Below, one piece after another: positions 1 through 64,000 of a DNA stretch of 64,000 bases. The stretch lies in assembly GCA_025057905.1 (NCBI GenBank), contig JANWUX010000003.1, positions 1-64,000 of the forward strand, given 5' to 3'. This DNA is from Patescibacteria group bacterium (GTDB lineage: Bacteria; Patescibacteriota; Microgenomatia; UBA1406; GWC2-37-13). Numbering within the stretch: position 1 is the first letter of the stretch; the number at the start of each line of letters is the position of its first letter. The notes under the pieces were generated by a model. That model saw only the letters and a program-made list of their open reading frames with translations. It searched no databases and was not told the DNA's origin. The position numbers and the translations under genes were made by a program.

Positions 1-171
1 ACTTAGTGGCTTGCTGAAAATTATTTCTATTAAATTATAAAAAATTACCATTACGACAATGATCTCAAACATACAGGCATAAAAATTAATTAACTTTTAG
101 ATATCAATTAACAAAATAAAGATTTTACCTAATTACATATTTCAAGGATAATATGGATTAAAAATTTCGCG

Positions 172-1596
172 TCATCCCTTTATGTTCCCAACCGGCCGAA
201 AATATGCCAGTGGTTGACAAAAGCCAGCTTTAGCAACTGAGCTAACTACTTGAGAAATATCTTTGTAGGCAAGACCCGCCTCTTCAGCTAAACCATAAAA
301 AGATACTGACTTCACATAAATTCCCTTATTTTTCATCTCTTGCCAAAGTTTTTCACCTTTTATGATCTTTTTTACCTGAGTTCGAGACATCGTTCTTCCT
401 GAGCCGTGCGCTGTTGATCCATAAGATTTTTCAAGTGATGATTCCCCGCCAACTAAAAGATAGCTCCCTGTTTCCATTGAGCCTCCCAAAATAACCGGTT
501 GTTCCGGAAAAGATCGAGTCGCTCCTTTTCGATGAATTAAAAATCGACCTTTTTTCCTTGAAAAAGGTACTTTATGAGATTCAAACTTAGCGATATTATG
601 GGCAACATCATAAACAATACTCATTCCTAAATTCTCTGAAGATTGATCAAAAACTTTCTCAAAAACTTTCCTCACCTGATGAGTGATCAACTCTCGGTTA
701 ACAAAAGCAAAATTTGCTGCTGAAGCCATAGCGGCAAGATAATTCTTTGCCAGTGATGAAGATAAGGGTGCACAAACAAGTTGTTTGTCTTTTAGGGAAA
801 GTTTAAATTTGTGATAATTTTGATTGAAAATCTTTAGATAATCACTGCAAACCTGGTGGCCTAAACCTCTTGAACCGGTATGAATCATGACTACGATTTG
901 GTCTTCGGTCATTATTCCTAATTTCTCAGCCTTTTCAAGATCAAAGATTTTCTCAACTCTTTGAATCTCAAGATAGTGATTCCCTGAACCCAATGTTGCC
1001 AATTGTGAGATGCCTCTTTCAATTGCCTCATTTGACAAACAAGAAAAATCTGCTCCATCAATTCTTCCTTTCTCTTCTATTTTTTCTTGATCCTCATCCC
1101 AACCAATCCCTTTTTTTAAGATATAAGGAGCACCACCTTCAACAATTCTTTTTAACTCTTGCCTATTTATCTTCCAAAAACCCTTCTTTCCGACCCCTGG
1201 TGGTACATATTCAAAAAGAAGATTTACCAATTTTTCGATGCTTTTTTTTACTTCTTGATAATTTAGGTTCGTTCTTATTAATCTCATGCCGCAGTTGATA
1301 TCATAGCCAACTGCACCTGGAGAAATACAACCCGCTTTTTCATCTACAGCAAATACTGTTCCAATTGGGGCTCCATAGCCTGAATGAGCATCAGGCATAA
1401 TCACCACTGGGCCAACCAGACCCGGTAAATCAGAGACATTCTCTGCCTGAAAAAACACTTCCTCATCCATTTGACTTAAAAGTGATTCTTCGGCAAATAT
1501 GTAAATCGGTTCGTTAGTATCTTTTTTGTCTAACTGCCAGCACACCTCGCCATCAAGAGAGAAGAAAGTAAAGTTGGATCTTTTGAAAATTTTCAT
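172..1596 (-). CDS. rtcB: RtcB-family RNA ligase
   Basis: Motifs MPDAHSGYGAPIGTVFAV, GAVGYDINCGMRLIRT, HTGSRGLGHQVC, YDVAHNIAKFE, HRKGATRSFP in the 474-aa ORF. Confidence 0.95.
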   Translation of the reverse strand: MKIFKRSNFTFFSLDGEVCWQLDKKDTNEPIYIFAEESLLSQMDEEVFFQAENVSDLPGLVGPVVIMPDAHSGYGAPIGTVFAVDEKAGCISPGAVGYDINCGMRLIRTNLNYQEVKKSIEKLVNLLFEYVPPGVGKKGFWKINRQELKRIVEGGAPYILKKGIGWDEDQEKIEEKGRIDGADFSCLSNEAIERGISQLATLGSGNHYLEIQRVEKIFDLEKAEKLGIMTEDQIVVMIHTGSRGLGHQVCSDYLKIFNQNYHKFKLSLKDKQLVCAPLSSSLAKNYLAAMASAANFAFVNRELITHQVRKVFEKVFDQSSENLGMSIVYDVAHNIAKFESHKVPFSRKKGRFLIHRKGATRSFPEQPVILGGSMETGSYLLVGGESSLEKSYGSTAHGSGRTMSRTQVKKIIKGEKLWQEMKNKGIYVKSVSFYGLAEEAGLAYKDISQVVSSVAKAGFCQPLAYFRPVGNIKG

Positions 1597-2024
1597 AGAT
1601 CAAAAACCATGACTACTTTGTAAAAATCACCTTTCTTTTCAACCTTAAATTTATGCATCGTCAAGGCTTTTATATCTGTGTTGATCTGAAGATCTTGATC
1701 AATTTTCTGGCCAAAAAGGCTAGCCCTTAACTTCTTTTTAACTTTTTCTTTATCAAAAGAGAAAACTCCCTCTTTAAATATTAAACTAAAAACATCCTTT
1801 TGATAGATGAGATTTTCAACGAAGTTAAAGACTAATTGAGAAAAGTCATCCCCTTCAATCGCAATCCTTTTTTCGATCTTTTTTTTTATCTGGTCTGCGT
1901 CAGCAATCAAAATACAAGCAAATGATTTAACAATATTAGAAAACAAATTTTTTTTACTCCTTCCGTAAACTTCGACTAAAACATCAGCGATGTTTTTATC
2001 TTCAAAAACTTGCCAGTTTTTCAT
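1593..2024 (-). CDS. Archease-like protein (RtcB cofactor)
   Basis: 143-aa ORF overlapping the rtcB start by 4 nt; archease-like features (HTADV-equivalent N-terminus, C-terminal KALTMHKFKVEKKGDFYKVVMVFDL). Confidence 0.85.
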   Translation of the reverse strand: MKNWQVFEDKNIADVLVEVYGRSKKNLFSNIVKSFACILIADADQIKKKIEKRIAIEGDDFSQLVFNFVENLIYQKDVFSLIFKEGVFSFDKEKVKKKLRASLFGQKIDQDLQINTDIKALTMHKFKVEKKGDFYKVVMVFDL

Positions 2025-2134
2025 TTTAGTTCAATCTAATTTTAAAGATTACACCTTTAAAAAGTCCTCTTTAATTTGGAACTTACTATAATATATAATA
2101 TAAAGATCAAGACTCAAAAAAAGGCAAAGAGATT

Positions 2135-3150
2135 CTAATAATTGTCCACCAGATAAATTAACTCTGTCTTTTCCTGATCTTTTGGAAGAAAATGGCAAAT
2201 CCTTCGAAGACCAGAAACTGCCAATGAATTGCTAGCTGTTTTGCAATCTCCAAGAAGCCAACAAGATTTTAGGATTGAAATAACAGATGAAAGCAGATCA
2301 AATTTAAAAAGGGAAATCAAGAATTCAGTCTAGGCTGTGAGATTTATGCCCGGGCAAACAGATATCTTTTTGGATGGGAAGCAACCGTAGAAGGCGATAC
2401 TTCAGAAAAAGGTATTATCGTGCTTCATCTTTTAGTTCCTCCGTAAACTGATGGGTTGTTTTTATTACTAAACTCACCAAGTGAAGCCGATTATCCCGAT
2501 GTTGCCGTTATGACTGTTTTGATGGTAATAAGGGAGAAAAAATTCCTCTTGCGGAAACAGTTAATCAATTAGTTTCTCAAGTTATCCCAGCACGGATAAG
2601 GAAAAATTTATATATGGAAAGATCTTGACGTTCATGCTCTTTTTGTTTCTCCAGCATTAATCTTCTCCGAGAATAATCAAACTACTTACCTGTCACCTGA
2701 TGATTTAATGAACTTAGTTATGGTGGGATTTATCTTCTGAATATTAAAAGGAAAGAATAAAGTAAGATCCAATTTCTCCTATACCATACCTATTTCTTCT
2801 GAGTTTGATGATATATTTTTAACTCAAAAAGTCTAAAAAGATTTGATCAGATTGAAGTACTTTCTAGAGGTGTTGAAATTCCGACCTCATCGGCTGCAGA
2901 AGTTGGATACAGCCGAAAAATAAGAAGATGAATATTGATTGATTTTGAGTTCAATTGGTCACGACACCAGTTTTTTGCAGAATAAGAGCAAGAAGAGATA
3001 TACCGCCTCTTCAAGGAACTTTTGAATGGTTAGGTTAGCCTGGTTAAATTCACAAAGAAAAATCAGTCAGAAATACTCAGCAATATTCTGTAATTACTAC
3101 GGTGGACAAACAAAAAAGATAGCAAAAGTAATTAATGGTGTTCTTTAATT
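2135..3150 (+). pseudogene. Decayed coding region of unknown family
   Basis: Coding-like stretches in shifting frames (e.g. GCEIYARANRYLFGWEATVEGDTSEKGIIVLHLLVPP*TDGLFLLLNSPSEADYPDVAV) broken by stops. Confidence 0.4.
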
Positions 3151-3277
3151 ATTCCACCCCTGCCCATCTTATGGCGTAAGATTTTTCTCCTTAACTGAGG
3201 ATAGAAAAAACAAAAAAAGAATAAAAGTAACTCTATTCGTTCTTTTCTACTTGCGAAATATCTAAACTAAAAAAACG

Positions 3278-4498
3278 TTATATCTTTAATGCCAAAACTG
3301 GCCAATTAAAAACGATCTTTTTTTCTTTCTTTTTCGTTAAAAGCTCAACTCCATTTAATAACTTTTCTCGGCCATATTTTTTATAAATTAAATCAACCCC
3401 TTGATAAAGTTTTTCCAGACGCTGATTTTTCATTTGGTCTTCAAAAAAGCTCATCTGGTAAGAATGATTCGATAACTTACATAAAACCACCCCGGTAGCT
3501 CGATAACTTTGCTGTTGATTAAAAATTCTCTTTAAACTCTGGATAATTAAATCTTTAACCTCAAGCAAATAAGCCGTTGGTTTTGGTAATTCAATTTCGA
3601 TTGATTGATAATGGAAGTCGCTAGTTTTTAAAAAAATAATAATTTTTTTGGTTAATTGATGATAACTTCTTAACTGAAAAAAAGCCAGGTTTAGATTATG
3701 AAAAAGATGAGAGGTTAAAATTTCAAATTTATTAGTCAGCGGGTAAAAAGTATAGCTACGAGTGATTGACTTTTTAAGTTTTTCTTCTGTAACCAACGGC
3801 AAAACACTTTCTCCTTTCAATTCATACCAGATTTCCAATTGCGGTTTGTGAAAATATTTTTTTACCCACGTTTCACTTTTTTTAGCAAAATCGAAGGCTG
3901 TCCTTATTCCTAATAAGCTCATTTTTCGAGCCGTTGATGAACCGATTCCCCATACTTTCTCAACGGAAGTTTGACTAAGATAGAAATCAATTTTTTCTTG
4001 AGGAATAAAAGTCAATCCCTTAGGCTTTTGATATTTGGAAGCAATTTTTGCTAAGACCTTGCTTAAACTAATTCCTACTGAGACAGAGATATCAACTTCT
4101 TTACTAATTCTTCTTTGAATAAGATAACCAATCTTTTCATAACTAAGATTCATCAAATAACCTAAATCAGTAATATCTAAAAAGGCCTCATCAATTGAAT
4201 ACTCTTCAACGCTATCAGTAAATTGGTTTAGGATCTCAAACATCTTTTTTGAGATTAATCGGTAAAGAGGATAGTTTGAATGACAAATCATCACCTGGGG
4301 GAATTTTTCTCTTACTTCTTTAATCCTCATTCCCCGATCAACACCAAGTTGTTTAGCAAAATAGCAAGCAGATGTCACTATTCCCCGCTCCAACCCAACA
4401 ACTAACGGTTTATTCTTAAGAGACGGATTAACAGCCTTTTCACAAGCGGCAAAAAAGGCATCTGAATCAATATGAAGAATAACTTTCTTAGAGTTCAT
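3278..4498 (-). CDS. dinB: Y-family DNA polymerase (Pol IV / UmuC-like)
   Basis: VILHIDSDAFFAACE, YSIDEAFLDIT, SVGISLSKVLAKIASKYQKPKGL. Confidence 0.92.
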   Translation of the reverse strand: MNSKKVILHIDSDAFFAACEKAVNPSLKNKPLVVGLERGIVTSACYFAKQLGVDRGMRIKEVREKFPQVMICHSNYPLYRLISKKMFEILNQFTDSVEEYSIDEAFLDITDLGYLMNLSYEKIGYLIQRRISKEVDISVSVGISLSKVLAKIASKYQKPKGLTFIPQEKIDFYLSQTSVEKVWGIGSSTARKMSLLGIRTAFDFAKKSETWVKKYFHKPQLEIWYELKGESVLPLVTEEKLKKSITRSYTFYPLTNKFEILTSHLFHNLNLAFFQLRSYHQLTKKIIIFLKTSDFHYQSIEIELPKPTAYLLEVKDLIIQSLKRIFNQQQSYRATGVVLCKLSNHSYQMSFFEDQMKNQRLEKLYQGVDLIYKKYGREKLLNGVELLTKKKEKKIVFNWPVLALKI

Positions 4499-4642
4499 TG
4501 CTTTAAAAAAATTTAAAAAAGACTAAATTTAATCGCTTAAAGAGCAAATTTTCCTATCTTGAGAAAAATCTCATTCATGATTTAGGGTACATCACTTGAT
4601 TTACCTCGATGAGAATATCTAAATTTGTCGTTCTTAAGTTTG

Positions 4643-5224
4643 TTAGTACTTTCTAATCACACCAATCACGACACCACCTATTACTAACTCATTTTTTGGT
4701 GAAATAGGCGGATATTTTTTGTTAGCTGAACGAAGAAATACTTTTTCTTCCTCTCTAAAAAAATACTTCATTGTCCACTCACCATCTATCTGAGCAACCA
4801 CAATCTGACCATTTTTAGGGATTAAACTTCTATCAACTAAGACATAGTCACCAGGCATAATCCCGGCGCCAACCATTGAGTCACCAGATACTCTTACCAT
4901 AAAAGTACTTTGAGGGTTTTTGACTAAAAACTCATCTAAAGAAATGGTCTCTAAAACCTCCTGCTCGGTTGTGTTAGGAAAACCGGCTTGAATTGTCCCG
5001 AGAATTTTTATGGGTTTTAGTCTTTCTCCGGGAATTAATCTACCTTGTTCGTCTTTTTTTAAAAATCCCTCTTTAATGAGAAGATTGCAAAAATAGAAAG
5101 CTGTACTCTTTGATCGCAAGTTAAGAAGACTAGCCAACTCAGCCAAGCTTGGCATTCTTTTTTTTCTAAGATAGAAAGTCTTAATCTTCTCTAATCTTTT
5201 CAAGAACTTGATATTCTTCCTCAT
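4643..5224 (-). CDS. lexA: LexA-type SOS repressor / S24 peptidase
   Basis: N-terminal wHTH, Ala-Gly cleavage site (GTIQAGFPN), catalytic Ser (VSGDSM) and Lys (WTMKYF). Confidence 0.92.
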   Translation of the reverse strand: MRKNIKFLKRLEKIKTFYLRKKRMPSLAELASLLNLRSKSTAFYFCNLLIKEGFLKKDEQGRLIPGERLKPIKILGTIQAGFPNTTEQEVLETISLDEFLVKNPQSTFMVRVSGDSMVGAGIMPGDYVLVDRSLIPKNGQIVVAQIDGEWTMKYFFREEEKVFLRSANKKYPPISPKNELVIGGVVIGVIRKY

Positions 5225-5240
5225 ATGATTAAATAATAAT

Positions 5241-5254
5241 AGAACATTCGTTCT
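5241..5254. promoter_or_regulatory. SOS (LexA) box upstream of lexA
   Basis: agaacattcgttct: GAAC-N4-GTTC palindrome matching the Gram-positive-type LexA box, 17-30 nt upstream of the lexA start. Confidence 0.8.
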
Positions 5255-5256
5255 AA

Positions 5257-5553
5257 ATCAAGGAAAAGAATAATGAAATTGACGAAAAATTAGCCAATCT
5301 TCAACAAGCAGAAGACAGTTATTATATTAATGCAAATTACTTATTAGAACTTGCTAACCGTTCATATGAACTTTTCTTAAGTTCGAAAATTGAAGAAAAA
5401 AGACTTCTTATTAAATTAACACTTTCGAACTTAAGAAGCGATGGAAGAACTCTTTATTATAACCTTCTAAAACCCTTTAATTACCTTTACGAATTCTCAG
5501 ATCGTCCAATTGGGCTCCCCCGCCAGGTCTCGAACCTGGAACCTACCGGTTAA
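5257..5553 (+). pseudogene. C-terminal remnant of a large serine recombinase
   Basis: Open frame without start: IKEKNNEIDEKLANLQQAEDSYYINANYLLELANRSYELFLSSKIEEKRLLIKLTLSNLRSDGRTLYYNLLKPFNYLYEFSDR, typical serine-recombinase C-terminus; runs into the tRNA-Asn gene. Confidence 0.7.
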
Positions 5554-5587
5554 CAGCCGGTTGCTCTACCAATTGAGCTACAGGGGA
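5515..5587 (-). tRNA. tRNA-Asn(GTT)
   Basis: Cloverleaf: acceptor TCCCCTG/CGGGGGA, anticodon loop CTGTTAA, T arm CCAGG-TTCGAGA-CCTGG; discriminator G. Confidence 0.95.
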
Positions 5588-5632
5588 AAATTTCACTTTT
5601 TAGATTTTACAGAATTGTTTCATTTTTAACAA

Positions 5633-5664
5633 TATAAAAAATCCCGCCAATCATTGGCGGGACT
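5633..5664 (-). terminator. Rho-independent terminator of hsp20
   Basis: Hairpin TCCCGCCAATCATTGGCGGGA (5642-5662) followed on the minus strand by a T-tract. Confidence 0.8.
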
Positions 5665-5698
5665 TCTTTACTTCTCCCTTAAAGGAAAAAAGATTTGT

Positions 5699-6127
5699 TT
5701 ACTTTGTTTTTACTGGAATCTTTTTTGCCTTAGCCGCTTCGGCGATTTTGGCTGAAACAACGACAACACCGTTTTCTACCTTGGCTTCGAGAGTGTCTTC
5801 TTCAATTGGTCTGGGAATCGTGGCGGTGTAGTCAAAAGAAGCAACTCTGTCCATTCGATAAACAACTCTTTTCTTCTCTTTCTCTTCTTTTTTGTCTTCG
5901 ACTTTGGCTCTTATTCTTAAAACACCATCTTCAAAAGTAACATCTACTCTTTCAGCCGGCACTCCCGGAACAACGGCCTTAACATAGATTTTATCATCTT
6001 CTTCATAGATATCTAAACCTTCAGTCATCTTTAGTTCTGGCATTTCCTCTTCATCTTCCCAGGTGAAGAATGATCTTAAGAAAGAACGAGAAAGCGGATC
6101 AAATCTCATTATTGCCATATTTACCAC
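5699..6127 (-). CDS. Hsp20/alpha-crystallin family small heat shock protein
   Basis: DIYEEDDKIYVKAVVPGVPAERVDVTFEDGVLRIRAK ... AKVENGVVVVSAKI; RBS GGGGGTGG. Confidence 0.95.
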   Translation of the reverse strand: MVNMAIMRFDPLSRSFLRSFFTWEDEEEMPELKMTEGLDIYEEDDKIYVKAVVPGVPAERVDVTFEDGVLRIRAKVEDKKEEKEKKRVVYRMDRVASFDYTATIPRPIEEDTLEAKVENGVVVVSAKIAEAAKAKKIPVKTK

Positions 6128-6139
6128 CCCCTTTCATCA

Positions 6140-6216
6140 TTAGCAAACTTATAATTTAATTGCTAATACATTAGCAGTATATAAACAAGGATGCTAATTT
6201 GTCAAGAGGTAATTAT
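6140..6216 (-). promoter_or_regulatory. hsp20 promoter with repeated TTAGCA/TGCTAA operator half-sites
   Basis: Minus strand TTGACA-N18-TATACT; half-sites at 6140-6145, 6161-6166, 6171-6176, 6192-6197; 6161-6176 is TGCTAAT-AC-ATTAGCA. Confidence 0.6.
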
Positions 6217-6223
6217 GAGGATC

Positions 6224-8194
6224 TTAAAGGTTATTTTGTTTTTGTTTCGTGAAGTATACTACTGCCAAAACACCAGAGATTACTAAAAAAAGGCCAAAAA
6301 CTGTCAAAAGGAGAAGAACTATCGGATTATTTGTCTGATTGATAGGTTTTTGTTGAGCTTTTGGATTTAAATTTTCAGCCAGAGATTGTGATCTTTCTCT
6401 CGATAGGTTATTTTCTTGACTCTCTCTTTTTCTATTGTTTCTAAGATTATCTGATTCTTTTGCTATTCGACTAGCGGCGCTGAGAGTAGAAATTTTGTAA
6501 TCATAAAAATTAGTCCTTTTGCCACTATTAACTGATTGAGAAATTAGTCTTACTTTATCAACAAAAACTCTTTCCTTTGTTATTGGATTTTGATAGATAA
6601 TGTCGTAGGGCATCGATGGTAAAAACTCGCTCGGAATCGAGTAGTAACCTTTTTCGTCAGCTTCTATTTCGAAGTATGGCTTTTGTGAGAAGGGTAATTT
6701 AATAGTAACCTTGGCTTTAGAAATAGGTTTGTTATTTTCATCGTACGCATACCCTTCTAAATAATTGAATATTGGTTCTAATTTTAAAACTGATGATAAA
6801 TTTTGTTGAGATGAATTTTGTTGAGCCAGAGTGGTCTTAAAAAATCTTCCGATAACATTTTTTATAGATCGATTAATCAAATTTTCGGATTTGGTCAGAT
6901 CAGTTTTTGATACTTCAATCAATCCAAAAAATTCGCCTTCCTCAAAACTAAAAGTATTTACAATCAGAGTAAAGTTTCCATTCTTGTCTGTTCTTAAAGA
7001 AGTACTATTATTCTGATTTGTTAATAATCGATATCTCTCTATATCATTACTACCAGAGAAACTTTCTGACTCTGTATAAATCCTCACGCTGTCGATCCTT
7101 CCTTGGTTTACTCCACTTGATCGATTTTTTACTCTTAAGCTGTAAGCTCTAATAATCGAAAAAGGGTGAGAAGATCTTCCTTTAATGATTACCCTTGAAC
7201 CTTGCTTATCGAGATCATGAAAATACTCCATAATCTTTGGCCGATTGTCCTGAGAAGAAAAACCTGGCTTTAGTCTCAGTGGAATATCTCTTTGTTCTAT
7301 TTTTCCTCTCTGTCTTATTTCTTCACCTGTTTGTGAAGGGTAGATGTTAGTATAAATCAGATTAAAATTTTGATTGATCTCATCTCGCTCAATTACTGGG
7401 AATTCATAACCCTCAGCTTCGACTTGAAGTCGATAGTCACCATCAGGTACGACAAAATTGAAGAAACCATCTTCACGGGTGAATTGTGGATTGACAATCG
7501 CAAAAATATCCCCTCCCGGCGTTACTATCCTATAATTCCCCTGACTATCCTTTCTCTCCAAAGTTACCCTTGCTTTTGCAATCGGTTCAAGAGTCTTCGC
7601 ATCAAAAACTCTTCCATATGGATCCCACGAAATAATTTGACAATCAGATCTGTTGACAACATTACTAAAATCAAACGTCCCAAGTTTTTGGGTGTTGTCG
7701 CCCGACTGATTAGTTACCACAGTAGGTGCTGGAGTGAAAAAATTAACAGCTAAGAATCTTCGGCCAATTTCTTGAGGTGTATAGCTCTTCCAAGTGAAGT
7801 CTCTTACCGTCCCATTATTATCACTTGTTGTTGGGTTGGCAATACTCATTCCTTGGAATTCATAGTTGTGTATTCTTCTTAGCTCGGCTAAGTTGTCTTG
7901 ATTAAAGATTTGTATGTCTAAATTGGAGTTTCCAGTAGTACAAATCTGGCCAGCTCTTTGCTGATTATTACCTGGTACTGGAAGACACTCAACAAAGAAA
8001 GTTTGGCTATTGGGCAGAAGTCGATTATTTGGATCAACACTTAAGGTAGCAGTGTGTTCTTCTCTATTACCATTTTTTATGAGCAAACAAACCCATCTTT
8101 GGGAAGGAGCTGGTGTTTGAGAGAAAATTATCGAAACCCCTAAAAAAAATAGAAAATAAACGAGTAGAGAAAAATATAAAATTCTTTTTTTCAT
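6224..8194 (-). CDS. Secreted/membrane-anchored surface protein with carboxypeptidase-regulatory-like repeats
   Basis: Signal peptide, GRVFDAKTLEPIAKARVTLERK... and GYAYDENNKPISKAKVTIKLP domains, C-terminal TM segment. Confidence 0.75.
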   Translation of the reverse strand: MKKRILYFSLLVYFLFFLGVSIIFSQTPAPSQRWVCLLIKNGNREEHTATLSVDPNNRLLPNSQTFFVECLPVPGNNQQRAGQICTTGNSNLDIQIFNQDNLAELRRIHNYEFQGMSIANPTTSDNNGTVRDFTWKSYTPQEIGRRFLAVNFFTPAPTVVTNQSGDNTQKLGTFDFSNVVNRSDCQIISWDPYGRVFDAKTLEPIAKARVTLERKDSQGNYRIVTPGGDIFAIVNPQFTREDGFFNFVVPDGDYRLQVEAEGYEFPVIERDEINQNFNLIYTNIYPSQTGEEIRQRGKIEQRDIPLRLKPGFSSQDNRPKIMEYFHDLDKQGSRVIIKGRSSHPFSIIRAYSLRVKNRSSGVNQGRIDSVRIYTESESFSGSNDIERYRLLTNQNNSTSLRTDKNGNFTLIVNTFSFEEGEFFGLIEVSKTDLTKSENLINRSIKNVIGRFFKTTLAQQNSSQQNLSSVLKLEPIFNYLEGYAYDENNKPISKAKVTIKLPFSQKPYFEIEADEKGYYSIPSEFLPSMPYDIIYQNPITKERVFVDKVRLISQSVNSGKRTNFYDYKISTLSAASRIAKESDNLRNNRKRESQENNLSRERSQSLAENLNPKAQQKPINQTNNPIVLLLLTVFGLFLVISGVLAVVYFTKQKQNNL

Positions 8195-8259
8195 TTTGAA
8201 ATCTTCAACCTTATAATTTGAAGATATTAAAAAAATAAATTTTTGTCAATAAGGAAGAG

Positions 8260-9102
8260 GTGCTTTTCGACACTCATTGCCATCTAAACTTCAAGATTTT
8301 TGACAAGAGAATAAATGAAGTGATTAAGGAAGCCAGAGAAAACCAGATAAGCTACGTCGTTATTCCTGGAACAAATCTTGATAATTCCAAAAAAGCAGTA
8401 AAGATCGCCATGAATCACCAAAAAGTATATGCAGCGGTTGGAATTCATCCTCATCATGTAAAGGAAATTCAGCAAATAAACCAAAAAGATCGGCGGAAGA
8501 AAGTAGATCAGGTATTAAATCAGATTGAGTTATTAGCTAAAGAATCAAAAGTCGTTGCCATTGGTGAAATTGGCCTAGATAAACATCAGTATCAAAAAAC
8601 TAAATACTCTCAATATCAAATTGACAATGAGTTCATTGACCTTCAAAAAACTTTCTTTACTAGCCAGTTAAAGCTTGCGTACAAATTAAAAAAACCAGTT
8701 ATTATTCATAACCGTCAGGCAACCCGAGAACTGCTTAATGTTCTCTATGAATACTCTTCATTTACTAATAACCTTGTTATGGTTTTTCATTGTTGCCAAC
8801 CGGATAAAGATTTATTAACTTTTGCCAACAAATATAGAGTCTTTATCGGAGTTGGTGGTGACGTCGTTTATGAACCGAAAAAAAAGCGCTTTGTAGAGAA
8901 AATTCCTCTTGAGCTCTTAGTTCTTGAGACCGATGCACCTTTCCTGTCTCCTTTTAAGAAGGTAAGAGATGACTATTTTCCAAATGAACCAAAGAACCTT
9001 AAGATTGTTGCTCAAAAAATTGCAGAAATCAAAAATATCTCTTTCAGGAAACTGGCTAAGATTACGACAGAAAACGCTAAAAAACTTTTTCAGATAAGTT
9101 AG
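8260..9102 (+). CDS. tatD: TatD family hydrolase/DNase
   Basis: FDTHCHLNF, AVGIHPHHVKE, AIGEIGLDKH, PVIIHNRQA, LVLETDAPFLSP; GTG start. Confidence 0.93.
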   Translation: MLFDTHCHLNFKIFDKRINEVIKEARENQISYVVIPGTNLDNSKKAVKIAMNHQKVYAAVGIHPHHVKEIQQINQKDRRKKVDQVLNQIELLAKESKVVAIGEIGLDKHQYQKTKYSQYQIDNEFIDLQKTFFTSQLKLAYKLKKPVIIHNRQATRELLNVLYEYSSFTNNLVMVFHCCQPDKDLLTFANKYRVFIGVGGDVVYEPKKKRFVEKIPLELLVLETDAPFLSPFKKVRDDYFPNEPKNLKIVAQKIAEIKNISFRKLAKITTENAKKLFQIS

Positions 9103-10358
9103 CTTAAGTTAAAAATTGATCTCAAAACCTCAATTCCTTTAAAAAATAATTCTTTGTCAAAGTTCTCATTTGGCGCGTGGATATTGCTTTCTGGATTAAT
9201 AAATCCAATCAGAATCACTGGTTTTTTATAGAGACGGAAAAGAATTTCTGCGCTCGCTATAGACCCACCAGATCGATCAAACAAAACTCCCTTTTTAAAG
9301 TATTTTCGCAGGACTTGAGCTGTCTTTTTAATGAACTCATTGTCAAGATTGACATAGAGGGGATTGCTGCTATGAAAGATTTTTATTTCGTAGGCGATCT
9401 TTTTAGGTATTTGTTTTTTAATAAAATCAAGAACTAATTCTTGAATTTCTCTTGGGTCCTGATCTGGAACGAGGCGAAATGAAAATTTAACTGTTGCTTG
9501 TGAAGGAATGATTGTTTTAATTCCCTCTCCGGTAAAGCCAGCGACAATACCGTTGACGTCAAATGAAGGATAAATCTTCGCTTGAACCTCGCCTGATTTT
9601 TTTAATAGTTGAATTTCACCTTTAGAGATCTTTCTGACTTTATCGTAAAATCGCGGAATTTTGATTTTCAATCTAGTAGATTTAATCTTGGATAAAAGAT
9701 TGGCCACAATCTGAACTGGATTATCAACAAGATTGCCAAAAACACCAGAATGTAAGTCGTTCTCAGCGGTTTTAAGCTTTAACTCAAAACCAACAATTCC
9801 TCTTAAGCCATAAAAGATCTTCGCCGTCTCTTTATCTCTAACCTCCATATCAACAAGGTAAAAAGCATCAACATTCTTAATATCGTCATCTTTCTGAATT
9901 AATTCTTCAAAGTTTGGGCTCCCGATCTCTTCTTCACCTTCGAAAATAAAAATAAGATTATTCTTTAAGCTATTCGCCTTGACTAGCTCTCTAGCCGACA
10001 CCAAAAGTTGAAAGAGATGACCTTTATCATCAGCAATCCCTCGACCAAAATAACGATTATTCTTTTCACTTAGCTCAAAAGGAGGACTTTGCCAATCTTT
10101 CAGGGGGTCCTCGGGTTGAACATCATAGTGAGCATAAAAACATAAAGTTTTTGCCTTTGAGGCGATAGTTTTTTTTCCAATTAAAAGAGGCGAAGATTCT
10201 TTTTTTTGGTAAATATCAACCTTAAAATCAAGAGCCAAAAGCTCTTTCCTAATAAATTCGGCCGCTTTAAGCAGATGAGAAAATCTGTTTTTATCTGTTG
10301 ATACTGACTCAATCTTTATGAAGTCAGATAATTTTTTAAAAATCTCACTTCTTTGCAT
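9099..10358 (-). CDS. M20 family metallopeptidase (dipeptidase-like)
   Basis: LCFYAHYDVQPEDPLKDWQSPPFEL, GRGIADDKGH, FEGEEEIGSPNF, LVDMEV. Confidence 0.92.
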   Translation of the reverse strand: MQRSEIFKKLSDFIKIESVSTDKNRFSHLLKAAEFIRKELLALDFKVDIYQKKESSPLLIGKKTIASKAKTLCFYAHYDVQPEDPLKDWQSPPFELSEKNNRYFGRGIADDKGHLFQLLVSARELVKANSLKNNLIFIFEGEEEIGSPNFEELIQKDDDIKNVDAFYLVDMEVRDKETAKIFYGLRGIVGFELKLKTAENDLHSGVFGNLVDNPVQIVANLLSKIKSTRLKIKIPRFYDKVRKISKGEIQLLKKSGEVQAKIYPSFDVNGIVAGFTGEGIKTIIPSQATVKFSFRLVPDQDPREIQELVLDFIKKQIPKKIAYEIKIFHSSNPLYVNLDNEFIKKTAQVLRKYFKKGVLFDRSGGSIASAEILFRLYKKPVILIGFINPESNIHAPNENFDKELFFKGIEVLRSIFNLS

Positions 10359-10387
10359 TATAGGCTAAAAAATTATATCATAAGAAT

Positions 10388-11086
10388 ATGAGAGTCTGCC
10401 CTTCGATCCTTGAAAAAGAGGTAAGTCAATATTTTAAAAAAATTGAAAGATTAGCGAAATATTTTTCTTGGTTTCAATTAGACTTTACTGATGGAAAGTA
10501 TGTCCGCAACAGGACAGCATCAATTGATCGTTTTCTCATCGAGGTAGAAAATTATCATTGGAAGATAAAAAATCTCTATTTTGACTTTCACTTAATGGTT
10601 AATGAATATTCATCAATAATAGAAAAACTAGAAAAAACATCTACTTTTCTAAAAATAAAAAATGTTTTTATTCATTTCAATTTACTTCCTGACAAGTCTT
10701 TAATCAAAAAAAGGTATCATTTCAATGTAGGTTTGGTATTAAATCCCGAAGATAAAGTGAGTGTACTTGTCAAAAATTATGATTTAGGAAAGGTAGATAT
10801 TCTTCAAATAATGTCAGTTAAGCCTGGCCGGCAGGGAAATCCTTTTATTAAGGAAACTCTAGCAAAAATAGCTAAGCTAAGAAAGATCAATCCTAAAATC
10901 AAAATTTTTTTAGATGGTGGAATAAACGATAAAACGATTCATTTTATCCTTGATCAAAAGGACCGTCCAGATGTTATCTGTCCAGGAAGCTTTTTATCAA
11001 AAGTTAAAGATGACTATGAATTTAGCCACCGGGTTATTTTTTTGTTGGAAAAAACGAAGAGCAAGGAAATTTTGCCAAAATTATGA
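10388..11086 (+). CDS. Ribulose-phosphate 3-epimerase-like protein
   Basis: CPSILE, FQLDFTDGKYVRN, VKPGRQGNPFIKETLAKI, IFLDGGIND. Confidence 0.8.
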   Translation: MRVCPSILEKEVSQYFKKIERLAKYFSWFQLDFTDGKYVRNRTASIDRFLIEVENYHWKIKNLYFDFHLMVNEYSSIIEKLEKTSTFLKIKNVFIHFNLLPDKSLIKKRYHFNVGLVLNPEDKVSVLVKNYDLGKVDILQIMSVKPGRQGNPFIKETLAKIAKLRKINPKIKIFLDGGINDKTIHFILDQKDRPDVICPGSFLSKVKDDYEFSHRVIFLLEKTKSKEILPKL

Positions 11087-12327
11087 AAATTAAAAAAATT
11101 AAAGCTATTGAAATTCTTGACTCAAGAGGCCGACCGACCATTAAAACTTTTGTTTTTCTAGATAACAATGTCATTGCTGCCTCAGCGGTTCCCGCTGGTG
11201 CCTCTAAAGGTTTAAACGAGGCTTTGGAACTTAGAGATAACAATCAAAAGAGATATCACGGGCTGGGTGTTTTAACAGCAATCAAAAATGTCAATGAAAT
11301 CATTGCTCCAAGATTAATCAATCTCGATCTTAATGAAAACTCCTTTGAGAAAATTGACAAAATGATGATAGAGATCGATGGTTCTGAAAATAAGTCAAGG
11401 CTTGGCGCAAACGCGATTCTTTCTGTTTCACAAGCACTTCTTAAAAGTTACGCTCTTGGGTTAGGAAAACCTCTTTGGAAAATCATCAATGAAATCTACT
11501 TTCCGGAAATTAAACCAAAATTTCCTCGAATAATGGTCAATATCATCAACGGTGGCAAACACGCTAACTGGAATTTTGACATTCAAGAATTTATGATTGT
11601 TCCTATCAGTATCCTCCCTAGTCACTCAGTAAGAATCGCTGCTGAGATTTTTCACCAATTAGGCAAGAATTTAAAAAACAAAGGACTTTCAATCTTAGTC
11701 GGCGATGAGGGTGGTTACTCTCCCAATCTTTCTTCAAATGAAGAGGCATTTGAAGTTATCACCAAAGCCGCCTCTGATCTTGGCTATCAGAACAACCGAG
11801 ATTTTAACCTAGCGATCGACAGTGCCGCTTCTGAATTCTATGAAGAAGGTTCTTACTTTCTAAAAAAAGAAATGATAAAAATGACTGGCGATCAGCTAAT
11901 TAAATATTACCTAAATCTAAGAAAAAAGTATAAAATTCTTTCTTTCGAAGATCCTTTTGATCAAAAAGATTGGCAAAAATTCAGGAAGTTTACCAAAGTA
12001 ATTAACTCAATTGTCATTGGCGATGATCTTTATACTACCAATCCAAAGATAATTGAAAAAGGGATACAAGAGGAAATGACAAATGGTCTTTTAGTAAAAC
12101 CGAATCAAATAGGAACAATATGGGAAACAATTCAGGCAATTAAGTTGGCTCAAGGAAATAACTGGAAGATCGTCATCTCTCATCGCTCAGGAGATACAGA
12201 CGATGTTTTTATTAGTGATCTAGCCTTTGCCTGTGCTGCAGATTTTCTAAAAACTGGCTCAACCTGCCGAGGCGAAAGAGTGACTAAATATAACCGGTTA
12301 ATAGAAATTGAGAATCAGCTAAGCTAG
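11083..12327 (+). CDS. eno: Enolase
   Basis: AIEILDSRGRPT, VPAGASKG, NIINGGKHANW, GDEGGYSPNL, SFEDPFDQKDW, GDDLYTTN, SHRSGDT. Confidence 0.96.
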   Translation: MKIKKIKAIEILDSRGRPTIKTFVFLDNNVIAASAVPAGASKGLNEALELRDNNQKRYHGLGVLTAIKNVNEIIAPRLINLDLNENSFEKIDKMMIEIDGSENKSRLGANAILSVSQALLKSYALGLGKPLWKIINEIYFPEIKPKFPRIMVNIINGGKHANWNFDIQEFMIVPISILPSHSVRIAAEIFHQLGKNLKNKGLSILVGDEGGYSPNLSSNEEAFEVITKAASDLGYQNNRDFNLAIDSAASEFYEEGSYFLKKEMIKMTGDQLIKYYLNLRKKYKILSFEDPFDQKDWQKFRKFTKVINSIVIGDDLYTTNPKIIEKGIQEEMTNGLLVKPNQIGTIWETIQAIKLAQGNNWKIVISHRSGDTDDVFISDLAFACAADFLKTGSTCRGERVTKYNRLIEIENQLS

Positions 12328-12395
12328 AAACACAAGCTTGCAATATAAATCTAGAAAATATATCATCTTACTAAGTTTTAGAAGTCTAAACCAAA

Positions 12396-12992
12396 ATGAA
12401 AAAAAGAAAGTTAATCAGACTATTTATTTTAAGCTTTTTTTTTATTTATTTTTTTTATAACCCCCAGAGAATTTTTGGTCTAACTTTCGATCTTATTGGC
12501 CCAGAACGTGAACTAGTAAGAGGACAAGAAGCAAAGTTCACAATCAATGTCAACACTGAAAATAAGGAATATGATAAAGTTGAGGTGGGGATGAGATATG
12601 ATACTCAATTTTTACAGTTTCTCAATATCGTCCCCGGAAATACTTTTTCTTCAGTTACTTACTCACCTCTTGATTCAGGAAGATTCATTATCACCGGAAC
12701 AAACAATCCTCCATTCAAAGGATCAGGAGTCTTGGCATATGTCACTTTTAAAATCATCGCTTCCGCCCCAGGTTCAGCTCAAGTCTGCGCACTATTTGCC
12801 CCCCAAACACCTTCTCCTCAACCATCTCCTCAAACAACTCAATCTCCTCAAACAACTCAATCTCCGCCGTTAATCAGCCCAACTCAGTTGCCAAAATCTG
12901 GTGAAGCATCAAGTATGAATAAAAACTTTCTCTTTGGAAGCTTTCTTTTTGGTCTAGGCGGCCTTGGCTTTATAATCTTAAAGAAGATGTAA
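12396..12992 (+). CDS. Secreted cohesin-domain-like protein with LPxTG-like C-terminus
   Basis: Signal peptide; cohesin-like FTINVNTENKEYDKVEVGMRYDTQFLQFLNIVPGNTF...GSGVLAYVTFKI; Pro/Thr/Gln linker; LPKSG + TM + KKM. Confidence 0.7.
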   Translation: MKKRKLIRLFILSFFFIYFFYNPQRIFGLTFDLIGPERELVRGQEAKFTINVNTENKEYDKVEVGMRYDTQFLQFLNIVPGNTFSSVTYSPLDSGRFIITGTNNPPFKGSGVLAYVTFKIIASAPGSAQVCALFAPQTPSPQPSPQTTQSPQTTQSPPLISPTQLPKSGEASSMNKNFLFGSFLFGLGGLGFIILKKM

Positions 12993-13026
12993 AGAGACTA
13001 CATTTTCTTGGGAATACATTTAAAAA

Positions 13027-16000
13027 ATGAAAAAAGCAACAATTTTTTTTCTTCTTTTTATCTTTTCTATCTTTGTCATCTTTAGCAGAAACCTAAATGT
13101 CTATTCTCAAAATAACCCCTCCAATCAACAAAATCAAAGACTCCCGACTCCAACAATTCCTGTTGCCCATGGATGTCCTACAGAACTTGAGGGAGTCTAT
13201 CAGCTAAAAAATCAAAGTCGAGCGGCTCAGGGAATTGCTGAGATAGAGAAATGTACTACAAATTACCAAGAATTCCTTTCCAATCCGTACCTTTATCATT
13301 TCTGGACCCGAGATGAAGAAGTAACTATTGAAGGAAAAGCAAAAGAAAGAGCAAGGCAATTCATTTACTGGGTCATGAATAATCCGGGTATTGATAATCA
13401 CCCAGTTCTTTTCAAGATCTGGTCTTCTGCTAGAAATATTGCTTACTTACTTACTCTAGTAATCGCAGCAGTTTTAGGTCTTCTCATAATCATCAATCAG
13501 CGAACAAACTATGATACAGGAGTGAGAGTTCTGCCATCAACAATAAAAATCTTTCTCTCCCTTCTCTTCATAACTTTCTCAGCAACAATTGTTGTTTCTA
13601 TCATTCAACTTTCAGAGATACTGATGAAGTTTTTCATAGAGAATCTTGGGGGGAAGGATCTTTTCAATATTTATTTCAAAGGAAAAAGTGTCGAAGAAAA
13701 TTATTCTGATTTTTATGGAATAAAAGATCTCAATATCCCGGCTCAAGAGGCAGTAAGAACTCAGCTTTTTGTTTTAAAAATCACTGAGATCTCCTACTAT
13801 TTTTTGGGGATAATGATTATTTTGAGAAAAATTATTCTTTGGTTTCTACTCTTTGTTTCCCCTTTTTTACCGATTCTTCTGGTTTTGAACTTTGCCAAAA
13901 ACGTTGGCCTAATCTGGATCGGCGTTTTTTTTCAATGGGTTTTCTATGGTCCGCTATTAGCTCTGTTTCTTGGAGCGATGGCCCAGATCTGGCAAGCTGG
14001 AATTCCATTTCCCTTTGATTTTTCTAGAGTCGGTACCGCCATTGGCTATGTTTACCCAACAGCAACTAATATCCTTTGGGGCGGACCGGCACAGAATTTG
14101 AGCGAACTCAATAACGCAAATTATGTAGATACATTTGCAGAGTACATAATCAGTATTGTATTTATTTGGACAGCCGCCATTTTTCCTTGGTGGTTATTGA
14201 GAAGTTTTAGAGATTACTGCTGTGAAGGGATAAATTCCATAAAGAATCTTCTTCTCTCAAAACTTAACTCCCTATATCAGCAAATACCACCTGGCCCAAC
14301 TCTACCTCCTTCGCCCCCTTCCCTCAAAACTCCGATTCTAACAACAAAAACCTCTTTTGATTACGTTCCTTCATCAGTTAAGTCTTCGGTAGAAGAAAAA
14401 GTAACTAGGTTAGAAACTTTCGAAGAAATTAAAAAAACCAAAACCGAAGAGATCGCTTCCGTTCTCCAAGTAAAAGCAACTAGCCTGAAAGAAATAAGCA
14501 ATTTTGAAATTAGGAAAGAAAAAATTAAAGAAATTGGCTATCTAAAAAATCCAGCTCAAATCACTGACAAGAGAGAGAGACAAATGTTTATGAATATAAG
14601 ACTTGAACTTTCAAAGCGGGCCTTCAGCCAAGATGAATTAGCTCAAAGAATCATCAGCTCAATTTCCTACTCACCCTCTCAAAGAATTAAATACCAGGCC
14701 CGAATCTTGAGTTCATTGCCAAAACTAATTTCTTTGTCTCAGTTAGTTAGTCAGAAAGTAAAAATAACTCCTCATTATGTTGAAAAAATTAGCGCTTCTT
14801 CATTCAATTACTTCCTTTCCAATCCTAACAACCTAACCAAAATCTCTAACTCTCTAGGAATCACCAGCGACAATGTTAGAAAAGTTTTTGAGGTGTTTAG
14901 CAGAAATATTGATAGATCTCCTAAGGAGATTTTAAGTAAATTAATTCAAGAAACAAATCTAGAAAAAGAAAAGATAAGATCGGTGTTGGAGGAGTATATA
15001 AAGACTATAAAGTCTAGTCTCAAATTCTTAGAAGATACAGCCAATAACCTTAACGTCCAACCAAATCAATTAAAAAAAATATTAGAAACTCAAGTAGATT
15101 TGATAACTCAAGCTGATAATAACATTAACGAAGCGATATCTCTTCCTGAGGTAGACACTTATCAAAGAGAAGAAGCTTTTCCCTTAATCGAATCTCTCTC
15201 TTATCGGCTAAAAATTCCGCCTCAAACGCTGAATCAACTCTCATTTTCATCAATTAGTTACTTCCTTTCCAATCCTAACAACCTAACCAAAATCTCTAAC
15301 TCTCTAGGAATCACCAGCGACAATGTTAGAAAAGTTTTTGAGGTGTTTAGCAGAAATATTGATAGATCTCCTAAGGAGATTTTAAGTAAATTAATTCAAG
15401 AAACAAATCTAGAAAAAGAAAAGATAAGATCGGTGTTGGAGGAGTATATAAAGAGTCTCAACGAGGACCAAGAATTCATAGACAAAACCACAACGGCTCT
15501 TAATATAAAACCCGAAGAAGTGAAACAAAGTGTTAGCGAGCTAACAAGAACCGTAGCTGAACCTGAAAAGGCCATTGTTGAGAAGGAAACTTCTGTGTCA
15601 CCAAAAAGCGGTCTTATCGATGAGTATGAACAAGTAAAAAAAATGTGGCAAGATCAATATGAAAAAGGAGAGATTCCACAGATCGAGAATATTTTCTCAA
15701 GAACTGACTGGGTCGAAAAAGAGATTATAAAAATAACCAATACTCTAAACAAACTTTACTCTGACAATGAGCAATTAAAACAAGAAGGTTTAGAAGAAGT
15801 TGGCTACATTCTCCCCTTATTTATCATCAACAATCTTGACGGTGAGAAATTGGTTGTCTACCTAAAAGCCAAACTCGAGGCTGCCAAGACAGTAAAAAAC
15901 CTTCTTGAAAAGGAAAAAGAAATAACCGAAAAACTTAAAGCCAAAACCGAAAAAGTCCAAGTTCTTCGACGACAAAAAGAAGAACAAAAACAGAAAGAGA

Positions 16001-16029
16001 TGAGTATTGAAGAAGAAGGAAAAAATTAA
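13027..16029 (+). CDS. VirB6/TrbL-like polytopic membrane protein with long cytoplasmic repeat domain
   Basis: Signal peptide, several TM segments, proline linker, then long helical region with duplicated module. Confidence 0.6.
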   Translation: MKKATIFFLLFIFSIFVIFSRNLNVYSQNNPSNQQNQRLPTPTIPVAHGCPTELEGVYQLKNQSRAAQGIAEIEKCTTNYQEFLSNPYLYHFWTRDEEVTIEGKAKERARQFIYWVMNNPGIDNHPVLFKIWSSARNIAYLLTLVIAAVLGLLIIINQRTNYDTGVRVLPSTIKIFLSLLFITFSATIVVSIIQLSEILMKFFIENLGGKDLFNIYFKGKSVEENYSDFYGIKDLNIPAQEAVRTQLFVLKITEISYYFLGIMIILRKIILWFLLFVSPFLPILLVLNFAKNVGLIWIGVFFQWVFYGPLLALFLGAMAQIWQAGIPFPFDFSRVGTAIGYVYPTATNILWGGPAQNLSELNNANYVDTFAEYIISIVFIWTAAIFPWWLLRSFRDYCCEGINSIKNLLLSKLNSLYQQIPPGPTLPPSPPSLKTPILTTKTSFDYVPSSVKSSVEEKVTRLETFEEIKKTKTEEIASVLQVKATSLKEISNFEIRKEKIKEIGYLKNPAQITDKRERQMFMNIRLELSKRAFSQDELAQRIISSISYSPSQRIKYQARILSSLPKLISLSQLVSQKVKITPHYVEKISASSFNYFLSNPNNLTKISNSLGITSDNVRKVFEVFSRNIDRSPKEILSKLIQETNLEKEKIRSVLEEYIKTIKSSLKFLEDTANNLNVQPNQLKKILETQVDLITQADNNINEAISLPEVDTYQREEAFPLIESLSYRLKIPPQTLNQLSFSSISYFLSNPNNLTKISNSLGITSDNVRKVFEVFSRNIDRSPKEILSKLIQETNLEKEKIRSVLEEYIKSLNEDQEFIDKTTTALNIKPEEVKQSVSELTRTVAEPEKAIVEKETSVSPKSGLIDEYEQVKKMWQDQYEKGEIPQIENIFSRTDWVEKEIIKITNTLNKLYSDNEQLKQEGLEEVGYILPLFIINNLDGEKLVVYLKAKLEAAKTVKNLLEKEKEITEKLKAKTEKVQVLRRQKEEQKQKEMSIEEEGKN
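14808..15004 (+). repeat. 197-bp perfect direct repeat, copy 1
   Basis: Base-for-base identical to 15258-15454 (offset 450 bp). Confidence 0.97.
15258..15454 (+). repeat. 197-bp perfect direct repeat, copy 2
   Basis: Identical to 14808-15004. Confidence 0.97.
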
Positions 16030-16041
16030 AAATCAATTATC

Positions 16042-16797
16042 TTACTTCTTCTCAAAATGGAGTCGGACAATCGAGATCACTGTTCTTGAGCCTGCCTCAA
16101 GAAGCGGTGCCTGACCACCAATTCCTCCTTCCTCAGCTAAGATCATCGGTCTATAATAACCACCTTGGCTTTGGCCGTCAAACGACTCTACGATATTGGT
16201 AATCTTTCCAAGACTTATACCTAAATCACGAGATAATTTCTCGGCTTGGTCTTTGGCATTTTGAATTGCCTTTTCTCTTGCTTTTTCCCGGTATAACTCT
16301 GGCTTGTCAATCATAAATCTCACTCTTTGAATCTGATTGGCGCCGGAATCCATAAAGAGAGAGATTACTCTAGTTAGGAGTTGACTATCATTTTTGATTT
16401 TAACTTCAATTTGAGCGTTACCATTATATCCTGAGATAACATTGACATTATTTTCGTATTTGTAATTTGGATATATTGAATAATTAGTGGTTTTGATATC
16501 TTCTTTTTTAATTCCAATATCTCCTAAAGCCTTAATTATTTTATTATTGATTGAATCAAGTTTGTCTTTGGCCTCCTTGGCTGTTGGCTGATTGTCAACA
16601 ACGACACCAGCCTCAACGAAAGCAACATCAGGAACAACCTCAATTTTTCCTTCACCAACAACAACCAACTCTGACGATTGATTTTTAGTGGTGATCGTTA
16701 CTGGATAACTGATATCAAAAAACTTGATTAACCACAAAAGAACTACAATTAAAATAAAGAGAGCTAGCAATTTGAGACTGCTTTTAAAATAATTCAT
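16042..16797 (-). CDS. SIMPL-domain (DUF541) protein
   Basis: LVVVGEGKIEVVPDVAFVEAGVV, AKDKLDSINNKIIKALGDIGIKKEDIKTTNYSIYPNY. Confidence 0.88.
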   Translation of the reverse strand: MNYFKSSLKLLALFILIVVLLWLIKFFDISYPVTITTKNQSSELVVVGEGKIEVVPDVAFVEAGVVVDNQPTAKEAKDKLDSINNKIIKALGDIGIKKEDIKTTNYSIYPNYKYENNVNVISGYNGNAQIEVKIKNDSQLLTRVISLFMDSGANQIQRVRFMIDKPELYREKAREKAIQNAKDQAEKLSRDLGISLGKITNIVESFDGQSQGGYYRPMILAEEGGIGGQAPLLEAGSRTVISIVRLHFEKK

Positions 16798-16829
16798 AGC
16801 AAGAGTCTAAATAAATTGTAGATCAGACT

Positions 16830-17279
16830 ATGAAAATCGTCAACAAGAAATTTTATCGCGATTACCAGGAAATTGAGACTTTTGAGGCAGGAATTGTTTT
16901 AACAGGAAGCGAAGTAAAATCTGTTAGGAACAGAGCAATTAATCTAGAAGAATCATATGTCAAGATCTTGGCTGATGGGCTATATTTAATCAATGCCAAA
17001 ATTCCTCTCTATAAATTCAGTAATCACCAGCGAGATTATAATCCCACTCGATCAAGAAAGCTACTTCTTAAAAAAAAAGAAATTATAAGAATCGCCACCA
17101 AGGTTAAAGCCGGTGGATTGACAATTGTCCCAAAATCATGCTATACTAAGGGAAAGTTTTTAAAACTAGAAATAGCCATAGCTAAGGGACGCAAAGATAT
17201 CGAAAAAAGAAAGTTAGAAAAAAAGCGTGCTTTGATTAGAGAAAAGGAGAAAGAGGCTAAAGAGTTCTTAAAAAACTAA
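16830..17279 (+). CDS. smpB: SsrA-binding protein SmpB
   Basis: IVNKKFYRDYQEIETFEAGIVLTGSEVKSVRNRAINLEESYVKI ... GRKDIEKRKLEKKRALIREKEKEAKEFL. Confidence 0.96.
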   Translation: MKIVNKKFYRDYQEIETFEAGIVLTGSEVKSVRNRAINLEESYVKILADGLYLINAKIPLYKFSNHQRDYNPTRSRKLLLKKKEIIRIATKVKAGGLTIVPKSCYTKGKFLKLEIAIAKGRKDIEKRKLEKKRALIREKEKEAKEFLKN

Positions 17280-17285
17280 AGCCAA

Positions 17286-17655
17286 GGGGATGACAGGTCT
17301 CGATGGGAAAGGGCACTTTTATAAATCGCTGAAGCGCGTCTGTAGCGTTAAACAGAAAAAAATAAATGCCGAAAAGGCAAATTATGCTCCTTATGCTCGA
17401 TACGCTTACGCTTACGTTAACTAACCGGGCATAAGAGCTCTCTTTTTAGGTTTTCCGGTTAAACCTAAAAAGGGATAAACCAACCGGAAAAATCTTAAGA
17501 AAGTTTTCGGTCTTTCTTAAGATCCTTAAAAAAACCGACGGTCTAAAAAAGTTTGATTGTTTTCTTTTTTAGACAAAGATTAAAAACAATCTATCTTCAG
17601 CTAAAAATTTATAAAAGTGCTTTCTCAGACTCCGGTTCGATTCCGGACATCTCCA
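17286..17655 (+). ncRNA. ssrA: tmRNA
   Basis: 5' GGGGATGACAGGTCTCGATGGG, 3' CCGGTTCGATTCCGGACATCTCCA; acceptor GGGGATG pairs with CATCTCC; tag reading frame 17368-17424 (AEKANYAPYARYAYAYVN*); directly after smpB. Confidence 0.95.
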
Positions 17656-17716
17656 CTAAATTTTTAAGCTAGCTTAAAGGGGGTCGAAATTCAAGTCAAA
17701 TTTTCAAAGAAGATAA

Positions 17717-19471
17717 TTATTCAATCAGACCTCTTTCCTCATCCGAGGCAATCACTTGAAAACCGACATGAGAGTGACCTGCAAAAAACAAACCCTCGCC
17801 GACGCCACATTGAAGAAGAAAATGTTTTTCTCCGCTTGTTAGAAAGAAAACTTCAGCAATCTTCTCGACGGCCGCCGTTGACTGTTTTAGAATTATCTGA
17901 AGACTGGAATTTGTCAAAATCGCCTTGCCTTCATCGGTAGATAAAAAGTCCTCGACATCCTGAGTTATAGTTGTCAACCCCAGTTTATACTTCCTGGCCC
18001 TTTTTGCAAAAGAGTAAAGATAGGTACCCGAATCTTTTTGTTTTATCAGATACCAGGCTTCATCAACAACTAAAATTCTCTTTTTTTGATCTCGACGAAT
18101 CTTATTCCAAATGTAATCGAGGATAATGTACATTGCCACCGGCCTTAGATTCTCTTCCAGATCTCTTATTCCAAAGACGGTGAGTTGATTTTTTATGTCA
18201 AAATTTGAATGATGATTGAAAATTCCAGCAGCTGAACCAGCAATGAACTTTTCCAGCCGATCAGAAAGTTCTTTTGACTCCGGTGTCTCCATCCCAATGA
18301 GAATCTTGTAAAGATCCTCAAGTAGAGGCATCTCGTTGGCAAAGGTCTCTGGATCCTGGGTGATCCCTTTGGCTTTGTAAGTGGCCACCAAAGCCTTATC
18401 AAGAAGAGCGTCTTGAGAGGGCGTCAACTCTCCCATGATAACTCTCATCAGAGAATGAAGATCTAGAATTTTATTGGAAAGCTCATCCGGATTATCATTC
18501 GTCTTTTCGATATCAAAAGGATTAATTTTGTACTGAGAGGAGGGCGAAAAAACAATAAACTCACCCCCCATAGATCTGGCTAGTTTCTCATACTCATTTT
18601 CCGGATCAATGATGATTACTTCCACACCCATCATCAAAAGCCGAAGTGTTTCTAACTTAACTAGAAAACTCTTTCCTCCACCCGACTTCCCCAAGATCAC
18701 TGAGTTGGCATTTTCCAGGGTGAAGCGATCAAAAATAATAAGCGAGCCATCATGCTCATTAATTCCGTACAAAATTCCCTCATTTCGAGTCAATGAGGCA
18801 GTTGCGAAAGGGAAAGTCGTTGCCAGAGAAGTTGTGTCCATGTTGCGCCAAACACCAAGTTTATCGTAGAAAATTGGTAAAGTAGACTTAAATCCCTCTT
18901 CCATCTCCAACGTTGCCTGGCGAGCAATAATTAAGAGTGATGAAAGGACTGCATCAATTTCTTTTGTTAAGCGATTGAGCTCTTCTAAATTATCGGCTGG
19001 AATAGTGATATAAAAACCGAACTGAAAAAATCTTTCGGCGCCCTTTGCCAGCTCAGATTGAAGAGCCAGAGCATCATCCAAAGTCACTTGAATGGTTGGA
19101 TCAACGACTTTGCCGGCCCGAATTTCATTTTCTATTGTGGCTTCCATTTCAGCAATTTTCTTTTTCAAGTCTTCAAGAACTACCTTCGCCTCGGTTGGAT
19201 AAATAAACATCGAAATATATAGAGGATGATCAAAGGTAATCAGTGAATAGAGCCAGTTTGGCGATACATAACGAGGATAGCCAACCACGTACAAAGTTCG
19301 ATAATATTTGTCGTCAATCCTTAGGTGATTAAAATCAACCTCAACAAAGGAAGGAGCAATGATGTCTTTAACCGAGACCATCCCTCTAGCGATGTTGGAG
19401 ACTAAATGATTAATAATCTGAGACTTATTTGTGGAGGAATCTTTTTTGCTTGTTAAGTTAAAGAAAGCCAT
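17717..19471 (-). CDS. VirB4/TraC-like type IV secretion ATPase
   Basis: Walker A VILGKSGGGKSFLVKLE, VIIIDPENEYEKLARSMGGEFIVFSP, RILVVDEAWYLI, TITQDVEDFL. Confidence 0.88.
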   Translation of the reverse strand: MAFFNLTSKKDSSTNKSQIINHLVSNIARGMVSVKDIIAPSFVEVDFNHLRIDDKYYRTLYVVGYPRYVSPNWLYSLITFDHPLYISMFIYPTEAKVVLEDLKKKIAEMEATIENEIRAGKVVDPTIQVTLDDALALQSELAKGAERFFQFGFYITIPADNLEELNRLTKEIDAVLSSLLIIARQATLEMEEGFKSTLPIFYDKLGVWRNMDTTSLATTFPFATASLTRNEGILYGINEHDGSLIIFDRFTLENANSVILGKSGGGKSFLVKLETLRLLMMGVEVIIIDPENEYEKLARSMGGEFIVFSPSSQYKINPFDIEKTNDNPDELSNKILDLHSLMRVIMGELTPSQDALLDKALVATYKAKGITQDPETFANEMPLLEDLYKILIGMETPESKELSDRLEKFIAGSAAGIFNHHSNFDIKNQLTVFGIRDLEENLRPVAMYIILDYIWNKIRRDQKKRILVVDEAWYLIKQKDSGTYLYSFAKRARKYKLGLTTITQDVEDFLSTDEGKAILTNSSLQIILKQSTAAVEKIAEVFFLTSGEKHFLLQCGVGEGLFFAGHSHVGFQVIASDEERGLIE

Positions 19472-19474
19472 CGC

Positions 19475-20128
19475 TCAAACACTGGACAAAATGACATCGG
19501 TGTAACTTTCAAACGGCCCAAGGCGCCGGCCTGTTGGACTGGGATTGAAGAGATTGTAAAACAGCTCGACTATTTGCTGACCGGAAAGAACTGAGGCCTG
19601 CAAACCAATTCTTCGAATTAATCTTAACAGGTTGTCTCTTTTGGGATAAAGAGAGGTCTTCGCTCGAGAAATTACATACTCCTTTTTTAATGACGATGGA
19701 TTGACTCCAGTAATTCCAAGCTCCAAAGGCGAAAATGGAACAACGAAAAAAAACCTTTTTTCTAAAACGACATTTTTTTTAACAATATTTTTGATAAATT
19801 CTTGATAGTTAATGAGCTGAGTTTTTAACAAAGGGTTAGCCTGAAGGCTAATTTTTTCCTTGAGATAGTCAAGATAAGAGGAAATATCCATTTTCTTTGA
19901 CAAAATCAAGATCTGGATAGGAAAGGAGAGAGAATTAAGAAGGCTTGAGTAGGCATAAATCATCGAAACCTGCTCTTCATGAGACAAAAGCCAAAAATTA
20001 ACCGCGCCAACTTCAATGATTGTTATCGCTGAGTAATCTCTAAGTAAGACAATATCATCTCTTATTTCCTCGATCTCAATAAAAGCTTGAGTTGAGGCTT
20101 TTATTGGTGAGGTTGGTTTGTTTAACAT
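19475..20128 (-). CDS. T4SS-associated protein, possibly split N-terminal VirB4/TraC domain
   Basis: 217-aa ORF between PrgI-like and VirB4-like genes, same strand, 3-nt gap. Confidence 0.5.
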   Translation of the reverse strand: MLNKPTSPIKASTQAFIEIEEIRDDIVLLRDYSAITIIEVGAVNFWLLSHEEQVSMIYAYSSLLNSLSFPIQILILSKKMDISSYLDYLKEKISLQANPLLKTQLINYQEFIKNIVKKNVVLEKRFFFVVPFSPLELGITGVNPSSLKKEYVISRAKTSLYPKRDNLLRLIRRIGLQASVLSGQQIVELFYNLFNPSPTGRRLGPFESYTDVILSSV

Positions 20129-20145
20129 TTAACAAAAGATTAAAT

Positions 20146-20970
20146 TCACAATAACTCTCTTGAGGTTATCTCGATTGGTTGATTGTATTCTTGATTGATA
20201 GTTATCCTCATTCTATCAAAAAAGTAGTTTTGCCTTGGATCCCTTGGTTCAATAAAATAATCACCTGGCGGGAATGGTTGAGTGCTCAAGAAGACTCCGT
20301 GACTATTAGTCTTTAGAATTCTAATTGTTTTTTCTTCTTGGTCTTTTATGTAAATTAAAATTCCAGGAAGAGGTAGTTTTCGATAGTTTTTAACAAGTCC
20401 AGAGATGAATGGTTTTCTTAAGTTTTTTGAAGAATCACTTTCACTCTTTTTTTTCTCTGTCACAGTTTTTTGATTTTGTTTCTGTTTTTCTGGCTCATTC
20501 TTTGAATCAATCAGGTCATTAATCAGGTTTTTTTTATCAATTTGCGACTGGCGCGGCACCTTTTGAGCAAGATACTGATTTAGTTTTTGTTGACTATCAA
20601 GATAATTTGACGCCAACTGATAAGAATAACTTTGGGCGATCTCTGTAAGAATCGGTGGGCAATGATTATCCTTTTTGAAAACATACTGTGTCGGTGAGGT
20701 AAGTCTTTTTATAAGATTTTTCACCCAGATCTCCATCGGTCGATCATTTATGGGTACAAAAACAAAAGCTAAGCCAAACAGTCCAACCGAAAAACCCAAA
20801 AGATAATTTAAAAAAGGAATGGGAGTGATAAAGTAGAAAAAAAAACCCATAAGGACAAAAACCAAAACATAAATAAACTGCCTTAAAGTCAAGAAACCTA
20901 TCAGCTTAAACTCAAAAGTCGTGATCTGACGGGGAACAGGATGCTGATCCATTGAATTTTCAGACAACAA
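20146..20970 (-). CDS. PrgI-family membrane protein with C-terminal carboxypeptidase-regulatory-like domain
   Basis: HPVPRQITTFEFKLIGFLTLRQFIYVLVFVLMGF + TM pair; C-terminal FISGLVKNYRKLPLPGILIYIKDQEEKTIRILKTNSHGVFLSTQPFPPGDYFIEP. Confidence 0.75.
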   Translation of the reverse strand: MLSENSMDQHPVPRQITTFEFKLIGFLTLRQFIYVLVFVLMGFFFYFITPIPFLNYLLGFSVGLFGLAFVFVPINDRPMEIWVKNLIKRLTSPTQYVFKKDNHCPPILTEIAQSYSYQLASNYLDSQQKLNQYLAQKVPRQSQIDKKNLINDLIDSKNEPEKQKQNQKTVTEKKKSESDSSKNLRKPFISGLVKNYRKLPLPGILIYIKDQEEKTIRILKTNSHGVFLSTQPFPPGDYFIEPRDPRQNYFFDRMRITINQEYNQPIEITSRELL

Positions 20971-20972
20971 CT

Positions 20973-23342
20973 CTACAGTCTTGCTCTCTGGGCGATTTCT
21001 GCCTCAACAATCTCTTTGGGACGACCGTGTTTAAGCCTTGAAAGTTCGATAATAGCTTTTGAAATTCTTTCATTAGCCTGAGCTCGATATTTATTCATAT
21101 CCTTAGTGTGATCGACAGAAAAAGGAGGAACAGGTTCATTATTGACAATCGTTTTCATATAGCTATGAAACCTCTCAACGTTGATTAAATCAGCCTCGGA
21201 GAACACTGGTTGGTACTCTCGCTGAAGATAAGCAGCATCGGTTACCCCGACTCGAAAACTAATTAAAGTACCGACATTGCCAAAAACGGCGTTTTTTACT
21301 TCTTCTTCCATCTGACCAATAAATTGATTAGCAACGGTTAAGTTTAGCCGATACTTTCTTGCTTCCGAAAGTATCGTGGCAAAATCTGGTGTAGCAAAGT
21401 TTTGAAACTCATCAACATAAAGAAAAAAATCTCTTCGCTGATCTTCCGGCACCTCTTGACGACTCATCGCTGCCACTAAAATTTTAGGAATTAAAACCAA
21501 TCCTAAAAACGAAGAGTTTTCCTCTCCTAATTTTCCCTTTGAAAGGTTAATTAAAAGAATTTTTTCCTCGTCCATTATTTGTCTGAAGTCAAAGGCGCTT
21601 CTCGATTGACCAATAATATTTCTCATAGTTTTGTTTGTGACAAATCGACCGAATTTAGAAACAATGTAATCGAGAACCTCTGATTTGTGAAAGTCGGAGG
21701 TTTGGGCAATCTGATCAGTCCAGTAACGTCTGATAATTGGATCTTGAACTTTTGGTAACATCTCTTGAACATATTTTGGATCGGTCAGACAGCGAACCAC
21801 TTCGACAAAAGTTGTCCCCGGCTCACTCATTACAGTTAACATTGCGTTTCTTACTGCATGCTCGAATCTTGGGCCGATAATTCCCGTTCTTTGAGGATCA
21901 TAAAGTTTGTACATCAAGTTGATAATTGAGGTGGTAATAAAATGCTTTTGCTCTTCGGTTTCGGCCTCAAGCAAATTTAACCCCATTGGTCTTTCAGTAT
22001 CAGAAGGATCAAAGTAGATTACCTCTTCAGCTCGCTGAGGCGGGATGTATTTAATGATGTTTTCAATTAAATCGCCATGGGGATCGATGACGCAAACTCC
22101 ATGACCGGCCTTAATGTCTTGAATGGCTAAATCCTCAAGAAGAACCGATTTACCGGTACCAGTTTTGCCGATGATATACAGGTGTCGACGTCTGTCTTCC
22201 AAGAGCAAATACACCGGCCGTCTGACTCCTCGGTAATAACCATGACCAACGAAGGTTCCTCCTGATTGAGGGACTTCGGAAGGCACAGGAGCGGTTTTTG
22301 CTTTTAGCCATTGGATATGAGGCGTCTCAACAGTTTTATTGGGGAAGTGAAAAATTGATGCCAACTCATCCGTCGACAAGATTGAAATATTCTTACCAAA
22401 CGGCCAGAAATCAAGGTCAATCAACGGAAAGAATTTATAAATAAAACCAATCATAAAGGCACTTTTAAAAAGAATTTTTGCTCCTTTAAAACTGTTTTGA
22501 TCAGAAGAAAACTGAGTGAAGGCATTTTTGATATTTTTGAGATGAAGTTCAGCCATCTCTTTCGTTGGCGATGAAACAACGAATCTGATTACTGTCTCAA
22601 ATCCTGGCCGAGAACACTTATCTTCGATCTTCTCTAAGACTTTTGGATCGGTTTTGAAAGTGGCTTTTTCCGGGTTGGCCTCTTTTTTCTTTATCGAAGC
22701 CACATAATCTCTACCTAGTTTTTTCCATTTGCTGTCCGCTGGTCTAATGAGAATCTGAATGATTGCCCCCTCATGATCGCTCATTTTTGACATCGCCGAA
22801 GTAATTGCTGAAAGAGAATCAACCGGAAGTTCTCGATAGGTTTTTATGGGTAAGTAAGGTTCCGCTTTTTGAACCAAGGCTCCAAAAGCCACTTTTCCCT
22901 CCTCGCTGAAAATATTTGGTTCATCAACTTTTTTTATATCGGCGTTTTGGTAATAACTGTAGATTGTTTTTTCAACTAGATCAATAACCTTGCTTGGGGC
23001 CGAGACATAAAATCTTATCTCGGCTTTTTTGCCAACAATTTCGAAAGCCAAAACATCATCAACCTCCAGAAAAGAAAAAAATCCACTCTTCTTAAGAGAA
23101 GATAAGGAAGAGAACATCTGTTCAGCGGTATCAATTTTTATCTCGTTATCTCGGGGTAATTTCACTTCTAGAGTAATCATTTCCAAAGATATCTCCTCTC
23201 TTTTTTTGATTCGAAAATAAAGAACCAGAAGATAAATCAAGACCAAAGTCAAAAGGCCAGCAATGACTGAAGCAGCGATCGCCAAGCCAAGAGTGATTAC
23301 CCGATCGACAATTATCTGAAGACTAGATGTATCAACGATCAT
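20973..23342 (-). CDS. Type IV secretion coupling-type ATPase (VirD4/TraD-like, DUF87-type)
   Basis: N-terminal TM; Walker A YIIGKTGTGKSVLLEDLAIQD; VCVIDPHGDLIENI; FFLYVDEFQNFATPDFATILSEARKYRLNLTVANQFIGQM. Confidence 0.88.
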   Translation of the reverse strand: MIVDTSSLQIIVDRVITLGLAIAASVIAGLLTLVLIYLLVLYFRIKKREEISLEMITLEVKLPRDNEIKIDTAEQMFSSLSSLKKSGFFSFLEVDDVLAFEIVGKKAEIRFYVSAPSKVIDLVEKTIYSYYQNADIKKVDEPNIFSEEGKVAFGALVQKAEPYLPIKTYRELPVDSLSAITSAMSKMSDHEGAIIQILIRPADSKWKKLGRDYVASIKKKEANPEKATFKTDPKVLEKIEDKCSRPGFETVIRFVVSSPTKEMAELHLKNIKNAFTQFSSDQNSFKGAKILFKSAFMIGFIYKFFPLIDLDFWPFGKNISILSTDELASIFHFPNKTVETPHIQWLKAKTAPVPSEVPQSGGTFVGHGYYRGVRRPVYLLLEDRRRHLYIIGKTGTGKSVLLEDLAIQDIKAGHGVCVIDPHGDLIENIIKYIPPQRAEEVIYFDPSDTERPMGLNLLEAETEEQKHFITTSIINLMYKLYDPQRTGIIGPRFEHAVRNAMLTVMSEPGTTFVEVVRCLTDPKYVQEMLPKVQDPIIRRYWTDQIAQTSDFHKSEVLDYIVSKFGRFVTNKTMRNIIGQSRSAFDFRQIMDEEKILLINLSKGKLGEENSSFLGLVLIPKILVAAMSRQEVPEDQRRDFFLYVDEFQNFATPDFATILSEARKYRLNLTVANQFIGQMEEEVKNAVFGNVGTLISFRVGVTDAAYLQREYQPVFSEADLINVERFHSYMKTIVNNEPVPPFSVDHTKDMNKYRAQANERISKAIIELSRLKHGRPKEIVEAEIAQRARL

Positions 23343-23405
23343 AATAAAACCAGGTGAGATAACTTAGAAGAATCAATCATCTTTAAGAATTAGTATAATA
23401 ACTTT

Positions 23406-23900
23406 ATGACGAAATTAAAATCTATCTTAAAAAAACTTCGCCAGCTTAAATCACCGCCACCGCCAAAAAAAAACTTCTTAGGAAAAGCTCTAGGAGATTA
23501 TCTTTTGAAGCTTGGCTTTTTTCTTTTTTTAGTTGCTAATGTCATCGCCTCCCAGTCGGTCAATAACCTCATCATTGACTTAGTAAAACTCGACGAAGAG
23601 GCCATTATTAGATTTCTAAAAAAAATAAAAACTCAGGATGAGTACTTTTTTTCTCAACTAGCCTATTTTGAGAATCTAACTCAAAAAAGCCTAAGAGAGA
23701 TCGTTTTTGAGGAAGAAACTAACCTAGAAAAAACACGCCAACGGCTTGAAAGCGCCTTAGAAAAAAATCCAAACTCACCGGAGGTTCTCTATGCCCTCTC
23801 ATTAATCTATCAAAAAAAAGAAAACCACCAGAAAGCAAATGAGTATCGAGAAAAAGCCAAAAATTTTGACCCAAAAATAGAAAAAAGATTAAAAAATTAG
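23406..23900 (+). CDS. TPR-repeat-containing membrane protein
   Basis: LESALEKNPNSPEVLYALSLIYQKKENHQKANEYREKAKNFDP; one TM segment. Confidence 0.6.
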   Translation: MTKLKSILKKLRQLKSPPPPKKNFLGKALGDYLLKLGFFLFLVANVIASQSVNNLIIDLVKLDEEAIIRFLKKIKTQDEYFFSQLAYFENLTQKSLREIVFEEETNLEKTRQRLESALEKNPNSPEVLYALSLIYQKKENHQKANEYREKAKNFDPKIEKRLKN

Positions 23901-23914
23901 AGTGTCAGAAATCA

Positions 23915-24214
23915 ATGCTTGTTCAAAAGCATCTCTACATAAAAGGCGATGTTATCGGCGTTGGCTTTCGAGCCTGGGCAAAAATTCAAGCCAAGATGAT
24001 CGGGGTAACCGGCTGGATTAGAAATATCTATGATCGGCCAGATATTTTTGGTGATAATGGTGGGGTTGAAGCGGTAATCCAAGGAGAAGAAGAAAAAGTA
24101 AAAAGAATGATCGAGGTCCTAAAGATCGGCTCGCCGGTTTCCCGGGTTGATGAGATTGAGATTCACTCTCAAACCCCTCGCGAAATTTTCGAGGATTTTG
24201 AAATCAGAAAATAA
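23915..24214 (+). CDS. Acylphosphatase
   Basis: LYIKGDVIGVGFRAWAKIQAKMIGVTGWIRNIYD ... GGVEAVIQGEEEKVKRMIE. Confidence 0.9.
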   Translation: MLVQKHLYIKGDVIGVGFRAWAKIQAKMIGVTGWIRNIYDRPDIFGDNGGVEAVIQGEEEKVKRMIEVLKIGSPVSRVDEIEIHSQTPREIFEDFEIRK

Positions 24215-24230
24215 TACTTTCGTTTAGTTG

Positions 24231-24259
24231 TTGAAAATTCCCTTAATTTGTGATACAAT
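24231..24259 (+). promoter_or_regulatory. Sigma70-type promoter
   Basis: TTGAAA (24231-24236) N17 TACAAT (24254-24259). Confidence 0.7.
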
Positions 24260-24278
24260 GAAAGTATAAAAAAAAAGT

Positions 24279-24332
24279 ATGAAAAAAAGGGTTTTATTTA
24301 TCATCATCCTCCATTTTCTCCTCCTTTTCTAG
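24279..24332 (+). other. Putative leader peptide ORF MKKRVLFIIILHFLLLF*
   Basis: 17-codon ORF right after the promoter, rich in Ile/Leu/Phe, lying across hairpin strand 1. Confidence 0.55.
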
Positions 24333-24409
24333 AGGATGGGAGGATGTGTGATTAAATAAAACCAAAGTTAAAATTTAAAACCATCCTCCAAAAAAGGGAG
24401 GTTTTTTTT
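24290..24409 (+). promoter_or_regulatory. Attenuator-like leader with alternative hairpins
   Basis: Strand 1 GGTTTTATTTA..CATCCTCC (24290-24312), strand 2 GGAGGATG..TAAATAAAACC (24339-24363), strand 3 CCATCCTCC (24381-24389), strand 4 GGGAGG + T8 (24396-24409). Confidence 0.75.
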
Positions 24410-24411
24410 AT

Positions 24412-26484
24412 ATGGAACAAGAAAGATGTGTATACGGTAAAAAAGGACCTGAATACGAAACTAGATTACTTAAAATAGAGGTTGTAGGAACACATTCAGC
24501 GATTGAATCACTAATAGGCAAAGGCCAAGCTCTGAGCTATTTCAATCAAACGAATTTATTCAAAAAAGACGGAATACCCCAATATTATTTAATCTTTAAT
24601 CCTAATCCATCATCCCCAGACGAATTAAGTGAAGATCAACTCTCGCTTTTACAAAAGAAAATTGGTCCTGATTTTTTTCGTCTAAGAGCTGTTTCGGGTT
24701 CATTATTGCAAAAAAATTCATTTCCTCTTGCGGTTGGCGGATCGTGTGCCATTGAAACTTGGGGAGTGCGTTTAATTAACGCTCTGGGAAAAGGAAATGA
24801 TGAAACCAAAGCTTCTCTTGCAGAATTTCTTCTTTCGCTAGCGCCAACAATGACCCACGCAACAGGTGCAATTTTACCAGCAGGAGAACTTGGTGTTCAT
24901 CTGATAGAAGATGCTCTATGGGGACAGAGGATTGAAGACACATATGGTGTCGAAAAAGGAAGAAAAAAAACAGAAGAAGCTTACGAAAGGATACACCGTG
25001 TAGCTGCAAGAAGATGCCAACTTGCAACAGGAAATCCTTATTATCGATTAATCCCAATAAAATTTGAAGAGTTGGATTTGTTAGAACACTTAAAAGAATG
25101 GTTTAAGCAAATGGGTATTGATTTTGATCCGCAGTTTGGAATAGCTCAAGTAATTTATACCTATGTGGGCCCTAATTTGTTGACATTACTAAAAAAAGCC
25201 TTGAGAAAAAGTGGTCTTCCAAACTATGAAATAGATCCATTTAACATGGCATGCAGGCTAAAGCAAATAGATCATAACGACTGGGATGCAACAATGGCAG
25301 AATTAAAAGGAATTATCCTAGGAGAGACACCAAATGATAAACAGAAGTCATTACTTGAAAAATATCCTTTTAGAGCAGGATTAACCATAGCTAAGTGGGT
25401 GAGAGAAAATTATGAAAAAAATCCTAGTCAACCAAGCGGTTTTTTTGATTTCCCATATGATGGAAAAATTCTCCACATGGCTGGCTTCCACGTGCCAACC
25501 AATGATCCAGGAGAAATAGCGAACAAAATTTTATCGATAAAAAATGACCCAAGATTATTAAGATTTGGAAACTTAGACCAGCATCTAGATTATCTAGATG
25601 GTTACTTAAAAGAAGAATTTAACCTCGAAAGAGGGTTATTAAATGAGAAAAGAGAAGCAAGTCAGCAATTACAAAAATTACAAAGCTCAAAACAATCATT
25701 AGAAGCAAAGATCCAAAATTATAAAAAAATTCTGGAGATGTATGGTAAAGTGCTTGAATTATTAAATCTACCAGATGATAAAGCGTTAGACCAAGAAGAA
25801 AAAGAAAAATTCAGACCTTCAGTACAATATCTGACTGAAAGATATAACAGCTTCTTCAACTCTCTAATAAAGAGATATCCTTCTAACATCGAGACACCTT
25901 TCTCTTTTGATTCATTATCTCAAAATGACAGAGAAGATTTACACAGATGGCGAAATTTATTTTTATTTCTCAGGAAAATAGGTTTTGAAGAATTGGGTGA
26001 AAAATTAAAAGAATTAAATCAAATATTTGACAAAAAATCAAAAGACAATGAAGAAAGAGATATACAAAAAAACGAAGAAGATTGGAAAGAATTTTTCATT
26101 AATAAAGTTTCAAACGAAATAAGAGCTATTGAAGAGGATTTAGAAAACAAAAAAAACCAGCTATCATCCTTAATGAGCCAGCTAAAATCTTTAGATAAAA
26201 AAAGCAATTCTCTTGATAATTATCCACCTCCATCAATTTTCCCTCTAGAAAGAAATTTAATTATCATGCACGCCACACAGTTTGTCTTCGATCCTGATTT
26301 TCGAGCGTTTCTTAGATATGTCGCAAATGTAAAAAACTCAGATAAAGATCAAATGACTAAAAAAGCAGAAATAAGAGAAGCATGCAAGAAGATTTTTCCT
26401 AAATTAAAAGCCTACCTTGTTTATATTTTTGCAGGTGGAGATTATCCATATTTAAGAAACATGAGAATTTTTGATTTATCATAA
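24412..26484 (+). CDS. Uncharacterised 690-aa protein with coiled-coil
   Basis: Intact ORF; no family recognised; SD GGGAGG 10 nt upstream; central/C-terminal coiled coil. Confidence 0.85.
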   Translation: MEQERCVYGKKGPEYETRLLKIEVVGTHSAIESLIGKGQALSYFNQTNLFKKDGIPQYYLIFNPNPSSPDELSEDQLSLLQKKIGPDFFRLRAVSGSLLQKNSFPLAVGGSCAIETWGVRLINALGKGNDETKASLAEFLLSLAPTMTHATGAILPAGELGVHLIEDALWGQRIEDTYGVEKGRKKTEEAYERIHRVAARRCQLATGNPYYRLIPIKFEELDLLEHLKEWFKQMGIDFDPQFGIAQVIYTYVGPNLLTLLKKALRKSGLPNYEIDPFNMACRLKQIDHNDWDATMAELKGIILGETPNDKQKSLLEKYPFRAGLTIAKWVRENYEKNPSQPSGFFDFPYDGKILHMAGFHVPTNDPGEIANKILSIKNDPRLLRFGNLDQHLDYLDGYLKEEFNLERGLLNEKREASQQLQKLQSSKQSLEAKIQNYKKILEMYGKVLELLNLPDDKALDQEEKEKFRPSVQYLTERYNSFFNSLIKRYPSNIETPFSFDSLSQNDREDLHRWRNLFLFLRKIGFEELGEKLKELNQIFDKKSKDNEERDIQKNEEDWKEFFINKVSNEIRAIEEDLENKKNQLSSLMSQLKSLDKKSNSLDNYPPPSIFPLERNLIIMHATQFVFDPDFRAFLRYVANVKNSDKDQMTKKAEIREACKKIFPKLKAYLVYIFAGGDYPYLRNMRIFDLS

Positions 26485-26562
26485 AGATAACTAAAATAGT
26501 AAAAAATTTTATTATATTTATGTGTTTAGGTTAGAAAGAATTAGCGAAAATTTTAATTTTCT

Positions 26563-27492
26563 ATGGTTGTAAGAGAAATTTTAGAAATATTCGAAATTAT
26601 TAGTAAACCAGAAATTGACATTAAGACTCTGAAAGAAATCTTTGAAAAATATGATACAGAAGTAGAATTTGTTCGTGTTGATGAAAGTAAAAAAACAAAA
26701 CCACCAATTGGTGGAGGAAAAACTATTTTCATAAAGATAAAAATTAACAGTAGTGATAAAAATTTTCCCAAAATAGGAATAATCGGCCAACTGGGTGGAA
26801 TTGGCGCTAGACCAGCTGAAATAGGTTTTGTCTCAGATGGAGATGGGGCCCTATCTGCTTTAGCTTGTGCCTTAAAGTTAGCAAAGATGAAGTATTATGG
26901 CGAGAGGATTAGAGGTCGATATGTAATCTCTACCCATCTTTGCCCAAATGCCCCAACATTTCCTAAGAAGCCAGTTTCATTCATGGGAAGTCCGGTATCA
27001 CTAGAAACAATGAATAAACTCAATGTGGAAAAAGATATGGAAGCTATAATCACAATTGATACAACCAGAGGTAACCGAATAATAAAAAACAATTACTTTG
27101 CCATCACACCAATAGTTAAAGAAGGATGGATACTTAAAATTCCAGACGAAGTCATTGACGTTTTCGAGTGGATTACGGGCGAAAATGTTTCAGTCGTGCC
27201 AATTACAATGCAAGACATTACTCCTTACACCAACAATCTTCCTCACATAAACAGCATTCTCCAGCCTGCCATTGCTACCTCTGCTCCCGTTCTGGGAGTT
27301 GCCATAACTTCAAAAAAAGTTATTCCGGGTTCAGCAACAGGAGTGACTAATTTATTTCAAATCGACACTGTCTGTAGATTCATCATTGAAATTTCAAAAA
27401 GATTCTGTAGTAAACAACTCTATTTTTACAACAAAGAAGAATTTTTAAAATTAAAATCATTATATGGCTCAATGACAAAGCTATATAAATAA
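26563..27492 (+). CDS. DUF1177-family protein
   Basis: IGIIGQLGGIGARPAEIGFVSDGDGALSALACALKLAKM, PVSFMGSPVSLETMN. Confidence 0.7.
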   Translation: MVVREILEIFEIISKPEIDIKTLKEIFEKYDTEVEFVRVDESKKTKPPIGGGKTIFIKIKINSSDKNFPKIGIIGQLGGIGARPAEIGFVSDGDGALSALACALKLAKMKYYGERIRGRYVISTHLCPNAPTFPKKPVSFMGSPVSLETMNKLNVEKDMEAIITIDTTRGNRIIKNNYFAITPIVKEGWILKIPDEVIDVFEWITGENVSVVPITMQDITPYTNNLPHINSILQPAIATSAPVLGVAITSKKVIPGSATGVTNLFQIDTVCRFIIEISKRFCSKQLYFYNKEEFLKLKSLYGSMTKLYK

Positions 27493-27499
27493 AAAACTA

Positions 27500-29290
27500 A
27501 TCTTATCGAAGATTGAGTAATTTGAAGATCAAAATTTAGATCACGACTAAATGTTCAGATTTACAAAAGTATTTATTTTTTCGTTTCAGCTTAAAAATTT
27601 AGATTTTCATTAATCAATACACCTTTTTTCTTGATTCATTAAGGTAGGATTCAAATCTCATAACTCCCTTTGTTAAAAAAAATCTCCACAAGTTAAGACA
27701 TTTATCAGACCCAGAAGCAAAGCTGCATAAAATAAGTCATGACAGCTCTCTGATCCCTTCATAAGTAAAGTAAAAATCTTTTAAAATCAAAAAAAAGGTC
27801 GTTCTCCCCATTAAAATTAGGGATAAACCTATTAGCAATGTTAAAAAATAACTGCTGTTGTTTTGAAAAATGATTATCACCTAGGTGGAAACGCATCGCC
27901 TGTTTACCTTATATAAACCTTCTCATAAAGAAATTTAAAAAATCTCAAACTATTCTCTTTCTTCTGAAAGGTTAAATGAGAAAGAACAAAACAGGTAATC
28001 GCTCAAGACTCTCTCTAGATATTTCTGAAATCTCAAGAAAGAATTGAATAATTAAGTCTTTTTTTCACGAAAATCTTTAGTGATATAGGTACAATTCGGC
28101 ATTGACTATAAAAACTGGAAATTGATAAAAGAACAAGTGATTCAGCCGGAATTTCTGTTAATAAACCTGAAAAAAGATTAATTAAGAACAGACAAAAGCA
28201 ACTCATGGATATTTTGACAGAAAATTCGCTCATATTATCAATATTGCGAAAAAGCATTAAAATATTGAGCTTTTTAAAATCGCTTTAAGAAAACTACTTT
28301 ATTATTACTAAATTCAGTAGCAGCCATGATAGGAAAGAAATTAGTTGATGAGTTTTTTTAACAACTCTCAAAATTTAGAGTCACCTATAAACATATAGAA
28401 CTTATAATCAATGATTAGTTTTATTCAATCAATGAGCTTCGTAATTTAGATAATTTAAGAAAACATAGTATGACGATATAAGTACCAATTAACTGATTGA
28501 TTGTAACTTTTGATATCTTTAAAAATGATTAAGTAACTTTTGCAAAATTACTCAAACTTTTTTAAAGACAACATTACTGGCCAAACTTCAACCTTGAACA
28601 TCAATTATTCATATTTTTAGCTAGGTTATTATTGATCAATCTTAAGAAATAAATAGCAAAAAGATGTCCAGAATATTTTAGCTACAATCCAAAATTATGG
28701 TATGGATAGAATAATTACTATCGAATAATCAACAGATTAATTCACAAAATGATTAGAATGCAAAATTTAACAGAGGTTAATAGGAAGATTATTCTGTCTT
28801 ACCATTAATTCCTGATGATGTTGCTAGAAACTGATTCTTGCAATCATTGATGATAGTTGCTCTTAAAGCCTTCACTATTTAGTTATCTCCTTAAGAATAC
28901 GGGGAAGATTATTTTTAAAATTTTTTCTTTAGAAATCAAGAAAATTGCGTCATAAAACCTTAAAGTTTCTTTTACAACCTTCAAGAAGATAAAATTCTGG
29001 TTTTCGAAGTAGGTATTATTTATAGAATTGATGAAAAAAATTATGAATTTTTACAACATCAAGCAATGATGTCAAAAAAACGTTTTTGGAAATCTTCTCA
29101 GAGAACAATCTAATTTTTCAGAAAAATTTCTATCGTTAAAACACTTAAATCTCTCCTCCCGTAATGGTGGGGGTAATTAGAAGAGATTTTAAGCGAAAAT
29201 AAACACTACCAGAATATGCTAAAAATATTATCTCTTCAAACAGCATCCTGAACCAAATTCATTAAAAATCCAGAAATATTTATTAGAATA
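27500..29290. other. ~1.8 kb region lacking credible intact ORFs
   Basis: AT-rich; frequent stops in all frames; only spurious short ORFs in the track. Confidence 0.5.
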
Positions 29291-29301
29291 TAATTAAAAA
29301 C

Positions 29302-30426
29302 ATGTTAGAGAAAATTTTAGATCTGAGCAAGAAATTAATTTCATATCCCTCAGTTACCTCAAATTACCAAGCCTTAAAATCGGTCCTAGAAGAGGCCCTG
29401 AAACCTTTAAAAGAAGAGGGACTAACCATTGAGTCTTTCGAAAGAAATCAAAAACCATCAGTATTAATCTATCAAGGAAATAAAAGACCAAAAAGATTTC
29501 GTCTGATTTTTAATGGCCATCTTGATGTTGTTTCAGGAAAAGAGTCTCAGTATAGACCTTTTGAAAAGCAAGGTCGACTTTACGGTAGAGGAGCAATTGA
29601 TATGAAAAGTGCTTGCGCGGTCTTGATACTTGTTTTCAAAAATGTTGTTAAAAAGATTAACTATCCTCTAGCTCTCCAGCTTGTTACCGATGAAGAAACA
29701 GGTGGTTTTAACGGGACAAAATACCAGATAGAAAAAGGTGTGAGAGCTGATTTTGTTATCGCTGGGGAACCCACTGATTTTGGCATAAATAACAAAGCTA
29801 AAGGAATAATTTGGATGAAAGTGAAAACTAAGGGGATATCAGCTCATGGTGCCTATCCTTGGAATGGCGAAAATGCCCTATTGAAAGCTCAAAAAATAAT
29901 TGAAAAAATCTATCGTGTTTATCCTCTACCTAAAAAAGAATCTTGGCAAACAACTTTTAATCTGGCAAGAATTGAAACCCCAAATCTCACTTTTAACAAA
30001 GTTCCCGCTGAAGCAACAATTTTTTTTGATATTCGTTACATTCCTGAAGAGTTTAAGAACAAATCTTTTAAAATTGGAAAAAAAACTTTTGAGAAAAAAA
30101 TTAAAAAGATAATTGGCGCCGACGAGGAAAAAGAAATTATTCTCTTTGAACCTCCACAGTTTACTGAAGAAAAAAATTCATTTATTCTTAACCTAAAAAA
30201 ATCAATAAAAAATATCCTTAAAAAAAACTCAAAAATTATTATAAAACATGGTGGTTCCGACATTCGCCATTTTAATCAAGTCAGCTGTCCAGGAATAACT
30301 TTTGGACCAATTGGAGGAGGTCTTCACTCAGACGAAGAGTGGATTGATATTAAAAGTCTGGAGTACTATTACAAAATACTAGAAGATTATGTTTTTAGAT
30401 TAAAGAGCGAGTCGGTTGAAACTTGA
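29302..30426 (+). CDS. M20 family metallopeptidase (ArgE/DapE-like)
   Basis: LIFNGHLDVVSG, GRGAIDMKSACAV, LVTDEETGGFNGTK, FVIAGEPTDF, KHGGSDIRHFNQ. Confidence 0.9.
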   Translation: MLEKILDLSKKLISYPSVTSNYQALKSVLEEALKPLKEEGLTIESFERNQKPSVLIYQGNKRPKRFRLIFNGHLDVVSGKESQYRPFEKQGRLYGRGAIDMKSACAVLILVFKNVVKKINYPLALQLVTDEETGGFNGTKYQIEKGVRADFVIAGEPTDFGINNKAKGIIWMKVKTKGISAHGAYPWNGENALLKAQKIIEKIYRVYPLPKKESWQTTFNLARIETPNLTFNKVPAEATIFFDIRYIPEEFKNKSFKIGKKTFEKKIKKIIGADEEKEIILFEPPQFTEEKNSFILNLKKSIKNILKKNSKIIIKHGGSDIRHFNQVSCPGITFGPIGGGLHSDEEWIDIKSLEYYYKILEDYVFRLKSESVET

Positions 30427-30584
30427 TTTTTTAAAAATTTTTAAGTAGAATTAAATTATGGAATTAAAAAATCTTCACATTAAAAGACTTCTACGGCCTA
30501 AATCAAGGCGACATTAAAGCTAATTTCTCTTTTAATCTTTTTTATTCCTGTTTTGATTATTAGAAATTTAAAAGGATTTTAGAT

Positions 30585-31292
30585 ATGGAAGGATATAGAT
30601 ACTCTGAGTTGAGAGAAGATGATGAAAGCAATCCTCTACCCTCAAGCATTGGGAAATATCACCTCTATTGGTTTAAAGCTGAACAATTAGAAAAAGCCTA
30701 TAAAGGAAATCCATCGTTGATTGAATATTTTTTAGAATATTTAGCACAAACAGTAAACAAGGATAGCCATATGCTACAAGTTAACCTCGGTGGTTTAATT
30801 GAATCAGTGATGAACAATCAAGCGGTCATGTTTCTTTTTTCTGATAAATTCACTGATAAGAAAGATAAGAAAGAAGGTCTTTCGATCGAAAATCTAAAAC
30901 TTGGGGGGTTTGCAAGACTTTTTCCTTGGCAAAAAGAACAAGAAGATAGAGATAAAGTCATTGCCTGGGAGATAGGAACAGTTTTTGTAACTCCGGAATT
31001 GAGAGGCAATCATCTGGCAGAATGCATGATTGAGGCTTTAATTAATCACATGATGAATCAAATAGGTATGACTAGAAGAAAGCCAATTTTTTTTGCTGTT
31101 GTTACTGAAGATAATGAAGCATCAAAAAAGTTATTTAGCAGACTAGTCAAGAATGGAGAATGGAGAGAAGAAATACCAACAGAAGAACAGACACAAGGAT
31201 TTACCGTCTATTTAGTAGGAGAAGAGGGAAATTATGTCAATGTCTTTGAAGGATGGGGAATACCCTCTCGCCTCTATTTTTATAACAGATGA
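30585..31292 (+). CDS. GNAT-like N-acetyltransferase
   Basis: GTVFVTPELRGNHLAECMIEALINHMMNQ...FFAVVTEDNEASKKLFSRL. Confidence 0.65.
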   Translation: MEGYRYSELREDDESNPLPSSIGKYHLYWFKAEQLEKAYKGNPSLIEYFLEYLAQTVNKDSHMLQVNLGGLIESVMNNQAVMFLFSDKFTDKKDKKEGLSIENLKLGGFARLFPWQKEQEDRDKVIAWEIGTVFVTPELRGNHLAECMIEALINHMMNQIGMTRRKPIFFAVVTEDNEASKKLFSRLVKNGEWREEIPTEEQTQGFTVYLVGEEGNYVNVFEGWGIPSRLYFYNR

Positions 31293-32353
31293 AAAATAGT
31301 TCCCTATTGAAACTCTTTTTAGAACTTATCAAAATTGACAGCGTCTCTGGGGAGGAACAAGAGATAAGAAATTTTATTATTTCCTTGCTAAAAAAGAAAA
31401 AGCTCACCTACAAAATTGATACAGTGGGTAATCTCTTCATTGAAAAAAAAGGCTCTGGCAAGCCAATTATGCTCTGTGGCCATCTGGACACAGTTGAGCC
31501 AGGCAGAGGAGTCAAGCCGGTGGTTGAAGATAAAATCATCAAATCAGACGGAAAAACAATCTTAGGCGCTGATAATAAAGCATTTGTTAGCGTTTTGGTT
31601 GATATCTTAGTTAACGAACAAATTGATCGTTACTTAGAAATTATTCTGTCGGTAAAAGAAGAAACAGGTGGCGGGCTCGATTTTTTTCCTTTTTCTTGGC
31701 TAAGATCAAAACAAGGAATTATCTTCGACAATGCCAATCCCATTGGCGGAATTGTTCTTCGATCGCCAGAGATCACTAACTTCTCTCTGGAATTTCTTGG
31801 AAAAGCCTCCCATGTCGCCACACCAGAAAAAGGCATCAACAGCCTTTTGCCGGCAGTCGAGTTTCTTGGAAAAATAAAAAAACATCTAACAAATACCAAC
31901 AAAAAGATTAGTGTCAATATTGGTCTTGTTCATTCGGGAACAGCCATCAACACCATCCCCGAAAAAACAGTTATCAAGGGTGAGATTCGCTCCTATGACC
32001 AAAGAAAATTTAACTTTTCAAAAACCCTTATTAAAGAAATTTTTTTTCAGGCAAAAAAAGTTTTCAAAGGAGAAGCTCTTTTAACCTTCGATGGCTATTG
32101 TCCTGGCTACCATCACCAAAAAAACGATCCTTTCATAAAAAAAATTGCTTCGGTTATCAAAAAAAATCAACTGACACCCTACTATCTCAAAAGATCAGGA
32201 ATAAGCGATGGTAATATTCTAAACTCCCATCAAATCAAAACCGTAGTTCTCTCTGATGGCGTGATCAACCCTCATACTCGAAAAGAGAAGATCAAGATCG
32301 CTGACCTTTTTCTAATAAAAAAACTTGTTTTGGATTTTGCCACCCAGATTTAA
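31289..32353 (+). CDS. M20-type metallopeptidase (peptidase T-like)
   Basis: MLCGHLDTVEPGRGVKPVVEDKIIKSDGKTILGADNKA, SVKEETGGG, NIGLVHSGTAINTIPEKTVIKGEIRS. Confidence 0.88.
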   Translation: MKNSSLLKLFLELIKIDSVSGEEQEIRNFIISLLKKKKLTYKIDTVGNLFIEKKGSGKPIMLCGHLDTVEPGRGVKPVVEDKIIKSDGKTILGADNKAFVSVLVDILVNEQIDRYLEIILSVKEETGGGLDFFPFSWLRSKQGIIFDNANPIGGIVLRSPEITNFSLEFLGKASHVATPEKGINSLLPAVEFLGKIKKHLTNTNKKISVNIGLVHSGTAINTIPEKTVIKGEIRSYDQRKFNFSKTLIKEIFFQAKKVFKGEALLTFDGYCPGYHHQKNDPFIKKIASVIKKNQLTPYYLKRSGISDGNILNSHQIKTVVLSDGVINPHTRKEKIKIADLFLIKKLVLDFATQI

Positions 32354-33058
32354 AAATCAATTAACTTCTTTGCAGCCATACTCAAATAATCATTTTTCCC
32401 AACAATAAGATGACCTATGACCCTAATCCCGATTATTCTGCCAGCTTCAATGAGTCTTCTGGTCACTAAGATATCCTCTTTTGAAGGCTCCAAAACTTCA
32501 GAAGGGTGATTATGGGCTAAGATTATCTGGACCGAGTGATTTCTGATAGCCATCTCAATGACCTCTCGGGGATGAAGGAGATTTTGAGTCAAAGTCCCCC
32601 GACTGACCTCCTCAACACTGATGATTTCGTTGTAATTTATCAAGCAAACAACGAAGAGATGCTCTTTGTGGTAATTAACAAGCTTTCTTCTTATCTGGAA
32701 GTAAATGTTTTGGGGAGTGATAAACTTTTTTCGGCTCTGATCTTGGCTCTGGATTTTTCGGCAGCTTCATCAAGATTTTTTAGCCGCCTAGCTATCTCAA
32801 TGCAAGCCTTTACCTGACAAGCCTTGGCGAAACCAATCCCCTTAATTTTTCTTAACTCTTCAAATGAGGCTTCCTGAATTCGGTTAAGGGTTTTGAAGTG
32901 GCCAAGCAAACGCTGAGAAAGCTCAATGACTGAAGCCCCTCTTACGCCTCGATCAAAAACCAAAGCCAATAATTCAGTCAAAGATAGAGCCTCTGGCCCA
33001 AACGCGCCAGTCTCTCTCTAGGTCGCTCCTCTTGGGGAAAAGATGAAAGAAAACTCAT
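32350..33058 (-). pseudogene. radC: RadC (frameshifted)
   Basis: MSFLSSFPQEERPRERLAR / GPEALSLTELLALVFDRGVRGASVIELSQRLL / LINYNEIISVEEVSRGTLTQNLLHPREVIEMAIRNHSVQIILAHNHPSEVLEPS in three frames; breaks near the N-terminus and at CCCCAAAA (~32710). Confidence 0.85.
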
Positions 33059-33144
33059 CAGTCAATCATTTAAAGTCAAAGAAGTAATTTCAACAGAATA
33101 TGACCAACAAAGGGGTATATTTAAAGGCTCTGGAGAAAAATCCG

Positions 33145-33218
33145 TGGACCCGAGGGGACTCGAACCCCTGACCTCTTGACTGCCAGCCAAGCGTTCTTAC
33201 CAACTGAACTACGGGCCC
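33145..33218 (-). tRNA. tRNA-Ala(GGC)
   Basis: GGGCCCG/CGGGTCC acceptor with G3:U70, anticodon loop CTGGCAG. Confidence 0.95.
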
Positions 33219-33341
33219 TAATCTATAAATTATACCCCGAAGACAGGATCAATCACAAAAAAAACTAATCGTTAGTAATGAAGGTATCTTTGTTTAAGAA
33301 GATTAGACTCCCGAAGACTTCTCAATCTCTTAGCCAACCAC

Positions 33342-34265
33342 TCAACCGGAGTCAACTAACCGCGGCCCTGGTCGACTAAAAAAGACCCTACCATCAGCGA
33401 TAAACACCGCTCGGTTATTGATCGCTGGCAAACTTGACCAACCTGGCTTTGCCTCCAAGAAACGAATCTCGGCAACAGTCCGGCAAATATCAAAACCGCA
33501 ACAAGAAATAACAATCGCCTCCGGCTGACAGCGAAGGACCTCGCCCCAGTCAAGACGTCGAGAAGGAGAACCGGGAAAACTATAACCGTCAATACCACCT
33601 GCCATTCTTATTAACTCTGGCGTCCAGTGACCACTAGAAAAAAGAGGATTAATCCATTCAAAAAAACTCATCCGAATTGGCTGGTGAAGTTTAGTTTTTT
33701 CATTGAGGCTTCTAATTCACTGTTTTAAGTTTCTTTATCAGAGCTTTTGTCCGTTTTGGCTGGACTAAGACTTGACCTATAGTATAAAAACTTTTGATCA
33801 CCTCGGTGAGTGTCTTTGGCTGAAGGCTAAATATCTTTGTTTCTCGACTAACATTTTTATGGCCGCCTCAATTGAGGAGTAAGATTAGAGCACAGAGATG
33901 AAACAAACTTTGAGTAGTGATTAAGTCAGGACTAAGTTTTTTAGAAGGTGAAGATCAAGGCAAAATAGCCGTTATTTGCTTGCTAGTGTTTGAGAAACTA
34001 CTCTATCGATCTGATCGCTAGACAAGCCAAAGGGATTAGATTTTGAGTTATCACTGGGCGATCTAAAATCTCTGGTGGATAGTCACACTCGTGGCTTCGG
34101 GCTACTAAAAATCTCGCCAAGCCAAAAGAGAAGACAATCTCACAATGTCGCTGGGAAGAAACGAGTTAATCTTCATCTAGATAATTCTAGAGTCTTTGTC
34201 TTAGGTAGATTAAGTCTGATTTTAGTATCGCCAAGTAAGCAAGGAAGGAAAATTAACCGTGAATA
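33342..34265 (-). pseudogene. BtuF-like periplasmic (cobalamin/Fe) binding protein, decayed
   Basis: INSFLPSDIVRLSSLLAW, ECDYPPEILDRPVIT, LDLHLLKNLSPDLITTQSLFHLCAL, EWINPLFSSGHWTPELIRMAGG...VISCCGFDICRT...FFSRPGPRLVD in several frames. Confidence 0.8.
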
Positions 34266-34280
34266 AAATTTAACCCTCTG

Positions 34281-35141
34281 TCAAAGCTCCCCCAAGGCCT
34301 CTTTTCTTGTCGTTTCTTCTTTTATTAGATTAAAAAATCTTTCTGTTGAAGAGAGTCGCCGATGACCAACGATTTTAGCAATATAGTCAATCGAGGCACC
34401 GTTTTTAAGCTGATGAGCAATGAAGGTATTTCTTAGGTCATTAACAGTTGCGTTTTCTATGCCCACCTCCCTAAAACACCGACTGATTATCTGCCTTATG
34501 TTTCTTACTAAAAGGGGCTTGCCGGTTCGAGTAACAAAAAGATGATCATCTTTTGATGGCGGTCTAATCTTCAGATACTCTTCAATTGCCTTTTTAGCTG
34601 AGTCGGTAAGAGGTACTTCCCTTTCTAAGTTTTTTCCATAGGCAGAAATTTTAAGGGTTTTTTCGCCAATATCTTTAAGTCTTAGATTAGCTAGTTCGCC
34701 AATCTTCATTCCCGTCTGAAGAAGTATCTCCACCAAAGCAAAAGTTCGCGGATCTTCTTTAGCAACATCTCGAAGGGCCCGATACTCCATTTTTGAGAAT
34801 ACACGTGGCGGTGTTAACTGATATTTTGGATGAGAAACATCAAGCGAGGGGTTATAATCAATAAGTCCCTCATTCTTTAAAAACCGAAAGAAAGTTCGAA
34901 TTGAGTTTAACTTCCTGGAAGCTGATTTTTTAGTGTATTTTTCAGAAAGAAGTTTGTTGATGAACTCGGTGATATTTTCCTTTTTTACTTCTCGAATATC
35001 GGTAATTTCTTTGCTAGTTAAAAAGCCACTGAACTGTTCCAGGTCTTTTTTGTAGGCAATGATGGTGTAGGTTGATTTTTTTTGAAACTCTAAGTGCTTG
35101 ACGAATTTCTCAACTAAACTTGGCAAAATATAGCCTTCCAT
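34281..35141 (-). CDS. Xer-like tyrosine recombinase, probably catalytically inactive
   Basis: Overall XerC/D architecture (SAM-like N-terminus; ILLQTGMKIGELANLRLKDI; ...GHRRLSSTERFFNL) with substitutions at conserved catalytic positions. Confidence 0.85.
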   Translation of the reverse strand: MEGYILPSLVEKFVKHLEFQKKSTYTIIAYKKDLEQFSGFLTSKEITDIREVKKENITEFINKLLSEKYTKKSASRKLNSIRTFFRFLKNEGLIDYNPSLDVSHPKYQLTPPRVFSKMEYRALRDVAKEDPRTFALVEILLQTGMKIGELANLRLKDIGEKTLKISAYGKNLEREVPLTDSAKKAIEEYLKIRPPSKDDHLFVTRTGKPLLVRNIRQIISRCFREVGIENATVNDLRNTFIAHQLKNGASIDYIAKIVGHRRLSSTERFFNLIKEETTRKEALGEL

Positions 35142-35144
35142 ACT

Positions 35145-35243
35145 AACCTATAATATCATATTATGAACAAAAAAACAAGTCAAGGTTGCTTGACAACCAG
35201 TGTCTATTTGTTTATTATTTGTGGATAAGTTATCCACAAGATA
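35145..35243. promoter_or_regulatory. Putative oriC / dnaA promoter with two inverted DnaA boxes
   Basis: TTGTGGATAA-G-TTATCCACAA (35219-35239): two perfect TTATCCACA boxes head-to-head directly upstream of dnaA; TTGACA upstream. Confidence 0.75.
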
Positions 35244-36590
35244 ATGACCTCACCTCTCTTGTCTTTTTGGACAGACCTTCTCAGCAAGCTTGAAACTCGC
35301 TTTTTTAACAAAAAATCAGTTTTGTTCTCGATCCTAAAACAAACTAAACTCATTGAATTAAAAGAAGACCAGCTGATCATTGGGTGCAATGGTATTGGTG
35401 TCAAAAAATTCCTTGAGGCAAAAACAAAGGAAATTGAAGAAAAAATCTCTCTTGTTCTAAAAAAAAAGCTTCAAATAGAGTTTATCATTATCACTTCCCC
35501 AAAAAAAACCGCTGTCGGTGTTCCTCTTCTCTCTTTTGAACCGCCTTTAGAAGATATCTTTCTTCGGGCCGGCCTGAACAAAAAGTTTAGTTTTGACAAC
35601 TTTGCCGTCTCCTCGACGAACCAAGTTGCCTATGCTGCCGCTCAAGCAGTTGTCAACAATCTTGGCTCAGCTTATAATCCTCTATTTTTGTATGGTGGCG
35701 TTGGTGTTGGCAAAACCCACCTAGCTCAGGCCATCGGCAGACAAATTCTTGAAAGGGATAGAAAGAAAAAAGTTTTTTTTTGCCCAGGGGAACAGTTTAT
35801 CAACGAATTAATTGAGTCGATTCGGGAAAAAACAACTCAAAAGTTTAGAAAGAAATATCGTTCTCTTGATCTTCTTATTGTTGATGACATTCAATTTCTT
35901 GCTGGCAAAGTTCATGTTCAAGAAGAGTTTTTTCATACCTTTAACTCAATTATCTCTGCTGGTGGTCAGATTGTTCTCACCTCCGACAAACCGCCGGCTC
36001 TTATTAAAAATCTTGAAGATCGACTAAAATCCCGGTTTTCCGGAGGATTAATCATCGACATTCAACCACCTGACTTTGAGCTAAGATCGGCCATTCTCCT
36101 TATTAAGGCTCGGGAAAAAGGAATAAATTTAGATATCGAGGCTTCAAAAATTATTGCCGAAAGAATTAAAGACACACGAGCCCTGGAGGGGACCCTTCTT
36201 TCAATCTATGCCAAGATTCTTGGCAAGAAAGAGGTAATTGATCTTGAGGCGGTTGAGGAGTTTTTTTCTTCAATCACTGACCAGGAGAAACAAAAAAAAG
36301 ATACCCCTTCGCAAATAATCAAAGCTGTTGCCAATTACTATAATCTCAAAGTCTCTCAATTGAAAGGCCCTCAACGGAAAGAAAATCTGGCTTTGGCTAG
36401 GCAGGTGGCGATGTACCTTCTGAGAAAAAGACTCGGTCTGAAACTAATTGAGGTTGCCTTTGAGCTTAAAAGAAAGGATCATACCACTGTTCTTCATGCC
36501 GAAGAAAAAATCACTAAAATGATCATGAAAAATCCTGGGTTCAAGAAAGAGATCGATGAAATAATCAATTCTCTTGAGTCATTAACTTAA
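35244..36590 (+). CDS. dnaA: Chromosomal replication initiator DnaA
   Basis: NPLFLYGGVGVGKTHLAQAIG, LDLLIVDDIQFLAGK, LVLTSDKPP-type motif, C-terminal RKDHTTVLHAEEKI. Confidence 0.97.
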   Translation: MTSPLLSFWTDLLSKLETRFFNKKSVLFSILKQTKLIELKEDQLIIGCNGIGVKKFLEAKTKEIEEKISLVLKKKLQIEFIIITSPKKTAVGVPLLSFEPPLEDIFLRAGLNKKFSFDNFAVSSTNQVAYAAAQAVVNNLGSAYNPLFLYGGVGVGKTHLAQAIGRQILERDRKKKVFFCPGEQFINELIESIREKTTQKFRKKYRSLDLLIVDDIQFLAGKVHVQEEFFHTFNSIISAGGQIVLTSDKPPALIKNLEDRLKSRFSGGLIIDIQPPDFELRSAILLIKAREKGINLDIEASKIIAERIKDTRALEGTLLSIYAKILGKKEVIDLEAVEEFFSSITDQEKQKKDTPSQIIKAVANYYNLKVSQLKGPQRKENLALARQVAMYLLRKRLGLKLIEVAFELKRKDHTTVLHAEEKITKMIMKNPGFKKEIDEIINSLESLT

Positions 36591-36701
36591 TATCAACAGA
36601 GTTTCCACAGTTAATGTTGGCTTTTTTCTTTGTCTTGAAAATCTTCGGTGATTCTTATACACTAATACACAATCTCTAATATTACTATTAATAAGAACAA
36701 A

Positions 36702-37805
36702 ATGATCGTTAATAAGGAAGTTTTTTTAGAGAAACTCGCTTGTGCTTCCAGGTTTATCTCTCAAAGGTTTTCAGCCAACGTTCCTCTTCAAGGAGTTTAT
36801 CTCAAAAAACAAAAAAACAAGCTTTTTTTCTATTCAACAAACCTCAGTTTTTACTTTAAATCAGAGATCTCAGTAAAAACGAGCGATAAAGAGAAAGATT
36901 TTTCTCTGGTGATTGACTCGAAAAAAATCACCGAGTTTTTATCTCTTCTTCCTTCTCAGGAAATCGAAGTTTTTCTTCAGGAAAAAAGTCTGGCTATATA
37001 CTCCAAGAGCCATCAAGGAGAGTTTTCAATGACGCAAACTGATGACTTCCCGACTATAAAAATTGATCAATATCTAGAAAAGAAAAAAATAGACCTAAAA
37101 AAACTATCAGAGATCTCCCCTCTAATTTACTTTGCGGCTTCAACTGACGAATCTCGGCCGATTCTAACCGGGATTCACTTTGACACACTTGATGAAGTGA
37201 CTAATTTGGTGGCCACTGACGGCTTTCGATTGTCGCTTTATGCTCTTGAGGAGAGACTGCCTTTTTCTTCAGTCGTTATCCCCGCTTTTTTCATTAATGA
37301 AATCATAAGAATCGGCAAAAACTTGAAAGATATTGATCTTTACTTTAATGATAAGGAAAAAATTTTTACTTTTGTTCTTGATGAGACTGAAATATCAACA
37401 AGAGTCATAGAGGGAGATTATCCCCCCTACGAGAGAGTTATCCCGAAAGAAAAAACTACTGAGGTTGTTGTCGAGCGAGAGGATTTGTTAAGGAACATTA
37501 AACTTGCCTCAATTTTTGCCCGAGATTTCTCTAATGTGGTTTTGCTTGAAATAGAAAAAAATCTCATAAGAGTTACGCCGAAGACAAGCGATCAAACAAA
37601 AAGTGTCGGCACCCTTGAGGCAAGAGTTGAAGGTGAGGCAATTAAGATTGCTTTTAATTCAAAATTCTTGATCGATTTTCTTAATCGAGCCTCTTCAGAA
37701 GAGATAAAGATTGAGTTATTAAGGTCAGACTCACCAACTGTCTTTAAAATGGTTGGTAATGATCGCTTTCTTCACATTATTATGCCGGTAAGGGTTCAAG
37801 ACTAA
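36702..37805 (+). CDS. dnaN: DNA polymerase III sliding clamp beta
   Basis: Position after dnaA; FAASTDESRPILTGIHFD, LVATDGFRLSL, GDYPPYERVIP, C-terminal HIIMPVRV. Confidence 0.95.
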   Translation: MIVNKEVFLEKLACASRFISQRFSANVPLQGVYLKKQKNKLFFYSTNLSFYFKSEISVKTSDKEKDFSLVIDSKKITEFLSLLPSQEIEVFLQEKSLAIYSKSHQGEFSMTQTDDFPTIKIDQYLEKKKIDLKKLSEISPLIYFAASTDESRPILTGIHFDTLDEVTNLVATDGFRLSLYALEERLPFSSVVIPAFFINEIIRIGKNLKDIDLYFNDKEKIFTFVLDETEISTRVIEGDYPPYERVIPKEKTTEVVVEREDLLRNIKLASIFARDFSNVVLLEIEKNLIRVTPKTSDQTKSVGTLEARVEGEAIKIAFNSKFLIDFLNRASSEEIKIELLRSDSPTVFKMVGNDRFLHIIMPVRVQD

Positions 37806-37814
37806 GGATAAATA

Positions 37815-38486
37815 ATGGAGATTTTTGTTCTTGATACGAATATCTTTTTTAACTTCCAACCAGGGATAGGTCTTGGCCAAAACACCAGCGAGCTTTTAGA
37901 GAAACTTGTTTTGATGATCAAACCTTTAAAAAGCAATCGATTGGCAAGTTTTTATATGACACCAAAAATTATTGATGAGTTTTTAAGCTTCTTTAAGGAC
38001 AAAGACGATCAAAAAGCCAAAGACTTTCTTTCCTTGACCGAGGTGGAGTCACCTGATTTAGGGAAGATGTTAGTTAATGGGTTTGTTCTTGAGCGAATTT
38101 TTGAGGAGGTAAGGCAGCGAGCTTATCGAGGATTAAACATCGCTGAAGAAGAGATCGTCGCTGTAGCTAAAGAATTTCAGGAGAAAAAGATAGATAATCA
38201 GAAAGATTTTCAAATAGCTATCGGCAAATTTATTAGAAATTTTCGGGATAGATACCGAAAAACCACTCGTCAGGGTTTTATTGACAGTTTGGCTGATTTT
38301 GAGGCAGTTGCTCTGGCTAAGCAAAAAGAGGGTTTTTTGGTTTCAACCGACGAAGGTGTTATTAAGTGGGCCCGGATTTTTGGGGTGAAAGAGATGCTTC
38401 CTTCAGTTTTTTCAAAACGTCTTGAGTGGCTTCTTCAGTCTCATCTGGGACAAGCTGGGAGAGAAAACCAATCAACTTTTCAGTAA
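37815..38486 (+). CDS. HARP-like PIN-domain protein ('RNA ligase partner'; minimal protein-only RNase P family)
   Basis: FVLDTNIFFN, FYMTPKIIDEF, VESPDLGKMLVNGFVLERIFEEVRQRAYRGLNIAEEEIV, FRDRYRKTTRQGFIDSLADFEAVALAKQKEGFLVSTDEGVIKWA. Confidence 0.8.
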   Translation: MEIFVLDTNIFFNFQPGIGLGQNTSELLEKLVLMIKPLKSNRLASFYMTPKIIDEFLSFFKDKDDQKAKDFLSLTEVESPDLGKMLVNGFVLERIFEEVRQRAYRGLNIAEEEIVAVAKEFQEKKIDNQKDFQIAIGKFIRNFRDRYRKTTRQGFIDSLADFEAVALAKQKEGFLVSTDEGVIKWARIFGVKEMLPSVFSKRLEWLLQSHLGQAGRENQSTFQ

Positions 38487-38925
38487 ATGTTTTTGTTGGT
38501 TTTTCTTGATAAAAAAGATACTGACTGAGGATCTCGATTAACTTATTTTTTATTGATTCCGTCGGAACAACTAGATAAAGCCGGTAAAAAAAAGGTGGCC
38601 GACTAACAATAGTGAGAACATAAAAGCCAAATCTTTTTTCAAAGTAAAAACAAGAAAGATTTTCCCACCGAGCAACGATTCCCGCTGTCTCAATACCAAA
38701 AACAGTGATCTTATTTTCTATCTCCGGTGGTGGGCTGGTGATGAGAACGTAAAAAAGAAACATCAGGGTCCAGATAACAATGATGATCACTTTGTCGTTA
38801 AAGAAGAAAAAAATTGACGAGAGCAAAAAGCCAACGCCAAAATAAAACCTCAAGATCAGCTTCGACCTTTTTCGATAAGGTCGAAGAGGCGCCCGCCAGG
38901 AAAAGATTAACTGCGGATTTTCCAT
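38362..38925 (-). CDS. Membrane protein, PH-like domain possible
   Basis: Two N-terminal TM segments; convergent 125-bp overlap with the HARP-like ORF. Confidence 0.5.
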   Translation of the reverse strand: MENPQLIFSWRAPLRPYRKRSKLILRFYFGVGFLLSSIFFFFNDKVIIIVIWTLMFLFYVLITSPPPEIENKITVFGIETAGIVARWENLSCFYFEKRFGFYVLTIVSRPPFFYRLYLVVPTESIKNKLIEILSQYLFYQEKPTKTFTEKLIGFLSQLVPDETEEATQDVLKKLKEASLSPQKSGPT

Positions 38926-39010
38926 AAATAATCGACTCTTTTAAAGTTAATTTTATCTTGATGAAGTATTGCTTGCAATAGCACTCTTTTAATGTTATAA
39001 TATTTACTAT

Positions 39011-39358
39011 ATGGATAATTTTAATCGGATTGTTTCGTTTGTTTTGGGACTGGTGGTTGTCGTGGTTTTTTTTGCTGTGGTTACCGGCAGGATTGACCTT
39101 CGACGTTATTTTTCTAATCCAAATCGCCAGTCTCAGGGAAGACAAGTGATCTCTCCAACTCCTTCTCTTGAACCAAAAAGATTATCAGTAAGCTCTGAAA
39201 CTGTGGTTTCGCCGTCGCCAGAAGAACCGGTTCAGACCCTGAGGTTTACCACTACTCCTCAGACAATACCCGCCGCTGGCCTACCAAGCTTTTTTATTCC
39301 TGTTTTGTTTGGTTTAGGAATGATAGGGCTTTCCTTAAAAAAAATTGATAAAAGCTGA
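39011..39358 (+). CDS. Small membrane-anchored protein
   Basis: N-terminal TM, Ser/Pro-rich linker, C-terminal TM. Confidence 0.5.
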   Translation: MDNFNRIVSFVLGLVVVVVFFAVVTGRIDLRRYFSNPNRQSQGRQVISPTPSLEPKRLSVSSETVVSPSPEEPVQTLRFTTTPQTIPAAGLPSFFIPVLFGLGMIGLSLKKIDKS

Positions 39359-39376
39359 TAAAGATAAATTTCTTAT

Positions 39377-39961
39377 TCACCCTCGTGGAAGACCAAGAAA
39401 ATTCTGGCTGATCAAATTGAAAATAAAGAGACTAAGCAGAGTAAAAATTAGACCGATGATTGAGCCACTGATAACTCTTTTGCCGTAGTTGACTCTTTCG
39501 GGATTCGCGGCCGAGGTCATTAAGACGAATACCCCATAAAGGAGATACAAGAAGGAGACGCCGCCAACAAGCGAGAAGATAACATTGAGGATAAACTGAA
39601 CCACACCAGCAACACCGCTTTGTTCCCGAAATAAGCCAGTGTTGCCAATGCAACCTAAGAGAGTATACTGGCGACCAGGAACGGGCGTTGGTGGAAGATT
39701 GGTAGTTGGATTAATTCTTAAGGTGTCTTTTGAATCGGGATTGTCGCTGGCGTTAGGATAGAGGCAATTTTTGCAATTGAGCCAGTTGTCAGGGGGAGGA
39801 TTGGGCTGACAGTAGCCACAGAGATCACAAGTGGCGTATCTTTCTTGTGATTGAGAGTGGATTTGATCTTTGGTCAAAAACAAAAAATAAAAAAAAATTA
39901 TCAGGCTTACCAATAGAGCATGCCTCAGGAAGTTTTTTTTCATAAAAGAATGATATATCAT
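39377..39961 (-). CDS. VirB2/TrbC-like pilin protein
   Basis: Signal peptide; two TMs; SAANPERVNYGKRVISGSIIGLIFTLLSLFIFNLI. Confidence 0.65.
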   Translation of the reverse strand: MIYHSFMKKNFLRHALLVSLIIFFYFLFLTKDQIHSQSQERYATCDLCGYCQPNPPPDNWLNCKNCLYPNASDNPDSKDTLRINPTTNLPPTPVPGRQYTLLGCIGNTGLFREQSGVAGVVQFILNVIFSLVGGVSFLYLLYGVFVLMTSAANPERVNYGKRVISGSIIGLIFTLLSLFIFNLISQNFLGLPRG

Positions 39962-40009
39962 TTTTCTTCATCACTTCAACGAAAGAGTAAGTTTGCTTAT
40001 AATTTTTTG

Positions 40010-41692
40010 ATGAGAAAGCTGGTTTTAATCTTGCTTTTTTTATGGTGGGTGGTTTTGATCTCTCCAAAAATTGTCTGGGCCGATGAGCTCGAGCAGGTCA
40101 CTAAAGAGCTTGAGGCTCTAAAAAAAGACTTAAGAGATAAAGAAAAAGACCACCAAAGACTTAGTCAAAAGCTAGAGGAGATAAAAAGAAGGGTGATTAA
40201 TCTTGAGGTTCAGATCGAAAAAAAAGAGTTTGAAACAAAAAAAAGCGAACAAGCCCTTTTCTTCCAACGTAAGCTTCTTGATCAAAGAGCTGCTTCGGTT
40301 TACAAAAAGATAAATCAACAAGATGACTTTCTAATCGAGGTTTTTTTTAATGAGGATTTTTATTATTCGCTAACAAATTTTTTCTATCAAAAGCGAGTCG
40401 TCAATCAAGACAAAGAGATGATTGTCAAAATTGTTCTTTATATAAAAAATCTTCAAGAGATTAAAAAAAAACTTATGCAAGAAAGAAATCAACTTGCCAA
40501 GATAAAAAGAGAGATCAACGACCAGACGATGTTTTTGACCCACCAAATCTCTCAGACGAAGATAAGAATTGCCCAGTTAACGGCCAAACAACAAGAGTTG
40601 ATTGCCAAAAAATTTGCGAGTATCTATATTCCTCGGTCAGCCAGCATTTCTTATAGTTGTCAACCAGATTATGATCATCGAATCGGAAGCATTCGTGAGG
40701 CTGGCTTTACGCCAAAATTTGGCTTTTTTACCTTCGGAGTCCCGAATCGAGTCGGTATGAATCAATGGGGAGCTTATGGAAGAGCCAAAGCTGGCCAAAA
40801 TGAAGAAGAAATCTTGAGATCTTACTATAATTTCGACAGTCTAGAAACAATTGATACTAACTTAAAAATTAAAGTTGACGGCTACGGTGATTATCTTCTT
40901 GAAGATTATCTTAAAAGAATTTATGAGGTGCCCAATAGTTGGGCCATTGATGGCTTCTCAGCCCTAAAAGCTCAAGCAATTGCCGCCCGATCTTACGTCG
41001 TCGCTTTTACTGAAAATGGCCAAAGATCAATCTGTCCAACAGAGTATTGTCAGGTTTTTAGGCCGGAGCCAAAGGGCGGTCCATGGGAACAGGCTGTGAA
41101 TGAGACAGCGGGTAAGGTGATGAAAAAAGACGATCGAGTAATCAAGGCATGGTATTCGTCCACTCATGGAGGATATATTTTTTCATCAGCAGAGATTGGC
41201 TGGAACAGCACTTCCTGGACAAAAAACGCCAGAGATACAGTCAGAGAAATCACCAGTTTTGCCGATCTTTTTCTTTTTGCTTTTGATCGTGAATCGCCGA
41301 TTTTTTACTGCAACTGGGGACAGAGAGCTCAGTATAACAACACCGCTTGGTTGAAAAGCGAGGAAGTAGCGGATATCGTTAATGTTTTACTTTTGGCAAA
41401 AACCGAGCCATCGGTGTCTCGGTATCTTTATCAAGTTGATGCTGGAGGCGAGGTTTGGAATGAGGAAAAGGTTAAAGAAGAGTTAAGAAAAAGAGGTATT
41501 AGTCCGTTCACCAACATTAATCAGGTCAGTGTCAAAGCTGATTTTAACCTCGGGCGAACCACTGCTATTAGTCTGTCAGGAGATGGTGGATTGGTGACTT
41601 TTGATGGGAAAGAGTTTCGCGACTGGTTCAATGCCCGGGCGCCAGCAAATATTCAGATTCGAGGTCCGCTCTACAATGTTGAGATAAAATAA
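40010..41692 (+). CDS. SpoIID/LytB-domain protein with N-terminal coiled coil
   Basis: Signal peptide MRKLVLILLFLWWVVLISPKIVWA; GMNQWGAYGRAKAGQNEEEILRSYY; ALKAQAIAARSYVV; YSSTHGGYIFSSAE. Track start 39920 replaced by the signal-peptide Met. Confidence 0.88.
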   Translation: MRKLVLILLFLWWVVLISPKIVWADELEQVTKELEALKKDLRDKEKDHQRLSQKLEEIKRRVINLEVQIEKKEFETKKSEQALFFQRKLLDQRAASVYKKINQQDDFLIEVFFNEDFYYSLTNFFYQKRVVNQDKEMIVKIVLYIKNLQEIKKKLMQERNQLAKIKREINDQTMFLTHQISQTKIRIAQLTAKQQELIAKKFASIYIPRSASISYSCQPDYDHRIGSIREAGFTPKFGFFTFGVPNRVGMNQWGAYGRAKAGQNEEEILRSYYNFDSLETIDTNLKIKVDGYGDYLLEDYLKRIYEVPNSWAIDGFSALKAQAIAARSYVVAFTENGQRSICPTEYCQVFRPEPKGGPWEQAVNETAGKVMKKDDRVIKAWYSSTHGGYIFSSAEIGWNSTSWTKNARDTVREITSFADLFLFAFDRESPIFYCNWGQRAQYNNTAWLKSEEVADIVNVLLLAKTEPSVSRYLYQVDAGGEVWNEEKVKEELRKRGISPFTNINQVSVKADFNLGRTTAISLSGDGGLVTFDGKEFRDWFNARAPANIQIRGPLYNVEIK

Positions 41693-41693
41693 C

Positions 41694-42272
41694 TTAGAAA
41701 GGTAGAGTGAGAGGAGTTTCTGTCGTTTTGACTTCTTCAAGGTATTTTTTCCAACTGACTTTGATCGGCGTTTTTCTGGAGATATCGAAGTAATAAACCA
41801 TGCCATTGATCACGCCGTAGTCAAAAAGCTGCTTTGTCAAGATAACATCTTCCTGGCAGTACTTTTTAAGTTGATCAATTTTTCCTTCCCGGAAATAGTT
41901 AATCGCTTCCATCCCCGAGCTGGATTTTTTTTTATTCAACGTGGCAAAGGCCAGTTCGTTTAGAGAAATTCTTTTGCCAATTTTTGCTTTTATATCTTCA
42001 AGAAGATCAAGAACCTTTAAATTTTTTATCTCGCCAGGATAGTAAGGTTTTAAAACCTCAAGGTCAAAATTGAGAACGTTAAAGCCGATGATCAAGGATG
42101 CCTTCTCAATTAGGGGAAAAAGCCGATAAATTTCTCTTTCTTCAAAAACTAAGGTTGAGTTGTCAGCATAGTTAAAAACAGCGACAACACTTATCTCAAG
42201 TTTTCTTGGATCAGAAAATTCCCGAAAGGAAAACTTTGTTTCTAAATCCATCACTAAAGGAAAGCTTTTCAT
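41694..42272 (-). CDS. Ribonuclease H-like (DnaQ/YprB-type) exonuclease domain protein
   Basis: LVMDLETK, IIGFNVLNFDLEVLKPYY, LKKYCQEDVILTKQLFDYG. Confidence 0.65.
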   Translation of the reverse strand: MKSFPLVMDLETKFSFREFSDPRKLEISVVAVFNYADNSTLVFEEREIYRLFPLIEKASLIIGFNVLNFDLEVLKPYYPGEIKNLKVLDLLEDIKAKIGKRISLNELAFATLNKKKSSSGMEAINYFREGKIDQLKKYCQEDVILTKQLFDYGVINGMVYYFDISRKTPIKVSWKKYLEEVKTTETPLTLPF

Positions 42273-42679
42273 CAGTTTTTTGGCTTGATTACTTTATAAA
42301 TCTCGATTTCAAGCCAAGTAGCTGAATCTTCCTGACTTTCTTTTTCTTTAGTAAAAGAGATTTGAGAACTGTGGTTTTGATAGTAGGAGTTATAGATCTG
42401 AGTGAACAGATTTACAAACTTCTCTCTCTCTTTTTCTGATTTTAATTGATTGATTTTGGAGTAAAAAAACTCCTCTAGTTTGCCAATCCCCCAAATCATC
42501 TCGATCAGGTTTTTATCAAGAAAATCAAGATCAGCTAACTGACCGTTGATTGGCTTTAAGGTAAGGTTCATCATCTTTAGCTGGTCAAACATCTCTTCGT
42601 AGGATGGCTTTTTTTTAAGTTTTTTTTGGAGGCTTAAAAGATCATCAATTAAAGAGAAATCGGTTTTTTTTGCTTTCAT
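42272..42679 (-). CDS. Hypothetical protein
   Basis: 135-aa ORF adjoining the exonuclease gene. Confidence 0.5.
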   Translation of the reverse strand: MKAKKTDFSLIDDLLSLQKKLKKKPSYEEMFDQLKMMNLTLKPINGQLADLDFLDKNLIEMIWGIGKLEEFFYSKINQLKSEKEREKFVNLFTQIYNSYYQNHSSQISFTKEKESQEDSATWLEIEIYKVIKPKN

Positions 42680-42699
42680 AAGTATAATTATTTTATTAC

Positions 42700-43143
42700 A
42701 TGATAAAGAAAAAATTACAAGAAAAACAGATTAAGGCGCTAAAAGCAGGTGAAAAGGTTCGATTATCAACGATCAGATACATTCTTTCTCGGATTAAAAA
42801 TGAAGAAATAAAAAAAAGATGCGAATTGAGCGATGACGAAGGAATTTTTATCATCAAAAAGATTATTAAAGAATTAAATGAGTCAATTGAAGTATTCAAG
42901 AAAGGAAAAAGAGATGATCTAGTTGAGCAAGCTAAGGCTCAATTATTGGTTGCTCGTTCTTTTCTTCCACCAGAACTAACGGATGATGAGTTAAGAGAAG
43001 AGATAAAAAAAATTATTGGTGATAATCAAAAGATTCTAGAACAGGATAAAAAAGCGATTATCTCGATCTGTTTTCGTCAGTTAAGATCAAAAGCCGATTC
43101 GCAGAGAATTGTGAAGATTCTAAGAGAGTATGTCGATCTTTAG
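42700..43143 (+). CDS. GatB/YqeY domain protein
   Basis: KAGEKVRLSTIRYILSRIKNEEI, LAT-type ARSFLPPELTDDELREEI. Confidence 0.85.
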   Translation: MIKKKLQEKQIKALKAGEKVRLSTIRYILSRIKNEEIKKRCELSDDEGIFIIKKIIKELNESIEVFKKGKRDDLVEQAKAQLLVARSFLPPELTDDELREEIKKIIGDNQKILEQDKKAIISICFRQLRSKADSQRIVKILREYVDL

Positions 43144-43465
43144 AAAAATTGTTTTTTTTGGTGCTTTTGTTTTTTTTCTCCTTTCGCTCATTCCCAATCT
43201 CCTGAATTACAAAAACCACCTGGTTTTTTTTCAAAAAATCAAGGAGGCGTATGAAAAAGAGAAGAAAAAAAACATTGAGCTGAAGACAAAAATTCTTCGC
43301 CAAAAAAGTGTCTACGAGTTAGAGAAAAACATCAGAAATAACCTAAATCTCACCAGGAAAAACGAGATGGTTGTTCTTTTGCCCCCCTTAAAAATCTCGC
43401 CTTCTCCAACACCGACTCCTTTCTTGTCCAATTGGCAGAAGTGGTTGAAGGTCTTTTGGGAGTAG
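43130..43465 (+). CDS. FtsB/DivIC-like septum formation initiator
   Basis: N-terminal TM, short coiled coil, YELEKNIRNNLNLTRKNEMVVLLP. Confidence 0.7.
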   Translation: MSIFRKIVFFGAFVFFLLSLIPNLLNYKNHLVFFQKIKEAYEKEKKKNIELKTKILRQKSVYELEKNIRNNLNLTRKNEMVVLLPPLKISPSPTPTPFLSNWQKWLKVFWE

Positions 43466-43471
43466 TTTTTT

Positions 43472-43544
43472 TGGTTACGGGGCCGGGAGTTGAACCCGGT
43501 CTAGGAGATTATGAGCCTCCTGTGCAACCGTACACTACCCCGTA
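43472..43544 (-). tRNA. tRNA-Met(CAT)
   Basis: TACGGGG/CCCCGTA acceptor, anticodon loop CTCATAA, encoded CCA. Confidence 0.93.
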
Positions 43545-43570
43545 ATATTTCTATATTATAATACTTTACG

Positions 43571-44515
43571 ATGAAAAATACGATGAAAAATTGCTATCTT
43601 TCTTTGATTGTTCCGGTTTATAACGAAGACAGAAACATTGAGATATTCCTTCAGCGAGCTCTAAAGATAATTAAAAAGTACGACTACGAGATAATCTTCA
43701 TCAACGACGGTTCAACTGATCGCTCAGAAGAGATAATTAAAAGCCATTGTCAAAAGAACGAAAGAATAAAGCTCATTTCCTTTACCAGAAATTTTGGTCA
43801 TCAAATGGCTCTCTTTGCTGGTTATCAGTTTGCCCAGGGACAGGCGATTGTTTCTATTGATGCTGACCTTCAAGATCCGCCTGAGTTAATTGAGGCAATG
43901 ATTGATCGATGGCAAGCGGGAGCAAAAATTATCTATGCTAAAAGACAAGAGCGTCAAGGCGAGACTTTTTTCAAGCTGGTGACAGCAAAACTTTTCTATT
44001 GGCTAATAAACTTCCTCTCTGAGACATCTATTCCTGAAGATGTGGGTGATTTTCGGCTGGTTGATCGAGGGGTTGTTGAGTATTTAAAAAACTTGTCCGA
44101 GAAACCTGAGTTTTTGCGCGGTCTGGTTTCTTGGCCGGGTTTTAAGATCGACTTTGTTTATTTTAAAAGAGATAAGCGCCACTTCGGGAAAACTGGCTAC
44201 ACTCTTGGGAAAATGATCAATCTGGCTCTTAACGGAATAATCGCCTTCTCTACCAAACCGCTTCGTTTATCGACTTTATTAGGTTTTTTTGTCTCTTTGT
44301 TTGCCATCTTTATTGTTGTTTTTAAATCAGTTCAACACTTTGTTTTTGGTCAGGGAGTCTGGCTTCCGGGTTGGGCATCTTTGTTTTTTTCGATTGTTTT
44401 TTTAGGTGGCGTCCAGTTAATTATGATTGGGCTGCTGGGCGAATACATCGCTCGGATTTACAAAGAAGTTCAAAGACGACCAAATTACATCATTAAGGAG
44501 ATGGTCAATTGTTAG
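43571..44515 (+). CDS. Glycosyltransferase family 2 (GtrB/DPM1-like)
   Basis: LIVPVYNEDRNIEIFL, FINDGSTDRSEEII, SIDADLQDPPELI, C-terminal two TMs. Confidence 0.92.
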   Translation: MKNTMKNCYLSLIVPVYNEDRNIEIFLQRALKIIKKYDYEIIFINDGSTDRSEEIIKSHCQKNERIKLISFTRNFGHQMALFAGYQFAQGQAIVSIDADLQDPPELIEAMIDRWQAGAKIIYAKRQERQGETFFKLVTAKLFYWLINFLSETSIPEDVGDFRLVDRGVVEYLKNLSEKPEFLRGLVSWPGFKIDFVYFKRDKRHFGKTGYTLGKMINLALNGIIAFSTKPLRLSTLLGFFVSLFAIFIVVFKSVQHFVFGQGVWLPGWASLFFSIVFLGGVQLIMIGLLGEYIARIYKEVQRRPNYIIKEMVNC

Positions 44516-44664
44516 TTGCTTTTGTGAGAACTCTTGGCTTGATTTTGATTGCGATAGGATTGGCTTTGTTGGTGGTTTTTTTGATTAATTTTTTCCAGGC
44601 GCAAAACCGAATCGTATCGCCAATTCCCGAAGAGGAGACAACACAATTTTCAAACTCGCCATAA
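44509..44664 (+). CDS. Possible 51-aa single-TM microprotein
   Basis: TTG start overlapping the GT2 stop: LLVAFVRTLGLILIAIGLALLVVFLINFFQAQNRIVSPIPEEETTQFSNSP. Confidence 0.4.
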   Translation: MLVAFVRTLGLILIAIGLALLVVFLINFFQAQNRIVSPIPEEETTQFSNSP

Positions 44665-44771
44665 TCTAGAGGATGCCTAGCAATAAGTTTTTTATCTTCA
44701 TTTTTTGGTTTTTTAATCTGGTGAGAAGAGTTTAAGTTTAAATTTATTGAGAGTGAAAAAAATTACTGATC

Positions 44772-45128
44772 TCACCTAACAAGCTCAAATCGAAGAAGCT
44801 GGCCTTCGCCTCCGAGAAATAGAATATCAATAACAGTTAAGATTAGATAAGAAGAAATAAAAACAATGAGACCAATTAGGGCATAGCGGAATATTGCCTG
44901 GGCTTTTTTCACTCTTTCGGGGTTACCAAAAGAGGTGAGATACTGAAAGCTACCATAAACAAACATTACAAAGAGAACAAGGATAATAAAGGCGGTGGAA
45001 AGCGTCAGAATGTTGCCAAAAAGCACCTCCAAACAAGCAAGCGTTGGTACATAAGCATTGTCAACCTTGATACTGCAGGTTTCCCAGGTCTTGAGTTGAG
45101 GAGATTGAGCAAGAGCGACAGTTAGCAT
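44772..45128 (-). CDS. VirB2/TrbC-like pilin protein
   Basis: Two TMs with TSFGNPERVKKAQAIFRYALIGLIVFISSYLILTVI. Confidence 0.65.
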   Translation of the reverse strand: MLTVALAQSPQLKTWETCSIKVDNAYVPTLACLEVLFGNILTLSTAFIILVLFVMFVYGSFQYLTSFGNPERVKKAQAIFRYALIGLIVFISSYLILTVIDILFLGGEGQLLRFELVR

Positions 45129-45280
45129 TTGATTTAATCAGTCTCCTTTTTCTTGAGTTAGTTCTTGAATTTTCGATGTTTTTTACTGATAATTCAATTT
45201 CTCCGCTTTCTGGTATTTAAGTAAATTCTATCAAAGAAATCTTAGCAGGTCTTTAAAAGTAATGTGATGACTGGAAATTT

Positions 45281-45721
45281 CTACCGAGATGGTTGAGTTG
45301 GTTGAATTAACTGAGGAAATTGAATCGGCTTTGTTATTCCAAGGCCAATGTTAAGAATATTCTCCAAAACAACAACAATCGACAAGACTACAAAGATGAG
45401 AATAAGGCCAATTATTGCTGCTTGAATTTTTTCTCTGGCTTTTTCTATCGACTCTTTATTTCCACCTGAAGTAATCCAGCCAAAAGCACCAAGAAGAAGA
45501 TTGATCAAAGCAATTAGACCCGCAACAACAAAGAACAGTCTGATCAAAAAAGTGATCACTTGGGAGAAACTGGGGACAGTAAAACCAAGATCAGCAACAG
45601 GAGCTGTAATTAAAGCAACACCTTCTCTTGGAGGTTGTTGAGCTAAGACTTGTCCCAGAAATACAATTAGGTTATTTGACAACACTGTTATTATGTTATA
45701 GAAAAACCTGATTAATTTCAA
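45281..45721 (-). CDS. VirB2/TrbC-like pilin protein
   Basis: GWITSGGNKESIEKAREKIQAAIIGLILIFVVLSIVVVLENIL. Confidence 0.65.
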   Translation of the reverse strand: MKLIRFFYNIITVLSNNLIVFLGQVLAQQPPREGVALITAPVADLGFTVPSFSQVITFLIRLFFVVAGLIALINLLLGAFGWITSGGNKESIEKAREKIQAAIIGLILIFVVLSIVVVLENILNIGLGITKPIQFPQLIQPTQPSR

Positions 45722-45787
45722 GTGCTTTTTAATTAAGTGAAAATAATACTAGAACAAAGGGCAATAAAATTCAAGTTTCTCGAAAAT

Positions 45788-47300
45788 TTAATCTTCAAAA
45801 TATCGATACTGCAGAGCTTCAACGACGGCTTCTACCTCGATGATATCTTTTTGGTTTAGGTCGGTTATTGTCTGGGCAATTTTAATAATTTTAAAGTAAC
45901 CTCTGGCAGAAAGAGAGAATCGGATAATTGCCTCTTTAAGAAGATCAAGAGCCTCCTTTTCGAGGTGACAAAATTTTTTTATCTCTGCTGTTCCCATCTC
46001 GCCATTAGAGGAAATTTTTGAACCTTGAAATATCAATTTTTGTCGCACTCGAGCCTTGATAACTCTTTTTTTTATCTTCTCACTTGTTTCTGTTGGAATT
46101 GAGTCAACCAACTCTTATTTTCGATGGGAACAACATTAACGTAAAGATCAATTCGATCAAGAAAGGGACCAGAAAGTCTTTTTTTGTATTTAAGAATAGC
46201 ACCTGGATGACAATGACAGGCTTTCCTTGGATGACCAAGAAAGCCACACGGGCAGGGATTTGCTGCCGCCACAAGAATAAATCTTGCTGGGAATGTCAGG
46301 GTTCCTTGAGCTCTAGAGATGGTGATCTTTCCTTCCTCAAGAGGTTGTCTTAATGCCTCTAGCGTCGATCTTGGAAACTCGGCAATCTCGTCTAAAAACA
46401 AAACTCCTCGGAGGGCCAAGGATATCTCTCCCGGGGAGGGATTTGTGCCACCGCCCACCAACCAATACGAGAGGTAGTATGATGGGGTGCGCGAAAAGGT
46501 CTTTTGGTTATGTAAAACGAGTCTTTAAGCAGCCCATCAACCGAGTAAATTTTTATCACCTCAATAATCTCCTCTCTTTCTAGTGGTGGCATGATCGAGG
46601 CCAGGGCTTTAGAAAGAAGAGTCTTTCCTACCCCCGGCGGACTTTTAAGGAGAAGATTATCAAAACCAGCAACAGCGATTTCGCAGGCTCTTTTTGCCAG
46701 GGAATGACCTTTAATGCTCTCAAATAAAATCTCATTCTCAAAAGAAGATTTGAGATTAACTTCACTTTTGGCCATTATCTTGATTTTAACTTGATCATTG
46801 AGATGCATAACTAACTCAACGAGGTTTTTTACGGGAAAATCTCCACCCTATCAACAAGAGAGGCCTCTCTTGTGTTTTCAACTGGCAGAAAAATCTGACT
46901 AATATTTTTTTCTTTCGCCATCAGGACAATGGGCAAACTCCTGGCTCTTGACGAATTTTTCCTTCAAGAGAGAGTTCGCCAATAAAAAGAGATCTCTTAG
47001 ATTATTTTCTTTGATAATTTCCGAGGCGGCCAGAATACCAATGGCAATCGGCGGGTCAAAAGAAGAGCCGATTTTTGGAATATCTGCAGTGGCGAGATTA
47101 ATAGTTATCTTGGCATCAGGCATCGGAAGATTACTGTTGTTAATGGCTGATCTAACTCTGTCTTTTGCCTCATCAATTGATTTATCGGGCAGGCCAACAA
47201 TGGTAAAGCTAGGAAAACCTCTCGAGGCGACATCGGTCTCTACCTCTATCAAAACACCCTCAAGACCAACTGTTGTTCCAGAGAAAATTCTCGAGAGCAC
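45788..47300 (-). pseudogene. comM: ComM/YifB Mg-chelatase-like AAA ATPase, frame-broken
   Basis: Fragments MLSRIFSGTTVGLEGVLIEVETDVASRGFPSFTIVGLPDKSIDEAKDRV / GFDNLLLKSPPGVGKTLLSKALASIMPPL / [27 protein letters not shown] / SARGYFKIIKIAQTITDL in at least three frames. Confidence 0.9.
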
Positions 47301-47379
47301 AAGGGATAGTTTAAGAAAGCTTGACTCTTGTTTGTCTATTGAAAATATCCAACAGAGTTTTTTTGTTATATTTTAATTA

Positions 47380-49365
47380 ATGAAAAGTAAAAACTATTTT
47401 TCTAGGCTAAAGAATTACTTTTTCTTGAGAACTCTGTATCTAATCTTCATGGGGTTCTTTCTATTGATAGCAATTTTTTTTATGAGAAATCGAGATCGAA
47501 ATAATTTAAGAATTTCAGCAGTAGCCACTAATAACTGTATTCAGAAGGTTAACAATCAAGACTTTGTTTTTTTTAGAAGATCAAACGCTGCCTTAATTTG
47601 CAATCGAGATGAGATCTTAAGCAACAAAGACACGACTAGTTCTCTTGACGCCTGGCGAGTTACCAATCGCTCTTGCAATAACAACAATGACTGTGGCGAA
47701 GGAACGACCAATTGGTGTTATTATTTCAATAACCCCAGGAGAAATCTTTGTCTTTCTCGCGAACCAAACTGTGACAATGGCTCCTGTTTTCCTGAGAAAT
47801 TAGCCAGCAATCAAAGTAATCAAGACAATCAAGATAATAATCAGAGTTCTCAGAATCAAAATAATCAGAGTTCTCAGAATCAATCGCCAACTGGCCAGCA
47901 AACAACCACTAGCCAAGATATGCCAGTTGTAAAATGCGCTCAGATGGTAAACAACCAAAGCTATCTTTTTTTTAAAAGATCCAATGCTTCTCTTGTTTGC
48001 GATAAAAATGAGATTACAAACAATAACTCTAATGATTCTATCGATGCTTGGAAGATTACTGATCGAACTTGCAGAAATAGTGACGACTGTGGTGGCGGAG
48101 TGGCCAATTGGTGTTATTACCTTAGTGAACAAAGAAGAAGTTTATGTTTATCCCGCGACTCAAGTTGTGACAATGGTTTTTGTTTAAGTAAAAGAACAAA
48201 CAATGATAACAACAGTCAAAATAGTAACCAAACTAATCAAGGCAGTCGAGTGGCTGGAAACAATCAAAGTTCAAGAAGACCCCAAGATCAAACTTCCAAG
48301 CCTACTTCACTTCCTTCTCCAATCCCCGATCCTTGCACGAGAATCGGGGGTGTTTGTACAGATATAGAAATCCAATTTCAAAAAAGTAAAAATCAATCTT
48401 TTTTTTACATAGAAGCTAATGATCAATCTGCTGTAGATTTTTGCAAACAAAAATACAGTCAGAGTAATCAAAATTTTTCTTGCTATATACTTCAAACATT
48501 GTCTCAAAATTCCCCATCAATTTCAGCACAGAGAATTTCTAACCCAACAAATGCCCCAACAACTACACCATCCCAAACCCCAACTCCACCCTCACCAACA
48601 CAAACACAAAGACTAATACCAACACCAACTCTTGATACTCGTTGCGATGTGACAAGAAACGATTATTGCATTGAATGGAGGGTATCAAGATATGAGCAAA
48701 GCACTGGTCAGTTTCCCTGGTGTAGATTGCCTGACGGACAGTATGTTAAGCTTGAAAAAGTTGAGACTTACAGCGAAGTGTGTAATGACGCTAATTATCC
48801 TGGGCTTGTTGGTTTAAGAACAATTAAAAGAGAAAATCATAAATTTAATGAAAAGCCACTTTATGGTTGTCTTTATTCTGTATTAGAAAATTCAGGTAGA
48901 GAGATTGTTTGTAATCCTGAACCGGGAGTTTGGAACTCAGAGTGTAGTTATTACTGCGAGTTGCCACCCACACAAAAAATTACTTTCAAAATAGAAAACT
49001 CTTTTTTCTGGAGATTTTTCGGCGTAAATAGTGAGCCCTACGAGAGTGATCATGCTCCGTCAATTTTAACTGAGAATCCTGAAGTTAGAATTTATCCAAA
49101 TAGGATTGTTATAGAAATTTACTACTATAATGACTCATTTATTGATAGAAAAGTGATCAATATAAAAAACGCAAAAGATTTAAAAGAGCTCAGAGATAAA
49201 GGCACGACTTTTGATTTAAATCTTCAAACTGAAGAAATTAAGAGAAACTATGGCCTTCTAAAAACAGGAATTATCGTGCTAAAAAAAGTATCAGGTATTA
49301 TAGTTACATATAATATCAGTTTAATGTTTAATGTCGGTCACAATCGTGATGCACGAATTTTTTAA
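47380..49365 (+). CDS. Secreted Cys-containing surface protein with duplicated module and NQS-rich linkers
   Basis: N-terminal TM/signal; repeated CIQKVNNQDFVFFRRSNAALICNRDEI...WRVTNRSCNNNNDCGEGTTNWCYYF and CAQMVNNQSYLFFKRSNASLVCDKNEI...WKITDRTCRNSDDCGGGVANWCYYL. Confidence 0.75.
   Translation: MKSKNYFSRLKNYFFLRTLYLIFMGFFLLIAIFFMRNRDRNNLRISAVATNNCIQKVNNQDFVFFRRSNAALICNRDEILSNKDTTSSLDAWRVTNRSCNNNNDCGEGTTNWCYYFNNPRRNLCLSREPNCDNGSCFPEKLASNQSNQDNQDNNQSSQNQNNQSSQNQSPTGQQTTTSQDMPVVKCAQMVNNQSYLFFKRSNASLVCDKNEITNNNSNDSIDAWKITDRTCRNSDDCGGGVANWCYYLSEQRRSLCLSRDSSCDNGFCLSKRTNNDNNSQNSNQTNQGSRVAGNNQSSRRPQDQTSKPTSLPSPIPDPCTRIGGVCTDIEIQFQKSKNQSFFYIEANDQSAVDFCKQKYSQSNQNFSCYILQTLSQNSPSISAQRISNPTNAPTTTPSQTPTPPSPTQTQRLIPTPTLDTRCDVTRNDYCIEWRVSRYEQSTGQFPWCRLPDGQYVKLEKVETYSEVCNDANYPGLVGLRTIKRENHKFNEKPLYGCLYSVLENSGREIVCNPEPGVWNSECSYYCELPPTQKITFKIENSFFWRFFGVNSEPYESDHAPSILTENPEVRIYPNRIVIEIYYYNDSFIDRKVINIKNAKDLKELRDKGTTFDLNLQTEEIKRNYGLLKTGIIVLKKVSGIIVTYNISLMFNVGHNRDARIF
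47836..47883 (+). repeat. 24-bp tandem repeat x2 (NNQSSQNQ)
   Basis: aataatcagagttctcagaatcaa repeated exactly twice. Confidence 0.9.
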
Positions 49366-49374
49366 TTAAGAACT

Positions 49375-49824
49375 ATGATTCATTTTTCCTTCAGTAAAAT
49401 AAAAATTTTTTTTGTCTTAGGAATTTCTTTATTTCTCTCTTTCTTTCTAAAAAAAGAACTATTCATACAAAACACCCCCTATCTAAAAATGCCTCTTGAT
49501 CAATATTTAAGTTCAAAAATCAACTCAGTGCTTTTTTCTCTTAGGTACGGTGACAGCTATAGGAATCTTATCGAGAATCCAGTTGAGATCTCTGAGAGGA
49601 CGAAAAAAAACATTGAAGAAGTTGTCAACCTTCCTCTCCAAAAGATCTCCCAAGGAGTTTATGCTCAGCAAAAAGAAAATGTCGTTAAGATAACCATTAA
49701 AGAAGAGGAGATAGAATGGATTGATCAGGAAGTGACAATTGATGGAAAAAAGATAAAGATTCGAGTTCCCAGAGATCAGAACCTAAGCGAGGAAAAGATC
49801 AGAAGAATTTTCTTTGATTATTGA
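49375..49824 (+). CDS. Hypothetical secreted protein
   Basis: N-terminal hydrophobic segment, 149-aa ORF. Confidence 0.5.
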   Translation: MIHFSFSKIKIFFVLGISLFLSFFLKKELFIQNTPYLKMPLDQYLSSKINSVLFSLRYGDSYRNLIENPVEISERTKKNIEEVVNLPLQKISQGVYAQQKENVVKITIKEEEIEWIDQEVTIDGKKIKIRVPRDQNLSEEKIRRIFFDY

Positions 49825-49862
49825 CAATATCAATTTTTTATATTAATTTTTTTCATAAAACA

Positions 49863-50186
49863 ATGATTTACGCAAACAGCCAAAATTTCAGAAAAGAGGT
49901 TATTGAGATAAACGGTGTTGTTTTTGTTGATTTCTATGCTGACTGGTGTGGTCCTTGTCGGATGGTGTCGCCGATAATTGACGAGCTTGCCCAAGAAATG
50001 ACCGAGGTGAAGTTTGTCAAGGTAAATGTTGATGAAAACGCCGATCTGGCCAGTCAGTATCAAATTTTCTCGATCCCGACTTTTATTATATTTAAAAACG
50101 GCCAGCCAGTGAATCAGATTTTTGGCTTCAGGACGAAAGAGACACTGCGCGAAGAGATAAAAAAGTACTTGAGAAGTAATTTTTGA
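49863..50186 (+). CDS. Thioredoxin
   Basis: VDFYADWCGPCRMVSPIIDELA, FSIPTFIIFKNGQ; ATG at 49863 preferred over the track start. Confidence 0.93.
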   Translation: MIYANSQNFRKEVIEINGVVFVDFYADWCGPCRMVSPIIDELAQEMTEVKFVKVNVDENADLASQYQIFSIPTFIIFKNGQPVNQIFGFRTKETLREEIKKYLRSNF

Positions 50187-50187
50187 A

Positions 50188-50640
50188 TTATTCCCTGATC
50201 ACTCTGACAACTCTTCCGCCGATTACTTTCAAGGTGAGCCGGGCTCGAGCTAGAAGATACATTGCCAAAGTTGCCAGCCATCGAAGAGAAGAAGTCACCG
50301 GCGCTTTTAGACCAACGATAACTTTTTCATCGGAAATTGGCAGTTTGACATTTCTGTAACTGGGAAAGATTGTCGAGTTTACCTCCTGAAGGCCAAGTTT
50401 TTTCAGATCCGGGGGGAGGTGGATGATCTCTTTTCGAGGCTGAAGATAGGGCCTAACCTCCTTCTCAACCTCCGATTCGACGACTTCCTTTATCTCTACT
50501 ACCTTCTCTAGATTAATCGGCTCAGACTCCTTAGTTGAGAGAGTACTTTTTGAGACCAATTCATCTTTGTTATTTGCTTTGTACTTTACTAGTAGATCAT
50601 CAATTGGGGTATAATTCATAGATTTAATATTAAAAAACAT
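50188..50640 (-). CDS. Hypothetical protein
   Basis: 150-aa ORF. Confidence 0.5.
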   Translation of the reverse strand: MFFNIKSMNYTPIDDLLVKYKANNKDELVSKSTLSTKESEPINLEKVVEIKEVVESEVEKEVRPYLQPRKEIIHLPPDLKKLGLQEVNSTIFPSYRNVKLPISDEKVIVGLKAPVTSSLRWLATLAMYLLARARLTLKVIGGRVVRVIRE

Positions 50641-50650
50641 CTCCTTAAAT

Positions 50651-51148
50651 TTAAAGAATAATCTCTTTTTTTGCGTGAGACCGGGCCATTAAAAAAAGAA
50701 GATCAGAGAGCCGATTTAGATATTTAACTACTTTTGGAAATTTCTTGGTTTTGACAACTACCCTCTCAACTCGCCGACAAACAGTTCTGGCAAGATGAAG
50801 CCAGCAAGAGAGCTCGCTTCCGCCGGGGATGATAAACCGATTAAGAGGAGAGAGCTTAACTTCAAGGTTTTTCATTTTTGTTTCAAATTGTTTCACTTTT
50901 TCATCAAAAAATGAGGTTGAGATCCTGGCACCGGCAACGACAGCCATAATTTGATAAAGATCTTTTTGGATGCTTATTAAAAGATCTCTCTCCTCTTTGT
51001 TCTTTATTTTTAAAACAATCATTGAGAGAAAGGAACTCAGTTCATCAACTGAGCCAAGAATTTCAATTTTTATGTGAGATTTCAGCACTCTTTTTCCTCC
51101 AAAAAGATAAGTCTCGCCTTTGTCCCCGTTTTTGGTGGTGATACTCAT
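50651..51148 (-). CDS. ATP:cob(I)alamin adenosyltransferase (PduO type)
   Basis: TTKNGDKGETYLFGGKRVLKSH, ILGSVDELSSFL, FIIPGGSELSCWLHLARTVCRRVER, YLNRLSDLLFLMAR. Confidence 0.93.
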   Translation of the reverse strand: MSITTKNGDKGETYLFGGKRVLKSHIKIEILGSVDELSSFLSMIVLKIKNKEERDLLISIQKDLYQIMAVVAGARISTSFFDEKVKQFETKMKNLEVKLSPLNRFIIPGGSELSCWLHLARTVCRRVERVVVKTKKFPKVVKYLNRLSDLLFLMARSHAKKEIIL

Positions 51149-51151
51149 AAT

Positions 51152-53488
51152 TTAGCCGCACTCACTGTAGCCACAGCCGTAGCATTTTTTACAACCTTCT
51201 TCATGAACCAAGGAAACCTCGCCACAAGTTGGACACAAGTCAAGCATTTTGTTTTCGTCAATTTCGATGGTTGGCTGAGTGACTGATTCAATTAGTTTGG
51301 GTTTGCTATTTTGTTGGTGGTTTTTATCTAAACGATAGTGCATCGCCAAGACTTTGGAAATCGCATCTGGTAAGCTTCTGACTTTTTCTTTTCCAAAACC
51401 ATAACTTCGTGAGCCACCGATATCTTTGAGTTGATTAACAATTTCTTTTATTCTTACTTCAACAGGCAAGTGAGAGGAAAATCGAAGAGCAGTTGAGATC
51501 ATTCGGCCAAGCCCTTCTGCCATGGCAGAGATATCACTGCCAGCCTTGCCGATGGTAATAAACATCTCCATTGGTTCTGGCGGGTTGTCCCCATTGGTGT
51601 TGATAGTAATGTAGGCAACCCCAACGGGGGTATTGATTTTGTAGGTTGAGCCGTGAACAACCATTGGCCGAGGTTTAATAACCGGCTGAGACTTTTGTTG
51701 ATTTTCTTTTTTCTCTTCTTTTCGCTCAAGGACCCCCTCCCGACAATCTTCTCGAAAATAAGTGATTCCTTTGCAACCAAGCTCATAAGCAAGAGTGTAA
51801 AGTTTTTTTACATCTTCAACGGTATGAGTTTTTGGAGCATTAACGGTTTTGGAAATTGAGGCATCGACATACTTTTGAACTGTTGCTTGGACATAGACGT
51901 GGTCTTCTGGAGTAAGTTCATTGGCTGTAATAAACCACTCGGGTTTTTTTATCTTTCCTTCTTTTATTTCTTTTTCGTGCTTTTTGTACCACTGATCATA
52001 TAGATGGTGTCGAATTACGTGAACACCTAGCCGATCTTTTCTAATGAACTCAAACTCAAAAACCGGCTCGATGCCGGAAGAGGTATTAGCCATCAGTGAA
52101 GTTGAGCCAGTGGGTGCTTGCATAAGAAGAAGAGAGTTTCTAATACCATTTTTTTTGATTAATTTTTTTATTTCCTCGGGGAGTTTAGAGATAAACCTTC
52201 CTTTTAGAAAGAGTTTTTGATCGTATTTTGGAAAACTACCTTTTTCTTTAGCAATCTCCGCTGAAGCTTTGTAAGCCTCATCTCTTATTGTTCTATAAAC
52301 CTTTTCGATAAACTCTAAAGACTCCTTTGAACCGTAGCGAAGATGAAGTTTGATTAAAGCATCAGCCAAGCCCATGGTGCCAAGACCAATTCTCCGTTCG
52401 CCTTCAAGTTGAGTTTTTCTGATTCCTTCGAAGATATAAGGATCCATGTCAATGACATTGTCCTGAAATCTTACGGCAATCTTGACAATTTTTTTTAGCT
52501 CGTTAAAATCAAACTCGCCTTTCTTGTCTATGTCATTGCTTTTTACCAGAGCCGAAAGATTAATTGAACCAAGATTACAGACGCCCCAAGCTGGTAGACC
52601 TTCCTCGCCACAGGGATTAACACAGATAACTTTATTCCAGTAATAGTTGTTATAAAGCTTATTGTATCTTTCCATAAACACAACTCCAGGCTCAGCGCTT
52701 TGCCAAGCCGCCTCGGCAATAAGATCCCAAATTTTTCTCGCTTTTACTTTCTTGTAAACAATCAGCTTTTTTTTATGCTTTTTCCATTTTTCCAGATCAC
52801 CGTCCCAGAGAGTATCATAGTCTTTATCTCGAGTATCCGGGAAGACCAGTTCCCAGTCTTTATCATTTCTGACTGCTTCCATAAACTTATCAGAAATACA
52901 CACTGAAAGATTGGCGCCGTTAATTCTTTTCAGATCTTGTTTGACAGTAATGAACTCCTCAACATTCGGATGCCAGTCCCAAAGCATCAGCATCAGAGCA
53001 CCTCTTCTTGTGCCGCCTTGCTGAATGATATCCTTCGTTGCCACCGAAAAAAGTTCGGCCCAGTTAACCGGCCCTGAAGAGAAACCATTAACCTTCTCGA
53101 CTCTGGCTCCTCGAGGCCGAAGAGTTGAAAGGTTGATACCGACCCCGCCGCCTCGGGCCATAATCTCAACCATTTGTTTTAAGGTTTCAAGAATACCTTC
53201 TCGCGAGTCTTTTGGGGAAGGAAGAACATAGCAGTTATAGAACGAAACCGCATAACCAGTGCCGGCGCCGGCTAAAATTCTTCCACCAGGCACATACTTA
53301 AAGTTTTTCATAGCATCGTAGAACTTCTCTTCCCAAAATTTTCGCTTTTCTTTTTTTTCAACTGAAGCTACTGCTCGAGCGGCTCGTCGCCACATTTCTT
53401 CTGGGGTCTTTTCTATCGGTTGACCATCTTTGCTTTTTAATGAATAACGATCCAAAAAGACCATCTCGGAAACACCTGAAAGTTTCAT
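51152..53488 (-). CDS. nrdJ: Adenosylcobalamin-dependent (class II) ribonucleotide reductase
   Basis: NCYVLPSPKDSREGILETLKQMVEIMARGGGVGINLSTLRPRGA, NPCGEEGLPAWGVCNLGSINLS, APTGSTSLMANTSSGIEPVFE, C-terminal Cys motif CPTCGEVSLVHEEGCKKCYGCGYSECG. Confidence 0.95.
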   Translation of the reverse strand: MKLSGVSEMVFLDRYSLKSKDGQPIEKTPEEMWRRAARAVASVEKKEKRKFWEEKFYDAMKNFKYVPGGRILAGAGTGYAVSFYNCYVLPSPKDSREGILETLKQMVEIMARGGGVGINLSTLRPRGARVEKVNGFSSGPVNWAELFSVATKDIIQQGGTRRGALMLMLWDWHPNVEEFITVKQDLKRINGANLSVCISDKFMEAVRNDKDWELVFPDTRDKDYDTLWDGDLEKWKKHKKKLIVYKKVKARKIWDLIAEAAWQSAEPGVVFMERYNKLYNNYYWNKVICVNPCGEEGLPAWGVCNLGSINLSALVKSNDIDKKGEFDFNELKKIVKIAVRFQDNVIDMDPYIFEGIRKTQLEGERRIGLGTMGLADALIKLHLRYGSKESLEFIEKVYRTIRDEAYKASAEIAKEKGSFPKYDQKLFLKGRFISKLPEEIKKLIKKNGIRNSLLLMQAPTGSTSLMANTSSGIEPVFEFEFIRKDRLGVHVIRHHLYDQWYKKHEKEIKEGKIKKPEWFITANELTPEDHVYVQATVQKYVDASISKTVNAPKTHTVEDVKKLYTLAYELGCKGITYFREDCREGVLERKEEKKENQQKSQPVIKPRPMVVHGSTYKINTPVGVAYITINTNGDNPPEPMEMFITIGKAGSDISAMAEGLGRMISTALRFSSHLPVEVRIKEIVNQLKDIGGSRSYGFGKEKVRSLPDAISKVLAMHYRLDKNHQQNSKPKLIESVTQPTIEIDENKMLDLCPTCGEVSLVHEEGCKKCYGCGYSECG

Positions 53489-53506
53489 ATCTCAATTGAA
53501 TTAAAT

Positions 53507-53953
53507 TTATAACAATTTTTTTAGCTCTTTTTGAAATTCTTCCAAGTCAACAAACCTTTTAAACACAGCGGCAAATCTGATATAGGCAACTTTATCAATT
53601 TTTTTTAGCTTTTTGGCAACTAAGTTGCCGATTTCTTTACTTTCGATTTCTGTTTTGTCCTTTTGTTTTATTTCTTTTTCAACCTCATTAACAAGGTTTT
53701 CTATCTGGTCGCTTGAGATCGTTGTCTTGTTACAGGGCAAAACAATGCTTCGTCTTAATTTTTCTCGATCGAATCTTTCTCTTCGACCGTCTCGCTTGAT
53801 GACCAGAATTGGTAACTCTTCAACTCTCTCATAGGTGGTAAATCTTTTTTGACATTTCAGGCAATTTCTTCTTCTTCTAATTACCGAGCCGTTTTCTAAA
53901 ACCCTTGTTTCGATGACCTCAGTTTCATCGTACTGGCAAAGCGGACACTTCAT
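53507..53953 (-). CDS. nrdR: Transcriptional repressor NrdR
   Basis: MKCPLCQYDETEVIETRVLENGSVIRRRRNCLKCQKRFTTYERVEE, ATP-cone. Confidence 0.97.
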   Translation of the reverse strand: MKCPLCQYDETEVIETRVLENGSVIRRRRNCLKCQKRFTTYERVEELPILVIKRDGRRERFDREKLRRSIVLPCNKTTISSDQIENLVNEVEKEIKQKDKTEIESKEIGNLVAKKLKKIDKVAYIRFAAVFKRFVDLEEFQKELKKLL

Positions 53954-54125
53954 ACAAATAGTGGTTACTTTAAATTTAAAACACTAATCGTAGGCTTTCA
54001 AGGAGTCAGAATAGTTAAAAATATATCAATTTCATTTTAAAGTTTGGGTTATTGAAAATTCAAAGATAGTATCTTTTAACTTTTAAATAGAATATTATTC
54101 AGGAAAACTAACTAGAAGTTCTAGT

Positions 54126-54830
54126 TTGATGGATTTTGAAATTTATCCAGGAGATTTTTTTTCCAAGGTTTTGTCTAGGGTGCCGGCGGCCTGGTCAGTA
54201 TATCTGTCTCACCTGCCAGAAAAAACTGATTTACACAAGAGCCTAGTTTTGTTGTTATTGCCAAAGGCCAAGCCCCATCAATTGACTCACCTCAGATGTC
54301 AAAATAAATTTAAAGTTGACTAGGTTGGGTCAGTTTTTTATTACAATGAATTTTTTAGAAAAGTCATTAAAGAGATAAAGTATCGATTAGTGAAGGAGGC
54401 GCTCACTGAGCTTCTTAAACTTATTAATCCTCTTGAGCTGTGGTTTTTAGATTTTTTTAGAAAGACTAGAGATCAGTTGGTCGTGCAACCAATCCCTCTT
54501 CACCCGAATAAACTAAAAAAACAGGGATTTAATCAGGCCCAAATAATTGGTAACTATTTTGCTCAACTTTTGGCCCTGCCGGTAATTGATGTCCTCGAAA
54601 GAGTCAAAGAGACAAAGCTTCAAGCGGAGATAAAGGATAGGCGACAACAATATCTCAATCTAAGAGGTGCTTTTGCTGTAAGAAGGAAGTCTCAAACCTT
54701 TCTGAAAGAGAAACAAGTAATTCTTGTTGATGACATTATTACTACAGGTCATACCGTTAATGAAGCGGCGAAAATATTGAGGAAAGAGGGTATCCAAAGA
54801 GTTTATTGTTTAACACTAGCCCAGGATTAA
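54126..54830 (+). pseudogene. ComF-like phosphoribosyltransferase with broken zinc-finger N-terminus
   Basis: CRRPGQYICLTCQKKL...FCCYCQRPSP / LTHLRCQNKFKVD*VGSVFYYNEFFRKVIKEIKYRLVKEALTE then intact PRTase motif VILVDDIITTGHTVNEAAKIL; in-frame TAG 54321-54323 plus frameshifts. Confidence 0.75.
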
Positions 54831-54870
54831 CTACCCTTTGTTTAGGGCTAATTTTGTATAATTCTCTTTA

Positions 54871-55851
54871 ATGAAAAACCAAAAAATTGAAATTTCACCA
54901 AAAACAGTCGTCTTTTCGGTTTTTTTTGTTTTGTTTCTTTGGTTTCTCTGGCAGATAAAAGAATTGCTTATTTCTCTTCTGATTGCCTTCATTATTGCTG
55001 GTGCTTTGTCTCCTTTTGTTGATTTTTTTGAAAAAAGAAAAGTTTCTCGGGGGCTGGCGTCACTTGGTGTCTACTTTGGTTTTATTTTCATTTTTTTTAA
55101 TCTTTTTTATCTTGTTATCCCTCCTTTGATTAACGAAGTTGTCTCTTTTACTAAAAATCTGCCTCGGTTTATTGATAATCAGCAGCTGAAACAGTTTTTT
55201 CCCTATTTTGAGATCAATTTCCTAACTTCAAGTTTGCCCAATCTTACTCTAAGTTTTTTTGATTTTCTAAGAAACCTTCTTTCTAACATCGTTTTTATCG
55301 TTACCACCTTGTTTTTTGGTTATTATTTTCTTGCCGAAAAAAACTTCATTAAGGGGGTACTAAAGATCTTTTATTCAGAGAGCCAAGCAATGAGGATAAG
55401 CCATCTGATCAATCTCAGTCAAAAAAAAACCTCTCTTTGGTTTTGGGCGGAGATTTTCTTGATGACTTTCATTGGTGTATTGACTTATGTTGGTCTGTCT
55501 TTGCTGGGGGTAAAGTACGCTTTGCCTCTGGCAGTAATTGCTGGATTGCTTGAGGTAGTTCCAACTATCGGGCCGATCATCTCGGCAGTGCCGGCAGTGA
55601 TCATCGGTTTCTCTCAGTCTTTTAACTTGGGATTAATAGTGATCGTCCTTTATGTTGTGATTCAACAATTAGAAAATAATCTCATCGTTCCGTTTGTTAT
55701 GAGGCGGATTACCGGGGTTCATCCAATCACGGTTCTGATTTGTCTTTTTGTCGGTGGAAAAATTGCCGGCGTTTTGGGAATTCTTATTTCTGTCCCCACG
55801 CTTATTTTTTTCAAAACTCTCCTTCTTGAATGGCGAAAGACTCAAAAATAA
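54871..55851 (+). CDS. AI-2E family transporter
   Basis: Polytopic; LLEVVPTIGPIISAVPAVIIGF, QQLENNLIVPFVMRRITGVHPITVLI. Confidence 0.9.
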   Translation: MKNQKIEISPKTVVFSVFFVLFLWFLWQIKELLISLLIAFIIAGALSPFVDFFEKRKVSRGLASLGVYFGFIFIFFNLFYLVIPPLINEVVSFTKNLPRFIDNQQLKQFFPYFEINFLTSSLPNLTLSFFDFLRNLLSNIVFIVTTLFFGYYFLAEKNFIKGVLKIFYSESQAMRISHLINLSQKKTSLWFWAEIFLMTFIGVLTYVGLSLLGVKYALPLAVIAGLLEVVPTIGPIISAVPAVIIGFSQSFNLGLIVIVLYVVIQQLENNLIVPFVMRRITGVHPITVLICLFVGGKIAGVLGILISVPTLIFFKTLLLEWRKTQK

Positions 55852-55882
55852 AAACTAATTTAAACAAACACGAATCAGATCA

Positions 55883-57163
55883 ATGAAGGTCGCGGTCATC
55901 GGTGGAGGATTAACTGGTTTAGTAGCCAGCTACTTTCTTGCTGATCATTTTGAAGTGGCTGTTTTCGAAAAAGGAACAAGCTTTGGTGGGCTAGCTGGTG
56001 GCTTTCGAACCAAAGATTGGGCGTGGAGCCTAGAGTATGCCTATCATCATCTTTTTGCTAGTGACTGGGAAATCATTCAGTTTGCCAAGGAGATTGGCTT
56101 TGATCGGATAATCTTCGCCACACCAAGAACCGGCTATCTTCTTGAAAACGGAAGCGCCTGGGGAATCTTTCCTTTTGATTCGGCTCTTGATTTACTTTTG
56201 TTCCCCAAGTTATCTCTTTTGGAAAAAATAAGAGTTGGTTTGGTATTTCTTTTCTTTAAACTTTCGCCTTTTTTTTCATTTTATGAAAAGAAGACAGCCA
56301 AAGAATTACTTATTAGTTATCTCGGAGATCGAAGTTATTTTATCTTATTTGACCAGCTTTTTCGGAAAAAATTCGGAAATTTTGCGGAAAATATTCTAGC
56401 TACCTTCATTTGGGCAAGAATTAAAAAAAGAACAAAAAAGCTGGGTTATTTTTGGGGCGGGTTTCAGGAGTTTATTGATTTCTTAACCGAAAAACTAAAA
56501 AAGAAGGGTGTCAGGCTTTTTGTCAATAAACAAGTTGATTCCATTGAAAAGGAGAAAGAAGATTTTTTAATTGACGGGGAGAAATTTGATGTTGTTATCG
56601 GCACTCTTTGTTCGCCGCTGATAGCAAGAGTTGCCAGAAAGATATTTCCCGCATATTTCACGCAAAATCTCCGCAAAATTAACTATCTTGCTGGTTTAAC
56701 TTTAATTATCGAATCAAAAAAACCTCTTCTCAAAGATATCTATTGGCTTAACATCTCCGTGACGGAGATTCCTATTATGGTTATCGTTCAGCACACTAAC
56801 TTTATCGAAAAAAAATACTACAATAATCATCATCTAATTTACTTAGGCTGGTATTTAGACCCGAAAGACTATAAACTAACGCTGACCATGGAGACACTTT
56901 TTAAGTTTGTCAGTCCTTACTTAAAAAAAATCAACCCTGAGTTTCCTTCCTCGGTTGTTAATCTCTATCAGTTTAAAAATCTTTACACACAGCCAATTTT
57001 TGACCGAGAGTTTTTGATACGTAAGCCCGAAATTTTGACTCCGGTAAAAAACCTTTATCTTGCCAATCTGGAAATGACCTATCCTTTCGATCGCGGAACC
57101 AACTATGCTGTTAAACTAGGTCGGCAGGTTGCTAAAAAAATCCTTTCGGAAAATCAGCGGTAA
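55883..57163 (+). CDS. FAD/NAD(P)-dependent oxidoreductase (protoporphyrinogen oxidase-like)
   Basis: VAVIGGGLTGLVASYFLADHFEVAVFEKGTSFGGLAG. Confidence 0.85.
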   Translation: MKVAVIGGGLTGLVASYFLADHFEVAVFEKGTSFGGLAGGFRTKDWAWSLEYAYHHLFASDWEIIQFAKEIGFDRIIFATPRTGYLLENGSAWGIFPFDSALDLLLFPKLSLLEKIRVGLVFLFFKLSPFFSFYEKKTAKELLISYLGDRSYFILFDQLFRKKFGNFAENILATFIWARIKKRTKKLGYFWGGFQEFIDFLTEKLKKKGVRLFVNKQVDSIEKEKEDFLIDGEKFDVVIGTLCSPLIARVARKIFPAYFTQNLRKINYLAGLTLIIESKKPLLKDIYWLNISVTEIPIMVIVQHTNFIEKKYYNNHHLIYLGWYLDPKDYKLTLTMETLFKFVSPYLKKINPEFPSSVVNLYQFKNLYTQPIFDREFLIRKPEILTPVKNLYLANLEMTYPFDRGTNYAVKLGRQVAKKILSENQR

Positions 57164-58273
57164 TTATGAGGGAATTTTGGGGAGCTCCTTCATTTCATCT
57201 AATTTTTTCTTGAAGTAATCAACATAGGGGATGATCTTTGGGTCCTGGTGGTAGAGAATAGAGAGATATAACGACAAAAAGCTGCCAATTGCCATTAGTT
57301 CAAGCACCTGATCAAGTTTGGTCTTACTCTCAAGAGTAACCCAAAGAGTTTTTACCCTGTTTTTTTTGACAACTTCCTGAGTGATGATAAATCGCTTTTG
57401 AACTTGAGAGGAATAGAGACTGGAAAAAAAGAAAACAAAGACAAGCGACTGTTTTATTTTTTTGGGAAACTTTAGTCCTTCCATCAAGTGATGATTGAGC
57501 TCTGGGATTACCCGAAACTCGGCCATTGACTTGGCGGTTTCGTTGGTTTGATTGGCAATGGCATTTCCAACTCCAGTCAAGTGTTCGGCAACAACATAGA
57601 TGGGTAAAAGCTGAAAAATTTCTTCTGCAAGCTTTTTTATCTTATTAACCTTGGTTACTTTTTCAATCTTGTAGTCTTCGATTTTCTTCTCTAACTCATC
57701 AAAAGATTTGAGGATAGTTTTTTTTTCTTCTTTAACAATTCCGAGGCTCACCAACAGGCCTAAAATCCCGCCTACAAAATAACCAAAGCCGATCCGTGGT
57801 TGACCCGAGGGATTGTAACGGGGGTTAATCAAGTAGTAAGGAAAGTGATTTTCTCTTAAGAACTGGCCAAGTTTTCCGCCGATGGTCAAACCAGTGATCA
57901 TGGCTTTTTTTTCTTTAGCCTGAGTGGCCATTGCTAAGACCTCTTCAGTGGTTCCTGAGTAAGATGAGAGGATTATCAAGGTATTGTCATTGACAAACTC
58001 GGTTAGGTGGTAGTCATCATTTATGATTATTGGTTTTGTGAGTTTTTCCTTAAATAGTTCTTTGATGATTACGCCCGGAAATCTTGAGCCACCCATTCCA
58101 CCAATGACAATGGTCTTAATTTTTTTTGCCGGATAAATCTTTGAGAGGTTAAGTGCCAGCGACTCTTCAAATGACTGTTTGAGTTGATAGGGGAGGGAGT
58201 TGACCGAATTGATTATCTCTTCTCCACCATGAAGTTTAATTATCTTCCTGAGTTCATCAAGGATTTTTGTCAT
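57164..58273 (-). CDS. Bifunctional phosphoglucose/phosphomannose isomerase-like (SIS domain)
   Basis: VIGGMGGSRFPGVIIKEL, TLIILSSYSGTTEEVLAMATQAKEK, ELNHHLMEGL. Confidence 0.88.
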   Translation of the reverse strand: MTKILDELRKIIKLHGGEEIINSVNSLPYQLKQSFEESLALNLSKIYPAKKIKTIVIGGMGGSRFPGVIIKELFKEKLTKPIIINDDYHLTEFVNDNTLIILSSYSGTTEEVLAMATQAKEKKAMITGLTIGGKLGQFLRENHFPYYLINPRYNPSGQPRIGFGYFVGGILGLLVSLGIVKEEKKTILKSFDELEKKIEDYKIEKVTKVNKIKKLAEEIFQLLPIYVVAEHLTGVGNAIANQTNETAKSMAEFRVIPELNHHLMEGLKFPKKIKQSLVFVFFFSSLYSSQVQKRFIITQEVVKKNRVKTLWVTLESKTKLDQVLELMAIGSFLSLYLSILYHQDPKIIPYVDYFKKKLDEMKELPKIPS

Positions 58274-58295
58274 TTTATATAATTTAGAAAACTCA

Positions 58296-59210
58296 ATGAG
58301 AAATCTTCTTATTTTATTCGAAACTTTTAGAATCAGTCAATGGTTAAAAAATCTGGTAATTTTTACTTCGATTGTCTTTGCTGGAAAGCTTTTTGAGACA
58401 AGGATTTTCTTGATAACTTTTGTTGCTTTCCTGATTTTTTGTCTGATGTCGTCGGCCTCTTACATTCTCAATGATATTATCGACTACCCCTACGACCGAA
58501 AACATCCTTTAAAGAAAAACCGACCCATTGCCTCCGGAAAAATTTCCTTACCACAGGCAACTTTTATCTTTTTTTTATTGACAATCTCGATGTTGACAAT
58601 CTCTTTATTTATTTCTATCTGGTTCTTTATTGTGTGCTTTGTTTTTGTTATTGTTCACTTTTTTTACTCTCTTTTTCTCAAAAATTATCCTGTAATAGAT
58701 ATCTTCACTATCTCTTTTTCCTTTGTTCTTCGTGCCTATGCTGGAGTCGTCACCTCTGGTTACCACATTCCTGTGTGGATGATGTTAACCATTTTTTTCC
58801 TCTCCTTGTTTATGGCCTCGGTCAAGCGCCACGCCGAGTTGGTTGCTCAAGGGCGAGAAACCCGACTTTCTCTCTATCGCTACAACGAACATTTTCTTGA
58901 CTTTCTTACTTACACCGCTGCCACCACTGCCATTATTTGTTACTCCTTTTACACTTACTTTGAAAAACCACCTCAAATGAAAACCCTTTTGGGTGATTTT
59001 TCAAGCCAGTATTTTCCTCTTGTGGAGACTAGAAAATTGATGATGATCACCATCCCAGTTGTTGTCTACGGGATCACTCGGTATGCCCAGCTTCTTTACG
59101 AAAAGTATGAAGGGGAGAGACCAGAAAAGATCATTACCTCAGATCTGCCTCTGATTATAGCAATTGTTCTTTGGTCAGGGATCATTATCACTCTGATTTA
59201 TATCTTGTAG
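58296..59210 (+). CDS. UbiA-family prenyltransferase (decaprenyl-phosphate phosphoribosyltransferase-like)
   Basis: FRISQWLKNLVIFTSIVFAGKLF, SYILNDIIDYPYDRKHPLKKNRPIASG, SVKRHAEL. Confidence 0.88.
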   Translation: MRNLLILFETFRISQWLKNLVIFTSIVFAGKLFETRIFLITFVAFLIFCLMSSASYILNDIIDYPYDRKHPLKKNRPIASGKISLPQATFIFFLLTISMLTISLFISIWFFIVCFVFVIVHFFYSLFLKNYPVIDIFTISFSFVLRAYAGVVTSGYHIPVWMMLTIFFLSLFMASVKRHAELVAQGRETRLSLYRYNEHFLDFLTYTAATTAIICYSFYTYFEKPPQMKTLLGDFSSQYFPLVETRKLMMITIPVVVYGITRYAQLLYEKYEGERPEKIITSDLPLIIAIVLWSGIIITLIYIL

Positions 59211-59280
59211 GCGATTTTCTCTTGACAAATGATGGCAAGAGAGATAGAGTTATAGAGTTTTGCCAGGAAAGATTTTTAAA

Positions 59281-60270
59281 ATGAAAGATCACTCTCTCCA
59301 AAAAAAACAGGCGATTAATTTTGCCATTGAACAGATTCAAAAACAGTTTGGCAAGGGGGCAATTATGAGGTTTGGCCAGGGGCCGGCTGTCTTGGTCGAG
59401 ACAGTATCCACTGGCGTTTTCTCCCTTGATCTGGCTCTTGGAGTTGGTGGCCTTCCAAAGGGACGAATTGTTGAGATTTTTGGCCCAGAGTCGTCAGGAA
59501 AAACAACGATTTGCTTATCAGTAATTGCTCAGGTCCAGAAATTAGGAGGAGTGGCGGCTTTTATCGATGCTGAGCACGCTCTTGATCCCGAGTGGGCAAA
59601 GAAACTCGGGGTTGATCTGGAGAGTTTACTTGTCTCTCAACCTGATACTGGAGAACAAGCCCTAGAGATTGCTGAAACTTTAATCAGATCAGGCGCTATT
59701 GATCTCATTGTTATTGACTCAGTGGCTGCCCTTGTTCCTCGAAGTGAGATCGAAGGGGAGATGGGTGAAGCTCAGATTGGTCTGCAAGCTCGGCTCATGT
59801 CTCAGGCGCTTAGAAAACTAACAGGAATTGTTTCTAAATCGAAGACAATTGTTATCTTTACCAATCAGATAAGATTAAAGGTCGGCGTTCTTTTTGGTAA
59901 TCCAGAAACGACACCGGGCGGTTTAGCCTTGAAGTTTTACGCCTCGGTAAGAATGGATGTCAGAAAAATTGAGACTCTTAAGAAAAACAATCAAGTCTAT
60001 GGTGCTCGGATTAAGGTAAAGGTGGTAAAAAATAAAGTTGCCCCGCCTTTTAAAGAGGCCGAGATAATCATCACTTCATCCGGAATTGACAAAGAGGAAT
60101 CTTTAATCGAGGCAGCGTTAAGCTTGGGAATTCTTAATCGCTCGGGCTCGTTTTTTAAAATCGGCGAGAGATTGGTCGGTCAGGGAAGAGAGGAGCTCAA
60201 GTCGCTAATTATCAAGGATGAAAAACTCAGAGAGGAGATTTTAAAAAAAATCTCCGCTTCCCGCAAGTAA
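59281..60270 (+). CDS. recA: Recombinase RecA
   Basis: [73 protein letters not shown]. Confidence 0.97.
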
Positions 60271-60335
60271 GAAATGGGTTTTCTTTGGTAATATTTTTAG
60301 AGGTTTATAAAACTCTTTAGAATCTTCATCAGACT

Positions 60336-60844
60336 GTGAAAGAAAACCTTTCATTTCTTTTGAAGAAGGCTTGCTTTTTCTTGAAGTTTCGGTCAAGAAT
60401 GGAAAAGGAGATTAGAGACTACTTGCTTAAAAAAATCGCAAAAACATATCTGTCGCCACAAGTAGTGGATAGGACGATTGAAAAACTAAAAGTCGCCGGG
60501 TTAATTGATGACCGAAAATTTGTTGATCTTTATGTAAAAAATAGTCTGGCGATAAAGGCAAAAGTTCGGCGTCAGTTAAGACAAGAATTGCTGGCCAAGG
60601 GCATTTCACAAGATCTGATTGATGACGATTTTTCTCACTCGCCAATCGATGAAGAGAGATTAGCAACCGATCTTCTTAGAAAAAATGGTGGCAGCTTTCT
60701 TCTCTTTCTTTTCAAAAGAGATTAAAATTAAGTCAATAAGCTTCTTGATGACTCGTGGGTTTTCTTTTGAGACGAGTAAAAAGGCATTTGAACTCTTAGA
60801 TAAAAGCCAGTAAAATATCAGTAGTTAAAAATTGCTTAAGGCAA
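60336..60844 (+). pseudogene. recX: RecX-like regulator, single frameshift
   Basis: ORF 60336-60725, then MVAAFFSFFSKEIKIKSISFLMTRGFSFETSKKAFELLDKSQ* continues in another frame after the A6 run near 60680. Confidence 0.7.
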
Positions 60845-60972
60845 GTTCTTGAGAAATGAATGATTTGTTGTCTCGACAAACGACAGCGACTCAATTAGTC
60901 TCCTTTCATTTATTAATAATTTCCTGAACTGTCGTTTGGAGGGAAGCCTGCCCTAAGTTTAAGGTTAAGCTT

Positions 60973-62430
60973 ATGCCTCTGAAATACTTTCGAAAGTTTT
61001 CTTCTATAAAATTCGCTCAAACAGAGTTAATTCAAAAGGCTCAGCAACAAGCTCAACAGATCATTAATCAGGCAAGAGTCGAAGCTAACCAAATCACCGC
61101 CGAAGCCGAAAGAAAGGCAGCGGAGATTGTTTCTTCAGCGTTTGAGATGGAGAAGAGACTAAGTCGAAAAGAGGATTCTCTTGAAGAAAAAGAAAAACAT
61201 CTTGACCAGGAAAAAAAATTAATTGAAGAGAAGAAAATTGTTCTTCAAAAAATAGAAAAAGATATAGAGGAGAAAAAAAACCAAATTCTCAGTCAACTAA
61301 AGAAAATTGCTAAGTTAAAAAAAGAAGAGGCGCGAGATCTTCTTCTTCAAGCTTGGGAGGAAAAACTCAAGCGAGAGATCGCTCAGCGGATAAAAAAAGC
61401 GGAAGAGGAGATCAAAGCTACTGTTGATGAGAAGGCAAAAACTATCTTAGCCGACGCCATGCGCTATGGAGCTATTGATTATGTTGCTGAGTATACTCTT
61501 TCAATTGTTCACTTACCAAACGAGGAGTTTAAGGGGAGAATCATCGGCAAGGACGGTCGAAATATCCGGGCCTTTGAGTTGGCAATCGGTGTTGATGTTG
61601 ATCTGGAAGAAGAAAACGTTATCAAGCTTTCATCTTTTGATGCTGTCAGAAGAGAGATTGCTCGGATTTCTCTTGAAAAACTGATAAAGGATGGCCGGAT
61701 TCAACCCCAACGAATTGAAGAAATTGTTAGAAAAACTAAAGAAGAGATCGAAAAGGAGATCTATCGAGCTGGTGAAGACCTCGCTCACCGAGCTGGCGTT
61801 TTTAACCTTCCTCGAGAAATTATTCAGCTTTTGGGTCGATTCAAATATCGTTACTCCTATGGCCAGAACATGATTGTTCATACTTTAGAGGAGACTCGGA
61901 TTGGTGTAGCCATTGCCCACGAGCTAAAAGCAGATGTCAATGTCGTTAGACTAGGTTGTCTTCTTCATGATCTTGGCAAGGTGATCAGTGAGAAAGAGGG
62001 CTCTCATGTCGAGTTGGGCGTTGAGGTTTTAAAAAAGTATGGCTTTCCCAAAAAAGTCATTGACTGCGTGGCTGCTCATCACGAGGATATTCCTTTTCCC
62101 TCTGTTGAGGCAGTAATCGTCTATATTGCTGATGCGGTTTCTGGCGGGCGGCCAGGAGCCCGTCACGAGGATTTTGAGGCTTATCTTAAAAGAATCAAAA
62201 CTATCGAGGAGATTGCAAAGACAAAAAAAGGCGTTAAGGAAGCCTATGCCCTTCAGGCCGGTCGAGAACTTCGGGTGATTGTTATCCCAGAGGAAGTCAG
62301 CGATGACGAGACGGTAATTTTGGCTCAAAAGATAAAGGAGGAACTCGAGGCAAAGTTTGATATCTTCCCTGGCCAGATAAAGATCACGGTTATTCGAGAG
62401 TATCGAGCTGAGGCAACGACGAGGATATAA
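60973..62430 (+). CDS. rny: Ribonuclease Y
   Basis: N-terminal coiled coil, KH domain GRIIGKDGRNIRAFELAIGVD, HD domain LGCLLHDLGKVISEKEGSHVELG. Confidence 0.95.
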   Translation: MPLKYFRKFSSIKFAQTELIQKAQQQAQQIINQARVEANQITAEAERKAAEIVSSAFEMEKRLSRKEDSLEEKEKHLDQEKKLIEEKKIVLQKIEKDIEEKKNQILSQLKKIAKLKKEEARDLLLQAWEEKLKREIAQRIKKAEEEIKATVDEKAKTILADAMRYGAIDYVAEYTLSIVHLPNEEFKGRIIGKDGRNIRAFELAIGVDVDLEEENVIKLSSFDAVRREIARISLEKLIKDGRIQPQRIEEIVRKTKEEIEKEIYRAGEDLAHRAGVFNLPREIIQLLGRFKYRYSYGQNMIVHTLEETRIGVAIAHELKADVNVVRLGCLLHDLGKVISEKEGSHVELGVEVLKKYGFPKKVIDCVAAHHEDIPFPSVEAVIVYIADAVSGGRPGARHEDFEAYLKRIKTIEEIAKTKKGVKEAYALQAGRELRVIVIPEEVSDDETVILAQKIKEELEAKFDIFPGQIKITVIREYRAEATTRI

Positions 62431-62588
62431 TTACGGCTAAAATTTTCTTAATCCAAAGCCCCAATTTGATATACATTGTTACAATAAGATATTTTAAATA
62501 TAGATTGACATAAAGCCCAAAAATTTAATATTCTCTTTTCTGAAAGCTAAAATTCAAACTAGTTCTCTTAAGAAAGGAGGTGAAAAAA

Positions 62589-62861
62589 ATGACAAAGGCT
62601 GACTTAGTTGCTCAAGTAGCCAAGAAAGCAAACCTGACTGCCAAGGCAGCAAAAGATGCTGTCACTTCCGTCTTTTCAACAATCGCCGACGCCTTAAAAA
62701 GAGGCGAAAAGGTGGTAGTAACGGGTTTTGGCACCTTTATGGTCAGGAAAAGAGCGGCTCGTAAAGGTCGCAATCCTCAAACAGGTGCGGAGATTCAAAT
62801 TCCTGCCACCAAGACACCAGGCTTTACTGCCGGAAAGTCTTTGAAGAAGATGGTTAAGTGA
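62589..62861 (+). CDS. HU-family DNA-binding protein
   Basis: [25 protein letters not shown]...[52 protein letters not shown]. Confidence 0.96.
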
Positions 62862-62882
62862 CAGAGAGTCTTCCAAGAATCA

Positions 62883-62913
62883 TCCCGCCATCAGTGGTGG
62901 CGGGATTTTTTTT
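62883..62913 (+). terminator. Rho-independent terminator after HU gene
   Basis: TCCCGCCA-TCAGTGG-TGGCGGGA + T8. Confidence 0.9.
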
Positions 62914-62941
62914 GATTGAGATTTTTGGTATAATTAATTTA

Positions 62942-63493
62942 ATGACTTTAAATCAATGGCTAAAATTTTTTCTTCTTCTGATTATTTTTTTTAACCTGCC
63001 CAGAGAGATCGCTAGTCAGGAAAGAGTTGCCTTAATTACCCCCCCAGAGAAGAAAAAGGTCGTTTATGAACTTCCCTATCCAGGAATTTTGGCTGATCAT
63101 CCGCTTTACTTTCTAAAGAGAATTCGAGATAAAGTCGCCGAAATCATGATTGTCGATGAGAGTCAAAAAGCTAAGTTTCATCTTCATCAAGCGGACAAAA
63201 AAGTCACCATGGCCATCTTCTTAGCTAAGAAAGGAAATCCTAAAGCTTCGGTCGATGCTTTTCATGAGGCAGAAAAAGAAGTTGAGAGGTTCATTTTGAT
63301 TTTTAAAAAAACCAAAGAAAAAAAGCGATCTATCCCCTCAGGGCTCTTAGATCAGGCCAAGCTTGCTAACGCTAAACATCGGGAGATCATCGGTGAGATG
63401 ATCAAATTTTTTCCTGATGGCTATCAACAAACAATTAATCAACTTTTTGAGACTAATTTCCGATTAGAGAAAGAACTGGCAAGACTTCCGTAG
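62942..63493 (+). CDS. DUF5667-like secreted protein
   Basis: Signal peptide MTLNQWLKFFLLLIIFFNLPREIASQ; PGILADHPLYFLKRIRDKVAEIMIVDESQKAKFHLHQADKKV; start moved from 62858 because the longer ORF translates through the terminator hairpin. Confidence 0.75.
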   Translation: MTLNQWLKFFLLLIIFFNLPREIASQERVALITPPEKKKVVYELPYPGILADHPLYFLKRIRDKVAEIMIVDESQKAKFHLHQADKKVTMAIFLAKKGNPKASVDAFHEAEKEVERFILIFKKTKEKKRSIPSGLLDQAKLANAKHREIIGEMIKFFPDGYQQTINQLFETNFRLEKELARLP

Positions 63494-63999
63494 ACAAAGA
63501 AAAGAAGGAGACGATTTTGAGGCAAAGTCAGCCAATAATGGTCAAAAAATCCTGTCAGGAGAATTACCAGAGCTAGAAAGAGATTTTTTTTCATAAGTTT
63601 AGCCATTTCTTTTCGGATCAAAAAGGCTAATAAACCACCTAAAACTAGGCCTAACTCACTAAAATAAAGAAGGAAAAGATTGTGGACTGGCTGATTGAGC
63701 CAGAGGGGAAAGGAGGAGGGATATTTTTCTTGACCAAGAAGATAATTGCCAAGACCAACGCCAACAATTGGTTGTTCTCTGATTATTTCTAAAGAGTTTT
63801 TTGCTAGCTCAAGTCTTTTGGTAAGAGTGAAAGGATCGCCGCTGGCCTGAAGAAAGACTAAGGAGAGAACAAAAGGAAGAAAAACTTTGGCTATTAGACA
63901 AGGCAAACAGAGAAATTCTTCTTCTTTTCTTTGGCTTGATCTCAAAAGTTGCCTAATCACTAGTGAAGCGGTAATAATCAAAAATGCCACAATTGCCAC
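63439..63999 (-). CDS. O-antigen ligase/polymerase-like membrane protein (truncated by window)
   Basis: IIREQPIVGVGLGNYLLGQEKYPSSFPLWLNQPVHNLFLLYFSELGLVLG. Confidence 0.8.
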   Translation of the reverse strand: MAIVAFLIITASLVIRQLLRSSQRKEEEFLCLPCLIAKVFLPFVLSLVFLQASGDPFTLTKRLELAKNSLEIIREQPIVGVGLGNYLLGQEKYPSSFPLWLNQPVHNLFLLYFSELGLVLGGLLAFLIRKEMAKLMKKNLFLALVILLTGFFDHYWLTLPQNRLLLFFVYGSLASSFSNRKLVSKS

Positions 64000-64000
64000 T

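What the first reader, a model, noticed from the sequence alone, without database searches (positions are those of the whole stretch)
24231..24412. Classical-looking attenuator/translational switch in front of an unknown 690-aa gene
Seen in sequence: promoter TTGAAA-N17-TACAAT; a 17-codon ORF MKKRVLFIIILHFLLLF* with Ile-Ile-Ile-Leu-His-Phe-Leu-Leu-Leu-Phe; strand 1 (24290-24312, GGTTTTATTTA..CATCCTCC) pairs with strand 2 (24339-24363, GGAGGATG..TAAATAAAACC); strand 3 (24381-24389, CCATCCTCC) repeats strand 1 and could pair either with strand 2 or with strand 4 (GGGAGG, 24396-24401), which is followed by T8. Strand 4 is also the only plausible Shine-Dalgarno for the 690-aa gene (ATG 24412). Known logic: this is the geometry of ilv/leu/his/phe leader-peptide attenuators and of erm-type translational attenuators. 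Inference: ribosome stalling on scarce branched-chain/aromatic codons would favour 2:3 pairing and open both transcription and translation of the downstream genes, which are not recognisable biosynthetic genes. Weak point: no clear SD for the mini-ORF.
Basis: partly seen in the sequence, partly recalled or inferred. Interest (0 to 1): 0.87.

Follow-up and report, generated by a model that had tools for sequence, protein, structure and literature searches.

The report
Amino-acid-starvation attenuator in uncultured bacterium
In front of an uncharacterised gene in a tiny uncultured bacterium (a Roizmanbacterium) lies a genuine leader-peptide switch that should turn the gene on when the ribosome runs short of hydrophobic amino acids, and it is one of at least a hundred such amino-acid switches found here across its order, a regulatory layer I found no description of in this lineage.

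Summary
Confirmed and extended. The leader folds far better than shuffles (z -4.7). Masking by a model ribosome gives a textbook switch: terminator on with no ribosome or a ribosome at the stop codon; antiterminator (P about 0.9-1) with a ribosome anywhere on the Val/Leu/Phe/Ile/Leu/His/Phe/Leu codons.

Homologues of the 690-aa gene (about 26-29% identical) keep the leader exactly in the 7 genomes where DUF1177 is also encoded; 8 homologues without DUF1177 lack it. Related leaders occur across the order: 125 sites, 120 with a leader ORF, none for the backwards-read patterns. Their codons match the downstream gene: Thr runs before ThrRS, Ser before SerA/SerB, Phe/Tyr before DAHP synthase, Ile/Leu/Val before BCAT, Leu before LeuA, Cys before CysK/M, Trp before TrpB/TrpE.

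So this is a ribosome-mediated transcription attenuator read by a near-leaderless mini-ORF; the missing Shine-Dalgarno is normal here. The translational-switch half is not supported. The sensed signal is probably Leu/Ile/Phe(/Val) shortage; the function of the 690-aa protein is unknown. No transcript data exist here.

The parts
24231..24259 (+). sigma-70-type promoter, TTGAAA-N17-TACAAT with TG before the -10
   Evidence: -10 boxes at a similar short distance precede most leaders of the class
24279..24332 (+). leader ORF MKKRVLFIIILHFLLLF*, control codons V5-F17
   Evidence: leader ORFs in 119 of 124 related sites against 47 expected with shuffled upstream DNA
24290..24312 (+). strand 1, inside the leader ORF, pairs with strand 2
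24339..24363 (+). strand 2, pairs with strand 1 (protector) or strand 3 (antiterminator)
24376..24389 (+). strand 3 (core CCATCCTCC 24381-24389), pairs with strand 2 or strand 4
24396..24409 (+). strand 4 GGGAGG plus T8: intrinsic terminator
24412..26484 (+). 690-aa protein of an undescribed family (no Pfam/NCBIfam family; weak HUP/CDPS-like fold lead for the N-terminal core)
26563..27492 (+). DUF1177 protein, probably the second gene of the controlled operon
   Evidence: PF06675 E 4.7e-108; present only in the 7 genomes whose 690-aa gene has the leader

Best explanation
The leader is a ribosome-mediated transcription attenuator. RNA polymerase starts a few bases before a 17-codon ORF rich in Leu, Ile and Phe codons. 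If the ribosome reads the ORF to its stop codon it covers the start of strand 2, strand 3 pairs with strand 4 and transcription stops at T8. If nothing is translated, 1:2 forms and the terminator also forms. If the ribosome stalls on the Val/Leu/Phe/Ile/Leu/His/Phe/Leu codons for lack of charged tRNA, strand 1 is covered, strand 2 takes strand 3 and transcription runs into the 690-aa gene and DUF1177. It belongs to a lineage-wide set of such switches with different codon runs in Roizmanbacteria. Shown by computation: the anatomy, the mutually exclusive folds, conservation in homologous operons, codon/gene matching in the class. Inferred: termination and stalling in the cell, co-transcription of DUF1177, the exact amino acids sensed (best guess Leu/Ile/Phe, perhaps Val) and a role of the operon in supplying or handling hydrophobic amino acids.
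For: Fold z -4.67. Ribosome-masking scan: P(terminator) 0.92 without ribosome, about 0 with the ribosome on codons V5-L16, 0.94 at the stop; stable for assumed footprints of 11-16 nt, with shifted edges at 9 and 18 nt. Same leader type before the homologous gene in G022, G030, G032 (two in tandem), G041, G046 and G047 (two in tandem); the outer 1:2 helix keeps pairing through double changes (window G-C,G-C,U-A,U-A,U-A; G041 A-U,G-C,C-G,C-G,U-A; read). Class-wide: own 1:2 duplex -19.4 against -13.9 kcal/mol for swapped partners, 37% of leaders in the best 5%. Codon runs match downstream genes: ThrRS 10, SerB/SerA 8, DAHPS 7, BCAT 5, LeuA 3, permutation p 5e-5 to 0.014; smaller groups CysK, Trp, SAM hydrolase p 5e-5 to 0.008, HisRS p 0.049; representatives identified by NCBIfam/Pfam. 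Cognate codons make up 141/258 of the last six stall codons predicted from folding against 70/613 elsewhere, and remain enriched for every footprint tried.
Against: No transcript, proteomic or genetic data. The own genome holds only this one site under the two patterns used, and its ThrRS gene follows a tRNA with no leader. For some homologous leaders the equilibrium model does not give a clean switch (G022; second leaders of G047 and G032). The Ile/Leu/Phe enrichment of the 690-aa leaders over other leaders is not significant by itself (p 0.09, n 3), and pyrimidine-rich strand 1 favours hydrophobic codons anyway. Closely similar hydrophobic leaders precede unrelated genes (methyltransferase L153, unknown L193), so the leader does not by itself name the pathway. 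p-values ignore relatedness.
Confidence: 0.88

Rival explanations
1. Translational attenuation (erm-like): the 3:4 hairpin hides the Shine-Dalgarno of the 690-aa gene and stalling frees it; termination is secondary.
For: GGGAGG lies 10 nt before ATG 24412.
Against: In homologues strand 4 is often GGCGG(G), a poor SD; the distance to the start codon varies widely over the class; only 3 of 32 window genes have SD-like motifs; a T-run follows strand 4 at every site because the pattern demanded it, and T8 does so in the window.
Confidence: 0.06
2. A general sensor of slowed translation (for example by a ribosome-targeting antibiotic or cold) rather than of particular amino acids; the hydrophobic codons follow from the pyrimidine-rich strand 1.
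For: Stalling at almost any codon from V5 on gives the antiterminator; hydrophobic leaders precede diverse unknown genes.
Against: Related leaders swap the run for Thr, Ser, Cys, Trp or Phe/Tyr codons in step with the downstream gene, so in this class codon identity matters; no resistance-type gene is downstream.
Confidence: 0.08
3. An ordinary terminator/insulator hairpin between two genes, without regulation.
For: Intrinsic terminators are expected between genes; a 5-pair terminator-like site is found at about chance frequency in this region.
Against: The promoter lies upstream of the terminator; four mutually pairing strands with an ORF over strand 1; conservation and codon/gene matching.
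Confidence: 0.02

Closest known systems
Ribosome-mediated transcription attenuators of amino-acid operons (E. coli/Salmonella trp, his, leu, ilvGMEDA, thr, pheST; theory in PMC1183508)
   Same: Short ORF with runs of regulatory codons, strands 1:2, 2:3 and 3:4, terminator with T-run, predicted super-attenuation without translation.
   Different: No Rfam leader family matches at its threshold (best Phe_leader 22 bits against 55, Thr_leader 20 against 55); near-leaderless mini-ORF; mixed hydrophobic codons; target is an uncharacterised gene.
Predicted attenuators in Actinobacteria (Seliverstov et al. 2005, PMC1262725)
   Same: Comparative-genomic prediction of leader peptides with terminators before ilvB, trp, leuS and trpS.
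   Different: Different phylum; here ThrRS, HisRS, SerA/SerB, DAHP synthase, LeuA, CysK/M, HutH, SAM hydrolase and unknown families, with tandem copies.
Sinorhizobium meliloti trpL leader (PMC7298713)
   Same: Attenuator whose leader ORF starts at the 5' end of the RNA (leaderless).
   Different: Trp-specific and in a proteobacterium.
Premature-terminator survey of Naville and Gautheret 2010 (PMC2965389)
   Same: Genome-wide view of attenuators; only its title and abstract start were seen here.
   Different: Dates from 2010; I did not check which lineages it covers.
T-box riboswitches
   Same: Respond to tRNA charging and control amino-acid and tRNA-synthetase genes.
   Different: No leader ORF in T-boxes; no Rfam T-box hit in the window or in 15 related loci.

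Membership tests
Ribosome-mediated transcription attenuator (leader-peptide type) | Short ORF upstream of the terminator, overlapping strand 1 and stopping near strand 2 | tested here: met
   Stop 9 nt before strand 2; 119/124 related sites have such an ORF against 47 expected
Ribosome-mediated transcription attenuator (leader-peptide type) | Mutually exclusive 1:2, 2:3 and 3:4 pairings of decreasing stability | tested here: met
   About -35, -17.1 and -8.7 kcal/mol; masking scan
Ribosome-mediated transcription attenuator (leader-peptide type) | Intrinsic terminator with T-run before the first gene | tested here: met
   24376-24409
Ribosome-mediated transcription attenuator (leader-peptide type) | Regulatory codons cognate to the pathway of the controlled genes | tested here: inconclusive
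   Met for the related class; for the window the codons are Leu/Ile/Phe-rich but the pathway of the 690-aa gene is unknown
Ribosome-mediated transcription attenuator (leader-peptide type) | Conserved with compensatory changes in homologous operons | tested here: met
   Leader before 7 of 7 DUF1177-linked homologues; compensatory outer helix in G041; class-wide swap test. No R-scape-type test was run
Ribosome-mediated transcription attenuator (leader-peptide type) | Prematurely terminated transcript that responds to tRNA charging | not testable with these tools
   No RNA data
erm-type translational attenuator | Hairpin sequesters a conserved Shine-Dalgarno of the gene | tested here: not met
   Strand 4 is GGCGG(G) in several homologues; SD rarely used in the window
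T-box riboswitch | T-box covariance model match | tested here: not met
   No Rfam hit at gathering threshold
Cyclodipeptide synthase (for the 690-aa protein) | Match to the CDPS profile PF16715 or to CDPS sequences | tested here: not met
   No PF16715 hit at the 690-aa gene in any genome; hhalign probability 0.05%; only weak Foldseek similarity, E 0.3-3

The most novel reading that the evidence does not exclude
Patescibacteria of this order, usually regarded as poor in biosynthesis, run a genome-scale layer of near-leaderless leader-peptide attenuators, sometimes in tandem; and the Leu/Ile/Phe-sensing one in the window controls a new enzyme family with a HUP-type (cyclodipeptide-synthase/class I tRNA-synthetase-like) core that itself works on aminoacyl-tRNAs or the same hydrophobic amino acids, so that the leader reads the enzyme's own substrate pool.
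Probability: 0.1. Interest if true: 0.88.

Novelty: new member of a known kind. Interest (0 to 1): 0.72.

Why it matters
The literature read here describes these bacteria as small-genomed and short of amino-acid biosynthesis (PMC7143001), and in the open-access library I found no description of attenuators in them. A set of about 120 predicted leader-peptide switches gives a way to read which amino acid an unknown gene responds to, as the T-box specifier codon does elsewhere, and so to annotate many orphan families. It also suggests that leader peptides can be read without Shine-Dalgarno sequences in these organisms.

Tried and rejected
(1) Rfam at gathering and relaxed thresholds: no leader family. 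(2) DNA search of the own genome with the leader: only low-complexity hits besides itself. (3) First protein scan of genome contigs with the single 690-aa sequence: nothing; the alignment worked. (4) First ribosome-masking scan used too narrow a definition of the terminator stem and gave misleadingly low terminator probabilities; redone with the real 10-pair stem. (5) Full-length AlphaFold model (pLDDT 71) against the PDB: only coiled-coil noise. N-terminal core: many of the top 50 hits are cyclodipeptide synthases, but E 0.3-3 and no sequence support; kept as a lead only. (6) MAFFT alignment of the leaders misaligned strand 2, so pairing was tested by cognate-versus-swapped duplexes instead of column covariation. 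(7) An exact strand-2 search of viral contigs: none. (8) The ~350-aa P-loop gene that follows DUF1177 in relatives was not found in the window.

Full report
Observation. The leader RNA folds at -43.2 kcal/mol against a shuffle mean of -26.2 (z -4.67, none of 200 as good). The terminator is a 10-pair stem with a bulge (AAAACC.UCCU/GGGAGGUUUU) before T8; folded alone the 2:3 antiterminator is -17.1 and the 3:4 terminator about -8.7 to -9.0 kcal/mol; 1:2 is about -35 kcal/mol. The three-part core (strand 2, 3, 4 plus T-run) occurs once in the window and never in 60 dinucleotide shuffles.

Switch logic. I masked the RNA covered by a model ribosome at each leader codon and computed pairing of what remained. 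Without a ribosome, or with one at the first codons, the terminator dominates (P 0.92). With the ribosome anywhere from V5 to L16 the antiterminator dominates (0.87-1.00). At the stop codon the terminator returns (0.94). For a footprint of 11-12 nt from the A-site codon the stall window is exactly VLFIIILHFLLLF. This is an equilibrium model; co-transcriptional kinetics were not simulated.

Homologues. The 690-aa protein has no Pfam or NCBIfam family. Relatives occur in 15 of 83 genomes of the order; the named ones are mostly Candidatus Roizmanbacteria; most are 19-34% identical to the window protein. Seven of the 15 also encode DUF1177, and exactly these seven have the leader: the window genome, G022, G030, G041, G046, and G032 and G047 with two leaders in tandem. 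In G041 the gene is split over two contigs, and in G030 the leader lies about 540 nt before the gene. The other eight (G031, G059-G064, G070) lack DUF1177 and show no leader upstream. In one search folds the outer 1:2 helix keeps pairing through double changes in G041.

A class of switches. The patterns GGCGG...CCGCC..GGCGG-N-T4 and GGAGG...CCTCC..GGAGG-N-T4 match in 46 and 40 of 83 genomes of the order, with no match for the same patterns read backwards. After removing duplicates 125 sites remain, 120 with a leader ORF (119 of 124 against 47 expected with shuffled upstream DNA). Clustering the downstream proteins and naming representatives shows matching codon runs: ThrRS (10), threonine synthase, SerB/SerA fusion (8), DAHP synthase (7), BCAT (5), LeuA (3), HutH (3), HisRS (2), CysK/M (2), TrpB (1), TrpE (2), SAM hydroxide adenosyltransferase (2). 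Only representatives of each cluster were run against the family libraries; the rest were assigned by BLAST clustering. In most leaders the codons where folding predicts the stall window to end are the cognate ones: 141/258 against 70/613 elsewhere, robust to footprint; His and Trp groups fit less well. Strand 1:2 pairing is specific: own partners -19.4, swapped -13.9 kcal/mol. Relatives also occur outside the order, for example WW leaders before TrpB in the same class, although the pattern is much rarer there: 58 of 380 genomes of the phylum, with a few control matches.

What the window leader senses. The predicted stall windows of the 690-aa leaders are mixtures of Leu, Ile, Phe and Val, usually with Phe; BCAT leaders have Ile/Leu/Val and mostly no Phe in the last six codons. 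My best guess is Leu/Ile/Phe, perhaps Val. Enrichment over other leaders is only p 0.09 with three sites. Near-identical hydrophobic leaders precede a methyltransferase in the same genus (L153) and other unknown genes, so the leader sequence seems to travel between genes.

Initiation. Among 119 leaders the median distance from a good -10 box to the ATG is 10 nt, and SD-like motifs are as rare as in shuffles (4 against 3.5 expected). Only 3 of 32 genes in the window have one. The leaders are probably translated from near-leaderless RNA, with precedent in S. meliloti trpL (PMC7298713). The window leader, with a predicted 5' UTR of about 13 nt, is at the long end. For the same reason strand 4 as Shine-Dalgarno of the 690-aa gene is unlikely to be the control point.

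Function of the target. AlphaFold models are of medium quality (pLDDT 71 and 68). The N-terminal core finds cyclodipeptide synthases and other HUP-fold enzymes in the PDB, but only weakly (E 0.2-3), and neither the CDPS Pfam profile nor profile comparison supports it. In relatives the operon goes on with a P-loop protein and peptidases (the naming of the latter is by eye). A role in supplying or handling hydrophobic amino acids is inference.

Known or new. The mechanism is the classical one. The library searched holds no description of attenuators in Patescibacteria; subscription journals and preprints were not searchable. I therefore call it a new member of a known kind, in a lineage and before gene families where I found none described.

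Noticed in passing
L088, L098, L112, L138, L212; L034, L035: Tandem attenuators of the same codon specificity, two ORF/terminator units in series before one gene.
   Followed up: partly
L094, L156 (and L187 outside the order): Met-rich leaders (MMM in L094 and L156) before SAM hydroxide adenosyltransferase (DUF62-type) genes: an unexpected target for a Met-type attenuator.
   Followed up: no
L067, L157, L207, L189; L080, L097, L101: His-containing leaders before Asp/Glu-racemase-like genes and before histidine ammonia-lyase (HutH), which would be catabolic.
   Followed up: no
L123, L211: YYYY leaders before a ~354-aa family without Pfam match.
   Followed up: no
L153 (G018), L193 and L194 (G030), L112 (G052): Leaders very similar to the window's precede methyltransferase-type and unknown genes: the leader seems to have moved between genes.
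   Followed up: partly
window 27493-29301: 1.8 kb without a long ORF between DUF1177 and an M20 peptidase gene, where relatives carry a ~350-aa P-loop gene; possibly decayed.
   Followed up: partly
L143, L204: Phosphoserine phosphatase fused to phosphoglycerate dehydrogenase, with an NNYSPSSSS-type leader.
   Followed up: no
L171-L174, L176, L178 (other classes of the phylum): A different recurrent leader-like ORF (M.NE.LSLYKTGGL.N type) with a GGCGG terminator but no clear coding gene downstream.
   Followed up: no
L230 (G002), 1339-1944 -: A 201-aa protein that passes the cyclodipeptide synthase profile cut-off (PF16715) in a genome of the same genus.
   Followed up: no
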